A DNA stretch of 64,000 bases from Sporosarcina sp. Te-1 (GTDB lineage Bacteria > Bacillota > Bacilli > Bacillales_A > Planococcaceae): assembly GCF_017498505.1 (NCBI RefSeq), contig NZ_CP071798.1:930001-994000 (forward strand), read 5' to 3'. Made by a program: the position numbers and the translations under genes. Shown here piece after piece: positions 1-64,000 of this stretch. The notes beneath the pieces are model-generated. The model saw only the letters and a program-made list of their open reading frames with translations, did not search any database and was not told the DNA's origin. Position 1 is the first letter of the stretch. Every line of letters begins with the position of its first letter.

Positions 1-366
1 CCGGACATCGATTTCGACTTGCAGGGCATCACTGATTTTTCGGATGTCCCCTTCCTCCTTGACGAGCTGGTCGATCAATGTTTCATCCGCACAGGAAATA
101 AGCGCAGGTTTTCCGGTATAGCGAGCATAGGCAAGTGCAGGAAGTAAATAGGCAATCGTCTTTCCCGTCCCGACACCCGCTTCGGCAAGAAGCACTTTTT
201 TTCCTTTTAACGCCTGCTCGATCTGGAATGCCATGTAAATTTGTTCGTCCCGGCATTCAAACCCTTTTTCCGTCAATTCGTCGTAGAGGACATCACCCAT
301 CCAGTCGTTCAACGACTCATAAAACGATTTATCTTTAGTTAATGAAAACGGTATTTTCCGATTCAT
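1..366 (-). CDS. ypvA: YpvA-type DinG/Rad3-family ATP-dependent helicase, N-terminal part (runs off window)
   Basis: Partial gene: only the first 122 codons are inside the window and the frame stays open at base 1. The start ATG at 366 is preceded by AAAGGGGAAG as Shine-Dalgarno. The residues AEAGVGTGKT around position 65-74 form a Walker A loop of the DinG/XPD type, preceded by a Q-motif-like REQ/DEQIYMA stretch. The family couples ATP hydrolysis to 5'-3' unwinding. Position directly beside ypsC-rnpB-gpsB matches B. subtilis ypvA. The second half, with the DEAH box and Fe-S or helicase motif VI, is not visible. Confidence 0.85.
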   Translation of the reverse strand, partial: MNRKIPFSLTKDKSFYESLNDWMGDVLYDELTEKGFECRDEQIYMAFQIEQALKGKKVLLAEAGVGTGKTIAYLLPALAYARYTGKPALISCADETLIDQLVKEEGDIRKISDALQVEIDVR

Positions 367-429
367 ACGACTTCCCCTTTCCGTTTACAAGGAAAAGGAA
401 GAGGCACGGCCCCTTCCAGACATGTTTCT

Positions 430-1557
430 TTATTGGCGTTGACCCCAATATTGATAAAAATCAGTACGAATGAAGCCGTTGAACAGCTTCCGTTTTTTGG
501 TCGCCTTCTTGCCATACATCTCTTCGAAGTTTTCGAGTGAAGACAGCATATAGACGGACCAGGAAGGATACCGTTCCATTATATGACCGACAACGCGAGC
601 CAATTCTTCCGCTTCCTCAATTTCCCCGAGACGTTCTCCATACGGAGGGTTCCCTACAAGGACGCCATTCAGTCCTTCCACTTCTAAGTCCTTCACATCA
701 CGGTGTTTCCACTCGATCAAGTCCATAAAGCCAGCTTCCATCGCATTTTGCTTTGCGATTTTAACCATTTTCGGATCGTGGTCTGAACCGGTGATGGAAA
801 GAGGTTGGTCGTATTTAGCCAAGTCTTCGGCTTCTTCTTTGATTCGGTCCCAGATGGCGGGATCAATCCATGGCCAATGTTCACTGCTGAATTCCCGATT
901 GTATCCCGGAGCGATCTGCTGTCCGATCATGGCAGCTTCAATGGCGATTGTCCCCGAACCGCAGAACGGATCGACAAATGGCCGATCGGGATTCCAGCGT
1001 GTCAGCTTGACAAGAGCGGCAGCCATCGTTTCCTTTAGCGGCGCCTCGCCCTGTCCAACCCGATATCCCCGCTTATGCAGGCCGGTTCCACTAGAGTCGA
1101 TAGTGATTGTCACTTTATCTTTCAATATTGAAACTTCCAGCTTGAAGAGCGGTCCCGATTCATCCAGAAAACCGATACGCTTGTAAGCCGTTTTCAACCG
1201 TTCCACGACCGCTTTTTTTACGATGGCTTGGCAGTCCGGTACACTGTACAACGTCGATTTGACGGACTTACCGGCTACCGGAAAAGCCGCATCCACAGGA
1301 AGAAACTGTTCCCATGCAATGGTCTTTGTTTTTTCAAAAAGTTCATCGAATGTAGTGGCCGTGAACTCACCGGCAACGACACGGACGCGGTCAGCGACCC
1401 GTAGCCACATATTCGTCTTGGCGATGGCAGTTGCATCGCCTGAAAAATAAACTTTCCCATTTTCTGTTCTCGTATCATATCCAAGTGCCTTCACTTCATC
1501 GGCTACGATCGATTCGAGCCCCATCGCAGAAGTGGCGACAAGATTATATAGGGTCAT
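430..1557 (-). CDS. ypsC: THUMP-domain class I SAM-dependent RNA guanine-N2 methyltransferase, YpsC/RlmL family
   Basis: A 375-residue protein close in length to B. subtilis YpsC. Residues about 45-155 fit a THUMP RNA-binding domain and residues 160-375 a UPF0020 Rossmann methyltransferase. DPFCGSGTIAIEAA near 196 is the SAM-binding motif I, and NPPYGERLG near 303 is the catalytic motif IV (N/D-PPY) typical of N2-guanine methylation in 23S rRNA. The start ATG is preceded by GGGAG. It sits downstream of rnpB with its own candidate promoter, so it need not be cotranscribed with gpsB. The exact rRNA target is inferred from the family only. Confidence 0.9.
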   Translation of the reverse strand: MTLYNLVATSAMGLESIVADEVKALGYDTRTENGKVYFSGDATAIAKTNMWLRVADRVRVVAGEFTATTFDELFEKTKTIAWEQFLPVDAAFPVAGKSVKSTLYSVPDCQAIVKKAVVERLKTAYKRIGFLDESGPLFKLEVSILKDKVTITIDSSGTGLHKRGYRVGQGEAPLKETMAAALVKLTRWNPDRPFVDPFCGSGTIAIEAAMIGQQIAPGYNREFSSEHWPWIDPAIWDRIKEEAEDLAKYDQPLSITGSDHDPKMVKIAKQNAMEAGFMDLIEWKHRDVKDLEVEGLNGVLVGNPPYGERLGEIEEAEELARVVGHIMERYPSWSVYMLSSLENFEEMYGKKATKKRKLFNGFIRTDFYQYWGQRQ

Positions 1558-1626
1558 TCATGTTCAGCTCCCATTCCCGACGTCTGAGCGTCTTCGTCAT
1601 TATTATACACACTACGGCAAATATCT

Positions 1627-1635
1627 ATTATAGCA
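1627..1635 (-). promoter_or_regulatory. candidate extended -10 promoter for ypsC
   Basis: The minus strand reads TGCTATAAT, an extended -10 (TGn plus consensus TATAAT) about 70 bases upstream of the ypsC start. No good -35 is visible, which extended -10 promoters tolerate. Confidence 0.5.
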
Positions 1636-1726
1636 TGTCCGTGAATATGTATTACCAACGATTTCATCCAAACTGAATTAAAAAGCTTCAGCAAAATAAG
1701 GATTCGTGGTGCATGAATGAAATATA

Positions 1727-1758
1727 CAAAATGAAAATGCCCTCCCATACAGGAGAGC
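1727..1758 (-). terminator. terminator downstream of rnpB
   Basis: On the minus strand GCTCTCC and GGGAGGGC form a short stem over a 5-base loop, followed by a T-rich tract, a few bases beyond the 3' end of the RNase P RNA. Confidence 0.5.
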
Positions 1759-1775
1759 ACTGAGTATACAACTAA

Positions 1776-2183
1776 TCCCATAGAATATCCGATAAGCCAT
1801 GTTTTGTTCCCGTGTACTCAAACGGCTCTCGCCTCGTACTTAGGGTGGTAATCATCTATCTACAGACTAAATCTGTCCCTTCGTCCGTTCATTTCCTTCC
1901 GAAGAGCGCCCCTACCATAATTTGGGTTTCTCACTCGCGGGGTTTACCTCGTTCCACCCGGCCTGTTTCCAAACCGGCTACGTCACTGTGGCACTTTTCA
2001 GGGAATGTCATCCATATTCCCAAAGGGAACGTAGGATTTCTTCCCGCCGTCAGCGTATGAAAATACGCTGCCCCGGCTTATCTTTTCGCCGAGCACGAAC
2101 ACTACGGTCATCTCAGAACCGTGCGAGCATGGACTTTCCTCTACAACAATGTTGCAGCGATTACCTGAATTCTTCATATGGTA
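1776..2183 (-). ncRNA. rnpB: RNase P RNA, bacterial class B
   Basis: The RNA component of RNase P, which removes 5' leaders from pre-tRNAs. The minus strand carries the universal RNase P core elements: GAGGAAAGTCCATGCTCGCA near the 5' end (CR I), CCACAGTGACGTAG with GTGGAACG, the TAAACCCC-GAGTGAGAAACCCAAAT block (P8-P10 side), and ACAGATTTAGTCTGTAGATAGATGATTA- type CR IV/V sequence, ending with GAACAAAACATGGCTTA. The class B layout matches B. subtilis, as does the position between ypsC and gpsB. The 5' end is set by the promoter and by pairing of CCATATGAA with TTCTATGG as P1; ends are accurate to a few bases. Confidence 0.96.
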
Positions 2184-2188
2184 TCGTT

Positions 2189-2217
2189 AGTATACTTCAT
2201 TTTTCGTTTGTTTTCAA
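2189..2217 (-). promoter_or_regulatory. sigma-A promoter of rnpB
   Basis: TTGAAA (2212-2217), a 17 bp spacer and TATACT (2189-2194) on the minus strand, placed so that transcription would start at about 2182, exactly where the RNase P RNA P1 helix begins. Confidence 0.8.
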
Positions 2218-2244
2218 TGTCATTGTCTGGGAAGTCCCATTTCA

Positions 2245-2541
2245 TTACTCATGATCGTATAATTTACTGCCAAACACATGCTTCTCCAAATTGGAGATCC
2301 GCTTAAGGATATCGAAATTTGTTGTGCCCGTGTTTTGAGTAGCAGGCCGTTTTTGCTGTGATGCCAATTCCTCTTTCAATCTTTCATTTTCCACACGCAA
2401 TTCGGAAATCGTTTTTTTAAACGCTTCATAGTCTTGTATGACTTGATCAAGAAACAGATCGACCTCTTCCTGATTATAACCACGCATACCTGTCTTAAAT
2501 TCTTTTTCAAGAATCGTTTTGGAATCCAATTTTATTTCCAT
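2245..2541 (-). CDS. gpsB: GpsB, DivIVA-related cell division and PBP1 shuttling protein
   Basis: A 98-residue cytosolic coiled-coil protein that links the divisome to penicillin-binding protein 1. The N-terminal DivIVA-like lipid/partner-binding domain reads [21 protein letters not shown], followed by a heptad-rich coiled coil and the conserved C-terminal helix [21 protein letters not shown]. An in-frame ATG at 2559 exists, but the Shine-Dalgarno GGAAGGGCG lies between it and the ATG at 2541, and the latter gives the usual family N-terminus. The gene lies just upstream of rnpB. PonA, its known partner in B. subtilis, is encoded at 10.5-13.2 kb. Confidence 0.93.
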
Positions 2542-2577
2542 GCAAAGACGCCCTTCCATTCATGATAACATACGGAC

Positions 2578-2586
2578 ATTATAGCA
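2578..2586 (-). promoter_or_regulatory. candidate extended -10 promoter for gpsB
   Basis: The minus strand reads TGCTATAAT about 35 bases upstream of the gpsB start, an extended -10 identical to the one before ypsC. A -35 is not obvious. Confidence 0.5.
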
Positions 2587-2640
2587 TAATTTGTACAACG
2601 ATGTCCTAACAAGAAACAACGGTTGTCCGTATTTTGTCGG

Positions 2641-3906
2641 TTATTGCGCTTGCCCGGGAAATATTTTTCCGAGCAAGCGTATTTCCCTTTTCCCAAACTC
2701 CTCTTTCATGCGTTCACGAAAGCGCCTGGCAAGCTCCGGGTCTTTGTTCAATAAAACCTGAGCCCGTTCGGTACTTGCCAGTGCCCTCTCCAAATCTCGT
2801 AGTCGATGTTCAAATAATTTCGCCATTTCCCCGAGCGCGATGATTCGCTCCCGTCCTCTCAAATGCTCCGAAGCGACTTCAAATGCTTTCACGGCTTCCT
2901 CGAAGTGGCCATCCCTTTTGAGTGCAAATCCGAAGTGGTAGTGAGCCAACGGATGGCGCAGCCCATGCTCTGCGACAACTCGCTCGAGGAAATCCCGGCT
3001 TTTGGCGAACGACTTCAAGTCGGCATACCATTTCCCGATATTCGTTGCGGAAATCGCACTGTCGGAAAGTACCTCATGAAGTAACAAGTCGGTCGAGCGT
3101 ATATAGAGCGTGACGAGCGAGAGAATATCCCATTCGTTATGAGCGAGAACCTTCATTAACAATTCGGCGTTGCCGTTTTTCACCGCATCCTGATAAATGA
3201 TCGGCGCCATATGCCCCGGGATATCTCCATTCCGAAAAAAACCAAGTTGTGATTGCTCAATTGCCGTCAGTTTGAATGAATCCAGCTCATCTTTCCAAAT
3301 ACGTCTCGAGCCGTGCAGAAGGTCGATGGCGTCGTGCTTTACTAGAGGCGGAAGATAGTTCCGGTTCATCGTCCATCTCGTTTCGACTTGCGGCATGTCA
3401 AAGCTCTTTCCATTGTACATGACAAGCGAAAGCTTTTGATCCCAGAGCCGGGAAGCATACAAGAACGCTGCCTCGTGATCCGGGCCCGGCAGAACGTACT
3501 GGGTTAAACGGAATCCATCCCCCGCCTCCTCCATAAAACCGAGAAGGAAAATAAGTGTTCCGGCCCCTTTTAATCCTGTCGTTTCCGTATCAAAAAAGAC
3601 AATCGGTTTTGCAGGATCAGGACAAAGCGGATGATTCGCACTCTCCGTTGCCCATTGCTCCATCGTCTGCCTCAGGTCGGACAACTTATAACTGCCATGC
3701 AAATGATGTGCGCCATAGGTGACGACACGTTTATAGACGATTCCGAAGTCATTTTGTTCTTTCACGAGACCCGCTGAAAGCCACTGATCTTCGTAAGCAG
3801 GAGCTGGAGGCGCTTGGCGTTTTGGCAGCTCAGGCGTTTCTTCCTTAACCGCCTCATTCTTCTTCAACAGCTTCTTCATCTGCATCAGCTTTTGCTCGTA
3901 TGACAT
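2641..3906 (-). CDS. mrfB: MrfB (YprB), DEDD-type 3'-5' DNA exonuclease of the mitomycin repair pathway
   Basis: A 421-residue RNase H-fold exonuclease. The first acidic motif is FFDTETTG (D106, E108), the second lies in YNGKSFDMP and the last in HNEWDILSLVTLY, giving the DEDD metal site. Residues about 300-400 are helical and TPR-like (HFGFALKRDGHFEEAVKAFE). In B. subtilis MrfB acts with the helicase MrfA, encoded next to it, in UvrABC-independent repair of mitomycin C adducts. Here mrfA lies 3 kb upstream beyond an insert. The start ATG has a strong AAGGAGGGCG 5 bases upstream. Confidence 0.9.
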   Translation of the reverse strand: MSYEQKLMQMKKLLKKNEAVKEETPELPKRQAPPAPAYEDQWLSAGLVKEQNDFGIVYKRVVTYGAHHLHGSYKLSDLRQTMEQWATESANHPLCPDPAKPIVFFDTETTGLKGAGTLIFLLGFMEEAGDGFRLTQYVLPGPDHEAAFLYASRLWDQKLSLVMYNGKSFDMPQVETRWTMNRNYLPPLVKHDAIDLLHGSRRIWKDELDSFKLTAIEQSQLGFFRNGDIPGHMAPIIYQDAVKNGNAELLMKVLAHNEWDILSLVTLYIRSTDLLLHEVLSDSAISATNIGKWYADLKSFAKSRDFLERVVAEHGLRHPLAHYHFGFALKRDGHFEEAVKAFEVASEHLRGRERIIALGEMAKLFEHRLRDLERALASTERAQVLLNKDPELARRFRERMKEEFGKREIRLLGKIFPGQAQ

Positions 3907-4398
3907 CCAATCGCCCTCCTTGCTGCGCCATCATTCTGAAAGCCGAAATCATTTAGAACTCTATATGGTATGAAGGATTGTTGTGTTTTAATAGTCCCAC
4001 CTCATTGATATGCCCAATTTGAACATTATCATTCATTATAGAGTAGAGGGATGGTGGAGACAAATCTATTGGAATACACAAAAGTCTAAAAAGCCAGATT
4101 GCCATTTCGATATGGTCAAGATAGGAGAGAAGATTGTCTTGTTCCTTATTAGCCAATTATTCTCAGGTGAATAGGGTCATATCTGCTCTCTATATCTTAT
4201 CCGAGGCGTACGAAATGTATTAATCATGTTGCGATTGAAGATACCGTATTCATATTGGAGATCACTCATCAATATGGCGGATCAGGAAAGTCCTATGTTT
4301 ATTTGTATCAATTACTAGTTATGTTACACACACCTGCTCAGTTTAACAGATTCTTACCTTTCGAATCCCCATGCTTCTACAGATTTCAAACTTTTGGA
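3907..4398 (+). other. AT-rich stretch without recognisable gene
   Basis: First half kilobase of the insert between mrfB and mrfA. It is visibly more AT-rich than the flanking genes. Two short open frames (about 67 and 70 codons, one per strand) have no Shine-Dalgarno and low-complexity or unlikely residue composition, so they are not called. No RNA gene was recognised. Confidence 0.6.
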
Positions 4399-4427
4399 TT
4401 GGAAAAAATAATAATATGCAATATAAT
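4399..4427 (+). promoter_or_regulatory. sigma-A promoter for an antisense RNA
   Basis: TTGGAA (4399-4404), a 17 bp spacer and a consensus TATAAT (4422-4427) on the plus strand. Transcription would start near 4434 and run toward the 3' end of the small minus-strand toxin-like gene, ending at the hairpin around 4541-4588. Confidence 0.6.
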
Positions 4428-4470
4428 ACTGACTGTTAATAGGAATATAATTATTCCAACAGACTAAATT

Positions 4471-4505
4471 AAAAAAGACCACCAATGCGCTATCATTAGG
4501 CGGTC
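4471..4505 (-). terminator. terminator of the toxin-like mRNA
   Basis: On the minus strand GACCGCC pairs with GGTGGTC (one G-U) across a loop and is followed by TTTTTTAATTT. It lies about 75 bases beyond the stop of the 20-residue peptide gene, giving it a structured 3' UTR as in type I toxin mRNAs. Confidence 0.7.
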
Positions 4506-4540
4506 TGTATGTGCACGTTCCCTACAAGGGGATCAGCATA

Positions 4541-4588
4541 AAATAATCCATCCATTATGAGCTGCTACTCAAGGATGGATTATTTTTT
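4541..4588. terminator. bidirectional hairpin at the overlap of toxin-like mRNA and antisense RNA
   Basis: Perfect 12 bp arms AATAATCCATCC (4542-4553) and GGATGGATTATT (4573-4584) with a 19-base loop. On the plus strand it is followed by TTTTATTG, so it is best read as the terminator of the antisense RNA; on the minus strand the stem contains the peptide stop codon and could act as the duplex nucleation site. Confidence 0.6.
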
Positions 4589-4642
4589 ATTGTGGAATGA
4601 CAATATTGCTACATTCAATGCTGTGTTTTTAAATACGGTCAT
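4580..4642 (-). CDS. 20-residue holin-like type I toxin candidate, possibly internally shortened
   Basis: A tiny frame starting MTVFKNTALN and ending AILSFHNKK. The ATG is preceded by a near-perfect Shine-Dalgarno (AAGGGAGGTGAT) 5 bases away. The start MTVF, the VAILSF hydrophobic stretch and the KK tail resemble the putative holin-like toxin family (BsrE/BsrG/TxpA-like, usually about 28-35 residues); compared with these it lacks roughly 7-10 residues of the membrane segment. A structured 3' UTR and a convergent antisense promoter complete a type I toxin-antitoxin layout. It could be an inactive remnant, or a short active peptide. Family assignment is from recollected resemblance, not a search. 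Confidence 0.55.
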   Translation of the reverse strand: MTVFKNTALNVAILSFHNKK

Positions 4643-4744
4643 ATGATCACCTCCCTTCTTGCAGGAATTGGCCCGCCACACGTTCCTGAATCTATGTAAA
4701 CCCCAGTAATGATAATTAGCTTTCTTGCGTGAACTTTTACTGTT

Positions 4745-4772
4745 ACTCTATCTAGAAATTAATCCTTACCAA
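4745..4772 (-). promoter_or_regulatory. weak candidate promoter for the toxin-like gene
   Basis: TTGGTA (4767-4772), a 16 bp spacer and TAGAGT (4745-4750) on the minus strand, giving a leader of about 95 nt before the ATG at 4642. Confidence 0.3.
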
Positions 4773-4894
4773 CCTGTCATGATGAGAAGATATGCTCGGA
4801 ATGAAGATAGTTGAAGATATCGTTATCTAAAGAAGCTTTATACTTTATAATTTATCCAACTGCTTCAACAATGATAACCATTCTCAAACCTATT

Positions 4895-5161
4895 TCAATT
4901 GCCCAAAACCAAACCATACCGATGTGCTAGTCTCTGCGCCAGTACACTGTTTTCCTTCTCAATTTCTTTGATTAATGCATATACTTCTTCTTGTAGTGTT
5001 TCAACCAACTCTATCTCTCGCTTGGGTACTTTAACAGTTACATATCCTTCCAGGGAAAAATCAACCTTAAATCTTGTAAAGCTCGTTTCGATATCATTCA
5101 AAAGCATTCTCCGACCGAATGTCTTCGATGAAACGTAGACTTCCAGTTCATCATCTTCCAA
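4895..5161 (-). CDS. small acidic protein of unknown function downstream of a Cro-like regulator
   Basis: An 88-residue protein, no family recognised. It begins with a TTG codon preceded by AGGGGG, starts MEDDELEVYVSSK, has a predicted beta-rich first half and an amphipathic, charged helix (ELVETLQEEVYALIKEIEKEN) in the second half that could dimerise. No membrane segment. It is the second gene after the small XRE regulator on the same strand, and a copy of the switch operator lies on a possible promoter directly in front of it, so it is probably controlled by the neighbouring repressor. Coding status is supported by the start site and context, not by homology. Confidence 0.6.
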   Translation of the reverse strand: MEDDELEVYVSSKTFGRRMLLNDIETSFTRFKVDFSLEGYVTVKVPKREIELVETLQEEVYALIKEIEKENSVLAQRLAHRYGLVLGN

Positions 5162-5175
5162 CTTTTATACCCCCT

Positions 5176-5204
5176 ATTCTAATTTAACTGTTAGTTAAAT
5201 ATTA
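5176..5204 (-). promoter_or_regulatory. operator O1 overlapping a possible promoter of the 88-residue gene
   Basis: The palindrome TTAACTGTTAGTTAA occupies 5184-5198. On the minus strand it fills the 17 bp spacer between a poor -35 (TAATAT, 5199-5204) and a good -10 (TAGAAT, 5176-5181). The same TTAAC-N5-GTTAA palindrome recurs in front of both regulators at 5434-5448 and 5509-5523. Confidence 0.6.
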
Positions 5205-5393
5205 AATTAAAAAAATTTCATCTGGCGTCTTATCTAAAATCTTTGCAATTTTAACTGCCATTTCATAAGAGAGACCTCTCTTGCCATTTTCAATCATCCA
5301 ATATGCTTGAAGAGTAATCCCTAATCTAGTTGCCATATCCTGATAGGAAAGACCCCGTTTAGTTCTTATAATTTGCAAGTTCTGTAAATTCAT
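5202..5393 (-). CDS. Cro-like XRE-family helix-turn-helix regulator
   Basis: A 63-residue protein that is almost entirely one lambda-repressor-type HTH domain: LGITLQAYWMIENGKRGLS covers the turn and recognition helix, and KILDKTPDEIFL is the usual closing helix. The ATG at 5393 is preferred over the in-frame GTG at 5402 because AAGGGGTGGG leaves proper spacing only for the former. It is transcribed divergently from the CI-like gene, with operators on both promoters, as Cro is opposite CI in temperate phages and ICEs. Likely DNA-binding switch protein; regulatory sign is inferred. Confidence 0.8.
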   Translation of the reverse strand: MNLQNLQIIRTKRGLSYQDMATRLGITLQAYWMIENGKRGLSYEMAVKIAKILDKTPDEIFLI

Positions 5394-5425
5394 TACGCCC
5401 ACCCCTTCAGATAAGTGTTAAATAT

Positions 5426-5454
5426 ATCCTATTTTAACCATGAGTTAAAGTCAA
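5426..5454 (-). promoter_or_regulatory. promoter of the Cro-like gene with operator O2 in the spacer
   Basis: Minus strand: TTGACT (5449-5454), exactly 17 bp spacer, TAGGAT (5426-5431). The palindrome TTAACCATGAGTTAA (5434-5448) lies wholly within the spacer, so a bound repressor would exclude RNA polymerase. Confidence 0.75.
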
Positions 5455-5496
5455 TAATATTGCTGTACTTATTTTCTAATTAGTTAAATGAATGAT

Positions 5497-5529
5497 TTTA
5501 CATGTAATTTAACGATTTGTTAAATTACA
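5497..5529 (+). promoter_or_regulatory. promoter of the CI-like gene with operator O3
   Basis: Plus strand: TTTACA (5497-5502), 17 bp, TTAAAT (5520-5525). The operator TTAACGATTTGTTAA (5509-5523) is embedded in a larger perfect inverted repeat with 11 bp arms, TGTAATTTAAC and GTTAAATTACA (5503-5529), covering the spacer and -10. This suggests autoregulation of the repressor; O3 has the longest symmetry of the three sites. Confidence 0.7.
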
Positions 5530-5551
5530 ATATATCTTATGAGGTGATGAT

Positions 5552-5962
5552 ATGCTGGGCCAACGGTTAAAAAAACTACGATTAGATAGAAAACTAACGC
5601 AGAAGCAACTTGCCGAGAAAATTAAAGTTACACATGTATCTATATCTGGTTACGAAAACGGCAATCGCTATCCTGATACAGATACGCTGCAAAGATTAGC
5701 CGATTATTTTGATGTTTCTACGGACTATCTTCTTGGCCGTTCCAATCTAACTAATACAGTTCCTGTAGCCGGACAGGAAATTATACTCTCTCCAGAAGAG
5801 CTTTTACTCTTTAACGAACTGAAAAAACACCCAACAATGCTTTATGATTTAGCATCAGATCCTGAAAAGAAAGTGAAGGAGCTTATCAAGTTGTATAAGA
5901 TGAAGCAGATTTTATTAGAAGAAGAGGAAGATGGAGAAGGGGTTCGAGAGAAAAAGGATTAG
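5552..5962 (+). CDS. CI-like XRE-family repressor
   Basis: A 136-residue protein with an N-terminal HTH_3 domain (about residues 3-62): QLAEKIKVTHVSISGYENG is the HTH, and RLADYFDVSTDYLLGRS closes the domain as in the SinR/Xre/ImmR group. The rest is helical and ends in a very acidic-basic tail (EEEEDGEGVREKKD); there is no LexA-type peptidase segment. GAGGTGAT precedes the ATG by 5 bases. Divergent from the Cro-like gene with operators between them, so likely the maintenance repressor of a mobile-element switch. No integrase or excisionase is present nearby. Confidence 0.85.
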   Translation: MLGQRLKKLRLDRKLTQKQLAEKIKVTHVSISGYENGNRYPDTDTLQRLADYFDVSTDYLLGRSNLTNTVPVAGQEIILSPEELLLFNELKKHPTMLYDLASDPEKKVKELIKLYKMKQILLEEEEDGEGVREKKD

Positions 5963-5985
5963 TATTTTTAACAAATATAAAATAA

Positions 5986-6257
5986 TATGTTGTCTCTAAT
6001 ACGACCTCTGACAATAAAATTGCAGTTGTTAAAGAAAGATTATTTTCGTATATTCTTAAAACCGACAATAGAAAAACATTAATGTTAACATTTATTGCAC
6101 CAGATCATAGATTCTCGAGCGCAGCTACATTGACGCAAAAGAAAAAGCATGGCATGCAATGGACGACCCTTTGAGGGCATACAAATTTGTCCATGCAGGC
6201 AATGCTGACTTTTACAGCCCAGAATCTGACCAGCTTGAAAAAACTCTAAAAAATGAT
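5986..6257 (+). pseudogene. decayed protein-coding fragment, unknown family
   Basis: Directly after the CI-like gene two plus-strand frames look coding but are disconnected. Frame one (5986-6171) reads sensibly up to about KTLMLTFIAPDH near 6104 and frame two (6111-6254) continues with a protein-like stretch containing AWHAMDDPLRAYKFVHAG; a frameshift near 6105-6112 would join them. There is no start codon with a Shine-Dalgarno and the second frame soon ends. I do not recognise the family. Best read as a remnant of the element that brought the switch. Confidence 0.5.
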
Positions 6258-6373
6258 TTCGTTTTCTTTTCTCTACAATTTTCGATCACCTGACCACCAA
6301 AAACTTAGTGGTTAGGACCAATTGGTTCCCTATATTTGGTGATTTGCTCTATCCACATAAGAACAGATTGTTT

Positions 6374-6937
6374 TTAATCGCAAGATAAATGAGCATCCAG
6401 TATACCTGAAATCTTATCTTTTGCTGCTTCCGAAGTAACAATACAGGCGATAGAAGACAACTTTGTTTTAATCTCCAGCTCGTAGCTGTTGTTCACTTCA
6501 GAAGCATATCCATAATAACGGTGATCTTTGTCTATCGGCTCAAATTGATATGATTGAATCCTTTTCCAGGAAACAAACCTTCCACCACATAGCACCCCGT
6601 CTTCCATGATGGCGAATAAATTCCAAGTTTGATTATAATTAATCAACGCAGGGAGTAATAAGCTGAAGTAAGTCCACTCGTTAAAATATCCGAGTGTTTT
6701 GGAAATCACCAGAAAGAGCAAAAGAAGAATGATGAAAGCATTTATTAAAAGTCCTGTTTTTTGATGGGAGATGACCGGCAAAGCGATGGGTTTTTTTGGT
6801 TGTCTCCGAACCGCCTTCAAGTCTTCTTCGGTGATAGGAAAAACCGCTGCTTGCTTCATTTTAATAACTTGCCGAAGATAAAGGTAAACATATGGGACGA
6901 AGAACATTAAAAATAGTAAAGTGATGATCAATTGCAT
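6374..6937 (-). CDS. membrane protein of unknown function (DUF5673-like C-terminal domain suspected)
   Basis: A 187-residue protein with a membrane helix at the N-terminus (about 3-22), a basic loop (about 28-55), two more membrane helices (about 63-83 and 88-108) and a soluble C-terminal half. The segment MEDGVLCGGRFVSWKRIQSYQF looks like the PH-like/DUF5673 type domain found on small Bacillales membrane proteins; this is a weak impression. ATG at 6937 and GTG at 6940 are both possible; GGGGGG lies upstream. It is the last gene of the insert and lies downstream of mrfA on the same strand, 42 bases after that gene ends. Confidence 0.7.
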   Translation of the reverse strand: MQLIITLLFLMFFVPYVYLYLRQVIKMKQAAVFPITEEDLKAVRRQPKKPIALPVISHQKTGLLINAFIILLLLFLVISKTLGYFNEWTYFSLLLPALINYNQTWNLFAIMEDGVLCGGRFVSWKRIQSYQFEPIDKDHRYYGYASEVNNSYELEIKTKLSSIACIVTSEAAKDKISGILDAHLSCD

Positions 6938-6979
6938 CACCTAAAATCCCCCCAACCTTGTACTATGCTATTCGGTTGC

Positions 6980-9283
6980 TCAAAGATGCCTTGATCCGCT
7001 TTTCCCTTCCTCTTTACGCGCCAGTTCCTCGAGCAGTCCAATTACACGCCTCTTCCCTGACTTCACACCCGCCTCCTGAGCTCCGATACAAACCGGACAA
7101 CCTGCTTCACAACGGCAAGACGAAACATGTTTGGCTGCTAGTTCCAGCAATTCATCCCATCGATCAAACAGTTTTTCACTCAGACCGATGCCTCCAGGAT
7201 AACTGTCGTAAATGAAAAACGTCGGTTTCCCTGTATGAGTCGCTTTCACTTGCGGGACGACATGAATGTCCGTTCTGTCGCACCTGACGAAAATCGGAAT
7301 AAACGAATGGATCGCTTGGGCAGCGCCAGTCATGGCATCTGTCAAATCGGATTCTTTCCATCCTTCTGGTGCGTCGAACGATAGCCATGTCGATGAAGTG
7401 TGAAGTTCCTCTGCCGGCAATGAGATGGGACCGGAACCGATGTTGTCGTGGGTGTCAAAACGAATCTTTTTGAAAATAGTCGGGATGGCAAGCACGGCGA
7501 TATCCCCGTAGGAAGTCACCAGTTCACCGGCCGCTTCGGTTTTATCCTCATTCATCACTTTCAATTCAACCGCCAAATTAGCATCCGTGAAATAATCGAC
7601 ATCTACTTCGGTCACGTAAGCCTTTTTTTCCTCCCAATCCAGTTTCTCTACTTGATACTGGGTCCCCTGGTGAATATAAATCGCTTCTTCATGGAGCAAC
7701 GTCATTGCGCTGTAGCGATCCATCTCGCCGATCACCTTTGTCCCTTTCGGCACCGTCTTATCGATGATAATGACGTTTTCTTGGGAAGCGGAACGGAGAC
7801 TGATTTCACTTGCAGGAAAGCGGTCGGTCATCCAATGCCATTTATCAGATGTCCGGACAAGAATCCCTTCGCTCTCCAAAAATCCTAGCAGTTCCTGCAC
7901 TTCGAATTCACCATATGTTTCTGTCGAGGAGAACGGAAGTTCAAATGAGGCGCATTTCAAGTGATCAATCAAGATAAGCATGTTGTCCGGATGGATAAGT
8001 GCTTCCTCTGGCGTCTGGCCGAGGAGATAGTCCGGGTGATCGATGATGTACTGATCGAGTGCAATGGACTGGGCGACATAAATGATCAACGCATCGTCCT
8101 GCCTTCTACCTGCACGCCCTGCTTGTTGGAAGGCGCTCGCGATATTCCCCGGGTATCCGGTCATAATACACGCCTGCAATTGGCCGATATCAATACCAAG
8201 CTCCAGTGCGTTCGTGCTAACAACTGTTCGAATATCCCCGTTGCGCAGCCCTTTTTCGATTTTTCGCCGTTCAGACGGCAAATAGCCGCCTCGGTAGCCC
8301 ATCACCGTTTCGTCGAACAGTTTTTTCTTCGTCAATTCCTTCATATAGGTGACGAGCATTTCGACCCGCACCCTGCTTTTGGCGAAAATGATCGTTTGGA
8401 TGCCTTCTCTGTATAAGAAGCCACCCAGATCCCTTACTTCCAAAACGGCACTTCTTCGGATTCCGAACGTCGGATGGATGACTGGCGGATTATAGAATAC
8501 AAAGTGTTTCGTTCCTGCAGGTGCTCCATTATTCGCAATGAGCTCCATCGGACTATTTGTCAACGCTTCCGCCAGTTCTTTCGGATTAGCTATCGTAGCC
8601 GATGTGCAAATGAAAACAGGGTCAGCTCCATAATAATTGCAAATCCGTTTCAAACGGCGGAGTACATGCGCGACATGGCTCCCGAACACACCTTTATATG
8701 TGTGCAATTCATCAATGACGATATACTTCAAGTTTTCAAAGAGAGAAACCCACTTCGTATGGTGCGGCAGAATGCCTGAATGGAGCATGTCCGGATTGGT
8801 CAAGACGATATGTCCGGATTTTCGCACCTTGGTCCGTAAGCCGGGAGCTGTGTCTCCGTCGAAGGTGTAACTTAGGATAGTTTCTCCGCTCGCTTCAATT
8901 AATGAATGTAGTTCTGCTAATTGGTCTTGTGCCAACGCTTTTGTCGGGAACAGATAAAGCGCCCTTGATGCTTCATCCTCCAAAATGCTTTGGAGCACCG
9001 GCAAATGATAGCACAAGGATTTGCCGGAAGCGGTTGGCGTGACGGCGGTGATCGAGCGACCGCCAGCAGCCAGATCGAACGCTTCCCTCTGATGGCTATA
9101 CAATTTCCGAATGCCTCTTGTTTCGAGTGCTTTTACGATAGAAGGATGCAGGTCCCCCGGAAATTCCGCATAGGTTGCATCTTTCCCTTCAATCGCTCGG
9201 TAGTGGATGATATTCTCGGCAAATGACGGATCTTTCCTCAAGTCTTCTATTACATCTCGAATTGTCCTGTGATCCGTCTTCAT
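6980..9283 (-). CDS. mrfA: MrfA (YprA), DEAD/H-box helicase of the mitomycin repair pathway
   Basis: A 767-residue superfamily 2 helicase. Motif I is TPTASGKS (82-89), motif II is DELHTYKG, motif III TSATI, and QAGRAGRR is motif VI. The C-terminal DUF1998/MZB region holds four cysteines in CRCEAGCPVC, a zinc site characteristic of MrfA. In B. subtilis it unwinds DNA so that the MrfB exonuclease can remove mitomycin adducts. The helicase start overlaps the stop of yppE by 4 bp (ATGA), so they are translationally coupled. MrfB is normally encoded immediately downstream, but here a 3 kb insert intervenes. Confidence 0.92.
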   Translation of the reverse strand: MKTDHRTIRDVIEDLRKDPSFAENIIHYRAIEGKDATYAEFPGDLHPSIVKALETRGIRKLYSHQREAFDLAAGGRSITAVTPTASGKSLCYHLPVLQSILEDEASRALYLFPTKALAQDQLAELHSLIEASGETILSYTFDGDTAPGLRTKVRKSGHIVLTNPDMLHSGILPHHTKWVSLFENLKYIVIDELHTYKGVFGSHVAHVLRRLKRICNYYGADPVFICTSATIANPKELAEALTNSPMELIANNGAPAGTKHFVFYNPPVIHPTFGIRRSAVLEVRDLGGFLYREGIQTIIFAKSRVRVEMLVTYMKELTKKKLFDETVMGYRGGYLPSERRKIEKGLRNGDIRTVVSTNALELGIDIGQLQACIMTGYPGNIASAFQQAGRAGRRQDDALIIYVAQSIALDQYIIDHPDYLLGQTPEEALIHPDNMLILIDHLKCASFELPFSSTETYGEFEVQELLGFLESEGILVRTSDKWHWMTDRFPASEISLRSASQENVIIIDKTVPKGTKVIGEMDRYSAMTLLHEEAIYIHQGTQYQVEKLDWEEKKAYVTEVDVDYFTDANLAVELKVMNEDKTEAAGELVTSYGDIAVLAIPTIFKKIRFDTHDNIGSGPISLPAEELHTSSTWLSFDAPEGWKESDLTDAMTGAAQAIHSFIPIFVRCDRTDIHVVPQVKATHTGKPTFFIYDSYPGGIGLSEKLFDRWDELLELAAKHVSSCRCEAGCPVCIGAQEAGVKSGKRRVIGLLEELARKEEGKSGSRHL

Positions 9284-9651
9284 GATCGGTCTTCCTCTCG
9301 TTCTTCAATTGCATTTAGAATCGTTTGTAAAGTGTAACGGGCAGACTGAATCGATTGAACGAAACGCTTCTTCCCTGTCTTTTGATAAAACGATTGGACA
9401 ATAAATTGTCTCATCATGTCGTCCAACGCTAGAATTTGCTGCATATGAATATACTTCGGCCCTTCTCGCCGAATCCATGTTTCTATTTCTTCTTTCCATG
9501 TATTGAGCAGTTCGAATTGTTCATCCGAATATGGTTTGACTTCATTAAAAAAATCAGGCTCCCGATCAAGCCTTCTCATCTCCGCATGCCGCTCGAGGCA
9601 TTCTTCACAGACGGAAAGGAGCCGTTCAGTACTCGATTTGATACTTGTCAT
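9280..9651 (-). CDS. yppE: YppE family protein (DUF1798), helical bundle, unknown function
   Basis: A 123-residue soluble, all-helical acidic protein. The motif PDFFNEVKPYSDEQ and the length match B. subtilis YppE, whose family is known structurally as a four-helix bundle without assigned function. It overlaps mrfA by 4 bp and is divergent from recU, as in B. subtilis where yppE-yppC lie beside recU. The small genes yppC, yppD, yppF, yppG found nearby in B. subtilis are absent. Confidence 0.8.
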   Translation of the reverse strand: MTSIKSSTERLLSVCEECLERHAEMRRLDREPDFFNEVKPYSDEQFELLNTWKEEIETWIRREGPKYIHMQQILALDDMMRQFIVQSFYQKTGKKRFVQSIQSARYTLQTILNAIEEREEDRS

Positions 9652-9824
9652 TTTACTTTCATCCTATCTGAACCTTTTATTCCAGTCTATCAAAAATAAG
9701 ATGGATTCACCACTCCTATCGAACATCCATTCCTTTTTCCACGAGTGCTAGAAGTTAACAGCAACTTTTCAATAACAAAACCGTCCAATCATTGTGGTAT
9801 GATAGGAAATGCGAGGTGGTAGGT

Positions 9825-10463
9825 TTGACAATACGCTATCCGAACGGAAGGAAATATACGCCTTCCAACCAATCAAATGGACCACGGAAAGTGAACCATT
9901 CTTTCGGGAACCGCGGCAAGACGTTGGAGGATGAACTGAATGAGACGAATGACTACTATGTAAGCCATGGCATTGCCGTCATCCATAAAAAACCCGTGCC
10001 AATCCAAGTCGTCAACGTGAACTACCCTGCGAGAAGCGCAGCTGTTATTACGGAAGCCTATTTCCGTACTCCTTCCACTACTGATTACAATGGTGTTTGG
10101 AACGGAAAACATATTGATTTTGAGGCGAAGGAAACCAAGAGTTTGACTTCCTTTCCACTGCAAAATATCCATGAACATCAAGTGGAACATATGAAACGAG
10201 TACATGAACAAGGCGGTATTGCATTTCTGCTCATTCATTTCAGTTCACTTGATCGATATTTTGTTGTTCCCTATGAGTATTTCATCGGAAAATGGGAAAG
10301 GAAGATAGCAGGCGGCAGAAAGTCTATCACGCTTGGGGAAATAGAAGACATATCCATTGAAATCCAAGCCGGTTTCAATCCAAGACTTGATTATTTGAAA
10401 GCTGTCCGTTTGTGGTTAGATCGACTTCAAAAGGAAGCAACTGAAAGGCAGGAAATAGAATGA
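9825..10463 (+). CDS. recU: RecU, Holliday junction resolvase
   Basis: A 212-residue homodimeric endonuclease that cleaves Holliday junctions and modulates RecA. The core motifs are present: FGNRGKTLEDELNETN, IHKKPVPIQVVNV, RSAAVITEAYFRTPSTTDYNG and the catalytic HIDFEAKETK (D, E, K of the nuclease fold). The start is a TTG at 9825 with GAGGTGG 5 bases upstream; the in-frame ATG at 9792 would add 11 unrelated residues and lacks a ribosome site. The resulting N-terminus MTIRYPNG matches the family. It overlaps ponA by 4 bp, the conserved recU-ponA operon of Bacillales. Confidence 0.95.
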   Translation: MTIRYPNGRKYTPSNQSNGPRKVNHSFGNRGKTLEDELNETNDYYVSHGIAVIHKKPVPIQVVNVNYPARSAAVITEAYFRTPSTTDYNGVWNGKHIDFEAKETKSLTSFPLQNIHEHQVEHMKRVHEQGGIAFLLIHFSSLDRYFVVPYEYFIGKWERKIAGGRKSITLGEIEDISIEIQAGFNPRLDYLKAVRLWLDRLQKEATERQEIE

Positions 10464-13162
10464 GTGAGAATGTGAATTCAAGATCTGCTCGAAGACAGCA
10501 GCAAGCTGCTGGAAAAAGAAAAGGCAGAAAAAACGGTCCATCGAAAGGGCCCAAACATTTTATTAAAAAGATCTTTTTGGCGATTATCGCAGTGGGGCTC
10601 GCCTTGTTTTTAGGCGGCGTCGGCCTGTTTGCTTACTATGCAAGCACTGCCCCTGAACTGGATGAATCCTTATTGAAAGACCCTTTGACCTCGGAACTTT
10701 TAGATAAAGACGGAAATGTCTTTTTGAAGTTTGGAGCCGAAAAGAGGGAGTTTGTTCCTTATAAAGACATACCGGTTGAACTCCGGGACGCTATTCTGGC
10801 AACGGAAGATGTCCGGTTCTTCAAACATCACGGCATGGATTTTTACCGGCTGGGAGGAGCAGTTCTCGCTAACTTCAGAGGAGGTTTCGGATCTCAAGGA
10901 GCCTCTACCCTGACGCAACAAGTTATTAAAAACTCTTTCTTATCCGATGAAAAGACTTTGAAACGGAAAGCGCAGGAAGCATGGCTTGCCTTTAAATTAG
11001 AACGGGAATATTCAAAAGAAGATATTTTTGAAATGTACTTCAATAAAATCCTGATGTCTGGACGCATCTATGGAATTGGTACTGCATCGGAATATTTTTA
11101 TGGCAAAGAGCTTAGCGAATTAGAGCTTCCAGAAATGGCGCTGCTCGCCGGCATGCCGCAGTCTCCAAATGGATACAATCCGCTCAAGAACCCAGAGCGG
11201 GCAGAAAAACGACGGAATACCGTGCTCCACCTCATGTACAAACATAAGAAGATAACAAAAGAAGAAATGGAAGCCGCGCAGGCTGTTCCCGTAACAGCGA
11301 ACCTCTTGCCGGATGAGCAACGCCAGGATTATACCGAATCCAAATATCCGGCATATGTCGACATGGTACTCGACGAACTGGAAGCGGCCGGCATGATGAG
11401 TCTGCTGTCCGAAGGAGTGAAAATCCAGACCGCACTTGATCCAAAGGCGCAAGAGACTGTGGAAAATGCGATCAATAATAATGGGATTTATGAGTCGGAG
11501 GAAATGCAGGCAGCTATGACGGTATTGGATACAAAAACCGGAGCGATTGTCGCAGTAGGCGGAGGAAGAAATTATTCAGGACGGAATATGAACTTTGCCA
11601 CTTCTGATAATCCACGGCAACCGGGATCTGCCATTAAACCGATTTTGTCCTATGGACCGGCCATCGAAAATTTCAGCTGGTCGACAGGCAATATCGTTGT
11701 CGACGAACCGTACACCTATAAAGGAACCAACAAACAGATTCGGAATGTTGACGGAAAATATGCAGGACCGATAACAATCCGAGAAGCACTCTATCGCTCG
11801 CGCAACATACCGGCTGTTAAAATCTTTGAGGAAGTCGGGACACAAAAGAGCGGGGATTTCGCTCGGAAATTGGGACTGCCTTATGAAAAACTAAATTCTT
11901 CGCATTCTATTGGCGGTGGAGAATACGAATTTTCGACAGTTCAGATGGCGGGCGCCTACTCGGCGTTCGGTAATGGCGGTATTTATACAAAACCGCATGC
12001 TGTTAAGAAAATCATTATGCGAGACGGAAAAACAGAACGGAATATGACACCAGATCCAGTCAATGCAATGAAAGATTCGACTGCTTATATGGTGACCGAT
12101 ATGCTAAGGGATGTCCTGACTCTAGGTACTGGTAAAACAGCAAATGTCAGCGGATTGGATATCGCCGGTAAATCAGGAACGACCAACTACTCTAACGACA
12201 CGAAAAATAAACATAACTTTAAAAACACGGATGTTCCTGACTCATGGTTCGCAGGCTACACGACCAATTATACAATCGCGGTATGGGGCGGTTATAAAGA
12301 TTACACCACTCCAATCCAGACTTATGATAAAGGACGCTATGTCCCGCAAAATCTTTTCCGCACTGTTATGGGTGAATTGTCATCCGGCAAGGAGACCGCC
12401 CGTTTTAAACAGCCGAATTCAGTCGAAGAAGCGACCATTGTCAAAGGTTCCAATCCAATCGTATTGGCAGGTGCTTCCACGCCAAGCAGCATGACAAGCC
12501 GGGAGCTGTTCGTTAAAGGAACGAAACCGACCGAAGTTGTAGAAGAAACAGTGACTGAGCTTGAAGCACCGAGTGGATTGAGTGCTGATTATGATGTGAA
12601 TACCAATTCAATCGCACTGAGCTGGTCTCATAATCCGCCTGATCCTGAACTGCTTGATGAGCCAGTACAATTTAAAGTCTCCGTTTCCGTTGATGGAAGC
12701 AAAGCAGAGGAAATGACAACTACTTCCGACCATTCCGTCACCTTCTCAGGTGTTGAAATGGGAAGGACCTATGAGTTTTCAGTCGTCGCAATCGCAGGCG
12801 ATTTAGTCAGTGATCCGGCATCCACTTCCCTCTTTATCCAAGGGGAGAGTGAGGATGAAACCGAAGAGCCTGATACGAACTATGATGAAAATGAAGATGG
12901 ATCGCAGGATCAGGAAAACGGTAATGGAGATCAAGACGGAAACGAGAACAACGGGAATAATGGCAATAACGGAAATCAAGGAAATCAAGGGAATCCCGGA
13001 AATAACGGAAATAATGGCAACGGAAACAGCGGGAATTCCGGAAATAACAATGGGAATGTAAACCCTGATAACTCTGGTGGCAACGACACGAATACAGGCA
13101 GCGGAGGAGAAACCGGAGGCGCTCCGGGGAACGATGATAGTTCCGATGATGGTGATTCCTAA
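10460..13162 (+). CDS. ponA: PonA, class A penicillin-binding protein 1A/1B
   Basis: A 900-residue bifunctional peptidoglycan synthase. A basic cytosolic N-terminus is followed by a membrane anchor (about 36-59), a GT51 glycosyltransferase with catalytic E116 in ATEDVRFFKHHG, and a transpeptidase with SAIK (Ser390), SRN (447-449) and KSGT (571-574). A fibronectin type III-like domain follows at about 700-795. The last 90 residues are low complexity, first Asp/Glu-rich and then Asn/Gly repeats (NNGNNGNQGNQGN pattern), longer and more repetitive than I would expect and probably a wall-spanning linker. Cotranscribed with recU; followed by a strong terminator. Confidence 0.96.
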   Translation: MSENVNSRSARRQQQAAGKRKGRKNGPSKGPKHFIKKIFLAIIAVGLALFLGGVGLFAYYASTAPELDESLLKDPLTSELLDKDGNVFLKFGAEKREFVPYKDIPVELRDAILATEDVRFFKHHGMDFYRLGGAVLANFRGGFGSQGASTLTQQVIKNSFLSDEKTLKRKAQEAWLAFKLEREYSKEDIFEMYFNKILMSGRIYGIGTASEYFYGKELSELELPEMALLAGMPQSPNGYNPLKNPERAEKRRNTVLHLMYKHKKITKEEMEAAQAVPVTANLLPDEQRQDYTESKYPAYVDMVLDELEAAGMMSLLSEGVKIQTALDPKAQETVENAINNNGIYESEEMQAAMTVLDTKTGAIVAVGGGRNYSGRNMNFATSDNPRQPGSAIKPILSYGPAIENFSWSTGNIVVDEPYTYKGTNKQIRNVDGKYAGPITIREALYRSRNIPAVKIFEEVGTQKSGDFARKLGLPYEKLNSSHSIGGGEYEFSTVQMAGAYSAFGNGGIYTKPHAVKKIIMRDGKTERNMTPDPVNAMKDSTAYMVTDMLRDVLTLGTGKTANVSGLDIAGKSGTTNYSNDTKNKHNFKNTDVPDSWFAGYTTNYTIAVWGGYKDYTTPIQTYDKGRYVPQNLFRTVMGELSSGKETARFKQPNSVEEATIVKGSNPIVLAGASTPSSMTSRELFVKGTKPTEVVEETVTELEAPSGLSADYDVNTNSIALSWSHNPPDPELLDEPVQFKVSVSVDGSKAEEMTTTSDHSVTFSGVEMGRTYEFSVVAIAGDLVSDPASTSLFIQGESEDETEEPDTNYDENEDGSQDQENGNGDQDGNENNGNNGNNGNQGNQGNPGNNGNNGNGNSGNSGNNNGNVNPDNSGGNDTNTGSGGETGGAPGNDDSSDDGDS

Positions 13163-13186
13163 ATAGAACAAAACAAACTGCCAACA

Positions 13187-13228
13187 AGAGGTGGAGAAAA
13201 ATGAAATTATTTTTCTCCACCTCTTTCT
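13187..13228 (+). terminator. terminator of recU-ponA
   Basis: A long near-perfect hairpin, AGAGGTGGAGAAAAAT with its complement ATTTTTCTCCACCTCT, 25 bases beyond the ponA stop, followed by TTCTC. Confidence 0.75.
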
Positions 13229-13417
13229 CTATGGTCATTATTCTTGAAGTTATGTATATAGCCATACAAAACGTTCTGTAATTAGTCTCTCAACTCCTCG
13301 ATCCCTAGTATACTGTCGTATTCATTAGCATTACCTTATAAACAATGGATGTTTCCCGCGTCCGGTAGATTTGCGGTGAAACTATAACTATTACACGCCT
13401 TGCTATCATTCCGCCTA
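13229..13417. other. intergenic spacer between convergent ponA and ypoC
   Basis: The 311 bp between ponA and ypoC hold the two convergent terminators listed here; the middle 190 bases show no gene, repeat or clear promoter. Confidence 0.6.
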
Positions 13418-13474
13418 TTAAAAGAGACCGCAAGGCAAACTGTACATGTTACCAGTCTGCTTACGGTCTTTTCT
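13418..13474 (-). terminator. terminator of the dnaD-nth-ypoC operon
   Basis: On the minus strand GACCGTAAGCAGACTG pairs with CAGTTTGCCTTGCGGTC (two small mismatches) over a 10-base loop and is followed by TCTTTTAAT, immediately after the ypoC stop. Confidence 0.75.
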
Positions 13475-13818
13475 CAAAATGATTCACTTTTGATGTTTCT
13501 GGCATGGAGACTGGCTGCCTTCTTGGCTGCCTCCATAAAAAGCGCCTGCAATTGTTGATAAGCTTGGGGGCTGCGCAACTTGGCCTTGACAAAGTTCAAC
13601 CGCTCTTCCCCATTCATCGGTTGGATGGCGTTTTTGCCGTTCGCTGCATGATCATAAGGGACGAGCATTGCCTCAAATAATTGAACCGATTCTTTCATCC
13701 AGTCTTCTACCAATGGGTTTTTCTCTAAACGGCCCTGTTCAATGGTTCGCTGCATCGTTGCCCATTTTGCCATTGACTTATCCACCCAGTCTTTTTTGGC
13801 TCTTTCGTTGTCAGCCAT
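13474..13818 (-). CDS. ypoC: YpoC family protein, unknown function
   Basis: A 114-residue soluble, charged helical protein. Its segment VQLFEAMLVPYDHAANGK and its place right after nth match B. subtilis YpoC. No catalytic motif is visible. Its start lies 8 bp inside the end of nth, so it is translationally coupled to the endonuclease gene; the function is unknown. Confidence 0.8.
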   Translation of the reverse strand: MADNERAKKDWVDKSMAKWATMQRTIEQGRLEKNPLVEDWMKESVQLFEAMLVPYDHAANGKNAIQPMNGEERLNFVKAKLRSPQAYQQLQALFMEAAKKAASLHARNIKSESF

Positions 13819-14461
13819 TCACTTTCATCCTTTTCTTTCCTTCCCTGCACATGGAAAGAAGCGGACACTCGGGGCAATTTGGATTTTGTGCTTTGCAGTG
13901 ATACCGACCGAAAAAGATGAGCTGATGGTGGACATCACACCATCTATCCCTCGGCGTCCAGCGCATGAGTTTTTCTTCCACTTGCAAGGGGGTATCTTTC
14001 CAACGATTCATAGCGAGTCTTTTCGCTACCCGCTCGACATGTGTATCTACTGCAAGCGCCGGAATACCGAAAGCATTGGAGACGACGACGTTTGCGGTCT
14101 TTCTCCCTACGCCTGGAAACGTCATGAGCACGTCGCGATCGCCTGGAACTACCCCTCCATATTCCTCTACTAGCAAGCGGCACAACGCCTGAATATTTTT
14201 CGCTTTGTTTCGAAAAAGACCAATGGATCGTATATCGTTTTGCAGTTCCTCAAGCGGCACTGCCAGATAATCTTCCGGTCTTTTATATTTCATAAAGAGA
14301 TCTGCTGTTACTCTGTTGACGAGAACGTCTGTGCACTGAGCAGACAGCAGTGTCGCAATAACCAACTCAAATGGGTTTTTATGAACTAGCTCACAATGGG
14401 CGTCCGGAAACATTTTCCCTATTTCGTCTAGACAAATATCCCATTGTTTTTTTGTTAACAT
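13811..14461 (-). CDS. nth: Endonuclease III, DNA glycosylase/AP lyase
   Basis: A 216-residue base-excision repair enzyme removing oxidised pyrimidines. It contains the helix-hairpin-helix FPGVGRKTANVV with catalytic Lys121, catalytic Asp139 in VDTHVERV, and the [4Fe-4S] ligands Cys189, Cys196, Cys199 and Cys205 in the C-x6-C-x2-C-x5-C spacing. All key residues are intact. It lies 12 bp after dnaD and overlaps ypoC by 8 bp, the conserved dnaD-nth-ypoC operon. Confidence 0.96.
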   Translation of the reverse strand: MLTKKQWDICLDEIGKMFPDAHCELVHKNPFELVIATLLSAQCTDVLVNRVTADLFMKYKRPEDYLAVPLEELQNDIRSIGLFRNKAKNIQALCRLLVEEYGGVVPGDRDVLMTFPGVGRKTANVVVSNAFGIPALAVDTHVERVAKRLAMNRWKDTPLQVEEKLMRWTPRDRWCDVHHQLIFFGRYHCKAQNPNCPECPLLSMCREGKKRMKVNG

Positions 14462-14473
14462 GTCAGCATCACC

Positions 14474-15181
14474 CTATTCCCGTTCTTCCAACCAATTATA
14501 AAAATGGATTTTCCCTGAAGTCGCCTCGCGCTTTGGCATAGGCCGTCCGATCGAGGCACGGAACGGTTTTACATTGCGCTCAATATCCGCGAGGGTTTTC
14601 ACATTCTTTTTCTTCCACTCAAATAGAATACGGTCAACATAGCGCAAGCTCAATTTCTGCGCCAATACCGCTTCTTTGAGAGCTGCCCGAATAATCTCTA
14701 CGCCGTGGTCATCTTGATCAAGCCACATGGAAATCGTCTCGCATTCCATTGGCGATAGAAGCCTGCCGAATTCCTGTTCGAACAGTGTGAAGATTTCCCC
14801 TTCCTCGTTGCAACTATTCTGTTCCTCTGCTTGTCCCTGTTCCATGGCGATTTGCTCCATCATCCGACTCCATAATGGAAGCAAAGAAAACTTTTCATGA
14901 AGCACGCCTTTTTCGTCTTCGCTTTGGTCAATCGACAAGTAACCGCGTTGCATGAGATATTGAAGGATATCCGTCACTTCTTTTTCAGTCAAATGCATTC
15001 GCTCTGCAAATGCCGCGGGTATAGGAAACATAATACCCGCCGATTGAAATGAAATCATCTGCATAATGAGCATGGCATCCACATCTTTCATGCCAAGCGA
15101 TTTATAACGCTGAAAAAAAAGCTGGGAAATGGTTACATTTCCCTGCTCAATCCAAGTACGGAGCCGTTCTTCCTGTTGCAT
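14474..15181 (-). CDS. dnaD: DnaD, primosomal replication initiation protein
   Basis: A 235-residue protein acting with DnaB and DnaI to load the replicative helicase at oriC and at restarted forks. Residues 1-110 form the DDBH1 winged-helix N-terminal domain (MISFQSAGIMFPIPAAFAERM, LQYLMQRGYLSID); a variable acidic linker (EEQNSCNEEGE) precedes the DDBH2 domain at about 130-200 with FEQEFGRLLSPMECETISMWL and the YVDRILFEWKKKNVKT motif. The final ATG is close behind asnS (21 bp gap). Confidence 0.94.
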   Translation of the reverse strand: MQQEERLRTWIEQGNVTISQLFFQRYKSLGMKDVDAMLIMQMISFQSAGIMFPIPAAFAERMHLTEKEVTDILQYLMQRGYLSIDQSEDEKGVLHEKFSLLPLWSRMMEQIAMEQGQAEEQNSCNEEGEIFTLFEQEFGRLLSPMECETISMWLDQDDHGVEIIRAALKEAVLAQKLSLRYVDRILFEWKKKNVKTLADIERNVKPFRASIGRPMPKREATSGKIHFYNWLEERE

Positions 15182-15202
15182 TTGTCAGAACACCTCTCTT
15201 TA

Positions 15203-16498
15203 TTATGGGTAAAGACGATTCAATAGACGTGGGAACGGAATGGTTTCCCTGACGTGCTCAGCACCCGAAATCCATGCGACTGTCCGCTCCAATCCAAGAC
15301 CAAAGCCGGAATGCGGAACTGCTCCGTATTTGCTAAGATCTAAATACCACTCGTAGGCAGCTGCATCAAGGTTGTGCTCCTCGATCCGCTTCTTCATCAA
15401 TTCATAGTCATGAATCCGCTCAGATCCACCAATGATTTCGCCATAGCCTTCAGGAGCGATCAGGTCGGCACATAACACAACATCATCCCGTTCCGGATGC
15501 GGTTGCATATAGAAAGGTTTGATGCCAATTGGGTAGTGCATGATGAAAACCGGCTTATCATAGTGTTCCGCAATCGCGGTTTCATGCGGTGCTCCGAAAT
15601 CATCGCCCCACTTGATGTCGTCGAATCCTTTTTCATGTAGGAATTCAATTGCTTCATCATATGTAATACGCGGGAACGGAGCCTGCACTTTTTCAAGTTT
15701 TGAAACGTCACGACCGAGCCGTTCCAATTCAAGCGGACAGTTCTGAAGAACAGACTGAACGATATGTGTCACATATTGCTCCTGTACTTCAAGGCTTTCT
15801 TCATGCTGAACAAAAGCCATCTCCGGTTCGATCATCCAAAACTCGATCAAATGACGGCGTGTCTTTGATTTTTCAGCACGGAATGTCGGACCGAATGAGA
15901 ATACTTTGCCTAACGCCATTGCAGCAGCTTCCATATAAAGCTGGCCGGACTGTGATAGATAGGCATCTTCATCAAAGTATTTAGTATGGAATAATTCAGA
16001 TGTCCCTTCTGGTGAAGATCCTGTCAGAATCGGCGGATCAATTTTGACGAACCCGTTCATATGGAAAAACTCATACGTTGCACGAATAATTTCATCACGG
16101 ATTTTCATAATGGCATGTTGTTTTCTGGAGCGAAGCCATACATGGCGATGATCCATCAAAAACTCGGTACCATGTTCCTTCGGTGTAATCGGATAATCGA
16201 CTGCTTCGTGTATCACTTCGATTTCCTTCACCTGCAATTCATAACCAAAAGAAGAACGTTCGTCTGTCGTTACTTCTCCGACAATATAAAGAGAACTCTC
16301 TTGTGTTAATGACTTCGCTTTGGCGAACATGTCCTCGCCGACTTCTTCTTTTACGACTACCCCTTGAACAAACCCGGAGCCATCACGCAATTGCAAGAAC
16401 GCAATTTTTCCGCTGGAACGTTTATTGGCAAGCCAAGCGCCCATTTTTACTGTTTCGCCTACATGATCAGGCATCTCGTGTATCATAATTGTTTTCAT
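15203..16498 (-). CDS. asnS: Asparaginyl-tRNA synthetase
   Basis: A 431-residue class IIb synthetase charging tRNA-Asn. Residues about 15-110 are the OB-fold anticodon-binding domain ([26 protein letters not shown]). The catalytic core shows motif 2 [19 protein letters not shown] and motif 3 [13 protein letters not shown]. The FRAEKS rather than FRDED form distinguishes AsnRS from AspRS. It is part of the aspB-asnS-dnaD-nth run; no T-box is seen upstream. Confidence 0.96.
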
Positions 16499-16536
16499 AA
16501 GGACCTCCAGATACTATTGCAGTTTAATATGGTTTA

Positions 16537-17733
16537 TTATTTCCAATTCTTTTCAACAAATTCACGCATCCGCTTAATCGCTTCCTCGATTGAATCAATG
16601 GATGTGGCATAAGAGAGACGAATGGTATCCGGCGAGCCGAAACCCGATCCAGGAATGACCGCAACCTTCGCTTCCGTCAGTAAAGCGGAAGCGAACTCAT
16701 CGACGTTTGAGAAACCGGTTTTCTCAACAGCTTCAGACACTTCAGGCAGCAAGTAAAATGCGCCTTGCGGCTTTACAATGTTAAAACCAGGAATGGCGGC
16801 GAGCTGAGGATACACCTTTTCCAAGCGCGATTCAAAATCTCGTCTCATTTCCTCAACAGCATCTTGCGGCCCGTTGTACGCTTCGATTGTAGCATATTGG
16901 GAAGTAGTTGTTGGATTCGACGTAGAGTGGCTTGCCAAGTTTGTCATCGCTGCCACGACTTCCTTATCACCGGCAATATAACCGATTCTCCAGCCCGTCA
17001 TAGAATGCGATTTGGAAACACCATTAATGATGAGTGTACGTTGTTTAGCATCTTCTGACAGCTGGGCAATCGATGTGTGCTTCGCTTCGCCGTAAATCAA
17101 CTTTTCATAAATCTCATCTGAAATGATCCAAATATCCTTCTCTTTGCAGACTTCGGCTATTTGTTCCAGTTCTTCCTTAGAGTAGATCATACCTGTTGGA
17201 TTACCCGGTGAGTTGATGATGACCGCTTTCGTATTATCGGTGATCGCCGCTCGAATCTGCTCTGCTGTCACTTTGAAGTGCGCTTCCGCTCCCGATTCGA
17301 CAAAAATCGGATTGCCGCCTGCCAATTTCACTTGCTCTGGATAGCTCACCCAATATGGTACCGGAATGATCACTTCATCTCCAGGGTTGAGAATGACTTG
17401 AAACAATGTATACAGGACATGCTTGGCACCTACCCCAACCATGATTTCATTGCGGGCGTAGGAAAGCCCTTGGTCTCTTTGAAGCTTATTAATGATGGCA
17501 TCCTTCAAAGCTGGCAGACCGCCGGATGGTGTATATTTTGTTTTGCCCTCTTTCATCGATTCATATGCCGCCTCTAAGATGTTCGCAGGCGTATTATAAT
17601 CCGGCTCTCCGGCTCCTAGGCCGATAACATCAATACCAGCATCCTTCATTTCTTTTGCTTTCGCCGTAATTGCCAAAGTTGTTGAAGGGGTTAATGTACT
17701 AACTCTTGATGCCAATTCCTTTGTCAATTTCAT
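16537..17733 (-). CDS. aspB: Aspartate aminotransferase, class I/II fold
   Basis: A 398-residue PLP enzyme interconverting aspartate and oxaloacetate with glutamate. SKSHSMTGWRIGY holds the PLP-binding lysine; NSPGNPTG and the C-terminal RLSYATS (substrate arginine) are present. It is the Ib subgroup typical of Bacillus AspB. Upstream of asnS on the same strand, consistent with a shared supply of aspartate-family amino acids; ypmB precedes it. Confidence 0.95.
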   Translation of the reverse strand: MKLTKELASRVSTLTPSTTLAITAKAKEMKDAGIDVIGLGAGEPDYNTPANILEAAYESMKEGKTKYTPSGGLPALKDAIINKLQRDQGLSYARNEIMVGVGAKHVLYTLFQVILNPGDEVIIPVPYWVSYPEQVKLAGGNPIFVESGAEAHFKVTAEQIRAAITDNTKAVIINSPGNPTGMIYSKEELEQIAEVCKEKDIWIISDEIYEKLIYGEAKHTSIAQLSEDAKQRTLIINGVSKSHSMTGWRIGYIAGDKEVVAAMTNLASHSTSNPTTTSQYATIEAYNGPQDAVEEMRRDFESRLEKVYPQLAAIPGFNIVKPQGAFYLLPEVSEAVEKTGFSNVDEFASALLTEAKVAVIPGSGFGSPDTIRLSYATSIDSIEEAIKRMREFVEKNWK

Positions 17734-17748
17734 CCGCTCCCTTATGCC

Positions 17749-18237
17749 TTAAAGATTCAAGATACGCTTCCACCACTGCCCGTTTTCAAAAAACACATAT
17801 ACATAATTCAACTTGCCGTTTTCACTTCGGAATGCCACTTCCCATATCGGGTGGTTTTCTTCCAGCCCTAACGATACGTGCAGTATTTTATCCACTTTCA
17901 ACTCTTTTTTAACCGCATCAATCGCCTTTTCGGAAGAGATGCCATCTGCCATTGCAACTTCTCCTACCACTTTCCCTTTGTCGCTGATGAAGACGGCCTT
18001 TTCCTTTCCATCCTCATCTTTACCATACACGGTGACAAGTGAAGTGGTTCCATTATACGTTTCGGACCGTTCGGCAGTGGCCAATTTTCCTGAGGTCACT
18101 GCAACCTCGGAACTTTTCTCTACAGCTGCCGAATAGGGCTTGTTGGCATTATAGAAAACGAGAACGAATATAGCGATTCCGAGTGCGAGCAGAAAGGCGG
18201 TAATAAATTTTATCCAATTCAGCAAAAACTCCCACAT
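17749..18237 (-). CDS. ypmB: YpmB, membrane-anchored PepSY-like protein
   Basis: About 162 residues: a membrane anchor near the N-terminus (KFITAFLLALGIAIFVLVFY) and an extracytoplasmic PepSY-like tandem fold of the YpmB type (GISSEKAIDAVKKELKVDKIL, HPIWEVAFRSENGKLNYVYVFFENGQW). Function unknown; the family may modulate wall-associated proteases. The ATG at 18237 gives a normal anchor; the open frame extends to an ATG at 18279 adding 14 residues, and neither start has a strong Shine-Dalgarno. The small gene ypmA found beside it in B. subtilis is absent. Confidence 0.82.
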   Translation of the reverse strand: MWEFLLNWIKFITAFLLALGIAIFVLVFYNANKPYSAAVEKSSEVAVTSGKLATAERSETYNGTTSLVTVYGKDEDGKEKAVFISDKGKVVGEVAMADGISSEKAIDAVKKELKVDKILHVSLGLEENHPIWEVAFRSENGKLNYVYVFFENGQWWKRILNL

Positions 18238-18291
18238 CCTGTCTCGGAAACATCTCGCAAATAATTGATCAATCCACATGCTTTGGGATTC

Positions 18292-21075
18292 TTATTCATT
18301 ATAACAATCTTCGAGCTCGTTCACCATACGTTCAAGCGACACTTTTTTCACAGGAACAGCTGGCAGTGAATCGAGAAAGCGCCTGCCATATGATTTCGTT
18401 TCAATTCTTCGGTCCAAAATGATGAAGAATCCTCTTTCCCCGGAAGACCGGACTAATCGGCCAAATCCCTGCCGCAATCGCATGATCGCTTCAGGCAACG
18501 CATAGCCGGTGAAAGGATTGATTGCCGCTTCGGACAATTTATCCGCTCTTGCCTTGAATACCGGATCATCGGGTGATGTGAAAGGCAGCCGGACAATGAT
18601 GATTGCAGACAATGCATCTCCGGGGACATCGACCCCTTCCCAGAAACTGTTCGTACCGAATAAGACGGACTGCTCAAATTGCCGGAAGGATTTTAGCAGT
18701 TTCATTCGACTGCCGGAGCTTACCCCTTGTGCAATCAATGCATACTCGGAAAGCAGTTCACTTTCTAAAATCAATTCGTACGTCTGTCTTAACATATCCA
18801 ATGAAGTGAACAAAGCGAACAGCCGGCCGCCTGTCGCCATGACAGTTTGGACAATTGCATCAGCAACCGCTTCAACATATTCACTTTGCGCTACCTGTTG
18901 GATATCAGGCATATCTTTCACAATGAAAATATTGGCACCATCGTAAAAATGCGGCGGCGCTTCGAAAGTCTTAAGCGGAACCGTTTCATCTATGCCGAGC
19001 TGGCGGACGACAAAACGTTTATCCTCCTGAACGGCCATCGTGCCGGATGTCCAAATAATCCCTACCCGTTCTTCCTTAAGGGACGAAATGAATTGGCTGA
19101 TTCTGGAGGTACCATCAATGGGGCATTTTACTACCGTCAGACTGCCTGGAATGCTGCGTTTATCTTTTTCCAGCCAAATCGCATAATTATCCCTATTTGC
19201 ATCGAGAAAAATCTCCACCCAATCTCCGGCTTTGATCGCTAATTCCCGTACCCAATAGGCCCATTCAGATAGATAGGCCCTTTCCTTGTCTGTCATTTGT
19301 TGCTCCACAGCAGACAAAGCGCTCGGGTAACGTTCTGCGAATTTATAATATTGATACATGGACTCCGCGACACGGGCAAACGGCTGACTGTCCAGACTCA
19401 ATGAGGCTAATGGCGCAACGATACGATTGCCTCGGCTGTTATTTACCTGGTCACTCCGGGTATCTGCCAGTAGGCGGATCGCTTCGTCGAACGCTTGCAT
19501 GAATGCATCATACAACTGGGAGAGTTGCTCCTTTGCATACTTGCTGAACGTGCCAAACCGTTTATGCAGCCTGTCGACTTCAAAAAGCAATTGGCCATCA
19601 GCATCGGAGCTGATTTGACCAATGACATATTTCCAATTCGTATAAGAAAGGACGGTCTCATTCGAATGATTGGCGATCTGTATCAATTGATGGGCTTCAT
19701 CGACAATCAGCCCGCCTATCGATTGGAATGCCTTTTTGTTCTGATAGCCGCCGGATAACAGCGTGGAATGGTTGGTGATAATTAGATCGGCACTTGAACA
19801 CGCCGCCAACATTCGGTTATGAAAGTCGGCGAGTTGCTCATCCTCGGGCAGAACGTTTGATTGTTTACGAATTCTATCCAAGAACAATTGGCCTCCGCCC
19901 GATACATTAAGTTCAGTTAAATCGCCGGTGACCGTTTCGGTAAGCCAGACGAGGATTTGCATGATTGCGAACGTTTCATCGTATGATTCATCGATAATCC
20001 GCATTAATTCTTCCAGCTTCCCCAAGGAAATGTAATGTTCCCGGCCTTTCAGGACAGCGATACGCAGCTCTGCCTCTATCATTTTACTGATTTTCTCCAA
20101 ATCGTCCCCAACCATTTTATCGATCAGATGATTGGTGCCCGTACTAATGACTATCGGCTTCCCTTTTTCTGCTGCATAAATGGCAGCGGGAAATAAATAG
20201 CCTAACGTCTTGCCGAGGCCAGTTGGTACTTCCGTTGCAATTTCTTGTTTCCCCTGCAAGGCATCCCAGACAGCATCCATGAACTTGAATTGCGCTTCCC
20301 TTTTATCTACAGAATCAAATACTTTGCCAAGATGCTCTATTTTCGCCTTCTCATCTTTGTAGGGAAAAGGCATTATAGCAGCTTTGCCGTACGCCGAATG
20401 GCTATCATCCCTTCTATAGGGAATTCCTCGGAAAATGGAAAGCTGAGTGGAAAGTTCTTGGTCTCTGCTCTCATTCAAAGCGCTGAACACAAGCATGGAA
20501 ATATCGGAGCGGAGAGAAAATGATCTTCGATGAAGCAATTTCAGCGTCTTTTCAGGAAGCTTCCCCATTTTTTTTAGGCAAGCGAGAAACAGATGGGCTG
20601 TCGCTTCAGCATCATCATCCGCTCGATGAGCTGCCGGAAGCGAGATACCAAGCTCCTCGGAAATATCTTGGAGCCGATAACTCGGCGAAGTCGGGAACAG
20701 AATTTTAGCCAATTCTACTGTATCAATTTTTTTCCCGGACCATTTATTTACACGGCAGCGTGTGAATTCACTTTGTAAAAACGAAAGGTCGAAGTCCGTA
20801 TTATGTGCGATAAAAACTTTACCCTCCAGCAATGTAGACACTTCAGATGCAATGTCGTCAAAAAGCGGCGCATCCTTCACATCTTCCTCTGTAATGGAGG
20901 TCAACTGCTGGATAAAAATCGGAATGTCCCTGCCCGGATTAACAAACCGGGAATATTTTCTTGTAATTTTACCGTTCTCGATTAATACGATGGCAATTTG
21001 AATAATCCGGTCGCCTCGAGTTGGTGAATGGCCGGTCGTTTCCAAATCAACGACCGCATATGTAAGTGTTGTCAT
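18292..21075 (-). CDS. dinG: DinG-type 3'-5' exonuclease/ATP-dependent helicase
   Basis: A 927-residue protein. Residues about 5-170 are a DnaQ-like exonuclease with VVDLETTG (D10, E12), AHNTDFDLSF and HRADDDAEAT (DEDDh). The helicase part has Walker A PTGLGKT, VDEAHQL as DEAH box and QGFGRLVRSSGERG as motif VI. The four Fe-S cysteines of E. coli DinG are not apparent, as usual for the Firmicute exonuclease-fused form. ATG at 21075 (with AGGAAG upstream) is chosen over an open-frame extension of 47 codons. In B. subtilis the protein acts mainly as a 3'-5' ssDNA exonuclease. Confidence 0.92.
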   Translation of the reverse strand: MTTLTYAVVDLETTGHSPTRGDRIIQIAIVLIENGKITRKYSRFVNPGRDIPIFIQQLTSITEEDVKDAPLFDDIASEVSTLLEGKVFIAHNTDFDLSFLQSEFTRCRVNKWSGKKIDTVELAKILFPTSPSYRLQDISEELGISLPAAHRADDDAEATAHLFLACLKKMGKLPEKTLKLLHRRSFSLRSDISMLVFSALNESRDQELSTQLSIFRGIPYRRDDSHSAYGKAAIMPFPYKDEKAKIEHLGKVFDSVDKREAQFKFMDAVWDALQGKQEIATEVPTGLGKTLGYLFPAAIYAAEKGKPIVISTGTNHLIDKMVGDDLEKISKMIEAELRIAVLKGREHYISLGKLEELMRIIDESYDETFAIMQILVWLTETVTGDLTELNVSGGGQLFLDRIRKQSNVLPEDEQLADFHNRMLAACSSADLIITNHSTLLSGGYQNKKAFQSIGGLIVDEAHQLIQIANHSNETVLSYTNWKYVIGQISSDADGQLLFEVDRLHKRFGTFSKYAKEQLSQLYDAFMQAFDEAIRLLADTRSDQVNNSRGNRIVAPLASLSLDSQPFARVAESMYQYYKFAERYPSALSAVEQQMTDKERAYLSEWAYWVRELAIKAGDWVEIFLDANRDNYAIWLEKDKRSIPGSLTVVKCPIDGTSRISQFISSLKEERVGIIWTSGTMAVQEDKRFVVRQLGIDETVPLKTFEAPPHFYDGANIFIVKDMPDIQQVAQSEYVEAVADAIVQTVMATGGRLFALFTSLDMLRQTYELILESELLSEYALIAQGVSSGSRMKLLKSFRQFEQSVLFGTNSFWEGVDVPGDALSAIIIVRLPFTSPDDPVFKARADKLSEAAINPFTGYALPEAIMRLRQGFGRLVRSSGERGFFIILDRRIETKSYGRRFLDSLPAVPVKKVSLERMVNELEDCYNE

Positions 21076-21159
21076 TCCATCATCATCTTCCTGTTTGGAT
21101 ACTACACGGATTGTACCATACAAACGGTTCCGGACAGAGGATTTTGCTATCCAGAAAGT

Positions 21160-21250
21160 AAAAAAAGAGGACCGGCATTGTGAATTGCGCCTCCAATTGA
21201 TAGACATATCCACCATGTTGGAGGCGTTTCTGAAGCCTGAAATCCTCTTT
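21160..21250 (-). terminator. large composite terminator hairpin after panBCD
   Basis: On the minus strand an outer stem AAAGAGGA...TCCTCTTT encloses an inner stem CGCCTCCAA...TTGGAGGCG, followed by TTTTTTTAC. It closes the panB-panC-panD transcript just after panD and before dinG. The two-tier form is larger than an ordinary intrinsic terminator. Confidence 0.75.
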
Positions 21251-21257
21251 TATATGA

Positions 21258-21638
21258 TTAGACGGTCATACTTGGCTTTTCCACAATCCGCTCTTTAATC
21301 CCATTGTTCTCGTCCATAATAAGGACGGTCGGGGCGTGGTCTTTGGCTTCTTCATCTGAAACATAAATGTATGAAATCACAATAATGATATCTCCAAGCT
21401 GTACGAGACGTGCAGCCGCTCCATTTACACACATGACTCCGCTCCCGCGTTCACCTGCTATAATATATGTCTCAAAACGAGCGCCATTATTATTATTGAC
21501 AATATGCACTTTCTCATTTGGAAGCAACCCGGCAGCATCCAGCAAATCCTGATCGATTGTTATACTTCCGACATAATTCAAATTGGCTTCTGTCACGACT
21601 GCGCGATGCAATTTACTATTCATCATCATTCTGAACAT
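21258..21638 (-). CDS. panD: Aspartate 1-decarboxylase precursor
   Basis: A 126-residue pyruvoyl enzyme making beta-alanine for pantothenate. The self-cleavage site is Gly24-Ser25 in NYVGSITID, Ser25 becoming the pyruvoyl group. [12 protein letters not shown] and [16 protein letters not shown] match the family throughout. Its 5' end overlaps panC by 13 bp, so it is translationally coupled as the last gene of panBCD. Confidence 0.96.
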
Positions 21639-22489
21639 GATGTATCATCCTTTGTTGACATAATAATATTATCTATCAATCTTGTTTTCGAGAATTTTAC
21701 TGCGCAAGCTAATATGATTTCCGAATCATCCTCACTTACTTCGCTAAGTGATGGATAGGATAGCACTTTAGCGTAATCTACAATCCCTGAAGTTTGCTTT
21801 GAAATAAATTCAGCTATCGCCTTTTCTATTTCATCTGGAGAAGATACGCCAATTCTTTTTTGCCCCATTTGCAATGCTTGATATAGGAACGGGGCCTCCA
21901 ATCTTTCTGTTTCGCTCAAGTTGACATTTCTCGAGCTTTTGGCAAGACCATCCGATTCCCTGACGGTCGGAACGCGCACGATTTCTGTCCGCAGAAAATA
22001 GTCACGGACAAACGTTTCAATGATGGCTAGCTGTTGTGCATCTTTCATGCCAAAATAAGATCGGTCGGGATCAACAATGTTGAAAAGCTTTAGCAAGACT
22101 TTCAACACGCCATCAAAATGCCCCAGCCTGGAAGCGCCACATAACACATCCGCTTGCTGCCCAGGCAATATGCGGATTCCCCCGTCGGTCGGGTACATTT
22201 CTTCAACAGAAGGGGCGAACACGAAATCGACTCCCGCTTTTTCAGCTAGCGCCACATCCCGCTCCAAATCCCTTGGATACGCCTCGTAGTCCTCTCCCGG
22301 TCCAAATTGCGCAGGGTTGACAAAAATGCTCATCACAACGATGTCGTTGTTTGCTTTCGCTTGCGAGACAAGCGATAAATGTCCTTCATGCAAAAATCCC
22401 ATTGTCGGCACATAGCCTACGGACTTTCCATTCCGGTTACTTCTATCAATCAGTTTATTTAGTTCATTCTGTGCAGTTACTACTTTCAT
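21626..22489 (-). CDS. panC: Pantothenate synthetase
   Basis: A 287-residue ligase joining pantoate and beta-alanine with ATP through a pantoyl-adenylate. [16 protein letters not shown] carries the HIGH-like nucleotide motif, [18 protein letters not shown] binds pantoate, and [13 protein letters not shown] and the KSSRNVNLS (KMSKS-like) loops are present. Between panB (16 bp upstream) and panD (13 bp overlap). Confidence 0.96.
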
Positions 22490-22505
22490 ATCTATACCCT
22501 CTCAT

Positions 22506-23339
22506 TCAGTTTCCGCCGTACAAGGCCGCCAGCTCTTCTTCCTTCATCGTGAAACTATGCTTCGCAGCAGGAAACTCGCCTTGCTTGACAGCACGCTTGT
22601 ATGCTGAAAGACCATTTGTTATCTCAGCACCGACATTTGCATAAACTTCCACAAATTTTGGCACATGATGTTTTCCATATTGGATCGTATCGTGGAATAC
22701 AAGTACCTGACCGTCGACTGCACCGCCGGCACCGATGCCGATAACAGGTACCGTCACGGCATTCGCCAGTTCTTCTGCCAGCTGATGAGGAATACATTCC
22801 ACGACAATCATGCAGGCGCCTGCCTTTTCACACGCTTGGGCATCGCGAATCAATTGCTGTGCCGCTTCAGCCGTTTTTCCTTGAACTTTGTATCCTCCGA
22901 TGACGGCTGCTGACTGCGGCAGCAGGCCAAGATGCGCTACGACTGGAATACCTGTAGATGTCAATAACTGAATGCTATCGATCACCTTTCCGGCGCCTTC
23001 CAATTTGAGAGCATTCGCTCCTGTCTCCTGAAACAGGCGCATTGCATTTCGGAGTGTGCGATCTTCAGAGCCATGGTACGTGCCAAACGGCATATCGACG
23101 ACGGTGAAGGTGTCTCGCGCTCCTCTTCTGACCGCTTTGCCGTGATGCACCATATCTTCCACCGTTACTGAAGCAGTGGAATCATAACCGAGAACGACCA
23201 TGCCAAGTGAATCTCCGACAAGAAGTACATCCATCCCCGCCTCCTCCGCCAATTGTGCTGTCGGAAAATCGTAAGCGGTCATCATCACGATCTTTTCGCC
23301 ATTTTGTTTCATTTTCAAGAAATCTGCTGTGCTTTTCAT
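22506..23339 (-). CDS. panB: 3-methyl-2-oxobutanoate hydroxymethyltransferase (ketopantoate synthase)
   Basis: A 277-residue TIM-barrel enzyme adding a hydroxymethyl group from methylene-THF to ketoisovalerate. [30 protein letters not shown] (metal-binding Asp), [14 protein letters not shown] and HLGLLPQS are family signatures. First gene of panBCD, expressed behind a leader of about 260 nt from the promoter at 23609-23637. Confidence 0.96.
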
Positions 23340-23453
23340 TTACATCCATCTCCCTTTCGATTCAAGTTCAACACTGAAGGCCATGCGTTCGAACTGTCTC
23401 TTAGAGAAAACCGAAATGATGAATTTCATGCTGTAATCTGCAGAAACGAATAA

Positions 23454-23485
23454 TACCCTCCTAATCCAAAAAAGGACAGAAGGGT
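23454..23485 (-). other. hairpin within the panB leader
   Basis: The minus strand has TACCCTTCTGTCC facing GGATTAGGAGGGTA across a T6 loop. It is not followed by a U tract so is not a terminator. The 300 bp between birA and panB contain no convincing gene: a 72-codon frame on the minus strand lacks a recognisable start site. The role of the leader is unknown; it is not a riboswitch class I recognise. Confidence 0.4.
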
Positions 23486-23608
23486 AGTGTTGTAAGCAGT
23501 AATGGTTTCCTCCGTCCCTGTCTTGTTCAAGATCAAGGCAGAACTTATAAAATTTCAAGACATGCCGGTAACAGGTGCAGTTCGGTGATGATACTGCCCT
23601 TCAGCCTT

Positions 23609-23637
23609 ACTATAACAAAACTCCATATCGTTGTATA
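23609..23637 (-). promoter_or_regulatory. candidate sigma-A promoter of panBCD
   Basis: TATACA (23632-23637), 17 bp, TATAGT (23609-23614) on the minus strand, just beyond the birA stop. The -10 is one mismatch from consensus, the -35 two. Confidence 0.5.
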
Positions 23638-23640
23638 GCG

Positions 23641-24624
23641 TTATTTTGCCAGTTGGATATCAGCAGAATAGATTCCTCGAATCGACCCGTCGTCCAGTTT
23701 CAATTCCAACAAGCCGTCGCGAGAGATCCCGATCGCCGTACCCTCAATCGTCTCATTCAACATGACAGCGCGGACCCGCTTGCCAACCGTATTAGAATAG
23801 CTCTCCCAAAGTAATTTAATCGGCTGAAATCCATTTTTCTCATACATTTTGGTGTATAACTCCAAATAATAGAGGATGGCTGCTACCAATCGGGAACGGT
23901 CGACCTCCTCGCCTGTTACCATTTTCAGCGACGTGGCGATTTCTTTCACTTCATCAGGAAAGTCATCCTCTTCTTGGTTCGCATTAATCCCCATTCCAAG
24001 AATGATCGCTTTGACTCGGTCCATATCTGCCTGCAATTCCGTTAGAATACCGGTCATTTTCTTTCCGTTGATCAAAATATCATTCGGCCATTTGATGGTC
24101 AGCTGGACATCGACCACTTCCTCGATCGCACGTACAATTGCAACCGCAGCGACGAGTGTCATTTGAGGCGCTTGCTGCGGCATGAGGGAGGGCCGGATGA
24201 TCAAGCTCATCCAAATGCCTTTGCGGGCCGATGATGCCCAGGGGCGTGATAGCCTCCCCTTGCCAGCCGTCTGCTCCTCCGCGATAATCAAAGTCCCGCC
24301 ATCGGCTCCGTTCTGTGCTTCTTCATGTGCAATGAACTGTGTTGAAGGACAGCTTTCAAAGTACTGAATATGATGGCCGTATTCGGCAGTCTTTAAATGG
24401 CGCTGGATCGCCGCTGCATTTACGACATCTGGCGTTTCCAACAAATAATATCCTTTTTTTCGGATAGATCCGATCTCATAGCCTTCGGACTCCAATTCCT
24501 TTATATATTTCCAGACCGCTGTCCGTGATACACCGAGCCGATTCGCCATTTCCTGGCCGGAAACCGGTGTCCCGCTACTTGCCATCAACTGTTTTAAAAT
24601 TTCATCTTTCCCTTTCAAACTCAT
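23641..24624 (-). CDS. birA: BirA, biotin-[acetyl-CoA carboxylase] ligase and biotin repressor
   Basis: A 327-residue bifunctional protein. Residues 1-60 form a winged HTH (SGQEMANRLGVSRTAVWKYIKEL) that binds the bio operator. The ligase domain has the biotin/AMP loop AGKGRLSRPWAS, IKWPNDILI (catalytic Lys) and the small C-terminal SH3-like domain. It forms biotinyl-5'-AMP and transfers biotin to carboxylase carriers. The start lies 23 bp inside the end of cca. Confidence 0.94.
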   Translation of the reverse strand: MSLKGKDEILKQLMASSGTPVSGQEMANRLGVSRTAVWKYIKELESEGYEIGSIRKKGYYLLETPDVVNAAAIQRHLKTAEYGHHIQYFESCPSTQFIAHEEAQNGADGGTLIIAEEQTAGKGRLSRPWASSARKGIWMSLIIRPSLMPQQAPQMTLVAAVAIVRAIEEVVDVQLTIKWPNDILINGKKMTGILTELQADMDRVKAIILGMGINANQEEDDFPDEVKEIATSLKMVTGEEVDRSRLVAAILYYLELYTKMYEKNGFQPIKLLWESYSNTVGKRVRAVMLNETIEGTAIGISRDGLLELKLDDGSIRGIYSADIQLAK

Positions 24625-25792
24625 GGAGAAACCATTCCTTTATCTCATCTCTTTCATTACGGCAATCCCCTAGAATGACTGCCTGTTCAATTTTATCCAA
24701 CCATACACCTACCCAGCGGCCGCCTTTTTCTCCTGACCACATCAAGAGGTCATTACCCGTCATCGCCAATTCTTTTTTTGACCGAATTGGCAAAGCAGCA
24801 ATTCCCCCCCTAATTTCATCCATCTCTATGGACGCCTTTCCAGGATGCAGGCAATTAAAAATGGATTCCGCTGTTAAGAGAACCCGCTCACCGAATCGAT
24901 AATAATCGATATTCGTATAAAATCGCCTTTCCCTAATTTGAATCGCCGAATGAATAGATTGGAGAAACGCTTTCTCCACATTGGACAATTTATAGGCACG
25001 GGCTAGATGCGCAGGTTCCAAGTTACCTGCGATAAGGAAAGCGGCCCAACCGTCCATCGGAGTCTGAAATGGACGATGCATACATGCTGTCATGAGTTCG
25101 TCAGGATAAGCGGGCAAATGCAGGCCAATCCCCGTTTCATGAATATATTGAAATGCCTGTAACGGCTCTCTGCCCAAGAATAGCTTATCCCACTCAGCCT
25201 TCAAACGTTCTGCCGCTATATGACGAATCTCATTAGCCAAAAGGTCGATTGCACGACAAGTGGATTCTTCAATGGAAAAACCCAAGACAGAAGAAAAGCG
25301 GATAGCGCGGAACATTCGGAGAGCGTCTTCCCTAAATCTCTCTTCTGCATTTCCTACAGCTCGGATCAATCCGTTGTCGATGTCTTTTTTTCCACCATAG
25401 GGATCAATCAGACTCCCGTCTAATGTTAAGGCCATCGCATTCATCGTAAAATCTCTCCGTCGTAAATCTTCTTCCAATGATCTGACAAACTTTACTTCGT
25501 CTGGACGGCGATGGTCCGAATACGTCCCTTCCGTTCGATAGGTAGTCACTTCGATCGGTTCTCCTTCAAATAAAACAAGAACCGTCCCGTGTTGGATTCC
25601 GACATCTACCGTATGCACAAAAACTTCTTTCACCTCTGCGGGAGTGGCAGACGTTGCAATATCGATGTCTGAGGCCTCTTTTCCTAACAGTAGATCCCTC
25701 ACTGCGCCACCGACAAAGACCGCTTCATATCCAGCCGAAAGCAGCTTTGAAACGACTCCTCTGCTGGCAGTTGTCCCAAACGAATAGCTCAT
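24602..25792 (-). CDS. cca: CCA-adding tRNA nucleotidyltransferase, class II
   Basis: A 396-residue enzyme completing or repairing tRNA 3' CCA ends. FVGGAVRDLLLG and SDIDIATSATP (metal ligands Asp42, Asp44) form the head domain; RRDFTMNAMAL is motif C and EDALRMFRAIRF with EESTCRAI the neck nucleotide-selection region. C-terminal body/tail is divergent as usual. Overlaps bshA by 4 bp and birA by 23 bp. Confidence 0.94.
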   Translation of the reverse strand: MSYSFGTTASRGVVSKLLSAGYEAVFVGGAVRDLLLGKEASDIDIATSATPAEVKEVFVHTVDVGIQHGTVLVLFEGEPIEVTTYRTEGTYSDHRRPDEVKFVRSLEEDLRRRDFTMNAMALTLDGSLIDPYGGKKDIDNGLIRAVGNAEERFREDALRMFRAIRFSSVLGFSIEESTCRAIDLLANEIRHIAAERLKAEWDKLFLGREPLQAFQYIHETGIGLHLPAYPDELMTACMHRPFQTPMDGWAAFLIAGNLEPAHLARAYKLSNVEKAFLQSIHSAIQIRERRFYTNIDYYRFGERVLLTAESIFNCLHPGKASIEMDEIRGGIAALPIRSKKELAMTGNDLLMWSGEKGGRWVGVWLDKIEQAVILGDCRNERDEIKEWFLHEFERER

Positions 25793-26922
25793 TTTCTCCC
25801 CGCCATTTCATAATATAGGGCTTCATAACGCTCGACAATTGTGGTTGAAGCAAAGCGAGTCGGAACGGTTTGCAATGCATTCTGCCTGAACACTTTATGC
25901 AGCGATTCGTCCTGCAACAGGTTTAGAGCCTTTTCCGCAACCCGCTGTGTGTCGCCCAATTCAACAAGAAAACCGTTCACACCATCTTCCACCACTTCTG
26001 GAATGCCGCCGATGTTAGTAGCAATTGCCGGCACGCCGCATGCAAATCCTTCGAGCAAGACAAGCCCAAACGCTTCTTTTTCCGATAGCAGGAGCATGAT
26101 ATCACTAATCGATAGCAGCTCAGGCAAATCATCTCGCTTCCCTGTGAAAATGACATCATCTAACAGTCCGTGGTCACATACCAAGTCAAAGACAGGCTTC
26201 CATTCGGGCCCTTCCCCGACGAGAAGAAGTTTCGCCTTCTCTTGTTTGCGTATCAATTGGAAGCTTTCAATGATATCAGGGATGCGTTTCACCTTCCTGA
26301 AGTTCGATATATGGATTAGCACCTTGTCCCCCTTGCCAATCCCAAGCTCCTCTTTCAAGCCAGGTGCATCCACCGGCTTATATTTCTCTTCATCTATGAA
26401 ATTATAAATGGTGTTAATTTCACTTGTTGGCTGAATCAGTTCCAGCGTCTCTTGCCGCAATGATTCGGATACAGCTGTTGTCACATTAGATTTATTAATC
26501 CCGTAACGAACCGTATTCCGGAGCGCAGGGTCATGGCCAAGCACAGTCACATCTGTTCCATGCAATGTCGTGATCACCCCGATGTCGGAATTAGCCATAT
26601 CTTTCGCCAAGGCAGCAGATATTGCATGAGGGACCGCGTAATGCACATGCAAAAGATCCAGCTGTTCCGATTCAATTACTTGCGCAATACGGTTGGCAAG
26701 GGCAATGTCGTATGGTGGATACTTGAAAACAGCATATCCATCTATTTTCACCTCATGAAAATGGATGTGCGGATGCATGTCCAACAGTCTGAATGGCTTG
26801 CTGGATGTAATATAATGCAAAACATGTCCTCTTTCAGCCATTTTCAAACCAAGCTCTGTCGCTACAACACCCGATCCTCCAAGCGAAGGATAACAGATGA
26901 CTCCCACTTTTAATTTTCTCAA
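25789..26922 (-). CDS. bshA: BshA, N-acetyl-alpha-D-glucosaminyl L-malate synthase (bacillithiol)
   Basis: A 377-residue GT4 glycosyltransferase that joins UDP-GlcNAc and L-malate, first step of bacillithiol synthesis. The N-terminus GVICYPSLGGSGVVATELG and the EX7E motif SEKEAFGLVLLE are diagnostic; HGTDVTVLG and NFRKVKRIPDIIESF fit BshA. In B. subtilis bshB1 and mgsA follow; here dapB is next, so the deacetylase step must be encoded elsewhere. Bacillithiol use agrees with ypdA/bdr at 59-60 kb. Confidence 0.93.
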   Translation of the reverse strand: MRKLKVGVICYPSLGGSGVVATELGLKMAERGHVLHYITSSKPFRLLDMHPHIHFHEVKIDGYAVFKYPPYDIALANRIAQVIESEQLDLLHVHYAVPHAISAALAKDMANSDIGVITTLHGTDVTVLGHDPALRNTVRYGINKSNVTTAVSESLRQETLELIQPTSEINTIYNFIDEEKYKPVDAPGLKEELGIGKGDKVLIHISNFRKVKRIPDIIESFQLIRKQEKAKLLLVGEGPEWKPVFDLVCDHGLLDDVIFTGKRDDLPELLSISDIMLLLSEKEAFGLVLLEGFACGVPAIATNIGGIPEVVEDGVNGFLVELGDTQRVAEKALNLLQDESLHKVFRQNALQTVPTRFASTTIVERYEALYYEMAGRK

Positions 26923-26961
26923 ATGACAACACCCCTCTCAAAAGCAGCTGGAACGCTTGCT

Positions 26962-27762
26962 TTAGTCTAAAATCTCTTCCAAGCCATAAATCACGTCTGT
27001 CCGTTCTACCACGTGCCGAATTGCCATAATAATCCCCGGCATGAAACTGTTCCGGTCAAATGAATCATGGCGTATTGTGAGCAACTCACCCTCGCCCCCG
27101 AGAAGGACTTGCTGATGGGCAAGCAGTCCAGGCAATCGAACGCTATGGATCTTCATACCTTCTACATCTCCGCCCCGTGCTCCCGCCAAGTGCTCCTGTT
27201 CTTCAGGATGTCCTTGGACATGGACAGGTCTAATGCTTTTAATCATATTAGCTGTTTTTACAGCAGTACCAGATGGCGCGTCCAACTTCCGGTCATGGTG
27301 CATCTCAATAATTTCCACATCGCCTAAATAACGTGCCGCTTGTGCCGCAAATTTCATCATGAGAACCGCTCCGATGGAAAAGTTAGGTGCGATAATGGTC
27401 CCCACCCGAGTCTCCTTCACTAGCATGGAAATGGAGTTCAGTGCCTCCTCCGTTAAGCCTGAAGTCCCTACAACAGGATGGATGCCTAGTGAGATGGCTT
27501 CCTTAACATTTTCAAATACCGCATCCGGATCGGTCACATCTAATAAAACATCCGGTTTCACTTCTTTCGCCAGCTCTGCTAAAGAGGTATAGATCGGAAT
27601 CCCAATTGGTCCTTCTTCGATCATAGACCCATTAATAAATTTTCCGGCATACTTGTAATCCAGTGCGGCAACGACTTCCGCATCCATCGCTTCCTCAATC
27701 GCTTTTCTGGCAGTCGTGCCCATTCTTCCACGTGCACCTGCGATCGCCACTTTGATTGTCAA
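26962..27762 (-). CDS. dapB: 4-hydroxy-tetrahydrodipicolinate reductase
   Basis: A 266-residue NAD(P)H-dependent enzyme of the lysine/dipicolinate pathway. The Rossmann motif IAGARGRMG is at the N-terminus, VGTSGLTEE, IAPNFSIGAVLMMKFA and the catalytic EMHHDRKLDAPSGTA follow. The start is TTG at 27762: AAGGAGG lies 7 bases upstream and the stop of ypjD overlaps by 4 bp (TTGA). An in-frame ATG at 27786 would sit inside ypjD and lacks a site. Dipicolinate demand fits a spore former. Confidence 0.94.
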   Translation of the reverse strand: MTIKVAIAGARGRMGTTARKAIEEAMDAEVVAALDYKYAGKFINGSMIEEGPIGIPIYTSLAELAKEVKPDVLLDVTDPDAVFENVKEAISLGIHPVVGTSGLTEEALNSISMLVKETRVGTIIAPNFSIGAVLMMKFAAQAARYLGDVEIIEMHHDRKLDAPSGTAVKTANMIKSIRPVHVQGHPEEQEHLAGARGGDVEGMKIHSVRLPGLLAHQQVLLGGEGELLTIRHDSFDRNSFMPGIIMAIRHVVERTDVIYGLEEILD

Positions 27763-28097
27763 TGCAATTCCTCCTTCTTCGTCCATCGGTCCGCGTCCCG
27801 ATGTTTAAATTTATCTAAAACTGTCGTAAGAGACTCTTCCAAATCAATGCCTTGTGAGTTGGCAAAGCAGATAAGGACAAACAACAGGTCGCCTGTCTCT
27901 TCGGCTAGAGATTTAACAGCTTCTGTCTCTTTTTTCTTTTTCATGCCATGCACATGTTGGACTTCCCTCGATAGTTCGCCTAACTCCTCAGTCAAACGAG
28001 CCAGCAATTCCATCGGCGGAAAATACCCTTCCTTAAAACCGCTTATGTATTGATCTACTTCGTCCTGCATTTGTCTCATCGTTTTCAATTGTTCCAT
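27759..28097 (-). CDS. ypjD: YpjD, MazG-like nucleotide pyrophosphohydrolase
   Basis: A 112-residue all-alpha NTP pyrophosphohydrolase of the MazG/dUTPase-like superfamily. The EExxE...ExxD metal motif is present as EELGELSREV and EETGDLLFVLI. Small single-domain length matches YpjD. It hydrolyses non-canonical NTPs (family inference). Overlaps dapB by 4 bp; divergent from ypjC. Confidence 0.9.
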   Translation of the reverse strand: MEQLKTMRQMQDEVDQYISGFKEGYFPPMELLARLTEELGELSREVQHVHGMKKKKETEAVKSLAEETGDLLFVLICFANSQGIDLEESLTTVLDKFKHRDADRWTKKEELH

Positions 28098-28143
28098 TTG
28101 CGTCTACTCCCTCCATTTGATATCGTATTCATTCAGGGGACTG

Positions 28144-28172
28144 TTGTCAAAATTTGAAGAATCGTCGATAAT
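28144..28172 (+). promoter_or_regulatory. candidate sigma-A promoter of ypjC
   Basis: TTGTCA (28144-28149), 17 bp, GATAAT (28167-28172), each one mismatch from consensus, about 40 bases before the ypjC start. Confidence 0.6.
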
Positions 28173-28210
28173 AATATTGATAGTATTCTACAGGAAAGGC
28201 GGGACAAGGG

Positions 28211-29083
28211 TTGTTGGCCGGCATAAAACTTAAAAATATCATTTTCATCATCCTCGGAGCTGCCATATTCAGCTTCGGACTGGTTCATTTCAACATTCAA
28301 CATGAGTTGGCCGAGGGAGGATTTACGGGGATTACCCTCATTTTGCTTTTTGCGTTTGATTGGGATCCCGCAATAATGAACCTCGTCCTGAACATTCCGA
28401 TGTTCCTGCTCGGTTGGAAGCTGCTCGGTCGGCGATCTTTTATTTATACGATTATCGGTACGGTGTCCGTCTCCGTATTCCTTAAAGTATTCATGAAATA
28501 TCAGTATGACATCCATCTGGAAGGAGATATGTTCCTGGTCGCCCTGTTTGCGGGTGTTTTCATCGGCAGCGGGCTCGGTATCATCTTCCGGTTCGGAGGC
28601 ACGACCGGCGGGGTGGACATCATCGCGCGGCTCGGCCATAAATATAAGGGCTGGAGTATGGGTCGAACCATGTTCATGTTTGACGCAGGAGTTATTTTCC
28701 TCTCGTGGCTCGTTTATTTGGATCATCGTTCCGTCATGTATACATTGGTTGCCTTGTTTGTCGGGGCGCGCGTGATCGATTTTGTCCAAGAAGGGGCCTA
28801 CGCAGCGCGGGGAGCCTTCATCATTTCGGATCATCAGGATGCCATCGCCACCAAAATCGCTGTCGATATGGAACGCGGTGTGACGGTCTTCCGAGGCTAT
28901 GGACATTTCACAAGGTCTGACCGTGAAATTTTATATTGTGTAGTCGGAAAAAATGAATTAATGCGCTTGAAAAATATCGTCACCTCTGTCGATCCCCATG
29001 CGTTTGTTTCCGTAACGGAAGTTCATGACGTCTTAGGCGAAGGATTTACTCTTGACGATCAGAAACAACCTTTGGAAAAGTAG
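28211..29083 (+). CDS. ypjC: YpjC, YitT/UPF0750-family membrane protein
   Basis: A 290-residue protein with five to six membrane helices in the first 190 residues (IIFIILGAAIFSFGLVHF, TGITLILLFAF, IGTVSVSVFLKVF, LVALFAGVFIGSGLG with FRFGGTTGGVDIIARL, YTLVALFVGARVIDFVQEG) and a cytosolic C-terminal DUF2179 domain (AFIISDHQDAIATKI, ILYCVVGKNE). Length equals B. subtilis YpjC. Transport or sensing role unknown. Starts at TTG 28211 or 28214; GGAAAGG lies upstream. Confidence 0.88.
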   Translation: MLAGIKLKNIIFIILGAAIFSFGLVHFNIQHELAEGGFTGITLILLFAFDWDPAIMNLVLNIPMFLLGWKLLGRRSFIYTIIGTVSVSVFLKVFMKYQYDIHLEGDMFLVALFAGVFIGSGLGIIFRFGGTTGGVDIIARLGHKYKGWSMGRTMFMFDAGVIFLSWLVYLDHRSVMYTLVALFVGARVIDFVQEGAYAARGAFIISDHQDAIATKIAVDMERGVTVFRGYGHFTRSDREILYCVVGKNELMRLKNIVTSVDPHAFVSVTEVHDVLGEGFTLDDQKQPLEK

Positions 29084-29085
29084 TC

Positions 29086-29122
29086 AAAAAAACCGTCTTT
29101 ACGAGTCGTAAGGACGGTTTTT
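29086..29122. terminator. bidirectional terminator between ypjC and the YugP-like gene
   Basis: AAAACCGTCTTTACGA and TCGTAAGGACGGTTTT form a near-perfect hairpin flanked by A and T runs, usable from both convergent genes. Confidence 0.8.
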
Positions 29123-29127
29123 CACTG

Positions 29128-29799
29128 TCAATCATCGCGATTTGTAAAAATCAAGACGAGACGGAGCAATTCGAGTACAGCTACTGCGGTTGCCGCTACA
29201 TATGTCATAGCTGCAGCACTTAGTACTTTCTTAGCATGCGGTTCTTCTTCGTTCCGAATAATGCCCAGTTCAACGATTTGATTCATCGCGCGGCTGGAAG
29301 CATTGAACTCCACCGGCAATGTAACAATCTGGAACAATACACCAACAGCCATTAGAAGGATACCGATACCCAATAAAGAGTTTAAGCTAGTAACAAATAA
29401 ACCGATCATGATGAAAATCCAAGAAGCGTTTGATGTGATATTGGCGACTGGAGCCAACCGATGACGGAATCGAAGGAAGGCATAGGCTTCCTTGTCCTGA
29501 ATAGCATGGCCAACTTCATGCGCCGCTACTGCAGTCCCAGCAACAGAAGCTTCATGGTAGTTTTGTGGAGAAAGTGCGACAATTTTAGTGATCGGGTTGT
29601 AATGGTCACTTAAAAATCCTTTACTTTCCACAACTTTCACGTCATGAAGCCCATTATGATCCAATATCATTCGAGCCACTTCTGCCCCCGTCATGCCGGA
29701 CGTCGAACGAATTCTTGCATATTTATTATACGTACTTTTCACTTTGAACTGAGCATAAAGCGGCAGCAAAATGATGATGCCCAGATAAACCAAAAACAT
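29128..29799 (-). CDS. yugP: YugP-family neutral zinc metallopeptidase, membrane-embedded
   Basis: A 223-residue protein with an N-terminal membrane helix, the zinc motif AAHEVGHAIQ (HExxH) and two or three further hydrophobic helices (SWIFIMIGLFVTSLNSLLGIG, ILLMAVGVLFQIVTLPVEF) before a C-terminal one. This is the Zn-dependent protease family of YugP. In B. subtilis yugP is at another locus, so this gene appears relocated or is a paralogue placed between ypjC and ypjA. Substrate unknown. Confidence 0.85.
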   Translation of the reverse strand: MFLVYLGIIILLPLYAQFKVKSTYNKYARIRSTSGMTGAEVARMILDHNGLHDVKVVESKGFLSDHYNPITKIVALSPQNYHEASVAGTAVAAHEVGHAIQDKEAYAFLRFRHRLAPVANITSNASWIFIMIGLFVTSLNSLLGIGILLMAVGVLFQIVTLPVEFNASSRAMNQIVELGIIRNEEEPHAKKVLSAAAMTYVAATAVAVLELLRLVLIFTNRDD

Positions 29800-29867
29800 C
29801 TTCGTTTCCTCCCCTTTCTCTATACTTCTATTTTATATGCCTCTCATGCCGGCCGCAACTTTTACGT

Positions 29868-30473
29868 CTATCCATTTACAAGCTTGGTTCTTTTCTTCCA
29901 AACATAATAGGCTATGGATATACAGCCAATGGACAACCAAAAAGTGAAATAGCCGATTTGGTCCATATGACGCATCAGATCATGATAAATAGGCATTTGT
30001 TTGAACACGTAATCGATGACATCATTATGCAGTGTCCAGATAGCCGCAATTACTACATGTTTGAATTGAAAACGGTAAAATGGAATATAGAGGATCGCTT
30101 GCAATGCCATGGCAAAATGGGAACCAACCAACATCCATCCAGCTGGCCCGATAGATCCTACTTCCACCAATGTCAGCAAATTCATGACAACTGCCCAAAG
30201 TCCATATTTGACAAGCGTGATCAACGCCAATGCTTCAATCAATTTAAAATTCCTGCCAATCAGCCAAGCAAAAAGTGCTAAACAAAAAAACAAACTGGCG
30301 GTCGGACTATCGGGAACAAAAATCCAAAATATCGGCTTTGTGATTTCGAGCTGCCACATATACCAATCATACCCGTACACCGTTCCAAGTATATTGACGA
30401 AAAGCAAAACCCATAAAAACGATTTGTTTGACAATACGAGCCAAGCCATACTTCTTAGCGTATTCAATGACAT
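29868..30473 (-). CDS. ypjA: YpjA, DUF1405 membrane protein
   Basis: A 201-residue integral membrane protein with about six helices (FLWVLLFVNILGTVYGYDWY at the start; LMRHMDQIGYFTFWLSIGCISIAYYVW at the end). Length, composition and position upstream of qcrC match B. subtilis YpjA. Function unknown. The partner ypjB of B. subtilis is absent. Confidence 0.85.
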   Translation of the reverse strand: MSLNTLRSMAWLVLSNKSFLWVLLFVNILGTVYGYDWYMWQLEITKPIFWIFVPDSPTASLFFCLALFAWLIGRNFKLIEALALITLVKYGLWAVVMNLLTLVEVGSIGPAGWMLVGSHFAMALQAILYIPFYRFQFKHVVIAAIWTLHNDVIDYVFKQMPIYHDLMRHMDQIGYFTFWLSIGCISIAYYVWKKRTKLVNG

Positions 30474-30570
30474 CTCTCCAAACAGACATAATATGTATAT
30501 AGAGCAATTGTTTACGCGGTCCCGTCAATTTAATCAATCAACTCTGGGATGTTTATTGATCAAAGATAAT

Positions 30571-30600
30571 AAAAAAAGAGTCAGTTGCCTGACTCTTTTT
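30571..30600 (-). terminator. terminator of the qcrABC operon
   Basis: Minus strand: AAAAAGAGTCAG...CTGACTCTTTTTTT, a perfect 10-12 bp stem with a 4-base loop and a long T run, directly after the qcrC stop. Confidence 0.85.
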
Positions 30601-30602
30601 AG

Positions 30603-31367
30603 TTATTCCTGATTTAATCCTTCGATGAATTCAGCAAGGACTTGTAAGTCTTCATCCGATCCCGTCCATTGCCCCGGAGGCATGTCGCCGATACCGTTAT
30701 GTGCAATGTCAGCGATCTCATCAGCTGTTAAACCTGTGTTGCTCAAGGCTGGCCCAAGTCCGCCTTGGAATGCATCACCATGACAGTTGATACAAGAAGA
30801 GCCAGAGTAAATTTGGTACCCTTCAGAGTTTTCGTCAAATTCAACCTCTTCCACGATTGCACCTTGCGCTTTCGCTTTTTCCCAGTCATGGTTCACGACG
30901 GATTCCCAAGTCAAATAGAAAATAGCTGCGAAAGCAAGAAGCATGAATCCTGTAGGAAGCGGGCGTTTGAATGGTCGACGCTCTTTCGAAGTATCCATGA
31001 ATGGTACTAGCATCAATGCTCCGACTGCAAGACCAGGTATGATAATAGCTCCGATCACATTATATGGACCGGAAGCGAATTCATACTTTAGCAACTGGTA
31101 CATGAATAGGAAGTACCAGTCCGGAACAGGGATGTACGTTGTATCCGTCGGATCGGCTTGTCGCTCAAGCGGAGACGGATGGGCAACTGTAATAATAAGA
31201 TATCCAATGAGGAAAACGGCTCCGATCATCCATTCCTTCAAAAGGAAGTTTGGCCAGAAAGCTTCTGTTTTACCAGGATATTCTGAGTAGTCTTTTGGGA
31301 CATTGGGTTTCCGATTTGCAGAAATCCGGGAATCCCCAACAAATTTCATACCTTTTCCGCGATGCAT
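30603..31367 (-). CDS. qcrC: QcrC, menaquinol:cytochrome c reductase cytochrome b/c subunit
   Basis: A 254-residue fusion of the C-terminal part of cytochrome b (subunit IV-like, three membrane helices: VFLIGYLIITVAH, YNVIGAIIIPGLAVGAL, FMLLAFAAIFYLTW) and a cytochrome c domain with the covalent haem motif CINCH. It transfers electrons from menaquinol to cytochrome c, pumping protons. The N-terminus MHRGKGMKFVGDSR is nearly identical to B. subtilis. Last gene of qcrABC. Confidence 0.96.
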   Translation of the reverse strand: MHRGKGMKFVGDSRISANRKPNVPKDYSEYPGKTEAFWPNFLLKEWMIGAVFLIGYLIITVAHPSPLERQADPTDTTYIPVPDWYFLFMYQLLKYEFASGPYNVIGAIIIPGLAVGALMLVPFMDTSKERRPFKRPLPTGFMLLAFAAIFYLTWESVVNHDWEKAKAQGAIVEEVEFDENSEGYQIYSGSSCINCHGDAFQGGLGPALSNTGLTADEIADIAHNGIGDMPPGQWTGSDEDLQVLAEFIEGLNQE

Positions 31368-31413
31368 TTTGTCCCCTCCTTATTCAAAATATAAGACAAA
31401 CAACATCTAAATT

Positions 31414-32088
31414 TTATAGTGGTCCAGAAATACCTTGTCTTCTGATCATGATAAAGTGCGCCGCAAGCAACCCAAGCAAAGCAGCTGGCAAGAAAAATAC
31501 ATGAATCGCGAAGAAACGTGTTAATGTTTGTGCACCTAGGATTGTTGAATCTCCCGCAAGGAGAATTTTAATCTGCTCACCGATGAAAGGTACGGACGCT
31601 GCAATTTCGATACCAACCTTAGTAGCGAACAACGCCTTCATATCCCACGGCAATAGGTAACCTGTGAAGCCAAGACCCAACATCGTGACGAAAATAAGAA
31701 CGCCGACGATCCAGTTCAGTTCACGCGGCTTCTTATAAGAACCTGTGAAGAAAACACGTAGCGTATGTAGGAACATCATAACGATAACAAGCGACGCTCC
31801 CCAGTGGTGCATCCCACGCACAATCTCACCGAATGCAACTTCATTTTGAAGGTAGTAGACGGATTTCCAAGCATTTTCGATGTCCGGAGTATAGTACATT
31901 GTTAAGAACATACCGGATAAGATCTGAATGACCGTTACGAAAAATGTCAAACCTCCGAAACAATAAATGAATGCGGAAAAATGATGTGCAGGGTTTACGT
32001 GCTCAGGTACTTCGTGGTCAGCAATATCACGCCATATCGGGGTGATATCCAACCGTTCATCAACCCAATCATAAATTTTATTTAGCAC
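31414..32088 (-). CDS. qcrB: QcrB, menaquinol:cytochrome c reductase cytochrome b subunit
   Basis: A 224-residue cytochrome b6-like protein with four membrane helices. The two haem-ligand histidine pairs lie in HHFSAFIYCFGG / GMHHWGASLVIVMMFLHTLR and in the RFFAIHVFFLPAAL helix. It carries haems b and the extra haem c typical of the b6f-like type (conserved Cys in FIYCFGG). It starts with GTG, preceded by AGGGGG; the MLNKIYDWVDERLD start matches the family exactly. Confidence 0.96.
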   Translation of the reverse strand: MLNKIYDWVDERLDITPIWRDIADHEVPEHVNPAHHFSAFIYCFGGLTFFVTVIQILSGMFLTMYYTPDIENAWKSVYYLQNEVAFGEIVRGMHHWGASLVIVMMFLHTLRVFFTGSYKKPRELNWIVGVLIFVTMLGLGFTGYLLPWDMKALFATKVGIEIAASVPFIGEQIKILLAGDSTILGAQTLTRFFAIHVFFLPAALLGLLAAHFIMIRRQGISGPL

Positions 32089-32110
32089 TTCGGTCGTACC
32101 CCCTTACATT

Positions 32111-32611
32111 TTAAACTAATGTGTTTGGAACAGTTTTACCAAGATGAACAAAGCCATCCACTACTTGGACTTGATATTCATCAAGCGGACCTAGCGGCGG
32201 AGTTCCAGCTACGTTCTTTCCATTTTTCTCGTAACGTCCAGCGTGGCAAGGGCAGAAGAATTCGTTCTTATGATTGTCCCCTTCCCAGTTCACGGTGCAT
32301 CCAAGATGCTTACAGACAGGAGAAAGCGCGATGACTTGATCGCCTTCTTTATAAACCCAAGCGGTATTCGAGACGTCGGATTTGTACCAAGCATCTTTCC
32401 GATCTTTGATCGTAAAGTCGACACGTACCGGCACTTCAGTCAATTCATCCACTTTTTGCGAGGTTGCAATAAAATCCCCGTCACTTTTTACTTGCAATAC
32501 CGGATCGACCGCAAAACGGATCATCGGCATTACTGCTGCCGAAACCATGAATCCACCGACGCCCATTAAGGAATAGCTTAGGAATTGGCGTCTTGACACT
32601 TTGCTGCTCAT
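32111..32611 (-). CDS. qcrA: QcrA, Rieske iron-sulfur subunit of the menaquinol:cytochrome c reductase
   Basis: A 166-residue protein with a twin-arginine signal-anchor (SRRQFLSYSLMGVGGF) and a Rieske domain whose [2Fe-2S] ligands lie in CKHLGCTV and CPCHAGRY. It accepts electrons from menaquinol on the outer membrane face. First gene of the operon; GAGGAGGG before the ATG. The fold is exported already carrying its cluster by the Tat system. Confidence 0.96.
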   Translation of the reverse strand: MSSKVSRRQFLSYSLMGVGGFMVSAAVMPMIRFAVDPVLQVKSDGDFIATSQKVDELTEVPVRVDFTIKDRKDAWYKSDVSNTAWVYKEGDQVIALSPVCKHLGCTVNWEGDNHKNEFFCPCHAGRYEKNGKNVAGTPPLGPLDEYQVQVVDGFVHLGKTVPNTLV

Positions 32612-32883
32612 CAGTTTCCCTCCTCTAACTCCAAAATCAGTCCAACGGACATACTATTGCTAATTGTAATACTAGGACATATCTATGATATATCAATATT
32701 GCCTTAAATTCAATCATGCATTCGACAGGAAAAACACTTTGTGAACAAATGATGAAATTTTGAAAAATGGCAAGATGGATACGTCAAGTGCACTCGAAAA
32801 CCTAATACTGCAAATGTTTTAAACTCATTATGAATTCATTCTTTTGATTCCCAACAAGCATATCATACCTCACGGGGAAAACG
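32612..32883 (-). other. upstream region of qcrABC
   Basis: The 272 bp between ypiF and qcrA hold no gene. Several weak -10-like hexamers (for example TATTAC and TAGTAT on the minus strand) lie 60-90 bases before qcrA, none with a convincing -35, so the promoter is not assigned. Confidence 0.4.
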
Positions 32884-33333
32884 TCAAGCAGTTGCCCACT
32901 TTTCAGTGAATTTAGGAAGTACCTGACGTAGTTGGTCCTCCAAAATCGTTTGCCGAAGCTGGACATCCATGTTTTCAAGAGGGATGGAAGGCAGCCAGAT
33001 CACTTGTCCATTCTCATCCAAAGAAACCCAAGCAGGATCAGTTGTAAGAAAGAAGACGTGTTTAAACGGCGATTCTTTGAAAGCGGCCAGCGTTTGTTCT
33101 TCCATATCTTCGATGGAGGTTGAAGCGGTATAGGAAAATGGAGGTGCAAACATCATCCGCCCTTTGAACTGTGTTTCGATCATGGACGCTAATAACATAG
33201 TGAATTCCGCTGCGGACGCACTCGTTTTCATTCTTTCCAACGTCGATTCTACCTTAATCAGCGGTATGACGAGCGTATCAATATATTCTTTTTGCTGTAA
33301 ATATGTATCCATATCTTTTCCGGTCCAATTCAT
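32884..33333 (-). CDS. ypiF: YpiF family protein (DUF2487), unknown function
   Basis: A 149-residue soluble protein. MNWTGKDMDTYLQQKEYIDTLVIPLI matches the start of B. subtilis YpiF and the gene sits in the same place between ypiB and qcrA. No catalytic motif visible. AAGGAGAG precedes the ATG. Confidence 0.85.
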   Translation of the reverse strand: MNWTGKDMDTYLQQKEYIDTLVIPLIKVESTLERMKTSASAAEFTMLLASMIETQFKGRMMFAPPFSYTASTSIEDMEEQTLAAFKESPFKHVFFLTTDPAWVSLDENGQVIWLPSIPLENMDVQLRQTILEDQLRQVLPKFTEKWATA

Positions 33334-33431
33334 AGTCTATCTCTCCTTCAAAAAAATATTACAGGCCCATCATAACATGACCAGAAGCATACCGTCTTTT
33401 ACCAGGCAGCCAAGGATTGCTAAAGGTGCCA

Positions 33432-33465
33432 AAAAGTCGAATGACCCCATCGGTGGATGGAGTCA
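33432..33465 (-). terminator. terminator of ypiA-ypiB
   Basis: Minus strand ATGACTCCATC and GATGGGGTCAT form a stem over CACC, starting at the ypiB stop codon and followed by TCGACTTTTTGG. Confidence 0.6.
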
Positions 33466-34017
33466 TCATTGTTTGGAAGTTTTCATTTCATTCAACATGG
33501 AGGACAGGACAAGGAAACGTTCGCGATCATTCTCATCCAGAGCTTCATCCACTCTTCTCATCAGCAGTTCCAATGACATGGTTGCTGCACTTTCCTCCAA
33601 AAGCTGTTCTGCAATTTTCCGATCGCGTTCACTCACTTGCAAATCATCCGGCAGGTACGGATTCTCTTCCCGCACCATCGCATATTGAGGGCACGCATGA
33701 CTGTTTGGAAAGTTTAATTGAATATACATTTTTTCTTCCGGATGGAGACGTAAATCATGAAATGACTTCTCGGCGTCCGCCGTCATCAAATTCCCTTTAT
33801 AAAAACGAAACGGTATACTTTCCGAATTGGTCGTGGAGATTACCATTGCTCTGGGACAATAGTGTGCCTCGTCAGTAAAGTGGACATTTTGAAGAAGCTG
33901 CTCATGGCTTAGAAGATAATTCAAAATCCAAACACATTCCCGGCGCTTTAATTTGTAGCGCTTTAGAAACCACCGTACAAAATCCTTTTTGGCAGCGACA
34001 GGAATCATGGCTGTCAT
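33466..34017 (-). CDS. ypiB: YpiB, UPF0302-family protein
   Basis: A 183-residue cytosolic protein. KRRECVWILNYLLSHEQLL, CPRAMVIST and FRFYKGNLMTADAEKSFHDLRL match YpiB closely; the C-terminal helix is an IDEAL-domain type segment (MRRVDEALDENDRERFLVL). Function unknown. The ATG at 34017 has a perfect GAGGAGGTG in front; the open frame upstream to 34083 overlaps ypiA and is not used. Confidence 0.9.
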   Translation of the reverse strand: MTAMIPVAAKKDFVRWFLKRYKLKRRECVWILNYLLSHEQLLQNVHFTDEAHYCPRAMVISTTNSESIPFRFYKGNLMTADAEKSFHDLRLHPEEKMYIQLNFPNSHACPQYAMVREENPYLPDDLQVSERDRKIAEQLLEESAATMSLELLMRRVDEALDENDRERFLVLSSMLNEMKTSKQ

Positions 34018-34018
34018 A

Positions 34019-35299
34019 TCACACCTCCTCGTCATTTGACAATTCAAGAAATGCGGCCCATTCATCATGTTGTTCAATTGCAACTAGTTGCTTTACTATT
34101 TCGATGGCTTTGCTCCGATTCCCTTCTTCTAAAAGGAAATGGGCGTACCGATCGAGAAAAATCGGATCTTCCTTCATTCCAGCATATGCCTCACTATAAG
34201 ATACGTATGCATCTGCGAATTGTTCCTCACGCTCCAAAGCATACGCTTTAAATGCGGATAATATCGGCAAATCCATCTGCACCTCATCTGCACCTGCCAA
34301 AAGTGATAGCAGCTCTTCATTATTTTCTTGTTCATTGTATAAAGAAGCCAACGCAATCAACGCATCGATATATTCCGGATCTAAAGCCAGCGCTTCACTA
34401 AGATGGACTTCCGCTTCGGACGTCAACCCAAGTTTCAGTGCCGATTTCCCGGCAGCCAATCGCAGTTCCTTATCATATTCGTCTCTAGCAATCCCGCGAA
34501 CGAATAACTCATATGCCTGTTGATCGTCACCCAACCGGGCAAATGACTGACCTGCTAACATATAGGCAGAGAAATAGTCGGGATCTAAATCAAGTAATTG
34601 TTCTACTAATTGGGTGGAACGATTCGGCTGATCCGCTTGGAAATAAGCGAAGGCGGCCCCAAATAAAGCATCTGGCGTCATGGATTCTTTCAGCAGCAGT
34701 TCATAAAAGGGTATGGCTTCTTCGTAAGCAGCGCCCGCACTATATGTTTCGGCTAGCCTGGACACGATTGGAATTCCCCCAATCTCACCAATCCCCTCGT
34801 CATACAAACCGGAATAGAGGGTCGCAGCCTCTACATATCTCCCGGCATCCAACAACAATTCAGCGTATGCAAAACGGAGGACTGGTTCATCGGGCATGAG
34901 AGATAATGCTTCTTTTATTTTTATCAATGCGGTTTCTGACATTCCGGACATCTGATAAAAATCAGCTAGGGATAATAACGCTTGGACATACTCCTCCTCT
35001 TCAGGCAGGATGGATGTTAGAAGCAGTAAGGCTTCATCCTCTTCACCTAATTCCAAAAGAGTGCCTGCCCGGTCAATTTTTAATTGCCCTTCGTCAGGCA
35101 TGATTTGAAGTAATTCCCCGTATAATGAATCAGCGAGTTCCATATACCCGTAGTCCACCATCAACCCGGCCAAATCATAGAGATTTTCCGGTTCTTCGGT
35201 TCCTTTCTGGAACTTACTGATTAACTGTTCAATCTGAAGACGCAGATCTTCCAGATCTCCATCCCTGACTGCCTGTTCGAATTTCTCTAACTGACCCAT
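34019..35299 (-). CDS. ypiA: YpiA, tetratricopeptide-repeat protein
   Basis: A 426-residue cytosolic protein made almost wholly of TPR helices (about ten repeats; e.g. YELFVRGIARDEYDKELRLAAGKSALKLGLTSEAEVHL). It lies between aroA and ypiB as in B. subtilis. A protein-protein scaffold is inferred; the partner is unknown. ATG at 35299 with AGGTGA upstream is preferred over the frame start at 35344. Confidence 0.88.
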   Translation of the reverse strand: MGQLEKFEQAVRDGDLEDLRLQIEQLISKFQKGTEEPENLYDLAGLMVDYGYMELADSLYGELLQIMPDEGQLKIDRAGTLLELGEEDEALLLLTSILPEEEEYVQALLSLADFYQMSGMSETALIKIKEALSLMPDEPVLRFAYAELLLDAGRYVEAATLYSGLYDEGIGEIGGIPIVSRLAETYSAGAAYEEAIPFYELLLKESMTPDALFGAAFAYFQADQPNRSTQLVEQLLDLDPDYFSAYMLAGQSFARLGDDQQAYELFVRGIARDEYDKELRLAAGKSALKLGLTSEAEVHLSEALALDPEYIDALIALASLYNEQENNEELLSLLAGADEVQMDLPILSAFKAYALEREEQFADAYVSYSEAYAGMKEDPIFLDRYAHFLLEEGNRSKAIEIVKQLVAIEQHDEWAAFLELSNDEEV

Positions 35300-35347
35300 A
35301 TTTTCACCTGTTCTTTCACTTTGTATACATGCGACAAAACGCACTTT

Positions 35348-36643
35348 TTAGGAACGGCCTGTCAAGCGATATAAATCATCAAAAAAGTTTGGATACGAAA
35401 CAGCGATACAAGAAGGATCTTCAATCTGGATCGGTCCCTCCGCAACAAGTGCGGCGATGGCCGACATCATGCCAATACGGTGGTCACCATAAGACTGGAG
35501 CGTTGCACCTGAAAGTTTTGTTGGCCCCGTAATAATCATGCCATCCTCCGTCTCTTCGACTGAGGCACCCAGTTTTTTCAGCTCGGATGTAACAGCTGCA
35601 ATCCGATCCGTTTCTTTCACGCGTAATTCCTCCGCGTCTTTAATGACTGTCTTACCGGCAGCTTGTGTCGCCATAAGAGCAATGATCGGTAATTCATCTA
35701 TTAATCGAGGGATCATGTCCCCTCCAATTTCTATACCATGGAGACTAGCGCTTTTCACATTGACTGTACCGTACGGTTCACCATTTTCCCCTTTTTGGTC
35801 GACAATTTCAACTGTAGCGCCCATCTGGTTCATTACGTCTATCATTCCTGTACGCGAGGGATTTAAACCGACGTTCACGAATGATACTTCACTTTCCGGC
35901 AGCATCGCTGCAGCAGCCATAAAAAACGCAGCAGATGAAATGTCTCCCGGCACAATGACATCACAGCTTGTTAATACTTGCTTGCCAGTTATACGAATTT
36001 CACGATCGTTCGTCTCAATCTGTGCTCCAAATTGACGGAGCATCCGTTCTGTATGATCACGGGACCCTGACTTTTCCACAATGCGAGTTTCTCCTTCAGC
36101 CTGAAGCGCTCCAAATAGAATGCCGGATTTCACTTGGGCGCTTGCAATCGGCATTTCATAGTCAATGCACTTCAATTGGCGACCGACAATTGTCAAAGGC
36201 AAGCGATCTGCATCCCCTTCTCCCGTGATGCAGGCTCCCATCTTCTCCAATGGTCCGATCACCCGTCTCATCGGCCGTTTTGATAAATAGGAATCCCCTG
36301 TCATAACCGACTTCACGTTGGAACCTGCCAATATACCTAACATGAGGCGGGCTGTAGTTCCGGAGTTTCCTGCATAAAGCGGGCCATCCGGTGATTTCCA
36401 GCCTTCAATGCCTGGACTGTTGATAGTGACCTGATCACCTTCTCTATCAATGGTTACACCTAACTTCCAGAAAATATCAATCGTGCAAAGACAATCCTCC
36501 CCAGGGAGAAAGCCGGAAATATTCGTTTGGCCAGATGCAATCGATCCTAACATGACAGCCCGATGGGAAATTGATTTATCCCCCGGCACCTTCAACTTTC
36601 CGTGTAAAACCGGGTTACTGAACTCAACTGTTTTCGTCTCCAT
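35348..36643 (-). CDS. aroA: 5-enolpyruvylshikimate-3-phosphate synthase
   Basis: A 431-residue shikimate-pathway enzyme (named aroE in B. subtilis). VPGDKSISHRAVMLG binds shikimate-3-phosphate/PEP, NSGTTARLM and PGDISSAAFFMAAA are signatures, and RLIDELPIIALMA holds the catalytic Asp. The glyphosate loop reads AGNSGTTARL, close to the tolerant-leaning class II type (inference). ATG at 36643 with GGGGG 7 bases upstream; upstream TTG at 36664 rejected. Follows tyrA. Confidence 0.95.
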   Translation of the reverse strand: METKTVEFSNPVLHGKLKVPGDKSISHRAVMLGSIASGQTNISGFLPGEDCLCTIDIFWKLGVTIDREGDQVTINSPGIEGWKSPDGPLYAGNSGTTARLMLGILAGSNVKSVMTGDSYLSKRPMRRVIGPLEKMGACITGEGDADRLPLTIVGRQLKCIDYEMPIASAQVKSGILFGALQAEGETRIVEKSGSRDHTERMLRQFGAQIETNDREIRITGKQVLTSCDVIVPGDISSAAFFMAAAAMLPESEVSFVNVGLNPSRTGMIDVMNQMGATVEIVDQKGENGEPYGTVNVKSASLHGIEIGGDMIPRLIDELPIIALMATQAAGKTVIKDAEELRVKETDRIAAVTSELKKLGASVEETEDGMIITGPTKLSGATLQSYGDHRIGMMSAIAALVAEGPIQIEDPSCIAVSYPNFFDDLYRLTGRS

Positions 36644-36660
36644 AATGAAGCCCCCAATTC

Positions 36661-37773
36661 TCAAATGATATGCATGCTATAATCTGTTGCTCTCGACAGG
36701 ACTTGACGTGCTTTCTTGCGATCCTCAGCGGTTTGGAAACTGACAACTAAAATACCGTACACATCTGTCCGGGTCTCCACAATCCTAATATTCGTCAAAC
36801 TTATCCGTTCATCCGCAAGTATTTTGGTGATTTCAGAGATCACGCCTGGATGGTCAGGAACATCGATATGAAGATCGAATGGCATATATAAGGCCCCTTG
36901 AACCGCTCCTTCTGTTGTGGAAGGTAATTGATCTCTATACTGTTTTGCTTCTGCAAAAAAATCAAAAATCCGTTCCGGTTCGTTTGAATGGAGCATGGAA
37001 CGTACCTTTTCCATTTCCCTCATCCAGCCATCGAGTTGGTTGAGAAGCTCTTCCTTGTTCTGTATTGTAATGTCCCTCCACATAATGGGATCGGCAGAAG
37101 CGATTCTCGTCAAATCCCGGAAGCCGCCTGCTGCCAAGTTTTTTACAAAAGGTTGGCCAGCCTCTTGTCTTGCTAGCAAACTGACCATCGAAGAGGCGAC
37201 AATATGCGGAAAATGGCTGACGATTGCTGTCATCCGATCATGTTGCCCCGCTTCCAGGACTACTACCTTACCTTTTGTCGGCGTTAGGAGCGTCTTCAAC
37301 GATTCTACTTTTGCAGGTGCAGTCGTGTCTTGGGGAGTTAATATATAATAAGCATTCTCAAATAAATGAGCTTTGGCTGCACTCACGCCGCTTTTATGGG
37401 ATCCAGCCATCGGGTGCCCTCCGATGACATCAATACGTCTTTCCGCCAGATCCTTCGCTGCTTCCATGATCGGAAATTTTGTACTTCCTGTATCCGTCAG
37501 AATGACATCTTGCTTAAATTTCCAATTACTCGCTTCTTTCATTAAGGACACAGTTGTATTCACAGGAGTTGCGAAAAAGACAAAATCCGCTTTTTCACAA
37601 GCGGACTCAGCAGATGGTGCAATCATATCGATAATTCCCCTGCGATAAGCTTCATCCGCCGTTTTATACGAACGGTCAAAGCCGGTGATTGAAATGTCCG
37701 GATTCCTCTTTAAGGCAAGTCCTAACGACCCGCCGATCAAGCCTAATCCGATGATTGCTACATTACTCTTCAT
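36661..37773 (-). CDS. tyrA: Prephenate dehydrogenase with C-terminal ACT domain
   Basis: A 370-residue NAD-dependent enzyme converting prephenate to 4-hydroxyphenylpyruvate. The Rossmann motif IIGLGLIGGSLGLAL is at residues 6-20, GGHPMAGSHKSG is the active site with catalytic His, and residues about 295-370 (LHIDVPDHPGVISEITKILA) form an ACT domain for tyrosine feedback. ATG at 37773 preceded by AAGGTGG; it overlaps hisC by 11 bp. Confidence 0.95.
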   Translation of the reverse strand: MKSNVAIIGLGLIGGSLGLALKRNPDISITGFDRSYKTADEAYRRGIIDMIAPSAESACEKADFVFFATPVNTTVSLMKEASNWKFKQDVILTDTGSTKFPIMEAAKDLAERRIDVIGGHPMAGSHKSGVSAAKAHLFENAYYILTPQDTTAPAKVESLKTLLTPTKGKVVVLEAGQHDRMTAIVSHFPHIVASSMVSLLARQEAGQPFVKNLAAGGFRDLTRIASADPIMWRDITIQNKEELLNQLDGWMREMEKVRSMLHSNEPERIFDFFAEAKQYRDQLPSTTEGAVQGALYMPFDLHIDVPDHPGVISEITKILADERISLTNIRIVETRTDVYGILVVSFQTAEDRKKARQVLSRATDYSMHII

Positions 37774-38866
37774 GGGAACCACCTTGTTGCAAAAACTTGT
37801 CAAACGCCGTGAAAAAGCCGTCATTTTGTTGTTCCGTGCCAACTGTCACCCTAATATAACCTGGTGTGCCCAATGCATTTCCACTGCGCACAATATAACC
37901 TTGCTGCAAAAGGAACTCGGACGCTTCGTCAGCATCTGACGGAACTTGAATCAACACAAAATTCGTTTGCGAATCAAACATGTGAAGTCCGTGATGTGCA
38001 GCAAACTGCTTGAACCGCATTCTTTGCTGGTCATTCAACGAGCGGCATTTTTCAATAAATTCCTTGTCTTGGACGGCCACTTCTGCTACTGCAACAGCCA
38101 ACGAGTTATTATTAAACGGGTTCCGCACTTTATTTAACGGCGTTACGACAGCAGGATGAGCAATTCCATAGCCTAGTCGCATGGAAGCCAATCCATATGC
38201 TTTTGAGAAGGTACGTAAAACGATAATATTGTTCAATTGTTCAAGCAAAGAGATCGAATCTACATGTTGATCATCTGTAATATATTCGAAGTACGCCTCA
38301 TCTAAAACGACGAGTACATCTTCCGGTACGTGATGCAAGAAATCAACGATCTCGCCGACCGGCATTAACGTTCCTGTCGGGTTGTTTGGATTACAAATCC
38401 AAATGACGGTTGTATCCTTGGTAATGGCTTTTAGAAACGCATCTAAATCATGCAAGCCGTCTTTTAATGGAATTTCCGTAATCGCCGCCCCTTCGATTTT
38501 CGCGTTATGGGCATACTGGGGAAATGTAGGTGTCGCCATGATCGTATGTTTGCCTTCATCAAGTAAAGCGCGGCAAATGATTGTAATAATTTCATCTGAA
38601 CCGTTTCCGAAAAGAATGGATTCTTCGGAAACACCATGTTTTTCCGCTAGTTTTTTTCGCAGGCGGCTGGAATGACCGTCAGGGTAGATCTCATATTGAA
38701 GCGGATTTTGATCCAAATAATCCAGTACTTCCTGCGAGGTGCCGTATGGATTCTCGTTGGATGCCAGTTTCACTATATGGGTCAGTCCGTACGTACGCTT
38801 CACGTCTTCAATTGATCTCCCCGGTTTATACGGTTTCATCTCTTCCAATGCTGTCTTCCACTTCAT
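37763..38866 (-). CDS. hisC: Histidinol-phosphate/aromatic aminotransferase
   Basis: A 367-residue PLP enzyme. NPNNPTGTLMP and the lysine-containing FSKAYGLASMRLGYG (Schiff base) are intact, plus RVTVGTEQQN at the end. In Bacillus this HisC also transaminates prephenate-derived keto acids, which explains its place between aroH and tyrA. In B. subtilis the trp operon lies directly upstream; here aroH is only 14 bp away. Confidence 0.94.
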   Translation of the reverse strand: MKWKTALEEMKPYKPGRSIEDVKRTYGLTHIVKLASNENPYGTSQEVLDYLDQNPLQYEIYPDGHSSRLRKKLAEKHGVSEESILFGNGSDEIITIICRALLDEGKHTIMATPTFPQYAHNAKIEGAAITEIPLKDGLHDLDAFLKAITKDTTVIWICNPNNPTGTLMPVGEIVDFLHHVPEDVLVVLDEAYFEYITDDQHVDSISLLEQLNNIIVLRTFSKAYGLASMRLGYGIAHPAVVTPLNKVRNPFNNNSLAVAVAEVAVQDKEFIEKCRSLNDQQRMRFKQFAAHHGLHMFDSQTNFVLIQVPSDADEASEFLLQQGYIVRSGNALGTPGYIRVTVGTEQQNDGFFTAFDKFLQQGGSHEE

Positions 38867-38880
38867 ATGTATCCCTCCAC

Positions 38881-39249
38881 TTATTTCGTCTGTAAATCCG
38901 GGCGAAGCTTGATTGCGTCATTATGATAGATATGTAAAATATCCTTTTGCGCTGTCTCCGAATTGACATGCATCAATATTCTGATACATTGCGGCATCGA
39001 GCCAGGCACGTCCATTTCATGGGTACACATGACAGGTACGTATTTCCAGCCGTCGATGGATCGTATGGCCCTTGCCGGAAATACAGACTTGATATCCGGT
39101 GTTGTCGAAACAATAACAGAGACAATCTCGTCAGGTGTAAATTGATTGGCATTCGCCATTTCAAGAGCAAGTGCTTCGGTCGCTTCCAAAATTGCATCGA
39201 CATCATCGCAATGAACCGTTGTCGCTCCTCTGATTCCTCTAACTGTCAT
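38881..39249 (-). CDS. aroH: Chorismate mutase, monofunctional AroH type
   Basis: A 122-residue trimeric enzyme converting chorismate to prephenate. RGIRGATTVHCDD with Arg near 7, E in LALEMANANQFTPDEIVSVI, and RAIRSIDGWKYVPVMCTHEMDVPGSMPQCIRIL (the active-site Arg/Cys segment) match AroH. It overlaps aroB by 11 bp. Upstream member of the aro-hisC-tyrA-aroA run. Confidence 0.95.
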   Translation of the reverse strand: MTVRGIRGATTVHCDDVDAILEATEALALEMANANQFTPDEIVSVIVSTTPDIKSVFPARAIRSIDGWKYVPVMCTHEMDVPGSMPQCIRILMHVNSETAQKDILHIYHNDAIKLRPDLQTK

Positions 39250-40348
39250 TCCTGCACGCCCCCGTTCTTTTCTTCAATTCTTCAAATACCGTCTCACACT
39301 CTTCCTCCGTCACTGCTGCGACATACGGATAGCCGATTTCATGCAATAGAACAAAGTTCAATTGGCCATACATGGATTTTTTATCTTTCTTCATGTAGTC
39401 CATGAAAGCCCGGAATGGATACTGATGGATCGGATTAAACGTATAGCCGTTGCGCTGAGCGAACTCGATTAGGCGATCGGCCATTCCAATAGGCTTCAAT
39501 CCATGACGTTCACTTAAGATAAGACTGTACGCCATTCCGATCATGACACATTCACCGTGGCTCAACCCACCGAAGCCACAAACAGCCTCCACGCCGTGGC
39601 CGAATGTATGCCCAAAGTTCAAAAACTTTCTCGTTGACTGTTCAAACTGGTCTTCCTCCACAATGTTCGCCTTCACTTGAATCCCTTTCATTAATTCGAT
39701 CGATAGCCATTCTGCTGAAGGCGAGATAAACTGCTGATTGTCCAGCAACTCTTCCGACCAAGCCGCATCGGAAATAAGTGCGTGTTTCAACAATTCTGCC
39801 ATGCCGGATCGAATTTCCCTTACCGGCAATGTTTGAAGGATGGGAGTTTGGAACAAGACAGCTTCCGGTTGATGAAAAGACCCCACCATATTCTTTCCTT
39901 CCGGCATATTAATCGCCGTCTTTCCTCCGACAGCACTGTCATGAGCCAAGATAGTTGTCGGACATTGAATATAGGCAATACCCCTCATAAAAGTGGCTGC
40001 CACAAAACCCGTCAAGTCACCGCAGGCACCCCCCCCAAACGCAATGAGCAAGGAATTCCTTGTGAAGTGATTTTGCAGCAAGAAGGAATGGCAATCAAAG
40101 AAGACTGCCGGCGTTTTACAAGCTTCCCCTGCGGGTACAATCTTCACGAAGGGCTTTACTCCTACTGTTTGAATGGCCGTTTTCAGTTTGTCCAAGTGGA
40201 GGCCCGCCGCTTTCTCATCTGCAATGATGCCGATTTGATCGGCTTTTTGCAATCGATCGCCGTACGCTGTAGCCAGCAGGTCATATGCTTGATCGCCAAT
40301 ATGAACGTCATACTCATGATCAGGAATTTTAACTGTTAATTTCGCCAT
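39239..40348 (-). CDS. aroB: 3-dehydroquinate synthase
   Basis: A 369-residue NAD/Zn enzyme closing the shikimate ring from DAHP. FGGGACGDLTGFVAATFMRGI binds NAD, TTILAHDSAVGGKTAIN the phosphate, and FLNFGHTFGHGVEA provides zinc ligands. One base separates it from aroC and it overlaps aroH by 11 bp. Confidence 0.95.
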   Translation of the reverse strand: MAKLTVKIPDHEYDVHIGDQAYDLLATAYGDRLQKADQIGIIADEKAAGLHLDKLKTAIQTVGVKPFVKIVPAGEACKTPAVFFDCHSFLLQNHFTRNSLLIAFGGGACGDLTGFVAATFMRGIAYIQCPTTILAHDSAVGGKTAINMPEGKNMVGSFHQPEAVLFQTPILQTLPVREIRSGMAELLKHALISDAAWSEELLDNQQFISPSAEWLSIELMKGIQVKANIVEEDQFEQSTRKFLNFGHTFGHGVEAVCGFGGLSHGECVMIGMAYSLILSERHGLKPIGMADRLIEFAQRNGYTFNPIHQYPFRAFMDYMKKDKKSMYGQLNFVLLHEIGYPYVAAVTEEECETVFEELKKRTGACRNDS

Positions 40349-40349
40349 C

Positions 40350-41537
40350 TTAAAACCCCTTTACATATTCTCTATACTCATTCAGCTCTTTTTTCAGCCC
40401 TTCCATTGTGAATGAACGGAACTCCTCCATAATCGCTTTAGCCAATTCGGTTGCGATCACATGCTCCGCAACGACGGATGCAGCAGGCACCGCACACGGA
40501 TCAGAACGCTCGATTGTTGCCACAAATGGTTCCTTCGTTTCAATATCCACACTTTCAAGTGGTTTATATAGAGTAGGAATCGGCTTCATCACACCTCTAA
40601 TGACGATTGGCATGCCCGTAGACATTCCGCCTTCCAAGCCGCCAAGACGGTTTGATTTGCGATAGTAACCCGCTTCCTCATTCCAGGCAATTTCATCATG
40701 AACTTCACTTCCCGGTATTTTTGCCATTTCAAAGCCCAGTCCGACCTCTACCCCTTTGAACGCATTAATGCTCATCATGGCACCGGCAAGTTTACCATCC
40801 AGCTTGCGGTCAAACTGTACATAGCTTCCGATTCCTGGAGGACACCCTTCAATGATCACCTCCACGATACCGCCAAGTGTATCGCCCCGTTCTTTGATCG
40901 AATCGATTGCTTCTACCATTTTTTCTGACGCAACCGGATCAGCACAGTAGACAGGATCATTTTCGACGATCTCTCTAAGTTTATCTACTGAAAGACCGGC
41001 ATAGGCAGCGGGATCCGTAGCAACTCCCCCAATTTCAGTCACATGCGAAACTGTATGGATGCCTAGTTCTTTCAAAAATTGTTTGGCTACCGCCCCGATT
41101 GCAACACGCATTGTTGTTTCACGGGCAGAGGACCGTTCCAAGACATTGCGCAAGTCGCGATGACCGTATTTCATGCCGCCAACCAAATCAGCATGACCTG
41201 GACGAGGACGAGTGATACGGCGCTTGATGTCCCGAGGATCCACATCATCTGGCAATGGCTCAATTCCCATTATGCCGGTCCAATGCTTCCAATCATCATT
41301 TACCACTGTCATCGTGACAGGTGAACCAAGCGTCTTCCCATGACGGACGCCCGATGAAATGACGACTTTGTCTTTTTCTATTTGCATTCTGCGGCCCCGG
41401 CCATGGCCACCTTGCCGCCTCTTCAATTCTTTATTGATCATCTCTTCATGCAGCTCCATTTGTGCAGGAAGCCCTTCAATAATAGCGGTAAGTTGTGGAC
41501 CGTGTGATTCACCAGCAGTAAAAAATCTCATTTCCAT
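40350..41537 (-). CDS. aroC: Chorismate synthase
   Basis: A 395-residue FMN-dependent enzyme making chorismate from EPSP (aroF in B. subtilis). The N-terminus [70 protein letters not shown] and [13 protein letters not shown] are family signatures. First of the aro run, following cheR. Confidence 0.96.
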
Positions 41538-41628
41538 TTTCCTCCTCAGCTATTCTAATCTCTGGATAACAGATTATCCGTTTATAGCACTTTACCAAAC
41601 GAAAGGTTTTTTGACTATAGGCTATTAT

Positions 41629-41656
41629 AAAAAAATATCCGGAGAGATCCGGATAG
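41629..41656 (-). terminator. terminator of cheR
   Basis: Minus strand TATCCGGA and TCCGGATA form a perfect stem over TCTC, followed by T7, so transcription from cheR would mostly end before aroC. Confidence 0.8.
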
Positions 41657-41691
41657 GATGTACTTTTTGATGAAGCGAACCATTGCGTCAA

Positions 41692-42462
41692 TTATATTTT
41701 CTTGTAGAAAAACGTATCTTCCGATTCGAATTGAAATTTCGACGGGTTGAATATTTGTTCCGTACTTCCTACAAAGAGGATGCCGCCTGGCCGTAGTGCC
41801 TTTGAGAAGCTCATATAAATCTGATCCTTTGCTTCTTCCGTAAAATAAATCATGACGTTCCGGCAGACGATTAAGTCAAAATCCGAACCGTACGAATCAT
41901 TCAAGAGATTATGTTGTTTAAATGTAACCGTCCGTTTGATTTCGTCAGTTACTTGATAATATTGGCCTTCATTGACGAAATAGTTTTGCAGTACATGTTT
42001 CGGAACTTCTTTGAGCGACCGATCTGAATAAAGTCCAACTTTCGCTCGTTCCAACACACCTTTATCCAAGTCAGTGGCAAGTATGGAAATATCGGAGCGT
42101 GGTACATGGCCGGACATGACCATCGCCAAAGAATACGGTTCTTCACCAGTGGAACAGGCCGCGCTCCAAATCTTTAATTTCTTTTTATCTTTTAAAAGCA
42201 TCGGTATTATCTTCTTGTCCAGCACGTCCCATCTTTGTGCGTTTCTATAGAATTCTGACACATTGATGGTCATGCGATCTAGAAATTCATCTAGCAGTAC
42301 ATTATCATTATGTATGGCTTGGTAATAATCGGAGAAATTCCGAAATCCCTTTTTCTCGTATAGCGAGGTGAGCCTTCGTTTCATTTGTGCCTCTTTATAT
42401 AGGGACAAATCTATTCCTGTCTTGCGTTTAATGTTCTTGATGAACTCATCATAATCCGCCAA
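41692..42462 (-). CDS. cheR: CheR, chemotaxis protein methyltransferase
   Basis: A 256-residue SAM-dependent enzyme methylating glutamates on chemoreceptors. [17 protein letters not shown] is the N-terminal domain; [29 protein letters not shown] (SAM motif) and [13 protein letters not shown] are intact. The TTG at 42462 is the likely start: GGAGGG lies 6 bases upstream and the length then equals B. subtilis CheR. The ATG at 42480 lacks a clear site and would be only about 5 bases from the predicted transcript start. An unusual repeat array lies upstream. Confidence 0.93.
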
Positions 42463-42491
42463 CTGAGACCCTCCGTTCATAAGTTGTACCT

Positions 42492-42497
42492 ATTATA
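42492..42497 (-). promoter_or_regulatory. -10 element of the cheR promoter
   Basis: Consensus TATAAT on the minus strand about 30 bases before the TTG start. No good -35 at 16-18 bp, so strength is uncertain or an activator is needed. Confidence 0.4.
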
Positions 42498-42667
42498 ACG
42501 AAAAAACCGCCAGAGATGTAGCAAATATTATTTATTTTATTGAAATGTTAACGCATGTGTCTAAACTTTTAACAGCCTGCTCCTGTGAAATGGGAGTGGT
42601 GACGAGGTGAGGTAACTTGATGATGGAAGCTGGGGAATACTTGTGGACTTTCGATAAAACGATGAAT

Positions 42668-43050
42668 CCCCAGGTCATTTCGACGGACGACAAAATATAT
42701 GCATGAAACCTAGGGAATTTGTGCGAACGCCAGATAAAGCGGGGAACGTGCCAAATTATCCGGTTGAATACCAAATAACTCGCACGAACGCCAAATGAAG
42801 CGGACAACGAGCCAAATTATAACGGTTTAATGCCATATTAAGCCAGACTTATGCCAAAATAAGCGGGCTACGCGCCAAATTAAATCGGGTTTGTGCCAAA
42901 TAATAATTCTGCGAAAAACTAGAGGGCATGGCGCAAGTCAGATTAACCGCGCAAATACCGTATTATCTGGGTGTGCGCTAGATGTTTAAAGCGAACGCCA
43001 GAATATCTCGAGGAACGCCAGATAAGTCCGATGAACGCCAGTTACCCCCC
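42668..43050. repeat. degenerate tandem array of about 16 units of 20-21 bp
   Basis: The element GCCA(A/G)AT recurs at 42729, 42750, 42770, 42790, 42811, 42832, 42853, 42874, 42895, (degenerate near 42916), 42937, 42958, 42977, 42997, 43017 and 43037, i.e. steps of 21 or 20 bp almost throughout. Approximate unit: GCCAAATTAAGCGGGTGAAC. Units differ at many positions but keep register, and weaker copies may extend left to about 42668. The array fills the space between the ndk terminator and the cheR promoter. No ORF across it is plausible because 20 bp units break the frame. It does not have the conserved-repeat/unique-spacer layout of CRISPR. Confidence 0.85.
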
Positions 43051-43082
43051 ACCAACACCATGACCTTTCAAAACCATTCCAC

Positions 43083-43120
43083 AAAAAAACAGCCCGAGCG
43101 TAATAAAACGCCAGGCTGTC
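43083..43120 (-). terminator. terminator of ndk
   Basis: Minus strand ACAGCCTGGCG and CGCTCGGGCTGT pair over an AT loop and are followed by T7. Confidence 0.85.
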
Positions 43121-43128
43121 TTCTTACA

Positions 43129-43575
43129 TTAGTTGATCCAGCTAGTCATCGATTTGTCATAGGAAACAAGCTCTTCTTCTTTGAAGAACAAGCCGATTTC
43201 ACGAACAGCTGATTCAGGTGAATCAGATCCATGAATGATGTTTTTGCCAACGGTTACTGCAAAATCACCGCGCACTGTTCCAGGTGCAGATTCTTTCGGG
43301 TTTGTAGCTCCCATCATAAGACGCGCTGTGGAGATGACGTTTTCGCCTTCCCACACCATTGCGAAAACTGGACCAGATGTGATGAAATCAACTAGTTCGC
43401 CAAAGAATGGACGCTCTTTGTGTTCACCATAATGCTGTTCAGCAAGTTCTTGTGAAATTTGCATAAGTTTTCCGCCAACCAATGTAAAGCCTTTCTTTTC
43501 AAAACGGCTTACGATTTCACCGATTAAATTACGTTGTACGCCATCCGGCTTAACCATTAAAAATGTTCTTTCCAT
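43129..43575 (-). CDS. ndk: Nucleoside diphosphate kinase
   Basis: A 148-residue enzyme equilibrating NTPs and NDPs via phospho-histidine. [43 protein letters not shown] and the active-site [12 protein letters not shown] (catalytic His) are intact. AAAGGAG precedes the ATG at 43575; the upstream open frame to 43647 is discarded. Next to hepT as in B. subtilis. Confidence 0.96.
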
Positions 43576-43662
43576 TGATAACACTCCTTTGTGTATGTAT
43601 CGGATTTTCTCCTTACTGATCGTACCACCACAACTACAATCTTTCAACTGCCAGCATAATTG

Positions 43663-44637
43663 TCAATAATTTCTCTTTCCAATGAAGGCGGCGATTTGGA
43701 GCAAGGCTTTCTTGGCATCCCCATCGGGCAACGCTTCCACTTCTGCCACGGCCTTCTCGAGATACCGATCGCTTATGGCCTGCGCTGTCTCAATGGCTCC
43801 GGATTTTCGAATATATGCAAGCATTTCCCCGCGTTCCATTTCGGTCAACGAGCCGTCAAACGATTTCAGCATATAGGGTTTGAAATCCGGTTCATCTTTT
43901 ATGTATAGGATCGGCAAGGTGACATGTCCATTCATCAGATCGCTTCCCGCCGGCTTGCCAAGCTGCTCATCGGTAGCCGTGATGTCAAGTATATCATCAA
44001 CGATTTGATACGCCATCCCTGCAAAATACCCGAAACGGCGCATTTTGCAAACAAAGTCGGCATCAGCTCCGGAAACTAGCGCTCCCAATTCACAACTCGA
44101 GGATAGCAGCAGAGCTGTTTTCCTTTTGATGCGCCGCAAATAGTCACGCAACGATTGATCAATTTGTTGCTGGTAATCAATTTGAATGATCTCGCCCTTA
44201 ACAATTTCAAGCATTGTTTCAGCTAACAGACGATGAACACCTGCATGTTCGATCTCCCCGATGGAAATGAGCGCTTTAGAAAAGATGAAATCCCCAGTAT
44301 ACATGGCGATCCGATTATCCCATTTCGATTTCACCGTCTCAAAACCGCGTCTCATGTCCGAATTATCAATGACGTCATCATGGACAAGTGAAGCCATATG
44401 GATCAATTCAAGTGAAACGGCAACTTTTGAAACATGTTTTAATGAATAATCGCCAAATTTGGATGCAAGGATGACAAAAATTGGCCGGATTCGCTTTCCA
44501 CCGGCACGCAGCAGATGGAGGGATGCTTGCCGAATGATAGGCGAAGAGGAATCGACGGATTTCTCAAGTTCCTTTTCTATATAAGCGAGATCCTTCCGGA
44601 AGTCTGCATAAAGCGATAATAACTTCAATTTCTCCAA
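43663..44637 (-). CDS. hepT: Heptaprenyl diphosphate synthase component II
   Basis: A 324-residue trans-polyprenyl synthase catalytic subunit making the C35 side chain of menaquinone-7. The first Asp-rich motif is HDDVIDNSDMRRG, the second YQIVDDILDITATDEQLGKP, with GGKRIRP before them. The start is TTG at 44637 with AGGGAAGG upstream. It needs HepS, encoded two genes upstream; menH lies between them, the conserved hepS-menH-hepT operon. Confidence 0.94.
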   Translation of the reverse strand: MEKLKLLSLYADFRKDLAYIEKELEKSVDSSSPIIRQASLHLLRAGGKRIRPIFVILASKFGDYSLKHVSKVAVSLELIHMASLVHDDVIDNSDMRRGFETVKSKWDNRIAMYTGDFIFSKALISIGEIEHAGVHRLLAETMLEIVKGEIIQIDYQQQIDQSLRDYLRRIKRKTALLLSSSCELGALVSGADADFVCKMRRFGYFAGMAYQIVDDILDITATDEQLGKPAGSDLMNGHVTLPILYIKDEPDFKPYMLKSFDGSLTEMERGEMLAYIRKSGAIETAQAISDRYLEKAVAEVEALPDGDAKKALLQIAAFIGKRNY

Positions 44638-44660
44638 AACGATTACCTTCCCTGCACTCT

Positions 44661-45356
44661 TTATTTATAGGCGATATGACCTGCAGCGGCACCACCGCTA
44701 TATTTTTTGTACGAGACTTCTCTAAAACCGGCTTCTACAAACAGTTGCGCAAGCTCTTGCACGCCAGGGAAATCATCTGCCGACTCCTGCAGCCACGAAT
44801 ATTCATTATAGCTTTTCGCAAACAATTTGCCGAGCATCGGCATAATCGCTTTAAAATAAAAACGGAACACTTGGCGATAAACCGGAATTTCGGTCTGGGA
44901 AGTTTCCAGACAAGCCGCCATGCCACCCGGTTTTAGAACTCTTCTCATTTCGGCAAGCACCGTTGCATAGTCAGGTACATTACGCAAGCCGAATCCAATT
45001 GTCACATAATCGAATGTATTATCAGGGAACGGCAGCTTCATTGCATTGCCGTGCATCAATTCGATGGTTGGATAGTGTGCAACTTTCGGTTTGGCGTTCG
45101 CCAGCATGCCTTCGCTGAAATCCAGACCGATCACAGTTCCGGTCGGTCCGGTGGCCTCAGCTAATGCGATGGTCCAGTCAGCTGTGCCGCAACATACATC
45201 CAAAGCCGCCGATCCAGGAGCGACATTCATGCGCTCCATAATATCCTGACGCCACTTTTTGTGCTGGTTGAAACTGATGACTGAATTCATCTTGTCATAT
45301 TCACCCGAAATTTTTTCAAATACATGATGCACTTTTTGTTCCTTTGAAGTCGTCAC
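44661..45356 (-). CDS. menH: Demethylmenaquinone methyltransferase (UbiE/MenG family)
   Basis: A 231-residue SAM-dependent enzyme methylating demethylmenaquinone in the last step of menaquinone synthesis. [18 protein letters not shown] is SAM motif [26 protein letters not shown] is the UbiE signature. The start is GTG at 45356 with AGGAGAT upstream. Eight bases after hepS ends. Confidence 0.95.
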
Positions 45357-45363
45357 TTGTTAT

Positions 45364-46107
45364 TCATCTCCTATTCGAGTCGGCATGCTCAGCGAATGGA
45401 ATTATCATTTCGGTTATTTCATTCTTCAAGTTTGAGGATAGGAAATAAGCATTTTCCAACACTTGTTCTAGACGTTGAGCCAATTTACTATAGGCAAGTT
45501 CTAAATCCGTCATGTTGATATTTTGACCGATTACCCGTTCCTGTACACCGATTGTTCCGCCTAGTCGTTCCCCGATCCAAAGAAGAGGCAATACCAGTTC
45601 TGTGATTTCCAAGTATGCTGTAAAGCCAAATCTTTGATAAAAATCAGCTATACAGCCCGCTTCAATGATTGCAATCATTTTGATCACTTGCTCTGAACCG
45701 ACAGGTGGCTTTTTCATCATGTTTGTCTTCGTTTCATTGATCAAGCCGATTGTCCCGGATAATGATCGGATAAACGGAAAATCCGGAAGTGATGCCAGCA
45801 AACGGTAATAGATGCCGCTGAAGTGATCTCCTGAAAGCACGAGAAGCTGCTGGCTTTTCGGTGTTGCATCTATCACATCAATCCGGTCATGGACGTCAAA
45901 CGCCGCGTGGACTGCACCGACAGCCACTGCCGAAGTCTGAAGATGCGCTGACCAAGCCTCCCCATTCAACAGAGGAAGCAACAGGAAAAATGCTTTTTTT
46001 TCATCTACTATCGTTGCAGAAAAATGTCGATTGACAGTCGGTTCGTAGATGGATTGTTCCACTTCGTTTACATATTCTTTTACATATTGCATATATGCTC
46101 TTTCCAT
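45364..46107 (-). CDS. hepS: Heptaprenyl diphosphate synthase component I
   Basis: About 247 residues, the small regulatory subunit that fixes the C35 chain length of HepT. LLVLSGDHFSGIYYRLLASLPDFPFIRSLSGTIGLINETK is the recognisable HEPPP_synt_1 core; the rest is divergent from B. subtilis. ATG at 46107 has GGAG 8 bases upstream; an ATG at 46125 is the alternative. Begins 49 bases after mtrB ends. Confidence 0.88.
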   Translation of the reverse strand: MERAYMQYVKEYVNEVEQSIYEPTVNRHFSATIVDEKKAFFLLLPLLNGEAWSAHLQTSAVAVGAVHAAFDVHDRIDVIDATPKSQQLLVLSGDHFSGIYYRLLASLPDFPFIRSLSGTIGLINETKTNMMKKPPVGSEQVIKMIAIIEAGCIADFYQRFGFTAYLEITELVLPLLWIGERLGGTIGVQERVIGQNINMTDLELAYSKLAQRLEQVLENAYFLSSNLKNEITEMIIPFAEHADSNRR

Positions 46108-46155
46108 CTTCGAATCTCCATTCATAGACGGTCGTGCGAATCAGTCAAGTCTAAT

Positions 46156-46377
46156 TCACTCTTTCCCCTCACTGGATACAACTCCGTGCGATGAATGAAT
46201 TTCGGCTTTCCCGCGTATTTTCATTGCCGACGTATGCTCGGTGAATTGTGCTATCATTACTTCACCTTTGTCGAGTTTCTCCGTATGGTGAAACTTCGTA
46301 TCGTTCCCCCTCGTCAGACCAATGACGTTCACACCGTCCTCTTTCGCTTTTATGATAATAAAGTCAGGCTGCGTCAT
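46156..46377 (-). CDS. mtrB: TRAP, trp RNA-binding attenuation protein
   Basis: A 73-residue protein forming 11-mer rings that, with bound tryptophan, wrap (G/U)AG repeats in trp leader [58 protein letters not shown] keeps the Trp-pocket (Thr, Gly, His) and RNA-contact Lys/Arg residues of B. subtilis. ATG at 46377 follows GGGGAGTGG. Downstream of folE as in the mtrAB operon; the trp operon itself is missing from its usual place at 38.9 kb. Confidence 0.95.
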
Positions 46378-46440
46378 ATAACCACTCCCCATTCATATAA
46401 GGTCTATCATATCATACAAACAAAGTGTACCGCAAAGGCG

Positions 46441-47010
46441 TCAAACTGATTTGATCAGCGACAAGATCTCTGCTCTCTTGACATCATCATGTTCATAAAC
46501 GCCCCTTGCAACGGTCGTAACCGTCTTAGCACCCGGCTTTTTAATGCCGCGCATCGTCATGCACATATGTTCTGCTTCAATAATGACATAGACACCGATC
46601 GGATTCAGCATTTCCATCATTGCGTTTGCTACCGTAGATGTGATTCTTTCCTGAAGTTGCGGTCTTCTAGCTGTCGTTTCCACTGCGCGCGCCAGTTTGC
46701 TTAATCCAGCGACAACACCATTTCTAGGTATGTATGCGATATGGGCATGTCCGAAAAACGGGACAAGGTGATGTTCACACATCGAATGAAACGGAATATC
46801 TTTTACTAACACCACTTCATCGTGGTTTTCATGAAATACGGTTTCAAAATATTGTCTCGGATCTTTATTCAAACCTTCAAATGCTTCGGCATACATTTTC
46901 GCCACCCGTTTCGGCGTCTCAATCAGCCCCTCGCGAGAAGGATCTTCACCGATTGCTTCCAGGATCATCGTCACAGCTTTTTCTATTTTTTCGTGATCCA
47001 CTTCCTTCAT
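46441..47010 (-). CDS. folE: GTP cyclohydrolase I
   Basis: A 189-residue enzyme (MtrA of B. subtilis) making dihydroneopterin triphosphate for folate. [20 protein letters not shown] and HMCMTMRG carry the zinc Cys/His ligands; RPQLQERIT is conserved. ATG at 47010 lies 9 bases after GAGGAGG; upstream TTG/ATG codons in the open frame are too close to it. Operon with mtrB. Confidence 0.95.
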
Positions 47011-47118
47011 AATTCGCATCCTCCTCAACACAAACTAATACTTCCCTTAAAAGATAGTAGCATACTCCCTCATTTCCGTACAGTTCAGGGTTTCGTTGAA
47101 AAATCGGAGGCAGACGCA

Positions 47119-47171
47119 TAAAAGGAGTCCGTCCACTCAACTCGCTGATCGAGTTGAAGGAACGGACTCCT
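47119..47171 (-). terminator. terminator of hbs
   Basis: Minus strand AGGAGTCCGT...ACGGACTCCT encloses CAACTCGATCAGCGAGTTG, a two-part near-perfect hairpin ending in TTTTATG just after hbs. Confidence 0.8.
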
Positions 47172-47186
47172 ATGTAAACTAAAAGA

Positions 47187-47459
47187 TCACTTTACAGCGT
47201 CTTTAAGTGCTTTACCTGCTTTGAATGCAGGAACTTTGCTTGCTGCGATTTCGATTTCTTCACCTGATTGTGGGTTGCGGCCTTTACGTGCTGCACGCTC
47301 ACGAACCTCGAAGTTACCAAAACCGATCAATTGTACCTTATCACCTTTTGCAAGTGCCGATTGGATTGTATCGAATACAGCTTCAACTGCTTTAGTAGCA
47401 TCCTTTTTCGTCAAACCTGCAGTTTCAGCAACTGAGTTGATCAATTCTGTCTTATTCAC
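47187..47459 (-). CDS. hbs: HU-family DNA-binding protein HBsu
   Basis: A 90-residue nucleoid-associated protein. [48 protein letters not shown] (the beta-arm with the Pro tip) and [15 protein letters not shown] are characteristic. The start is a GTG at 47459, 7 bases after AGGAGG; the GTG at 47468 lies inside that site. Monocistronic between spoIVA and folE, with its own terminator. Confidence 0.97.
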
Positions 47460-47587
47460 ACTATTCACCTCCTCTCAAAGGAAATGTAATTGCTTTCAAC
47501 ACTGTAAAAAGAGTAACATACTAAAAACCGCGGTGCAACAATATTCTTAGCGTTATTGCGCTACTTTCGGTTAATTTGTCCAAAATA

Positions 47588-47616
47588 GCAAAAAGACCCG
47601 TAGGAAACGGATCTTT
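47588..47616 (-). terminator. terminator of spoIVA
   Basis: Minus strand AGATCCGT and ACGGGTCT (one G-U) pair over TTCCT and are followed by TTTTTGC. Confidence 0.75.
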
Positions 47617-47678
47617 GCGTAAGGTTTTGTATACATTTTCCATTAGAAAACGTTTATTTTTCCGCCTTTTCACTCATT

Positions 47679-49157
47679 TTAGACGATGAATGTGATCATA
47701 CCTTTGTTTCCATTATTGACCATCTGCTCAATCGTCTCCCGCAGGCGTTTCCGTGCATTTGGCGGAACAGATGAGGTCTTGAACCGGATGCTCTCCTTCA
47801 TTACCTCATGGAGCGGGGTTCCGAACAACTGCGTTTGCCATAACGCGTCTCTGTCATGCAAATACGCGTTCTTCAATTCCTTTAACAAGTGATGGCTATG
47901 GAACTCGGACCCGATTAACGGCGAGAATTCGGCATCCATATCAATCCGGATAATATGGAGCGAAGGAGCGGACGCTCTCATGCGCACTCCGTAGAAATTG
48001 TCCTGTTTAATCAATTCAGGTGGAGACGGTTGGAAGTCTGCAATGGTTGGAAGCGCGACCCCATATCCTGTCTGCTTGGCAGTTTCGATCGCCTCGGCGT
48101 ACATGTCGTACGATTTTTTCGCTTTAACTGCATCTTGGACGAAGACGAGCCAATCCTTTTTCGTCCTCATCTCTCGTTGCATGATTGTTTCGCACACTTC
48201 TTGGAATGCCTGTTCGTCCATTTCAATATTAACAGTGGCCCGGCCTTTTCCGGCATCTACTTCCACAACTTCTGCATGGCGAACATACTTTTCATCTTTC
48301 AGCCGTTCCGCCAGCTCTTGAACTTTGCGGATTTTTGATACTTCCAGAAACCCTTCATTAATTACATTGTCAATAGAAGAGTTCAGTTCATGGTCCGCGC
48401 CGAGCACATCCATCCAATCCGGCTTTTGCAAATCGATATGAGTTATTGGGAACTCAAACAACGCTTCCTTTAAGATAAGCTGAATCTCTTGGGCATTCAG
48501 CTGATCTGCACTAATTGCAATGACCGGAACGCCATGACGTTCGATCAGTTGCTCTTTCAAAGCGACTGTCCGATCATGTGCCGGCATTTTGGAATTCAGT
48601 ACGATGACAAATGGCTTTCCGATGTCTTTTAATTTCGCGACTATTTCTTCCTCCGCTACCTCGGCCGCAGCCCTTGGGATGTTATTGACAGTCCCATCCG
48701 TTGTTACTAAAATGCCGATGGTGGAGTGATCCCGGATCACTTTATCCGTCCCGATACGGGCCGCTTCTTCAAAAGGAATCGGCTCATTATGCCATGGAGT
48801 GTGGACATATTTTGGCCCATCCTCATCCTCGTACCCTCTCACACCATCAATAACATACCCTACACAGTCTGCTAATCTTACTTGAAATGTCAATTCTCCG
48901 TCGCCGATTGAGACAGACGTCCCTTGGGCTGGGACGAATTTCGGCTCAGATGTCATAATAATTGGGCCAGGGGAACTTTGTGGCAGCTCATCCTGTGCTC
49001 TTGCGCGATCCCCCGCATCCAACATGTTCGGAATGACGACTTCTTCCATCACCCTTTTCACAAATGTCGATTTCCCCACACGAACAGGGCCGACCACTCC
49101 TATATAGATATCCCCATCCGTACGTCTAGCCAGATTTTCATACAACTCCTCTTTCAT
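47679..49157 (-). CDS. spoIVA: SpoIVA, stage IV sporulation protein A (spore coat basement ATPase)
   Basis: A 492-residue cytoskeletal ATPase that polymerises on the forespore surface as the base of the coat. VGPVRVGKSTFVKR is the Walker A, followed by a TRAFAC GTPase-like fold (ADCVGYVIDGVRGY; TTDGTVNN; LNSKMPAHD); the C-terminus required for localisation (NNGNKGMITFIV) is conserved. AGGAGGG before the ATG. Diagnostic of an endospore former; normally driven by sigma-E in the mother cell (family knowledge). Confidence 0.97.
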   Translation of the reverse strand: MKEELYENLARRTDGDIYIGVVGPVRVGKSTFVKRVMEEVVIPNMLDAGDRARAQDELPQSSPGPIIMTSEPKFVPAQGTSVSIGDGELTFQVRLADCVGYVIDGVRGYEDEDGPKYVHTPWHNEPIPFEEAARIGTDKVIRDHSTIGILVTTDGTVNNIPRAAAEVAEEEIVAKLKDIGKPFVIVLNSKMPAHDRTVALKEQLIERHGVPVIAISADQLNAQEIQLILKEALFEFPITHIDLQKPDWMDVLGADHELNSSIDNVINEGFLEVSKIRKVQELAERLKDEKYVRHAEVVEVDAGKGRATVNIEMDEQAFQEVCETIMQREMRTKKDWLVFVQDAVKAKKSYDMYAEAIETAKQTGYGVALPTIADFQPSPPELIKQDNFYGVRMRASAPSLHIIRIDMDAEFSPLIGSEFHSHHLLKELKNAYLHDRDALWQTQLFGTPLHEVMKESIRFKTSSVPPNARKRLRETIEQMVNNGNKGMITFIV

Positions 49158-49199
49158 ACGTAGCCCTCCTTTTTTTGCGCATTCTAGTTTATGTAAAAG

Positions 49200-49234
49200 A
49201 AAAACGTTTCATGCTAAAAGCAGGAAACGTTTTA
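49200..49234. terminator. terminator between yphF and spoIVA
   Basis: AAAACGTTTC and GAAACGTTTT form a perfect 10 bp stem with a short loop and flanking A/T runs, right after the yphF stop. Confidence 0.75.
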
Positions 49235-49239
49235 TCAAC

Positions 49240-49956
49240 CTATTTATTCTTGCGCAAAAAAATGACTTCATTTTGTTCATTAACTGTATATGGCAGCGAG
49301 TAGGCCGGTAAAATTGGATAGTCGTCCGATAATAAATGACGGATATCTTCGCCAGGTTTTATATCCGGCTTTTCATTTTCAATAATTCGTCCCAAGTCGA
49401 TGGAATAGTCGATGTAGAAATTTCCATCTCCTCCGACGACAAGCGGTAATTGTGCATCAGAGTAGGGACTCGGAATGTGGATCGGTTCCTCATAGCCCAT
49501 TTTCTTAAAATCAATTTCATACACATTGTCTCCTACCGCTTCCTTAAAAGGCAATTTACCATTAACCTGCTTCCGCAAATTCAATTCACGGATTCGTTCT
49601 GCTACACGCAAGTCAACCAATTTCACAGTTGGATTCTCTTCTACATCTGTCAATACATACTGGTAAATACCTCCGACTTCATAGGCATTGGATGGTATTT
49701 TTTCCATATAAGCAGGAGCCAGCTTTGAGAATTCCACAGGGTATTTAATGTACAGGTCTGTTTCTTGCTCCCGTGTTTTGATCGGCAATAATCCTCCATT
49801 ATTACTTTGATAGGATTCTACGGCTTTTTGGACCGACTGCAGTTGTTCTTCGTATGGATTCTCACGGGTTGCCTGTTCATCTCCAGGATACATGCAACCT
49901 GACAATAACACGGAAACAATTGCGATCAAAAGGATCCCTTTTGATACACTTTTCAT
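49240..49956 (-). CDS. yphF: YphF-family lipoprotein
   Basis: A 238-residue exported protein with a lipoprotein signal ending in LLSGC (lipobox, Cys about 21). The mature part is soluble and mixed alpha/beta; it resembles B. subtilis YphF in length and position. Function unknown; likely membrane-attached on the outside. Overlaps yphE by one base, so they are cotranscribed. Confidence 0.85.
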   Translation of the reverse strand: MKSVSKGILLIAIVSVLLSGCMYPGDEQATRENPYEEQLQSVQKAVESYQSNNGGLLPIKTREQETDLYIKYPVEFSKLAPAYMEKIPSNAYEVGGIYQYVLTDVEENPTVKLVDLRVAERIRELNLRKQVNGKLPFKEAVGDNVYEIDFKKMGYEEPIHIPSPYSDAQLPLVVGGDGNFYIDYSIDLGRIIENEKPDIKPGEDIRHLLSDDYPILPAYSLPYTVNEQNEVIFLRKNK

Positions 49957-50159
49957 TACGCACCTCCGGTAGGACCGCTGAACACGATATAGACCATCGC
50001 GAAAAATGCGAGGATTAGTAAAACATAGGCTACTATTGCAAATAAAAACTTCAGCAGCCGATTGGAAAGCTTATGTCGGCTTACATAAATGAGGCCCATG
50101 GAAATGGCCATGAAACCCATCGCATAGAACGACAGCCACATTTTATCCAGTGAGGACAA
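49956..50159 (-). CDS. yphE: YphE, DUF2768 small membrane protein
   Basis: A 67-residue protein with two membrane helices (MWLSFYAMGFMAISMGLIYV and FLFAIVAYVLLILAFFAMVYIVF) joined by a short basic loop. Matches YphE in size and place between gpsA and yphF. Function unknown. Confidence 0.85.
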   Translation of the reverse strand: MSSLDKMWLSFYAMGFMAISMGLIYVSRHKLSNRLLKFLFAIVAYVLLILAFFAMVYIVFSGPTGGA

Positions 50160-50218
50160 GGTGATTCATCCTTTCATCCAGTAAAATCTATTTCCCCAAT
50201 AATCCCGACGTTCCGAGT

Positions 50219-51235
50219 TTACCCGAAAATGTCTTCTATCTCTTGTTTTTTCATGCGGCTCATCAGATGATCCACCGCTTCTTTAGCCGGTATGTCCTCA
50301 AACAATACCGTATATAATGCTTCCGTCAACGGCATTGATACGTGCATCTGTTGTGCCAGCTGATGGGCGGCTTTTGTGGTACGGACACCTTCGATGACCA
50401 TTCCCATGCCGGAAATGACCTCTTCTAGGGTCTTCCCCTGGCCGAGCATATGTCCTGCCTTCCAATTTCTCGAATGGACACTCGTGCATGTCACAATCAA
50501 GTCACCGAGTCCTGTCAAACCGGAAAATGTCAAAGGCTTCGCACCCATTTTAACTCCGAGGCGGGTGATTTCAGCTAGACCTCTCGTTATGAGCGCCGCC
50601 TTCGCATTATCCCCATAGCCTAAGCCATCTGTGATTCCAGCAGCCAAAGCTATGACATTCTTCAATGCCGCCCCAAGTTCAACCCCCAACATATCATTGT
50701 TGGTATAAACCCTGAAATGGTTATTCATAAAGAGGTCTTGCACCTTTTCAGCAGCTTGCAAATCATCCGATGCGGCAGTTACCGTTGTCGGATGGCGAAG
50801 AACTACTTCTTCAGCATGGCTAGGTCCGGATAAGACGACAATAGCTTGCCGATTCTGTTCCTCTATTTCTTCCTCCATCATTTCCGAAATCCGTTTTAAA
50901 GAGTTCGGCTCGATTCCTTTCGAGACATGGACGAATAATTTAGGTCCGCTCACGATGCCGTTGATTTCCTCACAAATCTCTCGGATTCCTTTTGTCGGCA
51001 CAGCTATGATAAGGATCTCCGCATGGTGGACCGCCTTTTTTAAATCAGCTGTCGCTTCCAACGACGCGGGCAATATTATGCCAGGGACATAGCGCTGATT
51101 TGTGTGCTGCTCATTGATTTCAGCAGCCTGTTCCTCTCGTCTTGCCCAGAGTAAACAATCATGTCCATTATCGGTCAATACGAAGGCGAGCGCAGTTCCC
51201 CAGCTGCCTGCACCGATTACTGTCACTTTTTCCAT
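50219..51235 (-). CDS. gpsA: NAD(P)-dependent glycerol-3-phosphate dehydrogenase
   Basis: A 338-residue enzyme reducing DHAP to sn-glycerol-3-phosphate for phospholipids. [15 protein letters not shown] binds NAD(P); [44 protein letters not shown] holds the catalytic Lys and the substrate-binding loop. Pairs with plsC at 54 kb in lipid synthesis. Follows der by 28 bp. Confidence 0.96.
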
Positions 51236-51263
51236 TCAAACCATCCTCTCAACCAAACGATCA

Positions 51264-52574
51264 TCAGCTTCGTGCTCTTGTAATCAGCCGGATTGGCGTC
51301 CCTTCAAATCCGAAAGCTTCTCGAAGTCTGTTTTGTAAAAATCGTTCATATGAAAAATGCATCAATTCGGGTTCGTTGACGAAAACGACAAATACAGGGG
51401 GCTTTACCGCCACTTGCGTTACATAGTAAATACGGAGTCTGCGCCCTTTGTCGGATGGTGCAGGGTTTCTTGCAACCGCATCCTCGATCACTTCGTTAAG
51501 CACACTGGATTGGATTCGGAGTGCGTGGTTTTCACTGATCAATTTAATCGTATCGAATAAGGTGCGAACACGCTGCTTTGTTTTGGCTGATACATAGGCA
51601 ACCGGCGCATAATCGAGAAATTGAAATTCCTTCCGGATATCCTCGTTAAAACGGTTCATCGTCTTTTCATCTTTTTCAACTGCATCCCATTTGTTCACGA
51701 CGAACATGACACCTTTGCCCGCTTCTTCCGCATAGCCTGCAATACGCTTATCCTGTTCACGCAATCCCTCTTCACCATTTAAAACGATAAGGACGACATC
51801 GGAACGATCAATCGCCTTTAGCGCACGCAATACACTGTACTTTTCCGTGCTCTCATATACTTTCCCTTTTTTACGCATACCCGCTGTATCAATGATCTTA
51901 TACTTCTGTCCTTCGTATTCATACGACGTATCAATAGCATCGCGGGTCGTGCCGGCCACATCACTTACAATAACACGCTCTTCCCCGAGCAAAGCATTGA
52001 CGAGGGAAGACTTTCCGACATTCGGCCGACCGATCAACGAGAATCGGATGACATCATCTTCCTCTTCTTCTTCAATCGGTTCCGGGAAGCTGGCAGCCAC
52101 GGCATCAAGCAGGTCACCAAGACCGATCCCATGGGAACCGGAAATTGGATACGGGTCTCCAAACCCTAGAGAATAGAAGTCATAGATCATATCCCGCATA
52201 TCCGGGTTGTCGATTTTGTTAACCGCCAAAACAACAGGTTTTTTCGTCTTATATAACATTTTAGCGACTTGTTCATCCGCATCCGTCACGCCGTCACGGC
52301 CATTCGTAAGGAAAATGATGACATCCGCCTCATCAATGGCAATTTCCGCTTGAAGGCGGATCTGCTCAAGAAAAGGTTCATCGCCAATATCGATACCGCC
52401 CGTATCAATCAAATTAAATTCATGTGCCAACCAGTCTGCGGAGCTGTAGATACGATCGCGGGTTACACCCGCCACATCTTCTACGATTGATATCCGTTCT
52501 CCTACTATCCGGTTAAAGATTGTCGATTTCCCGACATTCGGTCTTCCGACAATCGCCACTGTTGGTTTCGTCAT
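51264..52574 (-). CDS. der: Der (EngA), tandem-domain ribosome-assembly GTPase
   Basis: A 436-residue GTPase for 50S maturation. Two G domains have G1 motifs [13 protein letters not shown] (about 9-21) and [14 protein letters not shown] (about 183-196), with DTGG/DTAG and NKID/NKWD motifs; the C-terminal 80 residues form the KH-like domain. All nucleotide motifs intact. Confidence 0.97.
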
Positions 52575-52615
52575 AATTAAACACCCTTCCGACTCTATCT
52601 TTAGACATTATACAG

Positions 52616-52657
52616 AAAAAAGATGATGATGCCTATAAAAGCACCATCATCATCTTG
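52616..52657 (-). terminator. terminator of ypfD
   Basis: Minus strand AAGATGATGATGGTGC and GGCATCATCATCTT form a long stem followed by TTTTTCTG, 40 bases after ypfD. Confidence 0.8.
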
Positions 52658-52698
52658 AATGATATTCACATTTTGTGTCCAAATGAGACTTCCGTTCA

Positions 52699-53838
52699 TC
52701 ATTCTGAGAATTTCTTCAGCTGGTCACCGATGACATCACTTAAGGAGAAACCTGTTTCCTCTTTCATTTCGTAATCGCCATAGGATTCTTCCTCTTCCTT
52801 TTCAATCAGATCTTTGATACTCAAGGAGAGGCGTTTCTCATCAGAATTCACATCGAGAACTTTTACTTTTACCTTTTGTCCCTCTTCGAGCACTTCATGC
52901 GGTGTACCGATATGCTCGTGAGCAATTCGGGAAATGTGAACAAGACCTTCAACACCAGGCAGCACTTCTACAAATGCACCATAGGAGACAAGGCGCTTAA
53001 CCGTTCCTTCAAATACGGAACCAACTGGTGCTTTCTCTTCGATATCTTCCCATGGTCCAGGCAAAGTATCTTTAATGGACAAGGAAATACGTTCTGAATC
53101 ACGGTCGACAGAAAGAACCTTTACTTTCACTTTATCTCCTTCTTTTAAAACATCCGACACTTTATCGATATGTTCATGGGATAGTTGTGAAATATGGACC
53201 AGGCCATCCACGCCGCCAATATCGACAAATGCACCGAAGGAGGCGATCCGTTGAACAGTTCCTTCCAGTACTTGCCCTTCCTTCAGGTCATCAAGCACTT
53301 CTTCTTTCTGTTTCGATTTCTCCTCTTGAATAACAGCACGGTGGGATAGGATCAAACGGTTTTTCTCCTTATCCATTTCAACAATTTTGAACGTCATCGT
53401 GCGTCCTTTATAATCATCGAATGTTTCAACGAAGTGATCTTCCACCAAGGAGGCAGGAATGAATCCTCTCACGCCCAGGTCGACAACCAAACCGCCTTTA
53501 ACGACATCTTTTACTTCTGTTTCGATCGTTTCATTGTTGTTGAATTTTTCCTCAAGATCTCCCCATGCATCTTCCGCATCCACTTTCCGTTTCGAAAGAA
53601 CATAGTTATCCTCTTCCACTTTCGTGATGATGAGTTCAAGTTCATCTCCTACCGAAACAGCGTCTCCAGCTTTTTCGATATGAAGACTGGACAACTCGCT
53701 GATTGGGATGACGCCGTCAAATGGAGCGCCTGAAATTTCAACAGTTACGGATTTATCTTCAATCTTAGTCACTTTGCCAGTGACACGGTCACCCTCTTTG
53801 TATCCGTTCATTGCATCCAAATTCATCTCTTCAGTCAT
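52699..53838 (-). CDS. ypfD: YpfD, S1-domain protein (ribosomal protein S1 homologue)
   Basis: A 379-residue RNA-binding protein with four S1 OB-folds starting near residues 14, 100, 186 and 271 (repeated [20 protein letters not shown] / [14 protein letters not shown] pattern in the last two). Two N-terminal S1 copies are more diverged. It is shorter than E. coli RpsA (six domains). In Firmicutes it is non-essential; role in translation is inferred. GGAGGAGGA precedes the ATG. Confidence 0.93.
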
Positions 53839-53918
53839 ATGTAGTCCTCCTCCATAATGAATCCTACCTCTATATTATTCGAATCGGTGAGTAAAAACAA
53901 AAAATTACCCTTGCCATT

Positions 53919-54500
53919 TTATTTATTTTTTTCGAGCAATTGCCGAATGGCATCCATGATCACTTCTGTCACTTCTTCAGCAGACGCTTTTCTTTCGCGA
54001 TATTCAGTCATGTCCAAAGGCTTGCCATAGACAACCCTTAATTGTCTAAAAGGCTTGTACGAGCCTACAATAGCGCAAGGCATGACTGTAGCATTTCCTT
54101 TCAACGCAAAGAAACCGGCACCCGCAAGCCCTTTGCCGAGTTCGCCTGTCTTACTTCTCGTACCTTCTGGAAATAGACCGACTACTTTCCCATCTTTCAA
54201 TAACTTCAGTGTCGTACGGAATGCCTCTCGATCGCTCATTCCTCTTTTGACAGGATAGGCATTGACACTTGGAAGAATACTTTTTAAGACAGGAGCTTGA
54301 AACAACTCTTCCTTCGCCATGAAATGGACCGTGCGAGGACAAGTGATCCCTACGACAGGCGGATCAAAATTATCTATGTGATTTGCACAAAGCAACACCC
54401 CGCCCTCAACTGGAAAATTTTCTTTACCGATCACTTTGATGCGGTACAAAGGGAAAAAGATCGTGCTAACAAGAAATTTGCCTAAAGGATATAAGTTCAT
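53919..54500 (-). CDS. plsC: 1-acyl-sn-glycerol-3-phosphate acyltransferase family protein
   Basis: A 193-residue membrane-associated acyltransferase forming phosphatidic acid. The NHX4D motif is ANHIDNFD, motif III is FPEGTRSKTGELG and VKRGMSDREA is present. One N-terminal hydrophobic segment. Overlaps cmk by 4 bp (ATGA). Exact acyl acceptor is assumed from the family. Confidence 0.92.
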   Translation of the reverse strand: MNLYPLGKFLVSTIFFPLYRIKVIGKENFPVEGGVLLCANHIDNFDPPVVGITCPRTVHFMAKEELFQAPVLKSILPSVNAYPVKRGMSDREAFRTTLKLLKDGKVVGLFPEGTRSKTGELGKGLAGAGFFALKGNATVMPCAIVGSYKPFRQLRVVYGKPLDMTEYRERKASAEEVTEVIMDAIRQLLEKNK

Positions 54501-55174
54501 CTTTTCATCCTCATTTCAGCAAGGCCGATAATTTCATCGATTACTTCTTCAATTGTCATGGAAGTCGTGTCGATAATGATTGCATCCTCCGCCTTTTTCA
54601 GCGGCGAAACTTTCCTTTCGCTGTCAGCCCTGTCCCGTTCTGCTATCTGTGCCTTCAATTGTTCAATCGGTGTATGAATCCCACGTTTCTGATCTTCCTG
54701 ATGTCGTCGCAAAGCCCGCTCCTCCACTGAGGCTGTCATGAAAACCTTGAGTTCAGCGTCCGGCAAGACTGCCGTCCCGATATCCCGTCCATCCATGACG
54801 ACACCTGTGGTATCTGCCAGCTTCCGTTGTTTATCCACCATCAAATGACGGACATTTTCATGTGCGGACACTTCAGAAACATTGGATGTGACCTGCTGTG
54901 AGCGGATCACATCTGTGCAATCCTTACCATCAATAAAAACAATCTGGCCATTTAGGGATGGCTGCAGACGAATGTCTGTCTGCTGTAAAAGTGAGGTCAG
55001 TTCGTGATCACTAGTAATATTTATGTCATTGATGAGCGCTTTATGTGTTAAAGCACGGTACATAGCGCCGGTATCAATGTAAGTGAAATCCAATTTTTCA
55101 GCAATGCGTTTGGCAATTGTGCTCTTCCCTGCAGCTGCAGGTCCGTCAATTGCAATCTTTATCCCTTTTGACAT
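54497..55174 (-). CDS. cmk: Cytidylate kinase
   Basis: A 225-residue enzyme phosphorylating CMP and dCMP. IAIDGPAAAGKSTIAKRIAE is the P-loop; YIDTGAMYRALT and VMDGRDIGTAVLPDAE form the CMP-binding regions; RALRRHQ/RDRADSER is the lid. ATG at 55174 follows GGGGGTAG; an upstream extension of 27 codons is discarded. Translationally coupled with plsC. Confidence 0.95.
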   Translation of the reverse strand: MSKGIKIAIDGPAAAGKSTIAKRIAEKLDFTYIDTGAMYRALTHKALINDINITSDHELTSLLQQTDIRLQPSLNGQIVFIDGKDCTDVIRSQQVTSNVSEVSAHENVRHLMVDKQRKLADTTGVVMDGRDIGTAVLPDAELKVFMTASVEERALRRHQEDQKRGIHTPIEQLKAQIAERDRADSERKVSPLKKAEDAIIIDTTSMTIEEVIDEIIGLAEMRMKR

Positions 55175-55218
55175 ATCTTCTACCCCCGAATTCAATTCGA
55201 AAACATTGTAACATAAGG

Positions 55219-55256
55219 AAGTGGGAAAAGTCCCTCTCAAAAGGACTTTTCCCACT
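55219..55256 (-). terminator. hairpin between motI and cmk
   Basis: Minus strand AGTGGGAAAAGTCC and GGACTTTTCCCACT form a perfect 14 bp stem with an 8-base loop. The following TTCCTTATG is a weak U tract, so it may be a leaky terminator or processing site. Confidence 0.6.
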
Positions 55257-55278
55257 GTCTCTGCCAGCTGTATGGATG

Positions 55279-55935
55279 TTATAGTGCTTCCTTACGTCTT
55301 TGCAATTGGCGTTCAAAGCAAAAACGAATGATGTGTTGGCGGTCGGCATCCATCATCTCGGTGAATTGCAAGGAGGCCAGCCTTCTTCCGTCTTGTTCCC
55401 ACGACCGAACAGACAGCGCTTCTGTACGGACATAATGGATGTCATCATTCAGGAACGGCAATGCAATAAACAAGGATAATTTTTGATTTTCCTCAAATTC
55501 TTCCTTTCGCCCCAGATGCAATGCAATTCCTCCCGCACTAATATCTTCTGCGACAAATTGATCGAACCCACTGCCATCGTTAACAGCTACGTCAATTGGT
55601 GTCTCGACCCTGACATACTCCCTGCGCTGAATTTTTATCAATTCATGATCTCCCGGATAGGAGAGCTGGAGCATGGGAATGCCCCGATTGACCCTGCCTT
55701 TCACTTCAGTCCGAAACGCATAGGACATTTTAAGTTGATCAACAAATGTAACTAATAACTGGGTCCCATCCATGAAAAAAGCCGTACGATCCGTCTCCAT
55801 ATGGATAGGATAATCAATCATGAAGTGATCCGGTCCTATGTCAACCACTTTACTTTTATACTTATCACTATTCTCGGTAAGATCCTTATCAATAATTACC
55901 GAGGAACCGATCGAAAGTCTCATTTTTTTCAACAC
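55279..55935 (-). CDS. motI: MotI (YpfA/DgrA), c-di-GMP-binding PilZ motility inhibitor
   Basis: A 218-residue protein with an N-terminal YcgR-like domain and a C-terminal PilZ domain. The c-di-GMP motif is QRREYVRVETP (RxxxR) followed by DISAGGIAL (DxSxxG). In B. subtilis c-di-GMP-bound MotI engages MotA to disengage the flagellar rotor. With cheR at 42 kb it implies a motile organism. Confidence 0.92.
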   Translation of the reverse strand: MLKKMRLSIGSSVIIDKDLTENSDKYKSKVVDIGPDHFMIDYPIHMETDRTAFFMDGTQLLVTFVDQLKMSYAFRTEVKGRVNRGIPMLQLSYPGDHELIKIQRREYVRVETPIDVAVNDGSGFDQFVAEDISAGGIALHLGRKEEFEENQKLSLFIALPFLNDDIHYVRTEALSVRSWEQDGRRLASLQFTEMMDADRQHIIRFCFERQLQRRKEAL

Positions 55936-56005
55936 CTACCATTTACTCATTCTTCTCTTATTATGTCATGGTATGGTGCGATTTCCAATCATCAATTGAA
56001 GAAAA

Positions 56006-57292
56006 TCAGAAAAGTTTTTCCGTCTTGATGACTTCTTTCGTTTCTGTGTCTACGAGGACCTGATAAGTACCTATCCCTCTTTCGTCCTCCTTGGTCACAG
56101 TCAAGAAATAAGCCAATCGTTGTTTTAATTGTTCATTTTCCACATACGCCAATTCTTCTTTTTCTACGTTCACGCCTTTATTAAAAAACGTCTTCCAGTC
56201 AATCTTGACAGTTGGTTGATCCTCGACTTTTTCCTTGCGTATATATTCCGCAGCATTCAAACCGACAATTTCGCCAGTATCTTTAGCCGTTTTTACATGG
56301 ATGACATCCGAAAAAACTTTCGCATTGTGAAGAGGCTCGACCCTGACATAAACAAAATGCCAGGCATTTGCGTTTTCACGTGCTTCCTCGAACACAACAT
56401 CCCGATAGCCGGCCTGTTTCAAAAAGTCTTCTGTTCTTTCTTTCATGTCGTCATACGATACAGTCGATTCGCCAAAAGGGCGATCCGCCAAATAGGAGAG
56501 GACATGTCCTCCTTTTTCGGTAATGTCAATGTACCCCACCGTCTGATTGGAAGCAAAACGAATATGATAGAACGGATATGGAGCGCCTGGTTGGCTTTTC
56601 TCCACTCCGATCACATCATTTGTGACATGTGGAAACACTTGTTTAAAGATAGAAACCGCTTCATCTTGTGAGACTTCAGCGTCTGTGATGTTTTGTAAAT
56701 CTTTTTTCTGCATCGCGTCAGATTCGCTTGCTGTTAACGGAAAATCGCTTTCCGTATATTGTTTTACGGAATTTCCAATTTGGGACCACTTTATGTCCGA
56801 ATTGTTGGCGTCCAGTCGTTCCACCCATTCATTCATGGAATAATTGCCATCCACGAGTCCTGCTGTGGCGACTTGCCAATCTGTTGACATCATTTGAAGA
56901 TTGTTCGATGCCTTCGCCATGACTTTCTCATATTCTCCTGGGTTCGATAGACGGTCGGCATCTTTTGCATAACTGCCAATCCGGCTTAAATAATTGTTCC
57001 ATGCTGTGGAGACGCTCGCATCTAGCGGCAGGGAATCAATAGAACTCCGGATATCCGATGTGAGTCGCCAAATATCCTCCCTCGCTTTTTTTGAGCCATC
57101 CGATTGGTTGAATAACAGAGACTTTTCTATCGACACATTCAATTCGTCCAGCTTTTCCGAAGCATCGGCCATCCTCTTAGCGTATTGTCCACTCAGCGCA
57201 AGAGCGAGTTTGTCATTTTCTTTCGCTTTATCATATGAAAAGACAGCCAAAGCGACGAGCGCAAAAGATAAAACAAATATTATTTTTTTCAT
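56006..57292 (-). CDS. ypeB: YpeB, spore cortex germination protein
   Basis: A 428-residue protein with a signal-anchor (IFVLSFALVALAVFSY), a long helical N-terminal domain and two to three PepSY-type repeats in the second half (DEAVSIFKQVFPHV, YDDMKERTEDFLKQAGY, RGIGTYQVLVDTETKEVIKTE). It is needed for stability and assembly of SleB in the spore integument, and lies next to sleB. Forespore sigma-G expression is expected (family knowledge). Confidence 0.94.
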   Translation of the reverse strand: MKKIIFVLSFALVALAVFSYDKAKENDKLALALSGQYAKRMADASEKLDELNVSIEKSLLFNQSDGSKKAREDIWRLTSDIRSSIDSLPLDASVSTAWNNYLSRIGSYAKDADRLSNPGEYEKVMAKASNNLQMMSTDWQVATAGLVDGNYSMNEWVERLDANNSDIKWSQIGNSVKQYTESDFPLTASESDAMQKKDLQNITDAEVSQDEAVSIFKQVFPHVTNDVIGVEKSQPGAPYPFYHIRFASNQTVGYIDITEKGGHVLSYLADRPFGESTVSYDDMKERTEDFLKQAGYRDVVFEEARENANAWHFVYVRVEPLHNAKVFSDVIHVKTAKDTGEIVGLNAAEYIRKEKVEDQPTVKIDWKTFFNKGVNVEKEELAYVENEQLKQRLAYFLTVTKEDERGIGTYQVLVDTETKEVIKTEKLF

Positions 57293-57359
57293 ATACGATG
57301 CAATTCGCCGAAACCATTCATCTCAGCAATATGCCAAACCTCCTCATAAATAAATTCGA

Positions 57360-58145
57360 TCAATGACAGAAAATATGCATTCCGATCTTCTTGACTTGCG
57401 GCCGTGACCAAATCCATTTACTCGTCGCAGTGACCGGGTTGAAGTAATAGATCGAGTTTTCACTCGGATCCCAGCCATTCAACGCATCTAGGACGGCTTC
57501 CTTTGCGCGTTCGTTCGGTGTCAGCCATATTTGTCCGTCGGCTACGGCAGTAAAGGCACCCGGCTGGAAAATGACGCCACCGACCGTGTTCGGAAAATCA
57601 GGATGTTCTACGCGGTTCAGTATGACAGCTGCAACCGCAACCTGGCCCTCATACGGTTCTCCTCTTGCTTCTCCATATACTGCGTTTGCCATCAACTTTA
57701 AATCTTGTTCCGAGTATTTGGATGGGAGATGCGCTTGTTCCGGTTTGCTTGCCCCCTGTTTCACTTGAGCGGCAAGCGGCGTGCCTCCATAGTGTGTAAA
57801 TTGATTTCCTTTTGCCAAATTGTCCATGACAAATTTTTCATTGTACTCAGATACAGAAGTGAGTTTTTTCTTCGTGTTCCCACCAGCAATACCGTCAATC
57901 GGCAATCCATACTTCTCTTGAAAGTTGCGAAGAGCCCAATATGTGCCATATCCGAATTTCCCATCTATTGTGCCCTTGTAGAAACCGATATACTGTAGCC
58001 TTGCCTGCAACTCGATAACATCATCACCCGTCGCTCCTCTTCCTAAATCCCTCGCGGAAAAAGCTTTGGAAGGATCCATGGTTGATCCATAGAGACCGAT
58101 GATCAATATAAAGAGGGCAAAGGTTTTCATTATGCTTTTTTTCAA
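57360..58145 (-). CDS. sleB: SleB, spore cortex-lytic enzyme (lytic transglycosylase)
   Basis: A 261-residue exported enzyme degrading muramic-lactam cortex at germination. A signal peptide (about 1-28) is followed by a PG_binding_1 domain (GDDVIELQARLQYIGFYKGTIDGKFGYGTYWALRNFQ) and the Hydrolase_2/SleB catalytic domain from ANAVYGEARGEPYEGQVAVAAVILNR (catalytic Glu) to the end. It starts with TTG at 58145, 8 bases after AGGAGG. Shorter than B. subtilis SleB (305) mainly in the linker. Confidence 0.94.
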   Translation of the reverse strand: MKKSIMKTFALFILIIGLYGSTMDPSKAFSARDLGRGATGDDVIELQARLQYIGFYKGTIDGKFGYGTYWALRNFQEKYGLPIDGIAGGNTKKKLTSVSEYNEKFVMDNLAKGNQFTHYGGTPLAAQVKQGASKPEQAHLPSKYSEQDLKLMANAVYGEARGEPYEGQVAVAAVILNRVEHPDFPNTVGGVIFQPGAFTAVADGQIWLTPNERAKEAVLDALNGWDPSENSIYYFNPVTATSKWIWSRPQVKKIGMHIFCH

Positions 58146-58201
58146 TGTTGATTCCTCCTTTCAATCAGTGTGGTCCAAAATAAAACAAATTATGAGGACA
58201 T

Positions 58202-58237
58202 AAAAAAAGACCTGGCTGCCAGTAGACAACCAGGTTC
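58202..58237 (-). terminator. terminator of prsW
   Basis: Minus strand AACCTGGTTGTC... pairs with ...GCCAGGTC and ends in T7; the hairpin begins at the prsW stop. Confidence 0.8.
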
Positions 58238-58916
58238 ATTTCTGTAATTGAGCTCTTTTTCTAAACTGCTGCATCGCAAAGGTATGTGCATATTTCACTC
58301 GTGTTAAACCAAACCACCATAGAAATAACATAAACGGAATAATTAAATACAACGAAAAATCATTAACCGCCAGTATGCCATTATAGATGAAATGAAGCAT
58401 AAATGGAGCGAACAGGGCAAACAACAGCATCCCTTTCTTATTCGATCGAGTGGTGAACTTGGCCCTGCCGAAATAATAACCCATAACAACACCAAACAAA
58501 GCATGGCTGGATACAGGTAAAAGAGCACGCAAAAAGGCGGTATCCAAACCAAATGTAAGCAGATATAAGATATTTTCGACAGTAGCAAAACCCAAAGAAA
58601 CACTAGCTCCATACAAAATACCGTCATAGGCGTCTTCAAATTCAATATGTCTGTAAATGGCGATCACTAAGATCAACCATTTAAAAAACTCCTCTAGCCA
58701 GCTGGTAAAGACCGCATTGCGGATGAATTCATTTGAAAATATATGTTCTTCCTCAAAAACATGCTGCATGAACATGATTGGGAAAGTCATGACGGCTCCA
58801 TAAATAAAAGTTTGGAACAACGTTTTAGAAGGCTCTGTAGCGATTTGTTTACGCAAATAGAGATAGCTGAAAAGCGCCAAGCCAGGCGCAATTGCCACAG
58901 TTAGCAAAATAATCAT
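58236..58916 (-). CDS. prsW: PrsW, intramembrane site-1 metalloprotease of the RsiW pathway
   Basis: A 226-residue membrane protein with about seven helices. The glutamate motif EEFFKWLILVIAIYRHIEFEDAYDGILYGASVSLGFATVENILYLL and later HALFGVVMGYYFG, H in LHFIYN are the PrsW active-site features. In B. subtilis it cleaves anti-sigma-W factor RsiW under envelope stress. Neighbour of sleB and ypdA as in B. subtilis. Confidence 0.93.
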   Translation of the reverse strand: MIILLTVAIAPGLALFSYLYLRKQIATEPSKTLFQTFIYGAVMTFPIMFMQHVFEEEHIFSNEFIRNAVFTSWLEEFFKWLILVIAIYRHIEFEDAYDGILYGASVSLGFATVENILYLLTFGLDTAFLRALLPVSSHALFGVVMGYYFGRAKFTTRSNKKGMLLFALFAPFMLHFIYNGILAVNDFSLYLIIPFMLFLWWFGLTRVKYAHTFAMQQFRKRAQLQK

Positions 58917-59063
58917 GACCGGGCCCCCTTTCCCGTCATTATATCATGTTTCAAATTGAACACGATGTGGATTTACAATTATTTTACTAATCCGCTTGTG
59001 AAAAATAGCTAGACAGAGTGTAGACAACGTCGATTATTTACTTTGTCTACACATTGCTAGATA

Positions 59064-60035
59064 TCATACATTTCTTTTTGTCTGAATGTCTTTTGCTATA
59101 AGCCCTCCGTGCTCTCTCCCGTTTTCAATAAATATCTCATTTGCATTGTTCCCGGCTGCGATGACGCCTGCGATATACAGCCCATCTACTGACGTTTCCA
59201 TAGTAGAAGGATCAAAAAGAGGTCGACCGCTAGCATCATCAATCTGAATACCGGCGTGCTTCAAGAAATCATGATCGGGATGATAGCCAATCATCGCGAA
59301 GACATAATCGTTGTCAATAGAAAATCTTTCGCCGTCTTTTTCAATCGTCACTGATTTCTCTGTAATTTCCACGACAGAAGAGTTGAAATGCATGCCGATT
59401 GAACCATTCCGTACAAGACTGTCGAAACCAGGCAAAATCCAAGGCTTCACACTCGGTGAATAGCTGTCGCCGCGATAGACAACTGTGACTTCTGCCCCGG
59501 CTCTCTGAAGTTCGAGAGCTGCATCGACAGCTGAATTTTTACCTCCGATGACAACAACTTTTTTCTGAAAATACGGATGCCCTTCTTTGAAGTAATGAAA
59601 GACGTTAGGAAGTTCTTCACCTGGTATGTCCAGTCGATTTGGATTGTCGTAATAGCCAGTTGCAACGACAACATACTCGGACACATACTCCGCCCTATTT
59701 GTGGAGACGATGAATTCATTTTCCTTTTTGCTAATTCGGCCCACTTTCTCATTGCTATGAATCGGCAGGTTCTTCAATTCTGCAACCATTCGATAGTAAA
59801 CGAGGGCATCCAATCTTTTTGGTTTCTCTTTCGCTGTAATAAATGGAATATCTCCTATCGACAGCTTAATGCTGGAGCTAAAAAATGTTTGATGTGTCGG
59901 GTATTGATAGATGGAATTGACAATGCAGCCCTTTTCTAAAATAACAAGATCCATTCCAATTTTTTGCAATTCTATCGCAGCGGAAAGCCCGCATGGACCT
60001 CCCCCCACAATAATTGCATCTTTTTTTATGACCAT
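59064..60035 (-). CDS. ypdA: Bdr (YpdA), NADPH-dependent bacilliredoxin/bacillithiol disulfide reductase
   Basis: A 323-residue FAD protein with two Rossmann motifs, IVGGGPCGLSAAIE (FAD) and VVVIGGKNSAVDAALEL (NADPH), the thioredoxin-reductase-like fold and no CxxC pair; the conserved Cys in GGPCGL is the one linked to BSSB reduction. ATG at 60035 is 9 bases after AAGGAG; the in-frame ATG at 60044 abuts that site. Agrees with bacillithiol synthesis by bshA in this window. Confidence 0.92.
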   Translation of the reverse strand: MVIKKDAIIVGGGPCGLSAAIELQKIGMDLVILEKGCIVNSIYQYPTHQTFFSSSIKLSIGDIPFITAKEKPKRLDALVYYRMVAELKNLPIHSNEKVGRISKKENEFIVSTNRAEYVSEYVVVATGYYDNPNRLDIPGEELPNVFHYFKEGHPYFQKKVVVIGGKNSAVDAALELQRAGAEVTVVYRGDSYSPSVKPWILPGFDSLVRNGSIGMHFNSSVVEITEKSVTIEKDGERFSIDNDYVFAMIGYHPDHDFLKHAGIQIDDASGRPLFDPSTMETSVDGLYIAGVIAAGNNANEIFIENGREHGGLIAKDIQTKRNV

Positions 60036-60064
60036 GGTAGACATCTCCTTCGGTTACAACTCAA

Positions 60065-60841
60065 TCAATAATATATGTGTAAAATATGACATTCAGGAGG
60101 CGCTCCTAACCTTAACGGAAGCAAAGAAGTTCCATAACCGTTGCTAATTAATTGAGCCGATCTGTTTTGTATAGTGAATGCCCCTTTATCGTGCAACCCA
60201 AATGGCCCAAATCGGATCTGCCCTCCATGCGTGTGACCCGCCATCATAATTGTCGGATTTGCATAGTCCTTTATTTTGCGAAATAACGAGGGTGTATGGG
60301 TTGCCACTAGAATATGTTCAAACTGATCCGTTCCACCCATTGCTGAGTGAACATCAACATTCTTGCTGGATGGATCATCTGTTCCAACAATGCACCAATC
60401 GGGATGTTCAGGTATCGGAACATTCATATTATCCAAAATGATGCCATTGTACTTGGCAACAATATCGCGGATTGATGTTTCTCCGACTTCCCGATCATTA
60501 TTACCCCAAATATAATACAGGCTCTTGCCCAGAACCGCTAATTCCCTAACATTCTGTTCCACTCGTTGGATGGGAACGCCCCGTTCTGCCAAATCACCGC
60601 CGATAATGATTACATCCAGCCAACCGTGTTTTTTAATTTTTTTCAGCAATCGTTTGTCGATTACTCGCCGATGAATATCGGATATGAATAAAACAGTCAA
60701 TTTCTTTCGGTCATCGGTCTCGTCGGCTACTTCCAGTTCGTGAAATCTGACATTTCTCTGTCGCGCATTCATCAACATGCAGACAGCCAGACCACTCGCT
60801 GCTAAAAAGAATATGCCGGTTAGTTTTAATAATCCTTTCAT
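60065..60841 (-). CDS. ypbG: YpbG-type metallophosphoesterase
   Basis: A 258-residue calcineurin-like phosphoesterase with an N-terminal membrane anchor (LKLTGIFFLAASGLAVCMLM). Metal ligands are FISDIHRR, GGDLAERG, GNNDREVG and AGHTHGGQIRFG. Substrate unknown, possibly a nucleotide or lipid-linked phosphate. ATG at 60841 with AGGTG upstream; an upstream frame start at 60868 is not used. Confidence 0.9.
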   Translation of the reverse strand: MKGLLKLTGIFFLAASGLAVCMLMNARQRNVRFHELEVADETDDRKKLTVLFISDIHRRVIDKRLLKKIKKHGWLDVIIIGGDLAERGVPIQRVEQNVRELAVLGKSLYYIWGNNDREVGETSIRDIVAKYNGIILDNMNVPIPEHPDWCIVGTDDPSSKNVDVHSAMGGTDQFEHILVATHTPSLFRKIKDYANPTIMMAGHTHGGQIRFGPFGLHDKGAFTIQNRSAQLISNGYGTSLLPLRLGAPPECHILHIYY

Positions 60842-60855
60842 CTCACACCTACCAT

Positions 60856-60890
60856 AAGAAAAAGGCAAAGTGGATTTGACTTTGCCCCTT
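60856..60890 (-). terminator. terminator of ypbE
   Basis: Minus strand GGGGCAAAGTC and CACTTTGCC pair and are followed by TTTTTCTTA, 45 bases after ypbE. Confidence 0.7.
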
Positions 60891-60936
60891 TCGAGTTTTC
60901 ACGTAGCATTGCCTACCAATAGTAGATGCAATGGTC

Positions 60937-61629
60937 TTACGGAATGATCAATTTTTGCCCGACGCGTATTTCGTTTGATGAAAGCCCGTTTGCTTGCTTA
61001 ATTTTGTTAATCCCTACATCGGAACCATAATAGTTTACAGAAATACGGTAAAGTGTCTCATCTTTTTTCACTACATGAACTTTACCCGTCTGTTGATTGG
61101 CGACTTGTTTATTTTCCTGCTTTTTCTCCGGTTTCTGTTCCGGTTTCTTCTCTGGTTTAACCGTCTCTTGTTTTACCGGCTGTTTTGGCTGTTCCGGTTT
61201 TTCGGTTACATGAGTCGTCGTGCCGGTTCCTGCTTGGTCCAACTTGCCATTCTCTTGTTCTTTTGATTCAGTATTCCCGTCTTCCTTGTCTTCATCCTCT
61301 TTTCCGCCCGCTTGGGACGCATCGCCGCCTCCTGGGGAAGGACTGGTTTGCATTTGATACTGCACTCCATTATCTTCAATTTGCGCTGTATTGGAGCTAT
61401 CATTTTGATTATAAAAATTATAAATAACGTAACCGAAGATGAGGATGGGAATTAAAGTGAACACGGCTAAAATGGTATTGATCAACGTATGGTTAGACCG
61501 TTTTGCACGCCTTCCTTTTCCGTGCAATTCCGACCGGGACGGCAGCTCGGAATTCAGTTCGTTGTCAATTTCTATTTCTTTTCTATGCTCTTCAAATTCA
61601 AATTGATAATCGTTATTTTTCATCGACAA
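60937..61629 (-). CDS. ypbE: YpbE, membrane-anchored LysM protein
   Basis: A 230-residue protein. A cytosolic acidic/basic N-terminus (about 1-45), one membrane helix ([25 protein letters not shown]), a low-complexity Glu/Lys/Pro/Gln linker (about 95-180, with [13 protein letters not shown]-like repeats) and a C-terminal LysM domain ([19 protein letters not shown]...VGQKLIIP). It likely binds peptidoglycan. Length and place match B. subtilis YpbE. Confidence 0.9.
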
Positions 61630-61700
61630 TTTCTCCTATCGCCTCATGCTCTTCCTTATATTATGACGAATCATGTCGCAAAAGTAAATGTACAAGAGTC

Positions 61701-63140
61701 TTATATTCCTAGAAGAACGTCAATTCTTTCTTCCCACGCATAGGACAATGTACGTTGTACTATGGGCAGTTCTGTTTTTCTCAACCAATCCATATCCTGC
61801 AAACCGCATATAGAACAGCAATCGTCCCGATCGCCTTCATACTCTTCTCCAAATAAATGTAATACCGTCTTTCGAATGCAGACAACCGAGTGGACAACAG
61901 ACAGCATTTGAAGAAGATCCTTTTCCTTATTTCGTGTCAATTCTTCCATTCTGGCGTACACTTTCTCCAGCGGCAATTTGGACAGATAAAAGTCGACAAC
62001 TCGTTTGGCCGTTTCGGATAAGCCTGCCATTTCTGAAGCTTCCATGGGTGTTAGACCTGCGTGAATTTCATTCACATAGTGTTCGACTCCGATACGATCC
62101 GGCATGTCGTTCTGTATAATGAATCTAGTCATGTTCTCATCTTCCGGCGCATAGAGGAGTACTGCACATGCAGAATTTCCGTCTCGTCCCGCCCTGCCGA
62201 CCTCCTGGGCATAGGAGGAGATCGTATGCGGAAGATGTTCGTGGATCACTTGGCGGATATCATCTTTATGAATTCCCATGCCAAATGCATTCGTAGCACA
62301 AATCCAGTCTACCTCCCCGCGGATATATTGTTCTTGGATCAGCGCCCTGTCCTCCTGTTCTTTGCCGGCATGATAGGCAGCCACTGAAAATCCTTTCTCT
62401 GCTAAGGTCGTTGCCAATTGATCGGCTCGCTTCCTAGATGCGACATATATGATCCCCGGCCCAACAGTCTGTTCCAATCGCTCCTCAATCCATTTTGTTT
62501 TTTCGCCAGAACTCATCGTTTCTATTACATACGTTATATTGGGTCTGTCTAGTGACTGCTGTTCGACAAAGGGCTGCTTCATATGTAAATACTTTGAAAT
62601 ATCATGAATCACTTGCTGATCCGCAGTAGCGGTGAGAGCTAAAATGGGTGCCCTTTCTTCGCTAAGTATTTCACCGATCCGTAAATAATCTGGTCGAAAA
62701 TCAAATCCCCACTGAGAGATGCAATGTGCTTCGTCCACGACAATTAACGACAGGTCAAGCTGTCTTAATCGTTTCTCCACTTTTTCTTGCAACAGCATTT
62801 CAGGAGAAACGAAAATGAATTTATAGAGTTGCAACTGCGATAATATCCGATTCTTTTCACGGAAGGATAAAAACGAATTCAATGCCACAACACGCTTTTC
62901 TCCCTTTCTACGCATCGAAGACACCTGATCCTCCATTAAGGCGACAAGCGGTGAGATGATCAATGTACTACCCGACAGTAGGTAGGACGGCAATTGATAA
63001 CAAAGCGACTTCCCTGTTCCGGTCGGCAGAACAGCGATGGTGTCTCTACCCTGTAACACAGAATGGATGACCTGTTCTTGGCCTGGCCTAAACTCACGAT
63101 ACCCGAACTTTTCGTATAGTTCTTTCACTAGATCCGTCAT
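61701..63140 (-). CDS. recQ: RecQ-family ATP-dependent DNA helicase (RecS type)
   Basis: A 479-residue 3'-5' helicase. FRPGQEQVIHSVLQGRDTIAVLPTGTGKSLCYQLP holds motifs 0 and I, VVDEAHCISQWGFDFRPDY is motif II with the RecQ aromatic-rich loop, and QEVGRAGRDG is motif VI. The short zinc/RQC-like end has cysteines in CIRK and CCSICG; no HRDC domain. The short RecS-like form matches the gene beside ypbB in B. subtilis. Overlaps ypbB by 4 bp. Confidence 0.94.
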   Translation of the reverse strand: MTDLVKELYEKFGYREFRPGQEQVIHSVLQGRDTIAVLPTGTGKSLCYQLPSYLLSGSTLIISPLVALMEDQVSSMRRKGEKRVVALNSFLSFREKNRILSQLQLYKFIFVSPEMLLQEKVEKRLRQLDLSLIVVDEAHCISQWGFDFRPDYLRIGEILSEERAPILALTATADQQVIHDISKYLHMKQPFVEQQSLDRPNITYVIETMSSGEKTKWIEERLEQTVGPGIIYVASRKRADQLATTLAEKGFSVAAYHAGKEQEDRALIQEQYIRGEVDWICATNAFGMGIHKDDIRQVIHEHLPHTISSYAQEVGRAGRDGNSACAVLLYAPEDENMTRFIIQNDMPDRIGVEHYVNEIHAGLTPMEASEMAGLSETAKRVVDFYLSKLPLEKVYARMEELTRNKEKDLLQMLSVVHSVVCIRKTVLHLFGEEYEGDRDDCCSICGLQDMDWLRKTELPIVQRTLSYAWEERIDVLLGI

Positions 63141-64000
63141 TTGCCCCCTCCTAACTTAGCTCCCAAAATGAGGCGAAGCTGAAAATAACTTAACTCTCCA
63201 AATTCCTGCTTTAACACTCGTAGTCTTCTAGTCCCCAATTCACTTACTTTTGAAACAACCTTTTCTGCTAATTCAAGTGTGACAAACTCATGTAAAGGAA
63301 AGGTCTCATCATTAATGGCCATTTCCACAAAATGATCTTCAATCGTGCTTTGTTTTAAACCACGTGCAGTTGAAATCTCTTCCGCCGTCATGCCTTTGAC
63401 ATAGAGTTGTCTTGTTTGAAACGCAGATTCCGTCAAATAGGTGGAAGTTTGAGTCCCTTCGGCGGCATTCCGTAAAAATGGATAGGAGGACTCCCGGTGT
63501 ACAATCTCCAATAACTTATGTACTCCTTCAATGAAATCCATATAGATGGATAGAGTCGTTTGCCCTATATCTGCAGCCAACTGTTCCCACGTCCGCCCTG
63601 TAATGCCGTGTCCAGTTAACCGGCTTGTCAGCAGCAATTTTTGCACTTCACTCATACTACTCTCATTCAACGCCATCTTCAATTCTCTTCCTACCTGTTT
63701 CGAGAACTGTCTATCTTCAATCGGAAGATTTCGCAACATTCCTTTAACAAAAAGTTGAATGTCTCTATCAGTCTGAATGGGCATGAATGATTTAATTCCT
63801 TCTTTAAAGTAGGACAGAGTTTGGATAGCCAGTGTCAAACGGCTGAAGAAGACCGTATCGTTACCTCTGTACTCCCAGCCGTTGAAATGGTATGGAGGCA
63901 TTGCTTTCACACGTTGGTATCCCTCGTCAGTGACATACAACCGAGAGTCAACTTCCATTATGTATCGGTTCTTTACCAACAACTCTAATTCATTCTCGTA
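63137..64000 (-). CDS. ypbB: YpbB, helix-turn-helix protein, C-terminal 287 residues (runs off window)
   Basis: The frame stays open to base 64000, so only the last part is seen (a TTG at 63982 is internal). The C-terminus contains an HTH_40-type domain (YVKGMTAEEISTARGLKQSTIEDHFVEMAINDE), the domain also found at the C-terminus of RecQ proteins. This suggests a split RecQ-HRDC/HTH partnership with the adjacent RecS-like helicase. Function otherwise unknown; fully matches the B. subtilis ypbB-recQ order. Confidence 0.88.
   Translation of the reverse strand, partial: YENELELLVKNRYIMEVDSRLYVTDEGYQRVKAMPPYHFNGWEYRGNDTVFFSRLTLAIQTLSYFKEGIKSFMPIQTDRDIQLFVKGMLRNLPIEDRQFSKQVGRELKMALNESSMSEVQKLLLTSRLTGHGITGRTWEQLAADIGQTTLSIYMDFIEGVHKLLEIVHRESSYPFLRNAAEGTQTSTYLTESAFQTRQLYVKGMTAEEISTARGLKQSTIEDHFVEMAINDETFPLHEFVTLELAEKVVSKVSELGTRRLRVLKQEFGELSYFQLRLILGAKLGGGK

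Follow-up and report, generated by a model that had tools for sequence, protein, structure and literature searches.

In the chromosome of Sporosarcina sp. Te-1, between two genes that we take to be yprA and yprB, we identified a CI/Cro-type module of three genes that is probably the immunity region of a former prophage from a group of Bacillales phages, left behind at this place and, as sequence comparison would suggest, kept functional. The window, by which we mean the whole stretch of 64,000 nucleotides that was analysed, covers positions 930001-994000 of this one-contig genome (4,297,762 bases), and the names yprA/YprA and yprB/YprB, as well as GpsB and RlmL used below, are presumed ones. 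The module is a very small natural switch of about 1.1 kb, apparently intact and with no SOS, ImmA or antirepressor input adjoining it, and is common to two species, which both have it in the gap between yprA and yprB but lack the remainder of the phage there. Its design is ordinary for phages; its place and its conservation are mildly unusual.

The repressor pair and the third gene

The three genes of the module, in coordinates of the window, are:

5552..5962, forward strand: CI-like repressor, 136 residues, with an N-terminal helix-turn-helix (HTH) (Pfam HTH_3, 1.2e-17; PHROG 8, 5.9e-28)
5202..5393, reverse strand: Cro-like HTH protein, 63 residues (Pfam HTH_3, 8.9e-14)
4895..5161, reverse strand: gene of an 88-residue protein, TTG start, no recognised family, the first gene past cro

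The CI-like and Cro-like genes are thus divergent reading frames that both encode HTH_3 domains. For the Cro-like protein, we prefer the ATG at 5393 over the GTG at 5402 as the start codon because, in our reading, a GGGGTGG motif precedes the ATG. The initial annotation had described the CI-like protein as free of a LexA-type cleavage domain, which agrees with its Pfam matches up to an E-value of 1: these comprise 7 families, HTH types plus a weak LysM, with no LexA/S24-type domain among them.

Predicted operators and promoters

The regulatory sites of the module, in the order in which they are met from the CI-like gene, are:

5508..5524: O1, predicted operator over the -10 of the CI promoter, within a palindrome with 11-bp arms (5503-5529)
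5497..5526, forward strand: CI promoter, TTTACA with TAAATT (18 bp, promoter scan) or TTAAAT (17 bp, read from the sequence)
5472..5488: O2, half-site TTTAAC-TAATT between the CI and cro promoters
5433..5449: O3, predicted operator inside the cro promoter spacer
5426..5454, reverse strand: cro promoter, TTGACT (5454-5449), 17 bp, TAGGAT (5431-5426), with O3 inside the spacer
5406..5422: O4, decayed operator in the cro leader, with one perfect half and mismatches at 3 of 12 arm positions
5183..5199: O5, predicted operator TTTAAC-N5-GTTAAA, 3 bases past the cro stop codon
5176..5181, reverse strand: TAGAAT, proposed -10 of the 88-residue gene, doubtful

At the level of sequence, the shared operators overlap both promoters, O1 that of CI and O3 that of cro. 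The pattern search returned TTAAC-N5-GTTAA three times in the window, at 5184-5198, 5434-5448 and 5509-5523, which are exactly the occurrences reported before, while dinucleotide shuffles of the window contain 0.07 such sites on average and none of 100 reaches three; with one mismatch allowed, the pattern occurs at 5 places as compared to 1.59 expected. The promoter scan likewise recovers the operator within the 17-bp spacer between TTGACT and TAGGAT, as first described for cro, and the 11-bp arms of the palindrome proposed over the CI -10 can be read from the sequence at 5503-5513 and 5519-5529.

The separate promoter that the initial annotation had placed around O5 for the 88-residue gene found no support. 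The counterpart of its TAGAAT in S. luteola is TAGTTG, so that the -10 is not conserved, and its -35 partner is weak (TTAATA at 18 bp, 9 of 12 matches, from a scan that finds 11 such sites as compared to 6.5 in shuffles). Further, L140, a relative of the module in a prophage, shows by our own reading a ribosome-binding site directly behind the operator, which leaves no space for a separate promoter. For these reasons, we favour a role of O5 as a putative distal operator that would resemble OD of TP901-1.

In the whole 4.30 Mb genome, the exact 15-mer TTAAC-N5-GTTAA has 7 copies, and the longer 17-bp form TTTAAC-N5-GTTAAA has 3, all of them in the module. Two of the four 15-mers outside the module fall within long open reading frames, which we take from their sequences to be ffh-like (L004) and TldD/PmbA-like (L007); the third lies ∼50 bp upstream of another small HTH frame (L005), and the fourth overlaps the 3′ end of a histidine-kinase-like frame, ∼37 bp before an ABC-ATPase-like one (L006). 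The stretch before the small HTH frame (L005 1440-1580, G000:C1 about 2151393) contains TTAAC-type repeats that are perhaps an operator of its own.

The initial annotation had proposed looking for the same operator elsewhere in the genome as a sign of a regulon. One alternative is that the repressor pair controls a wider regulon in the chromosome, or that the unit is toxin-antitoxin-like with the 88-residue protein as the toxin. It would fit the operator in front of the 88-residue gene and the likeness of both HTH proteins to antitoxin HTH families, which stays below cut-off in NCBIfam. We nevertheless consider it highly improbable, with the full 17-bp operator having no further exact copy in the genome and the 88-residue protein reaching no curated cut-off in Pfam or NCBIfam (best match in PHROGs, E-value of 0.047). 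With up to 2 mismatches, the 17-bp operator matches 231 places in the genome, below the 584 for a reversed control pattern.

Relatives in phages and viral contigs

Pairs of such operators 45-75 bp apart were found in 3 of 250 genomes of the family, those of the window, of S. luteola and of a member of another genus (G175), where a cro-like and an antirepressor-like gene come after the pair; the same three genomes are the only ones of 261 to carry the string TTGACTTTAAC-N5-GTTAAA. Among viral contigs, at least 120 stretches carry a pair at this distance. As these stretches were fetched by the operator pattern, the pair on its own proves nothing, and the evidence lies solely in the neighbouring genes and in additional sites. 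A CI relative lies within 900 bp in 65 of the 120 listed stretches and both CI and Cro in 60, as compared to means of 15.8 (maximum 26) and 11.8 (maximum 20) for random positions in the same stretches (200 draws). The 60 stretches with both genes contain 50 distinct central 90-mers, and 29 of them show a further exact operator past cro. In the other 55 listed stretches no CI relative could be detected in the vicinity, and these may reflect chance or other repressors. Relatedness of the CI protein by itself does not predict such operators: 16 of the best 45 non-redundant CI-relative loci listed have no exact upstream site, including Sporosarcina loci with CI proteins up to 61% identical, and some of these siteless loci show other repeats.

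One of the close viral relatives is found in a contig of 39,094 bp (L149), whose CI is 71% identical to that of the window over its length and whose Cro is 84% identical; the Cro-like proteins of the window and S. luteola are 82-84% identical. Its operators start at -43, -118, -145 and -367 from the CI start, and those of the window at -43, -118 and -368. When 25 chosen loci were scored against TTTAAC-N5-GTTAAA, a layout of five positions emerged. Numbered along the cro strand, with the start of CI as origin, these are O1 near +28, O2 at +61 to +73, O3 at +91 to +103, O4 at +118 to +130 and O5 at +342 to +353 in the six loci of the T type. In the window and in S. luteola (L010), O1, O3 and O5 are perfect, O2 has 3 and 4 mismatches and O4 has 3 and 4 of 12, respectively. 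In the viral contigs of this type, O4 is perfect or almost so: L149 has perfect O1, O3 and O4 and one mismatch in O5; L147 and L129 have perfect O1, O3, O4 and O5 and one mismatch in O2; and L140/L199, a single locus, has perfect O1, O3 and O5, one mismatch in O4 and two in O2. A counterpart of the half-site O2 with a perfect left half is present in L010, L149 and L140/L199.

These comparisons bear on two parts of the earlier description. The module as a CI/Cro-type unit is upheld, as far as sequence can tell, by the pair of HTH_3 proteins and by sites at matching distances in viral contigs; its completeness with three operators is not, since the layout of the relatives has five positions, and two of the corresponding sites here are a half-site and a decayed one. 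As the viral contigs and Geobacillus phage GBSV1 share the layout, this Bacillales phage group usually has a predicted operator within the spacer of its cro promoter.

In further contigs with a similar layout the outer base is not T; GTTAAC and CTTAAC are frequent, and some contigs are mixed. The outer base pair thus varies between TTTAAC, GTTAAC, CTTAAC and ATTAAC among the 25 chosen loci and may mark separate immunity groups; a division into clean operator classes by this base was suggestive but was set aside, as several of these loci mix ATTAAC, GTTAAC and TTTAAC. The gene past O5 varies as well, encoding the 88-residue protein in the window, a 62-residue frame in L149, a 63-residue frame in L129 and L147 (without a match in Pfam) and a Bro-N/KilAC antirepressor in L140. 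The comparison suggests a modular phage design, in which the operator positions are fixed and both the outer base and the gene past the distal operator can change. In L129, a frame of 577 residues (7250-8983), ATPase-like by eye, adjoins the CI-like gene and is possibly, as a guess, a defence gene.

Chromosomal place and history

Window and S. luteola can be aligned across the module, starting at the stop codon of CI, and in two further pieces toward yprB, and the S. luteola copy has all three perfect operators. We surveyed the yprA-yprB region in 30 Sporosarcina loci, taken from 30 of the 68 genomes that have a YprB match. In 22 of these loci yprA ends within 1.5 kb upstream of yprB, and in 21 within about 170 bases. 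In two genomes, G011 and G288, stretches of 7.3 and 7.4 kb from this place contain nothing that matches the module; the gap between yprA and yprB in these genomes (L223 and L222) holds instead a DUF5673-like gene, which matches the DUF5673 gene of the window, and a membrane-protein gene that is presumably amj-like. Each has a CI relative elsewhere in the genome (56-57%). Since these two genomes do without it, the module is dispensable, and its absence there implies either presence in a common ancestor followed by loss in G011 and G288, or transfer.

Judged by YprA and a RecU-like gene, the window is nearer to G011 and G288 than to S. luteola, with synonymous distances (dS) from the window of 0.69 and 0.69 as compared to 1.28 for YprA, and of 0.43 and 0.44 as compared to 0.59 for the RecU-like gene, the G288 genes in this comparison being partial. 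YprB gives no separation (0.93 and 0.86, as compared to 0.89). The synonymous distances between the copies of the module fit ancestral presence and loss in G011 and G288, but come from one genome pair and are not decisive.

Conservation and selection

All selection tests compare one genome pair, the window and S. luteola. The ratio of non-synonymous to synonymous change (dN/dS) is 0.106 for CI, 0.252 for Cro and 0.178 for the 88-residue gene, at synonymous distances of 0.72, 0.40 and 0.87, as compared to 0.89, 1.28, 0.82 and 0.61 for the YprB, YprA, GpsB and RlmL genes. Fisher tests on rounded counts of synonymous and non-synonymous change show a departure from neutrality for all three, giving 5.6e-16 for CI, 1.4e-3 for Cro and 1.3e-8 for the 88-residue gene, whose TTG start and frame are conserved. 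The sequence of the CI promoter is identical in the two species, and in the CI-cro intergenic region the differences fall at 0 of 24 positions in operator arms, 1 of 10 in spacers and 15 of 122 in the rest; with O5 included, 0 of 36 arm positions differ, with a chance of 0.009 at the background rate. For CI, 41 of 88.8 synonymous sites have changed, which differs from the intergenic rest at p = 4.9e-8. One gap of the pairwise alignment falls within the A-run beside the O5 arm. Coding and regulatory DNA thus appear to diverge as under purifying selection, and the low dN/dS may in part date from the time of the module in the phage.

Against a functional module speaks the decay of O4 in both chromosomal copies. 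This decay, together with adjoining stretches that hold short open fragments alone and the lack of the module in G011 and G288, would suit an inert prophage relic that is slowly decaying and has no present function. Such a relic is nonetheless improbable, given three frames open in two species with dN/dS between 0.11 and 0.25 at high synonymous divergence, and intergenic DNA that is far more conserved than synonymous sites. The stretch between the CI and DUF5673 genes (5963-6373), with its short open fragments, is perhaps a gene remnant.

The pattern of conservation also bears on what the module may be kept for. Compatible with a retained immunity region is the possibility, which we view as somewhat doubtful, that it serves as a superinfection-immunity island, in which CI represses phages with the same operators, such as that of L149, and cro and the 88-residue gene are passengers. 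The operators of L149 are of the same TTTAAC-N5-GTTAAA type, the HTH stretch of its CI is nearly identical by eye, and the dN/dS of CI is the lowest of the three genes. On the other hand, Cro and the 88-residue gene likewise show the pattern of purifying selection, and the arms of O3 and O5, needless for passengers, are unchanged. In addition, the exact longer pair at 60-90 bp is matched in 3 viral contigs alone, and hence any immunity conferred by CI would be narrow.

The 88-residue protein

With the protein as query, 2 of 101 genomes proved to carry the 88-residue gene, and with an alignment 2 of 261, the genome of the window included. Searches with the protein returned no match in phages and, among solved structures, 4 matches, all with E-values of 0.15 or worse; an AlphaFold2 model from two sequences was set aside for its mean pLDDT of 52. 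A weak relative is encoded on a plasmid of Bacillus carboniphilus (33% over 67 residues, E-value of 8e-7). No match came from scans of viral contigs, whether the query was the 88-residue protein, a three-row alignment or the B. carboniphilus relative, and this relative returned solely itself from phages and plasmids. The DNA of the module has no match in plasmids.

The B. carboniphilus plasmid (NZ_CP129014.1; L045/L047) is phage-like and carries an AimR gene near a CI-type gene, which is followed by an HTH gene, Bro-N, Rha, the distant relative of the 88-residue protein and replication genes. We rejected it as a model of the module, with no exact TTAAC-N5-GTTAA in the two stretches read and a CI and Cro that by eye are unlike those of the module.

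A proposed model of the switch and its trigger

In the mechanism that we propose, CI would bind O1 and O3 as well as O5, with the half-site O2 between the promoters, and shut the cro promoter, so that cro and the 88-residue gene would be silent. Cro would bind the same sites and shut the CI promoter, giving two heritable states, and O5 past cro would act as a distal operator that tightens the repression of the cro-88 transcript. Switching, with a CI that lacks a cleavage domain and neither an antirepressor nor an ImmA gene adjacent, would probably be spontaneous and rare, or triggered externally, e.g., by an antirepressor that a related phage brings into the cell.

That the module had no ImmA protease was already part of the initial annotation, and none of the 7 Peptidase_M78 (ImmA-type) matches in the genome of the window lies near it (at 935 kb). 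Such proteases are present elsewhere in the genomes of both the window and S. luteola, and one may act in trans. The genome of the window has no match to a Bro-N antirepressor, and S. luteola has one, on another contig. In the neighbourhoods of related CI genes, an antirepressor is present in L140 and GBSV1, and in GBSV1 a metallo-protease, ImmA-like in our reading, adjoins CI.

Two further loci combine a CI relative with such a protease. One (G000:C1 715817-717429) holds a second, more distant CI relative (42%) with a Peptidase_M78 match with one stop codon nearby and is possibly another prophage remnant; the other, in S. luteola (G017:C13 91738-92817), holds a second CI relative of that genome (57%) with one stop codon beside a Peptidase_M78 match, perhaps a broken repressor with its protease.

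Beyond mere retention, the host may have adopted the module as a stand-alone epigenetic switch, i.e., the three-gene unit of CI, Cro and the 88-residue protein may have been selected as a bistable device after the loss of the phage, with the new-family 88-residue protein as its only known output, expressed by a minority of cells without an SOS or protease trigger; we put this forward tentatively and think it rather unlikely. Through the module, one could cleanly test what makes a host retain a CI/Cro pair, be it bistability, superinfection immunity or a small effector.

Comparison with known systems

The lambda CI repressor carries a cleavable C-terminal domain, whereas none was found on the CI-like protein described here. 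As in lambda, where CI and Cro are described as repressing each other through operators (OR1-OR3) shared over two divergent promoters (PMC10448788), the module has shared predicted operators over two divergent promoters and would work by mutual repression.

The nearest functional precedents are DicA/DicC-DicB of Escherichia coli and CI-MOR of TP901-1 and phi13. In the former, the cryptic prophage Qin has retained CI-like and Cro-like repressors together with a small protein (PMC10448788, PMC6832061), as the module appears to have done. Spontaneous switching on is reported for 1.16% of the colonies of a dicBF deletion strain, and for 1.02% without recA (PMC10448788), which makes DicA/DicC a precedent for spontaneous, recA-independent switching, and the antirepressor Rem can also flip the switch (PMC10448788, PMC6832061). 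In contrast to Qin, only three genes are left in the module, the host is Gram-positive and its genome has no Bro-N antirepressor; when compared with the NCBIfam model of DicA, the CI-like protein reaches 44.5 bits, short of the cut-off of 101.

CI-MOR of TP901-1 and phi13 is described as two divergent repressors within about 1 kb, with three CI operators (OR, OL and OD) and further sites between the promoters, and the CI of TP901-1 is reported to have no detectable peptidase domain and seems not to autocleave (PMC7250872, PMC8516035). The module likewise has two divergent repressors, and its predicted sites past the second repressor gene (O5) and between the promoters (O2) may correspond to OD and to the further sites. 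The half-sites differ, being AGTTCAYR as given for phi13 and TTTAAC in the module. The Cro-like protein also sets the two apart: although structures of MOR exist (PMC11149083), none is among its 6 matches to solved structures (PDB) up to an E-value of 0.01.

In the literature, we found nothing on prophage repressors of Sporosarcina, nothing on the combination of Cro-like protein, antirepressor and divergent promoters in Bacillus and, by title or opening of the abstract, nothing on this module among the listed work on domesticated lysogeny modules; an earlier description of the module may nonetheless exist.

Among named phages, GBSV1 (NC_008376.2) shares with the module a CI relative (69% over 45 residues), a DNA match in the cro region and three features of the layout, namely operators within the spacer of the cro promoter and in the cro leader and a half-site separating the two promoters. 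It differs in its operators, which are of the GTTAAC-N5-GTTAAC kind, in its cro spacer of 18 bp, and in a record annotated with a metallo-protease, an integrase and antirepressors.
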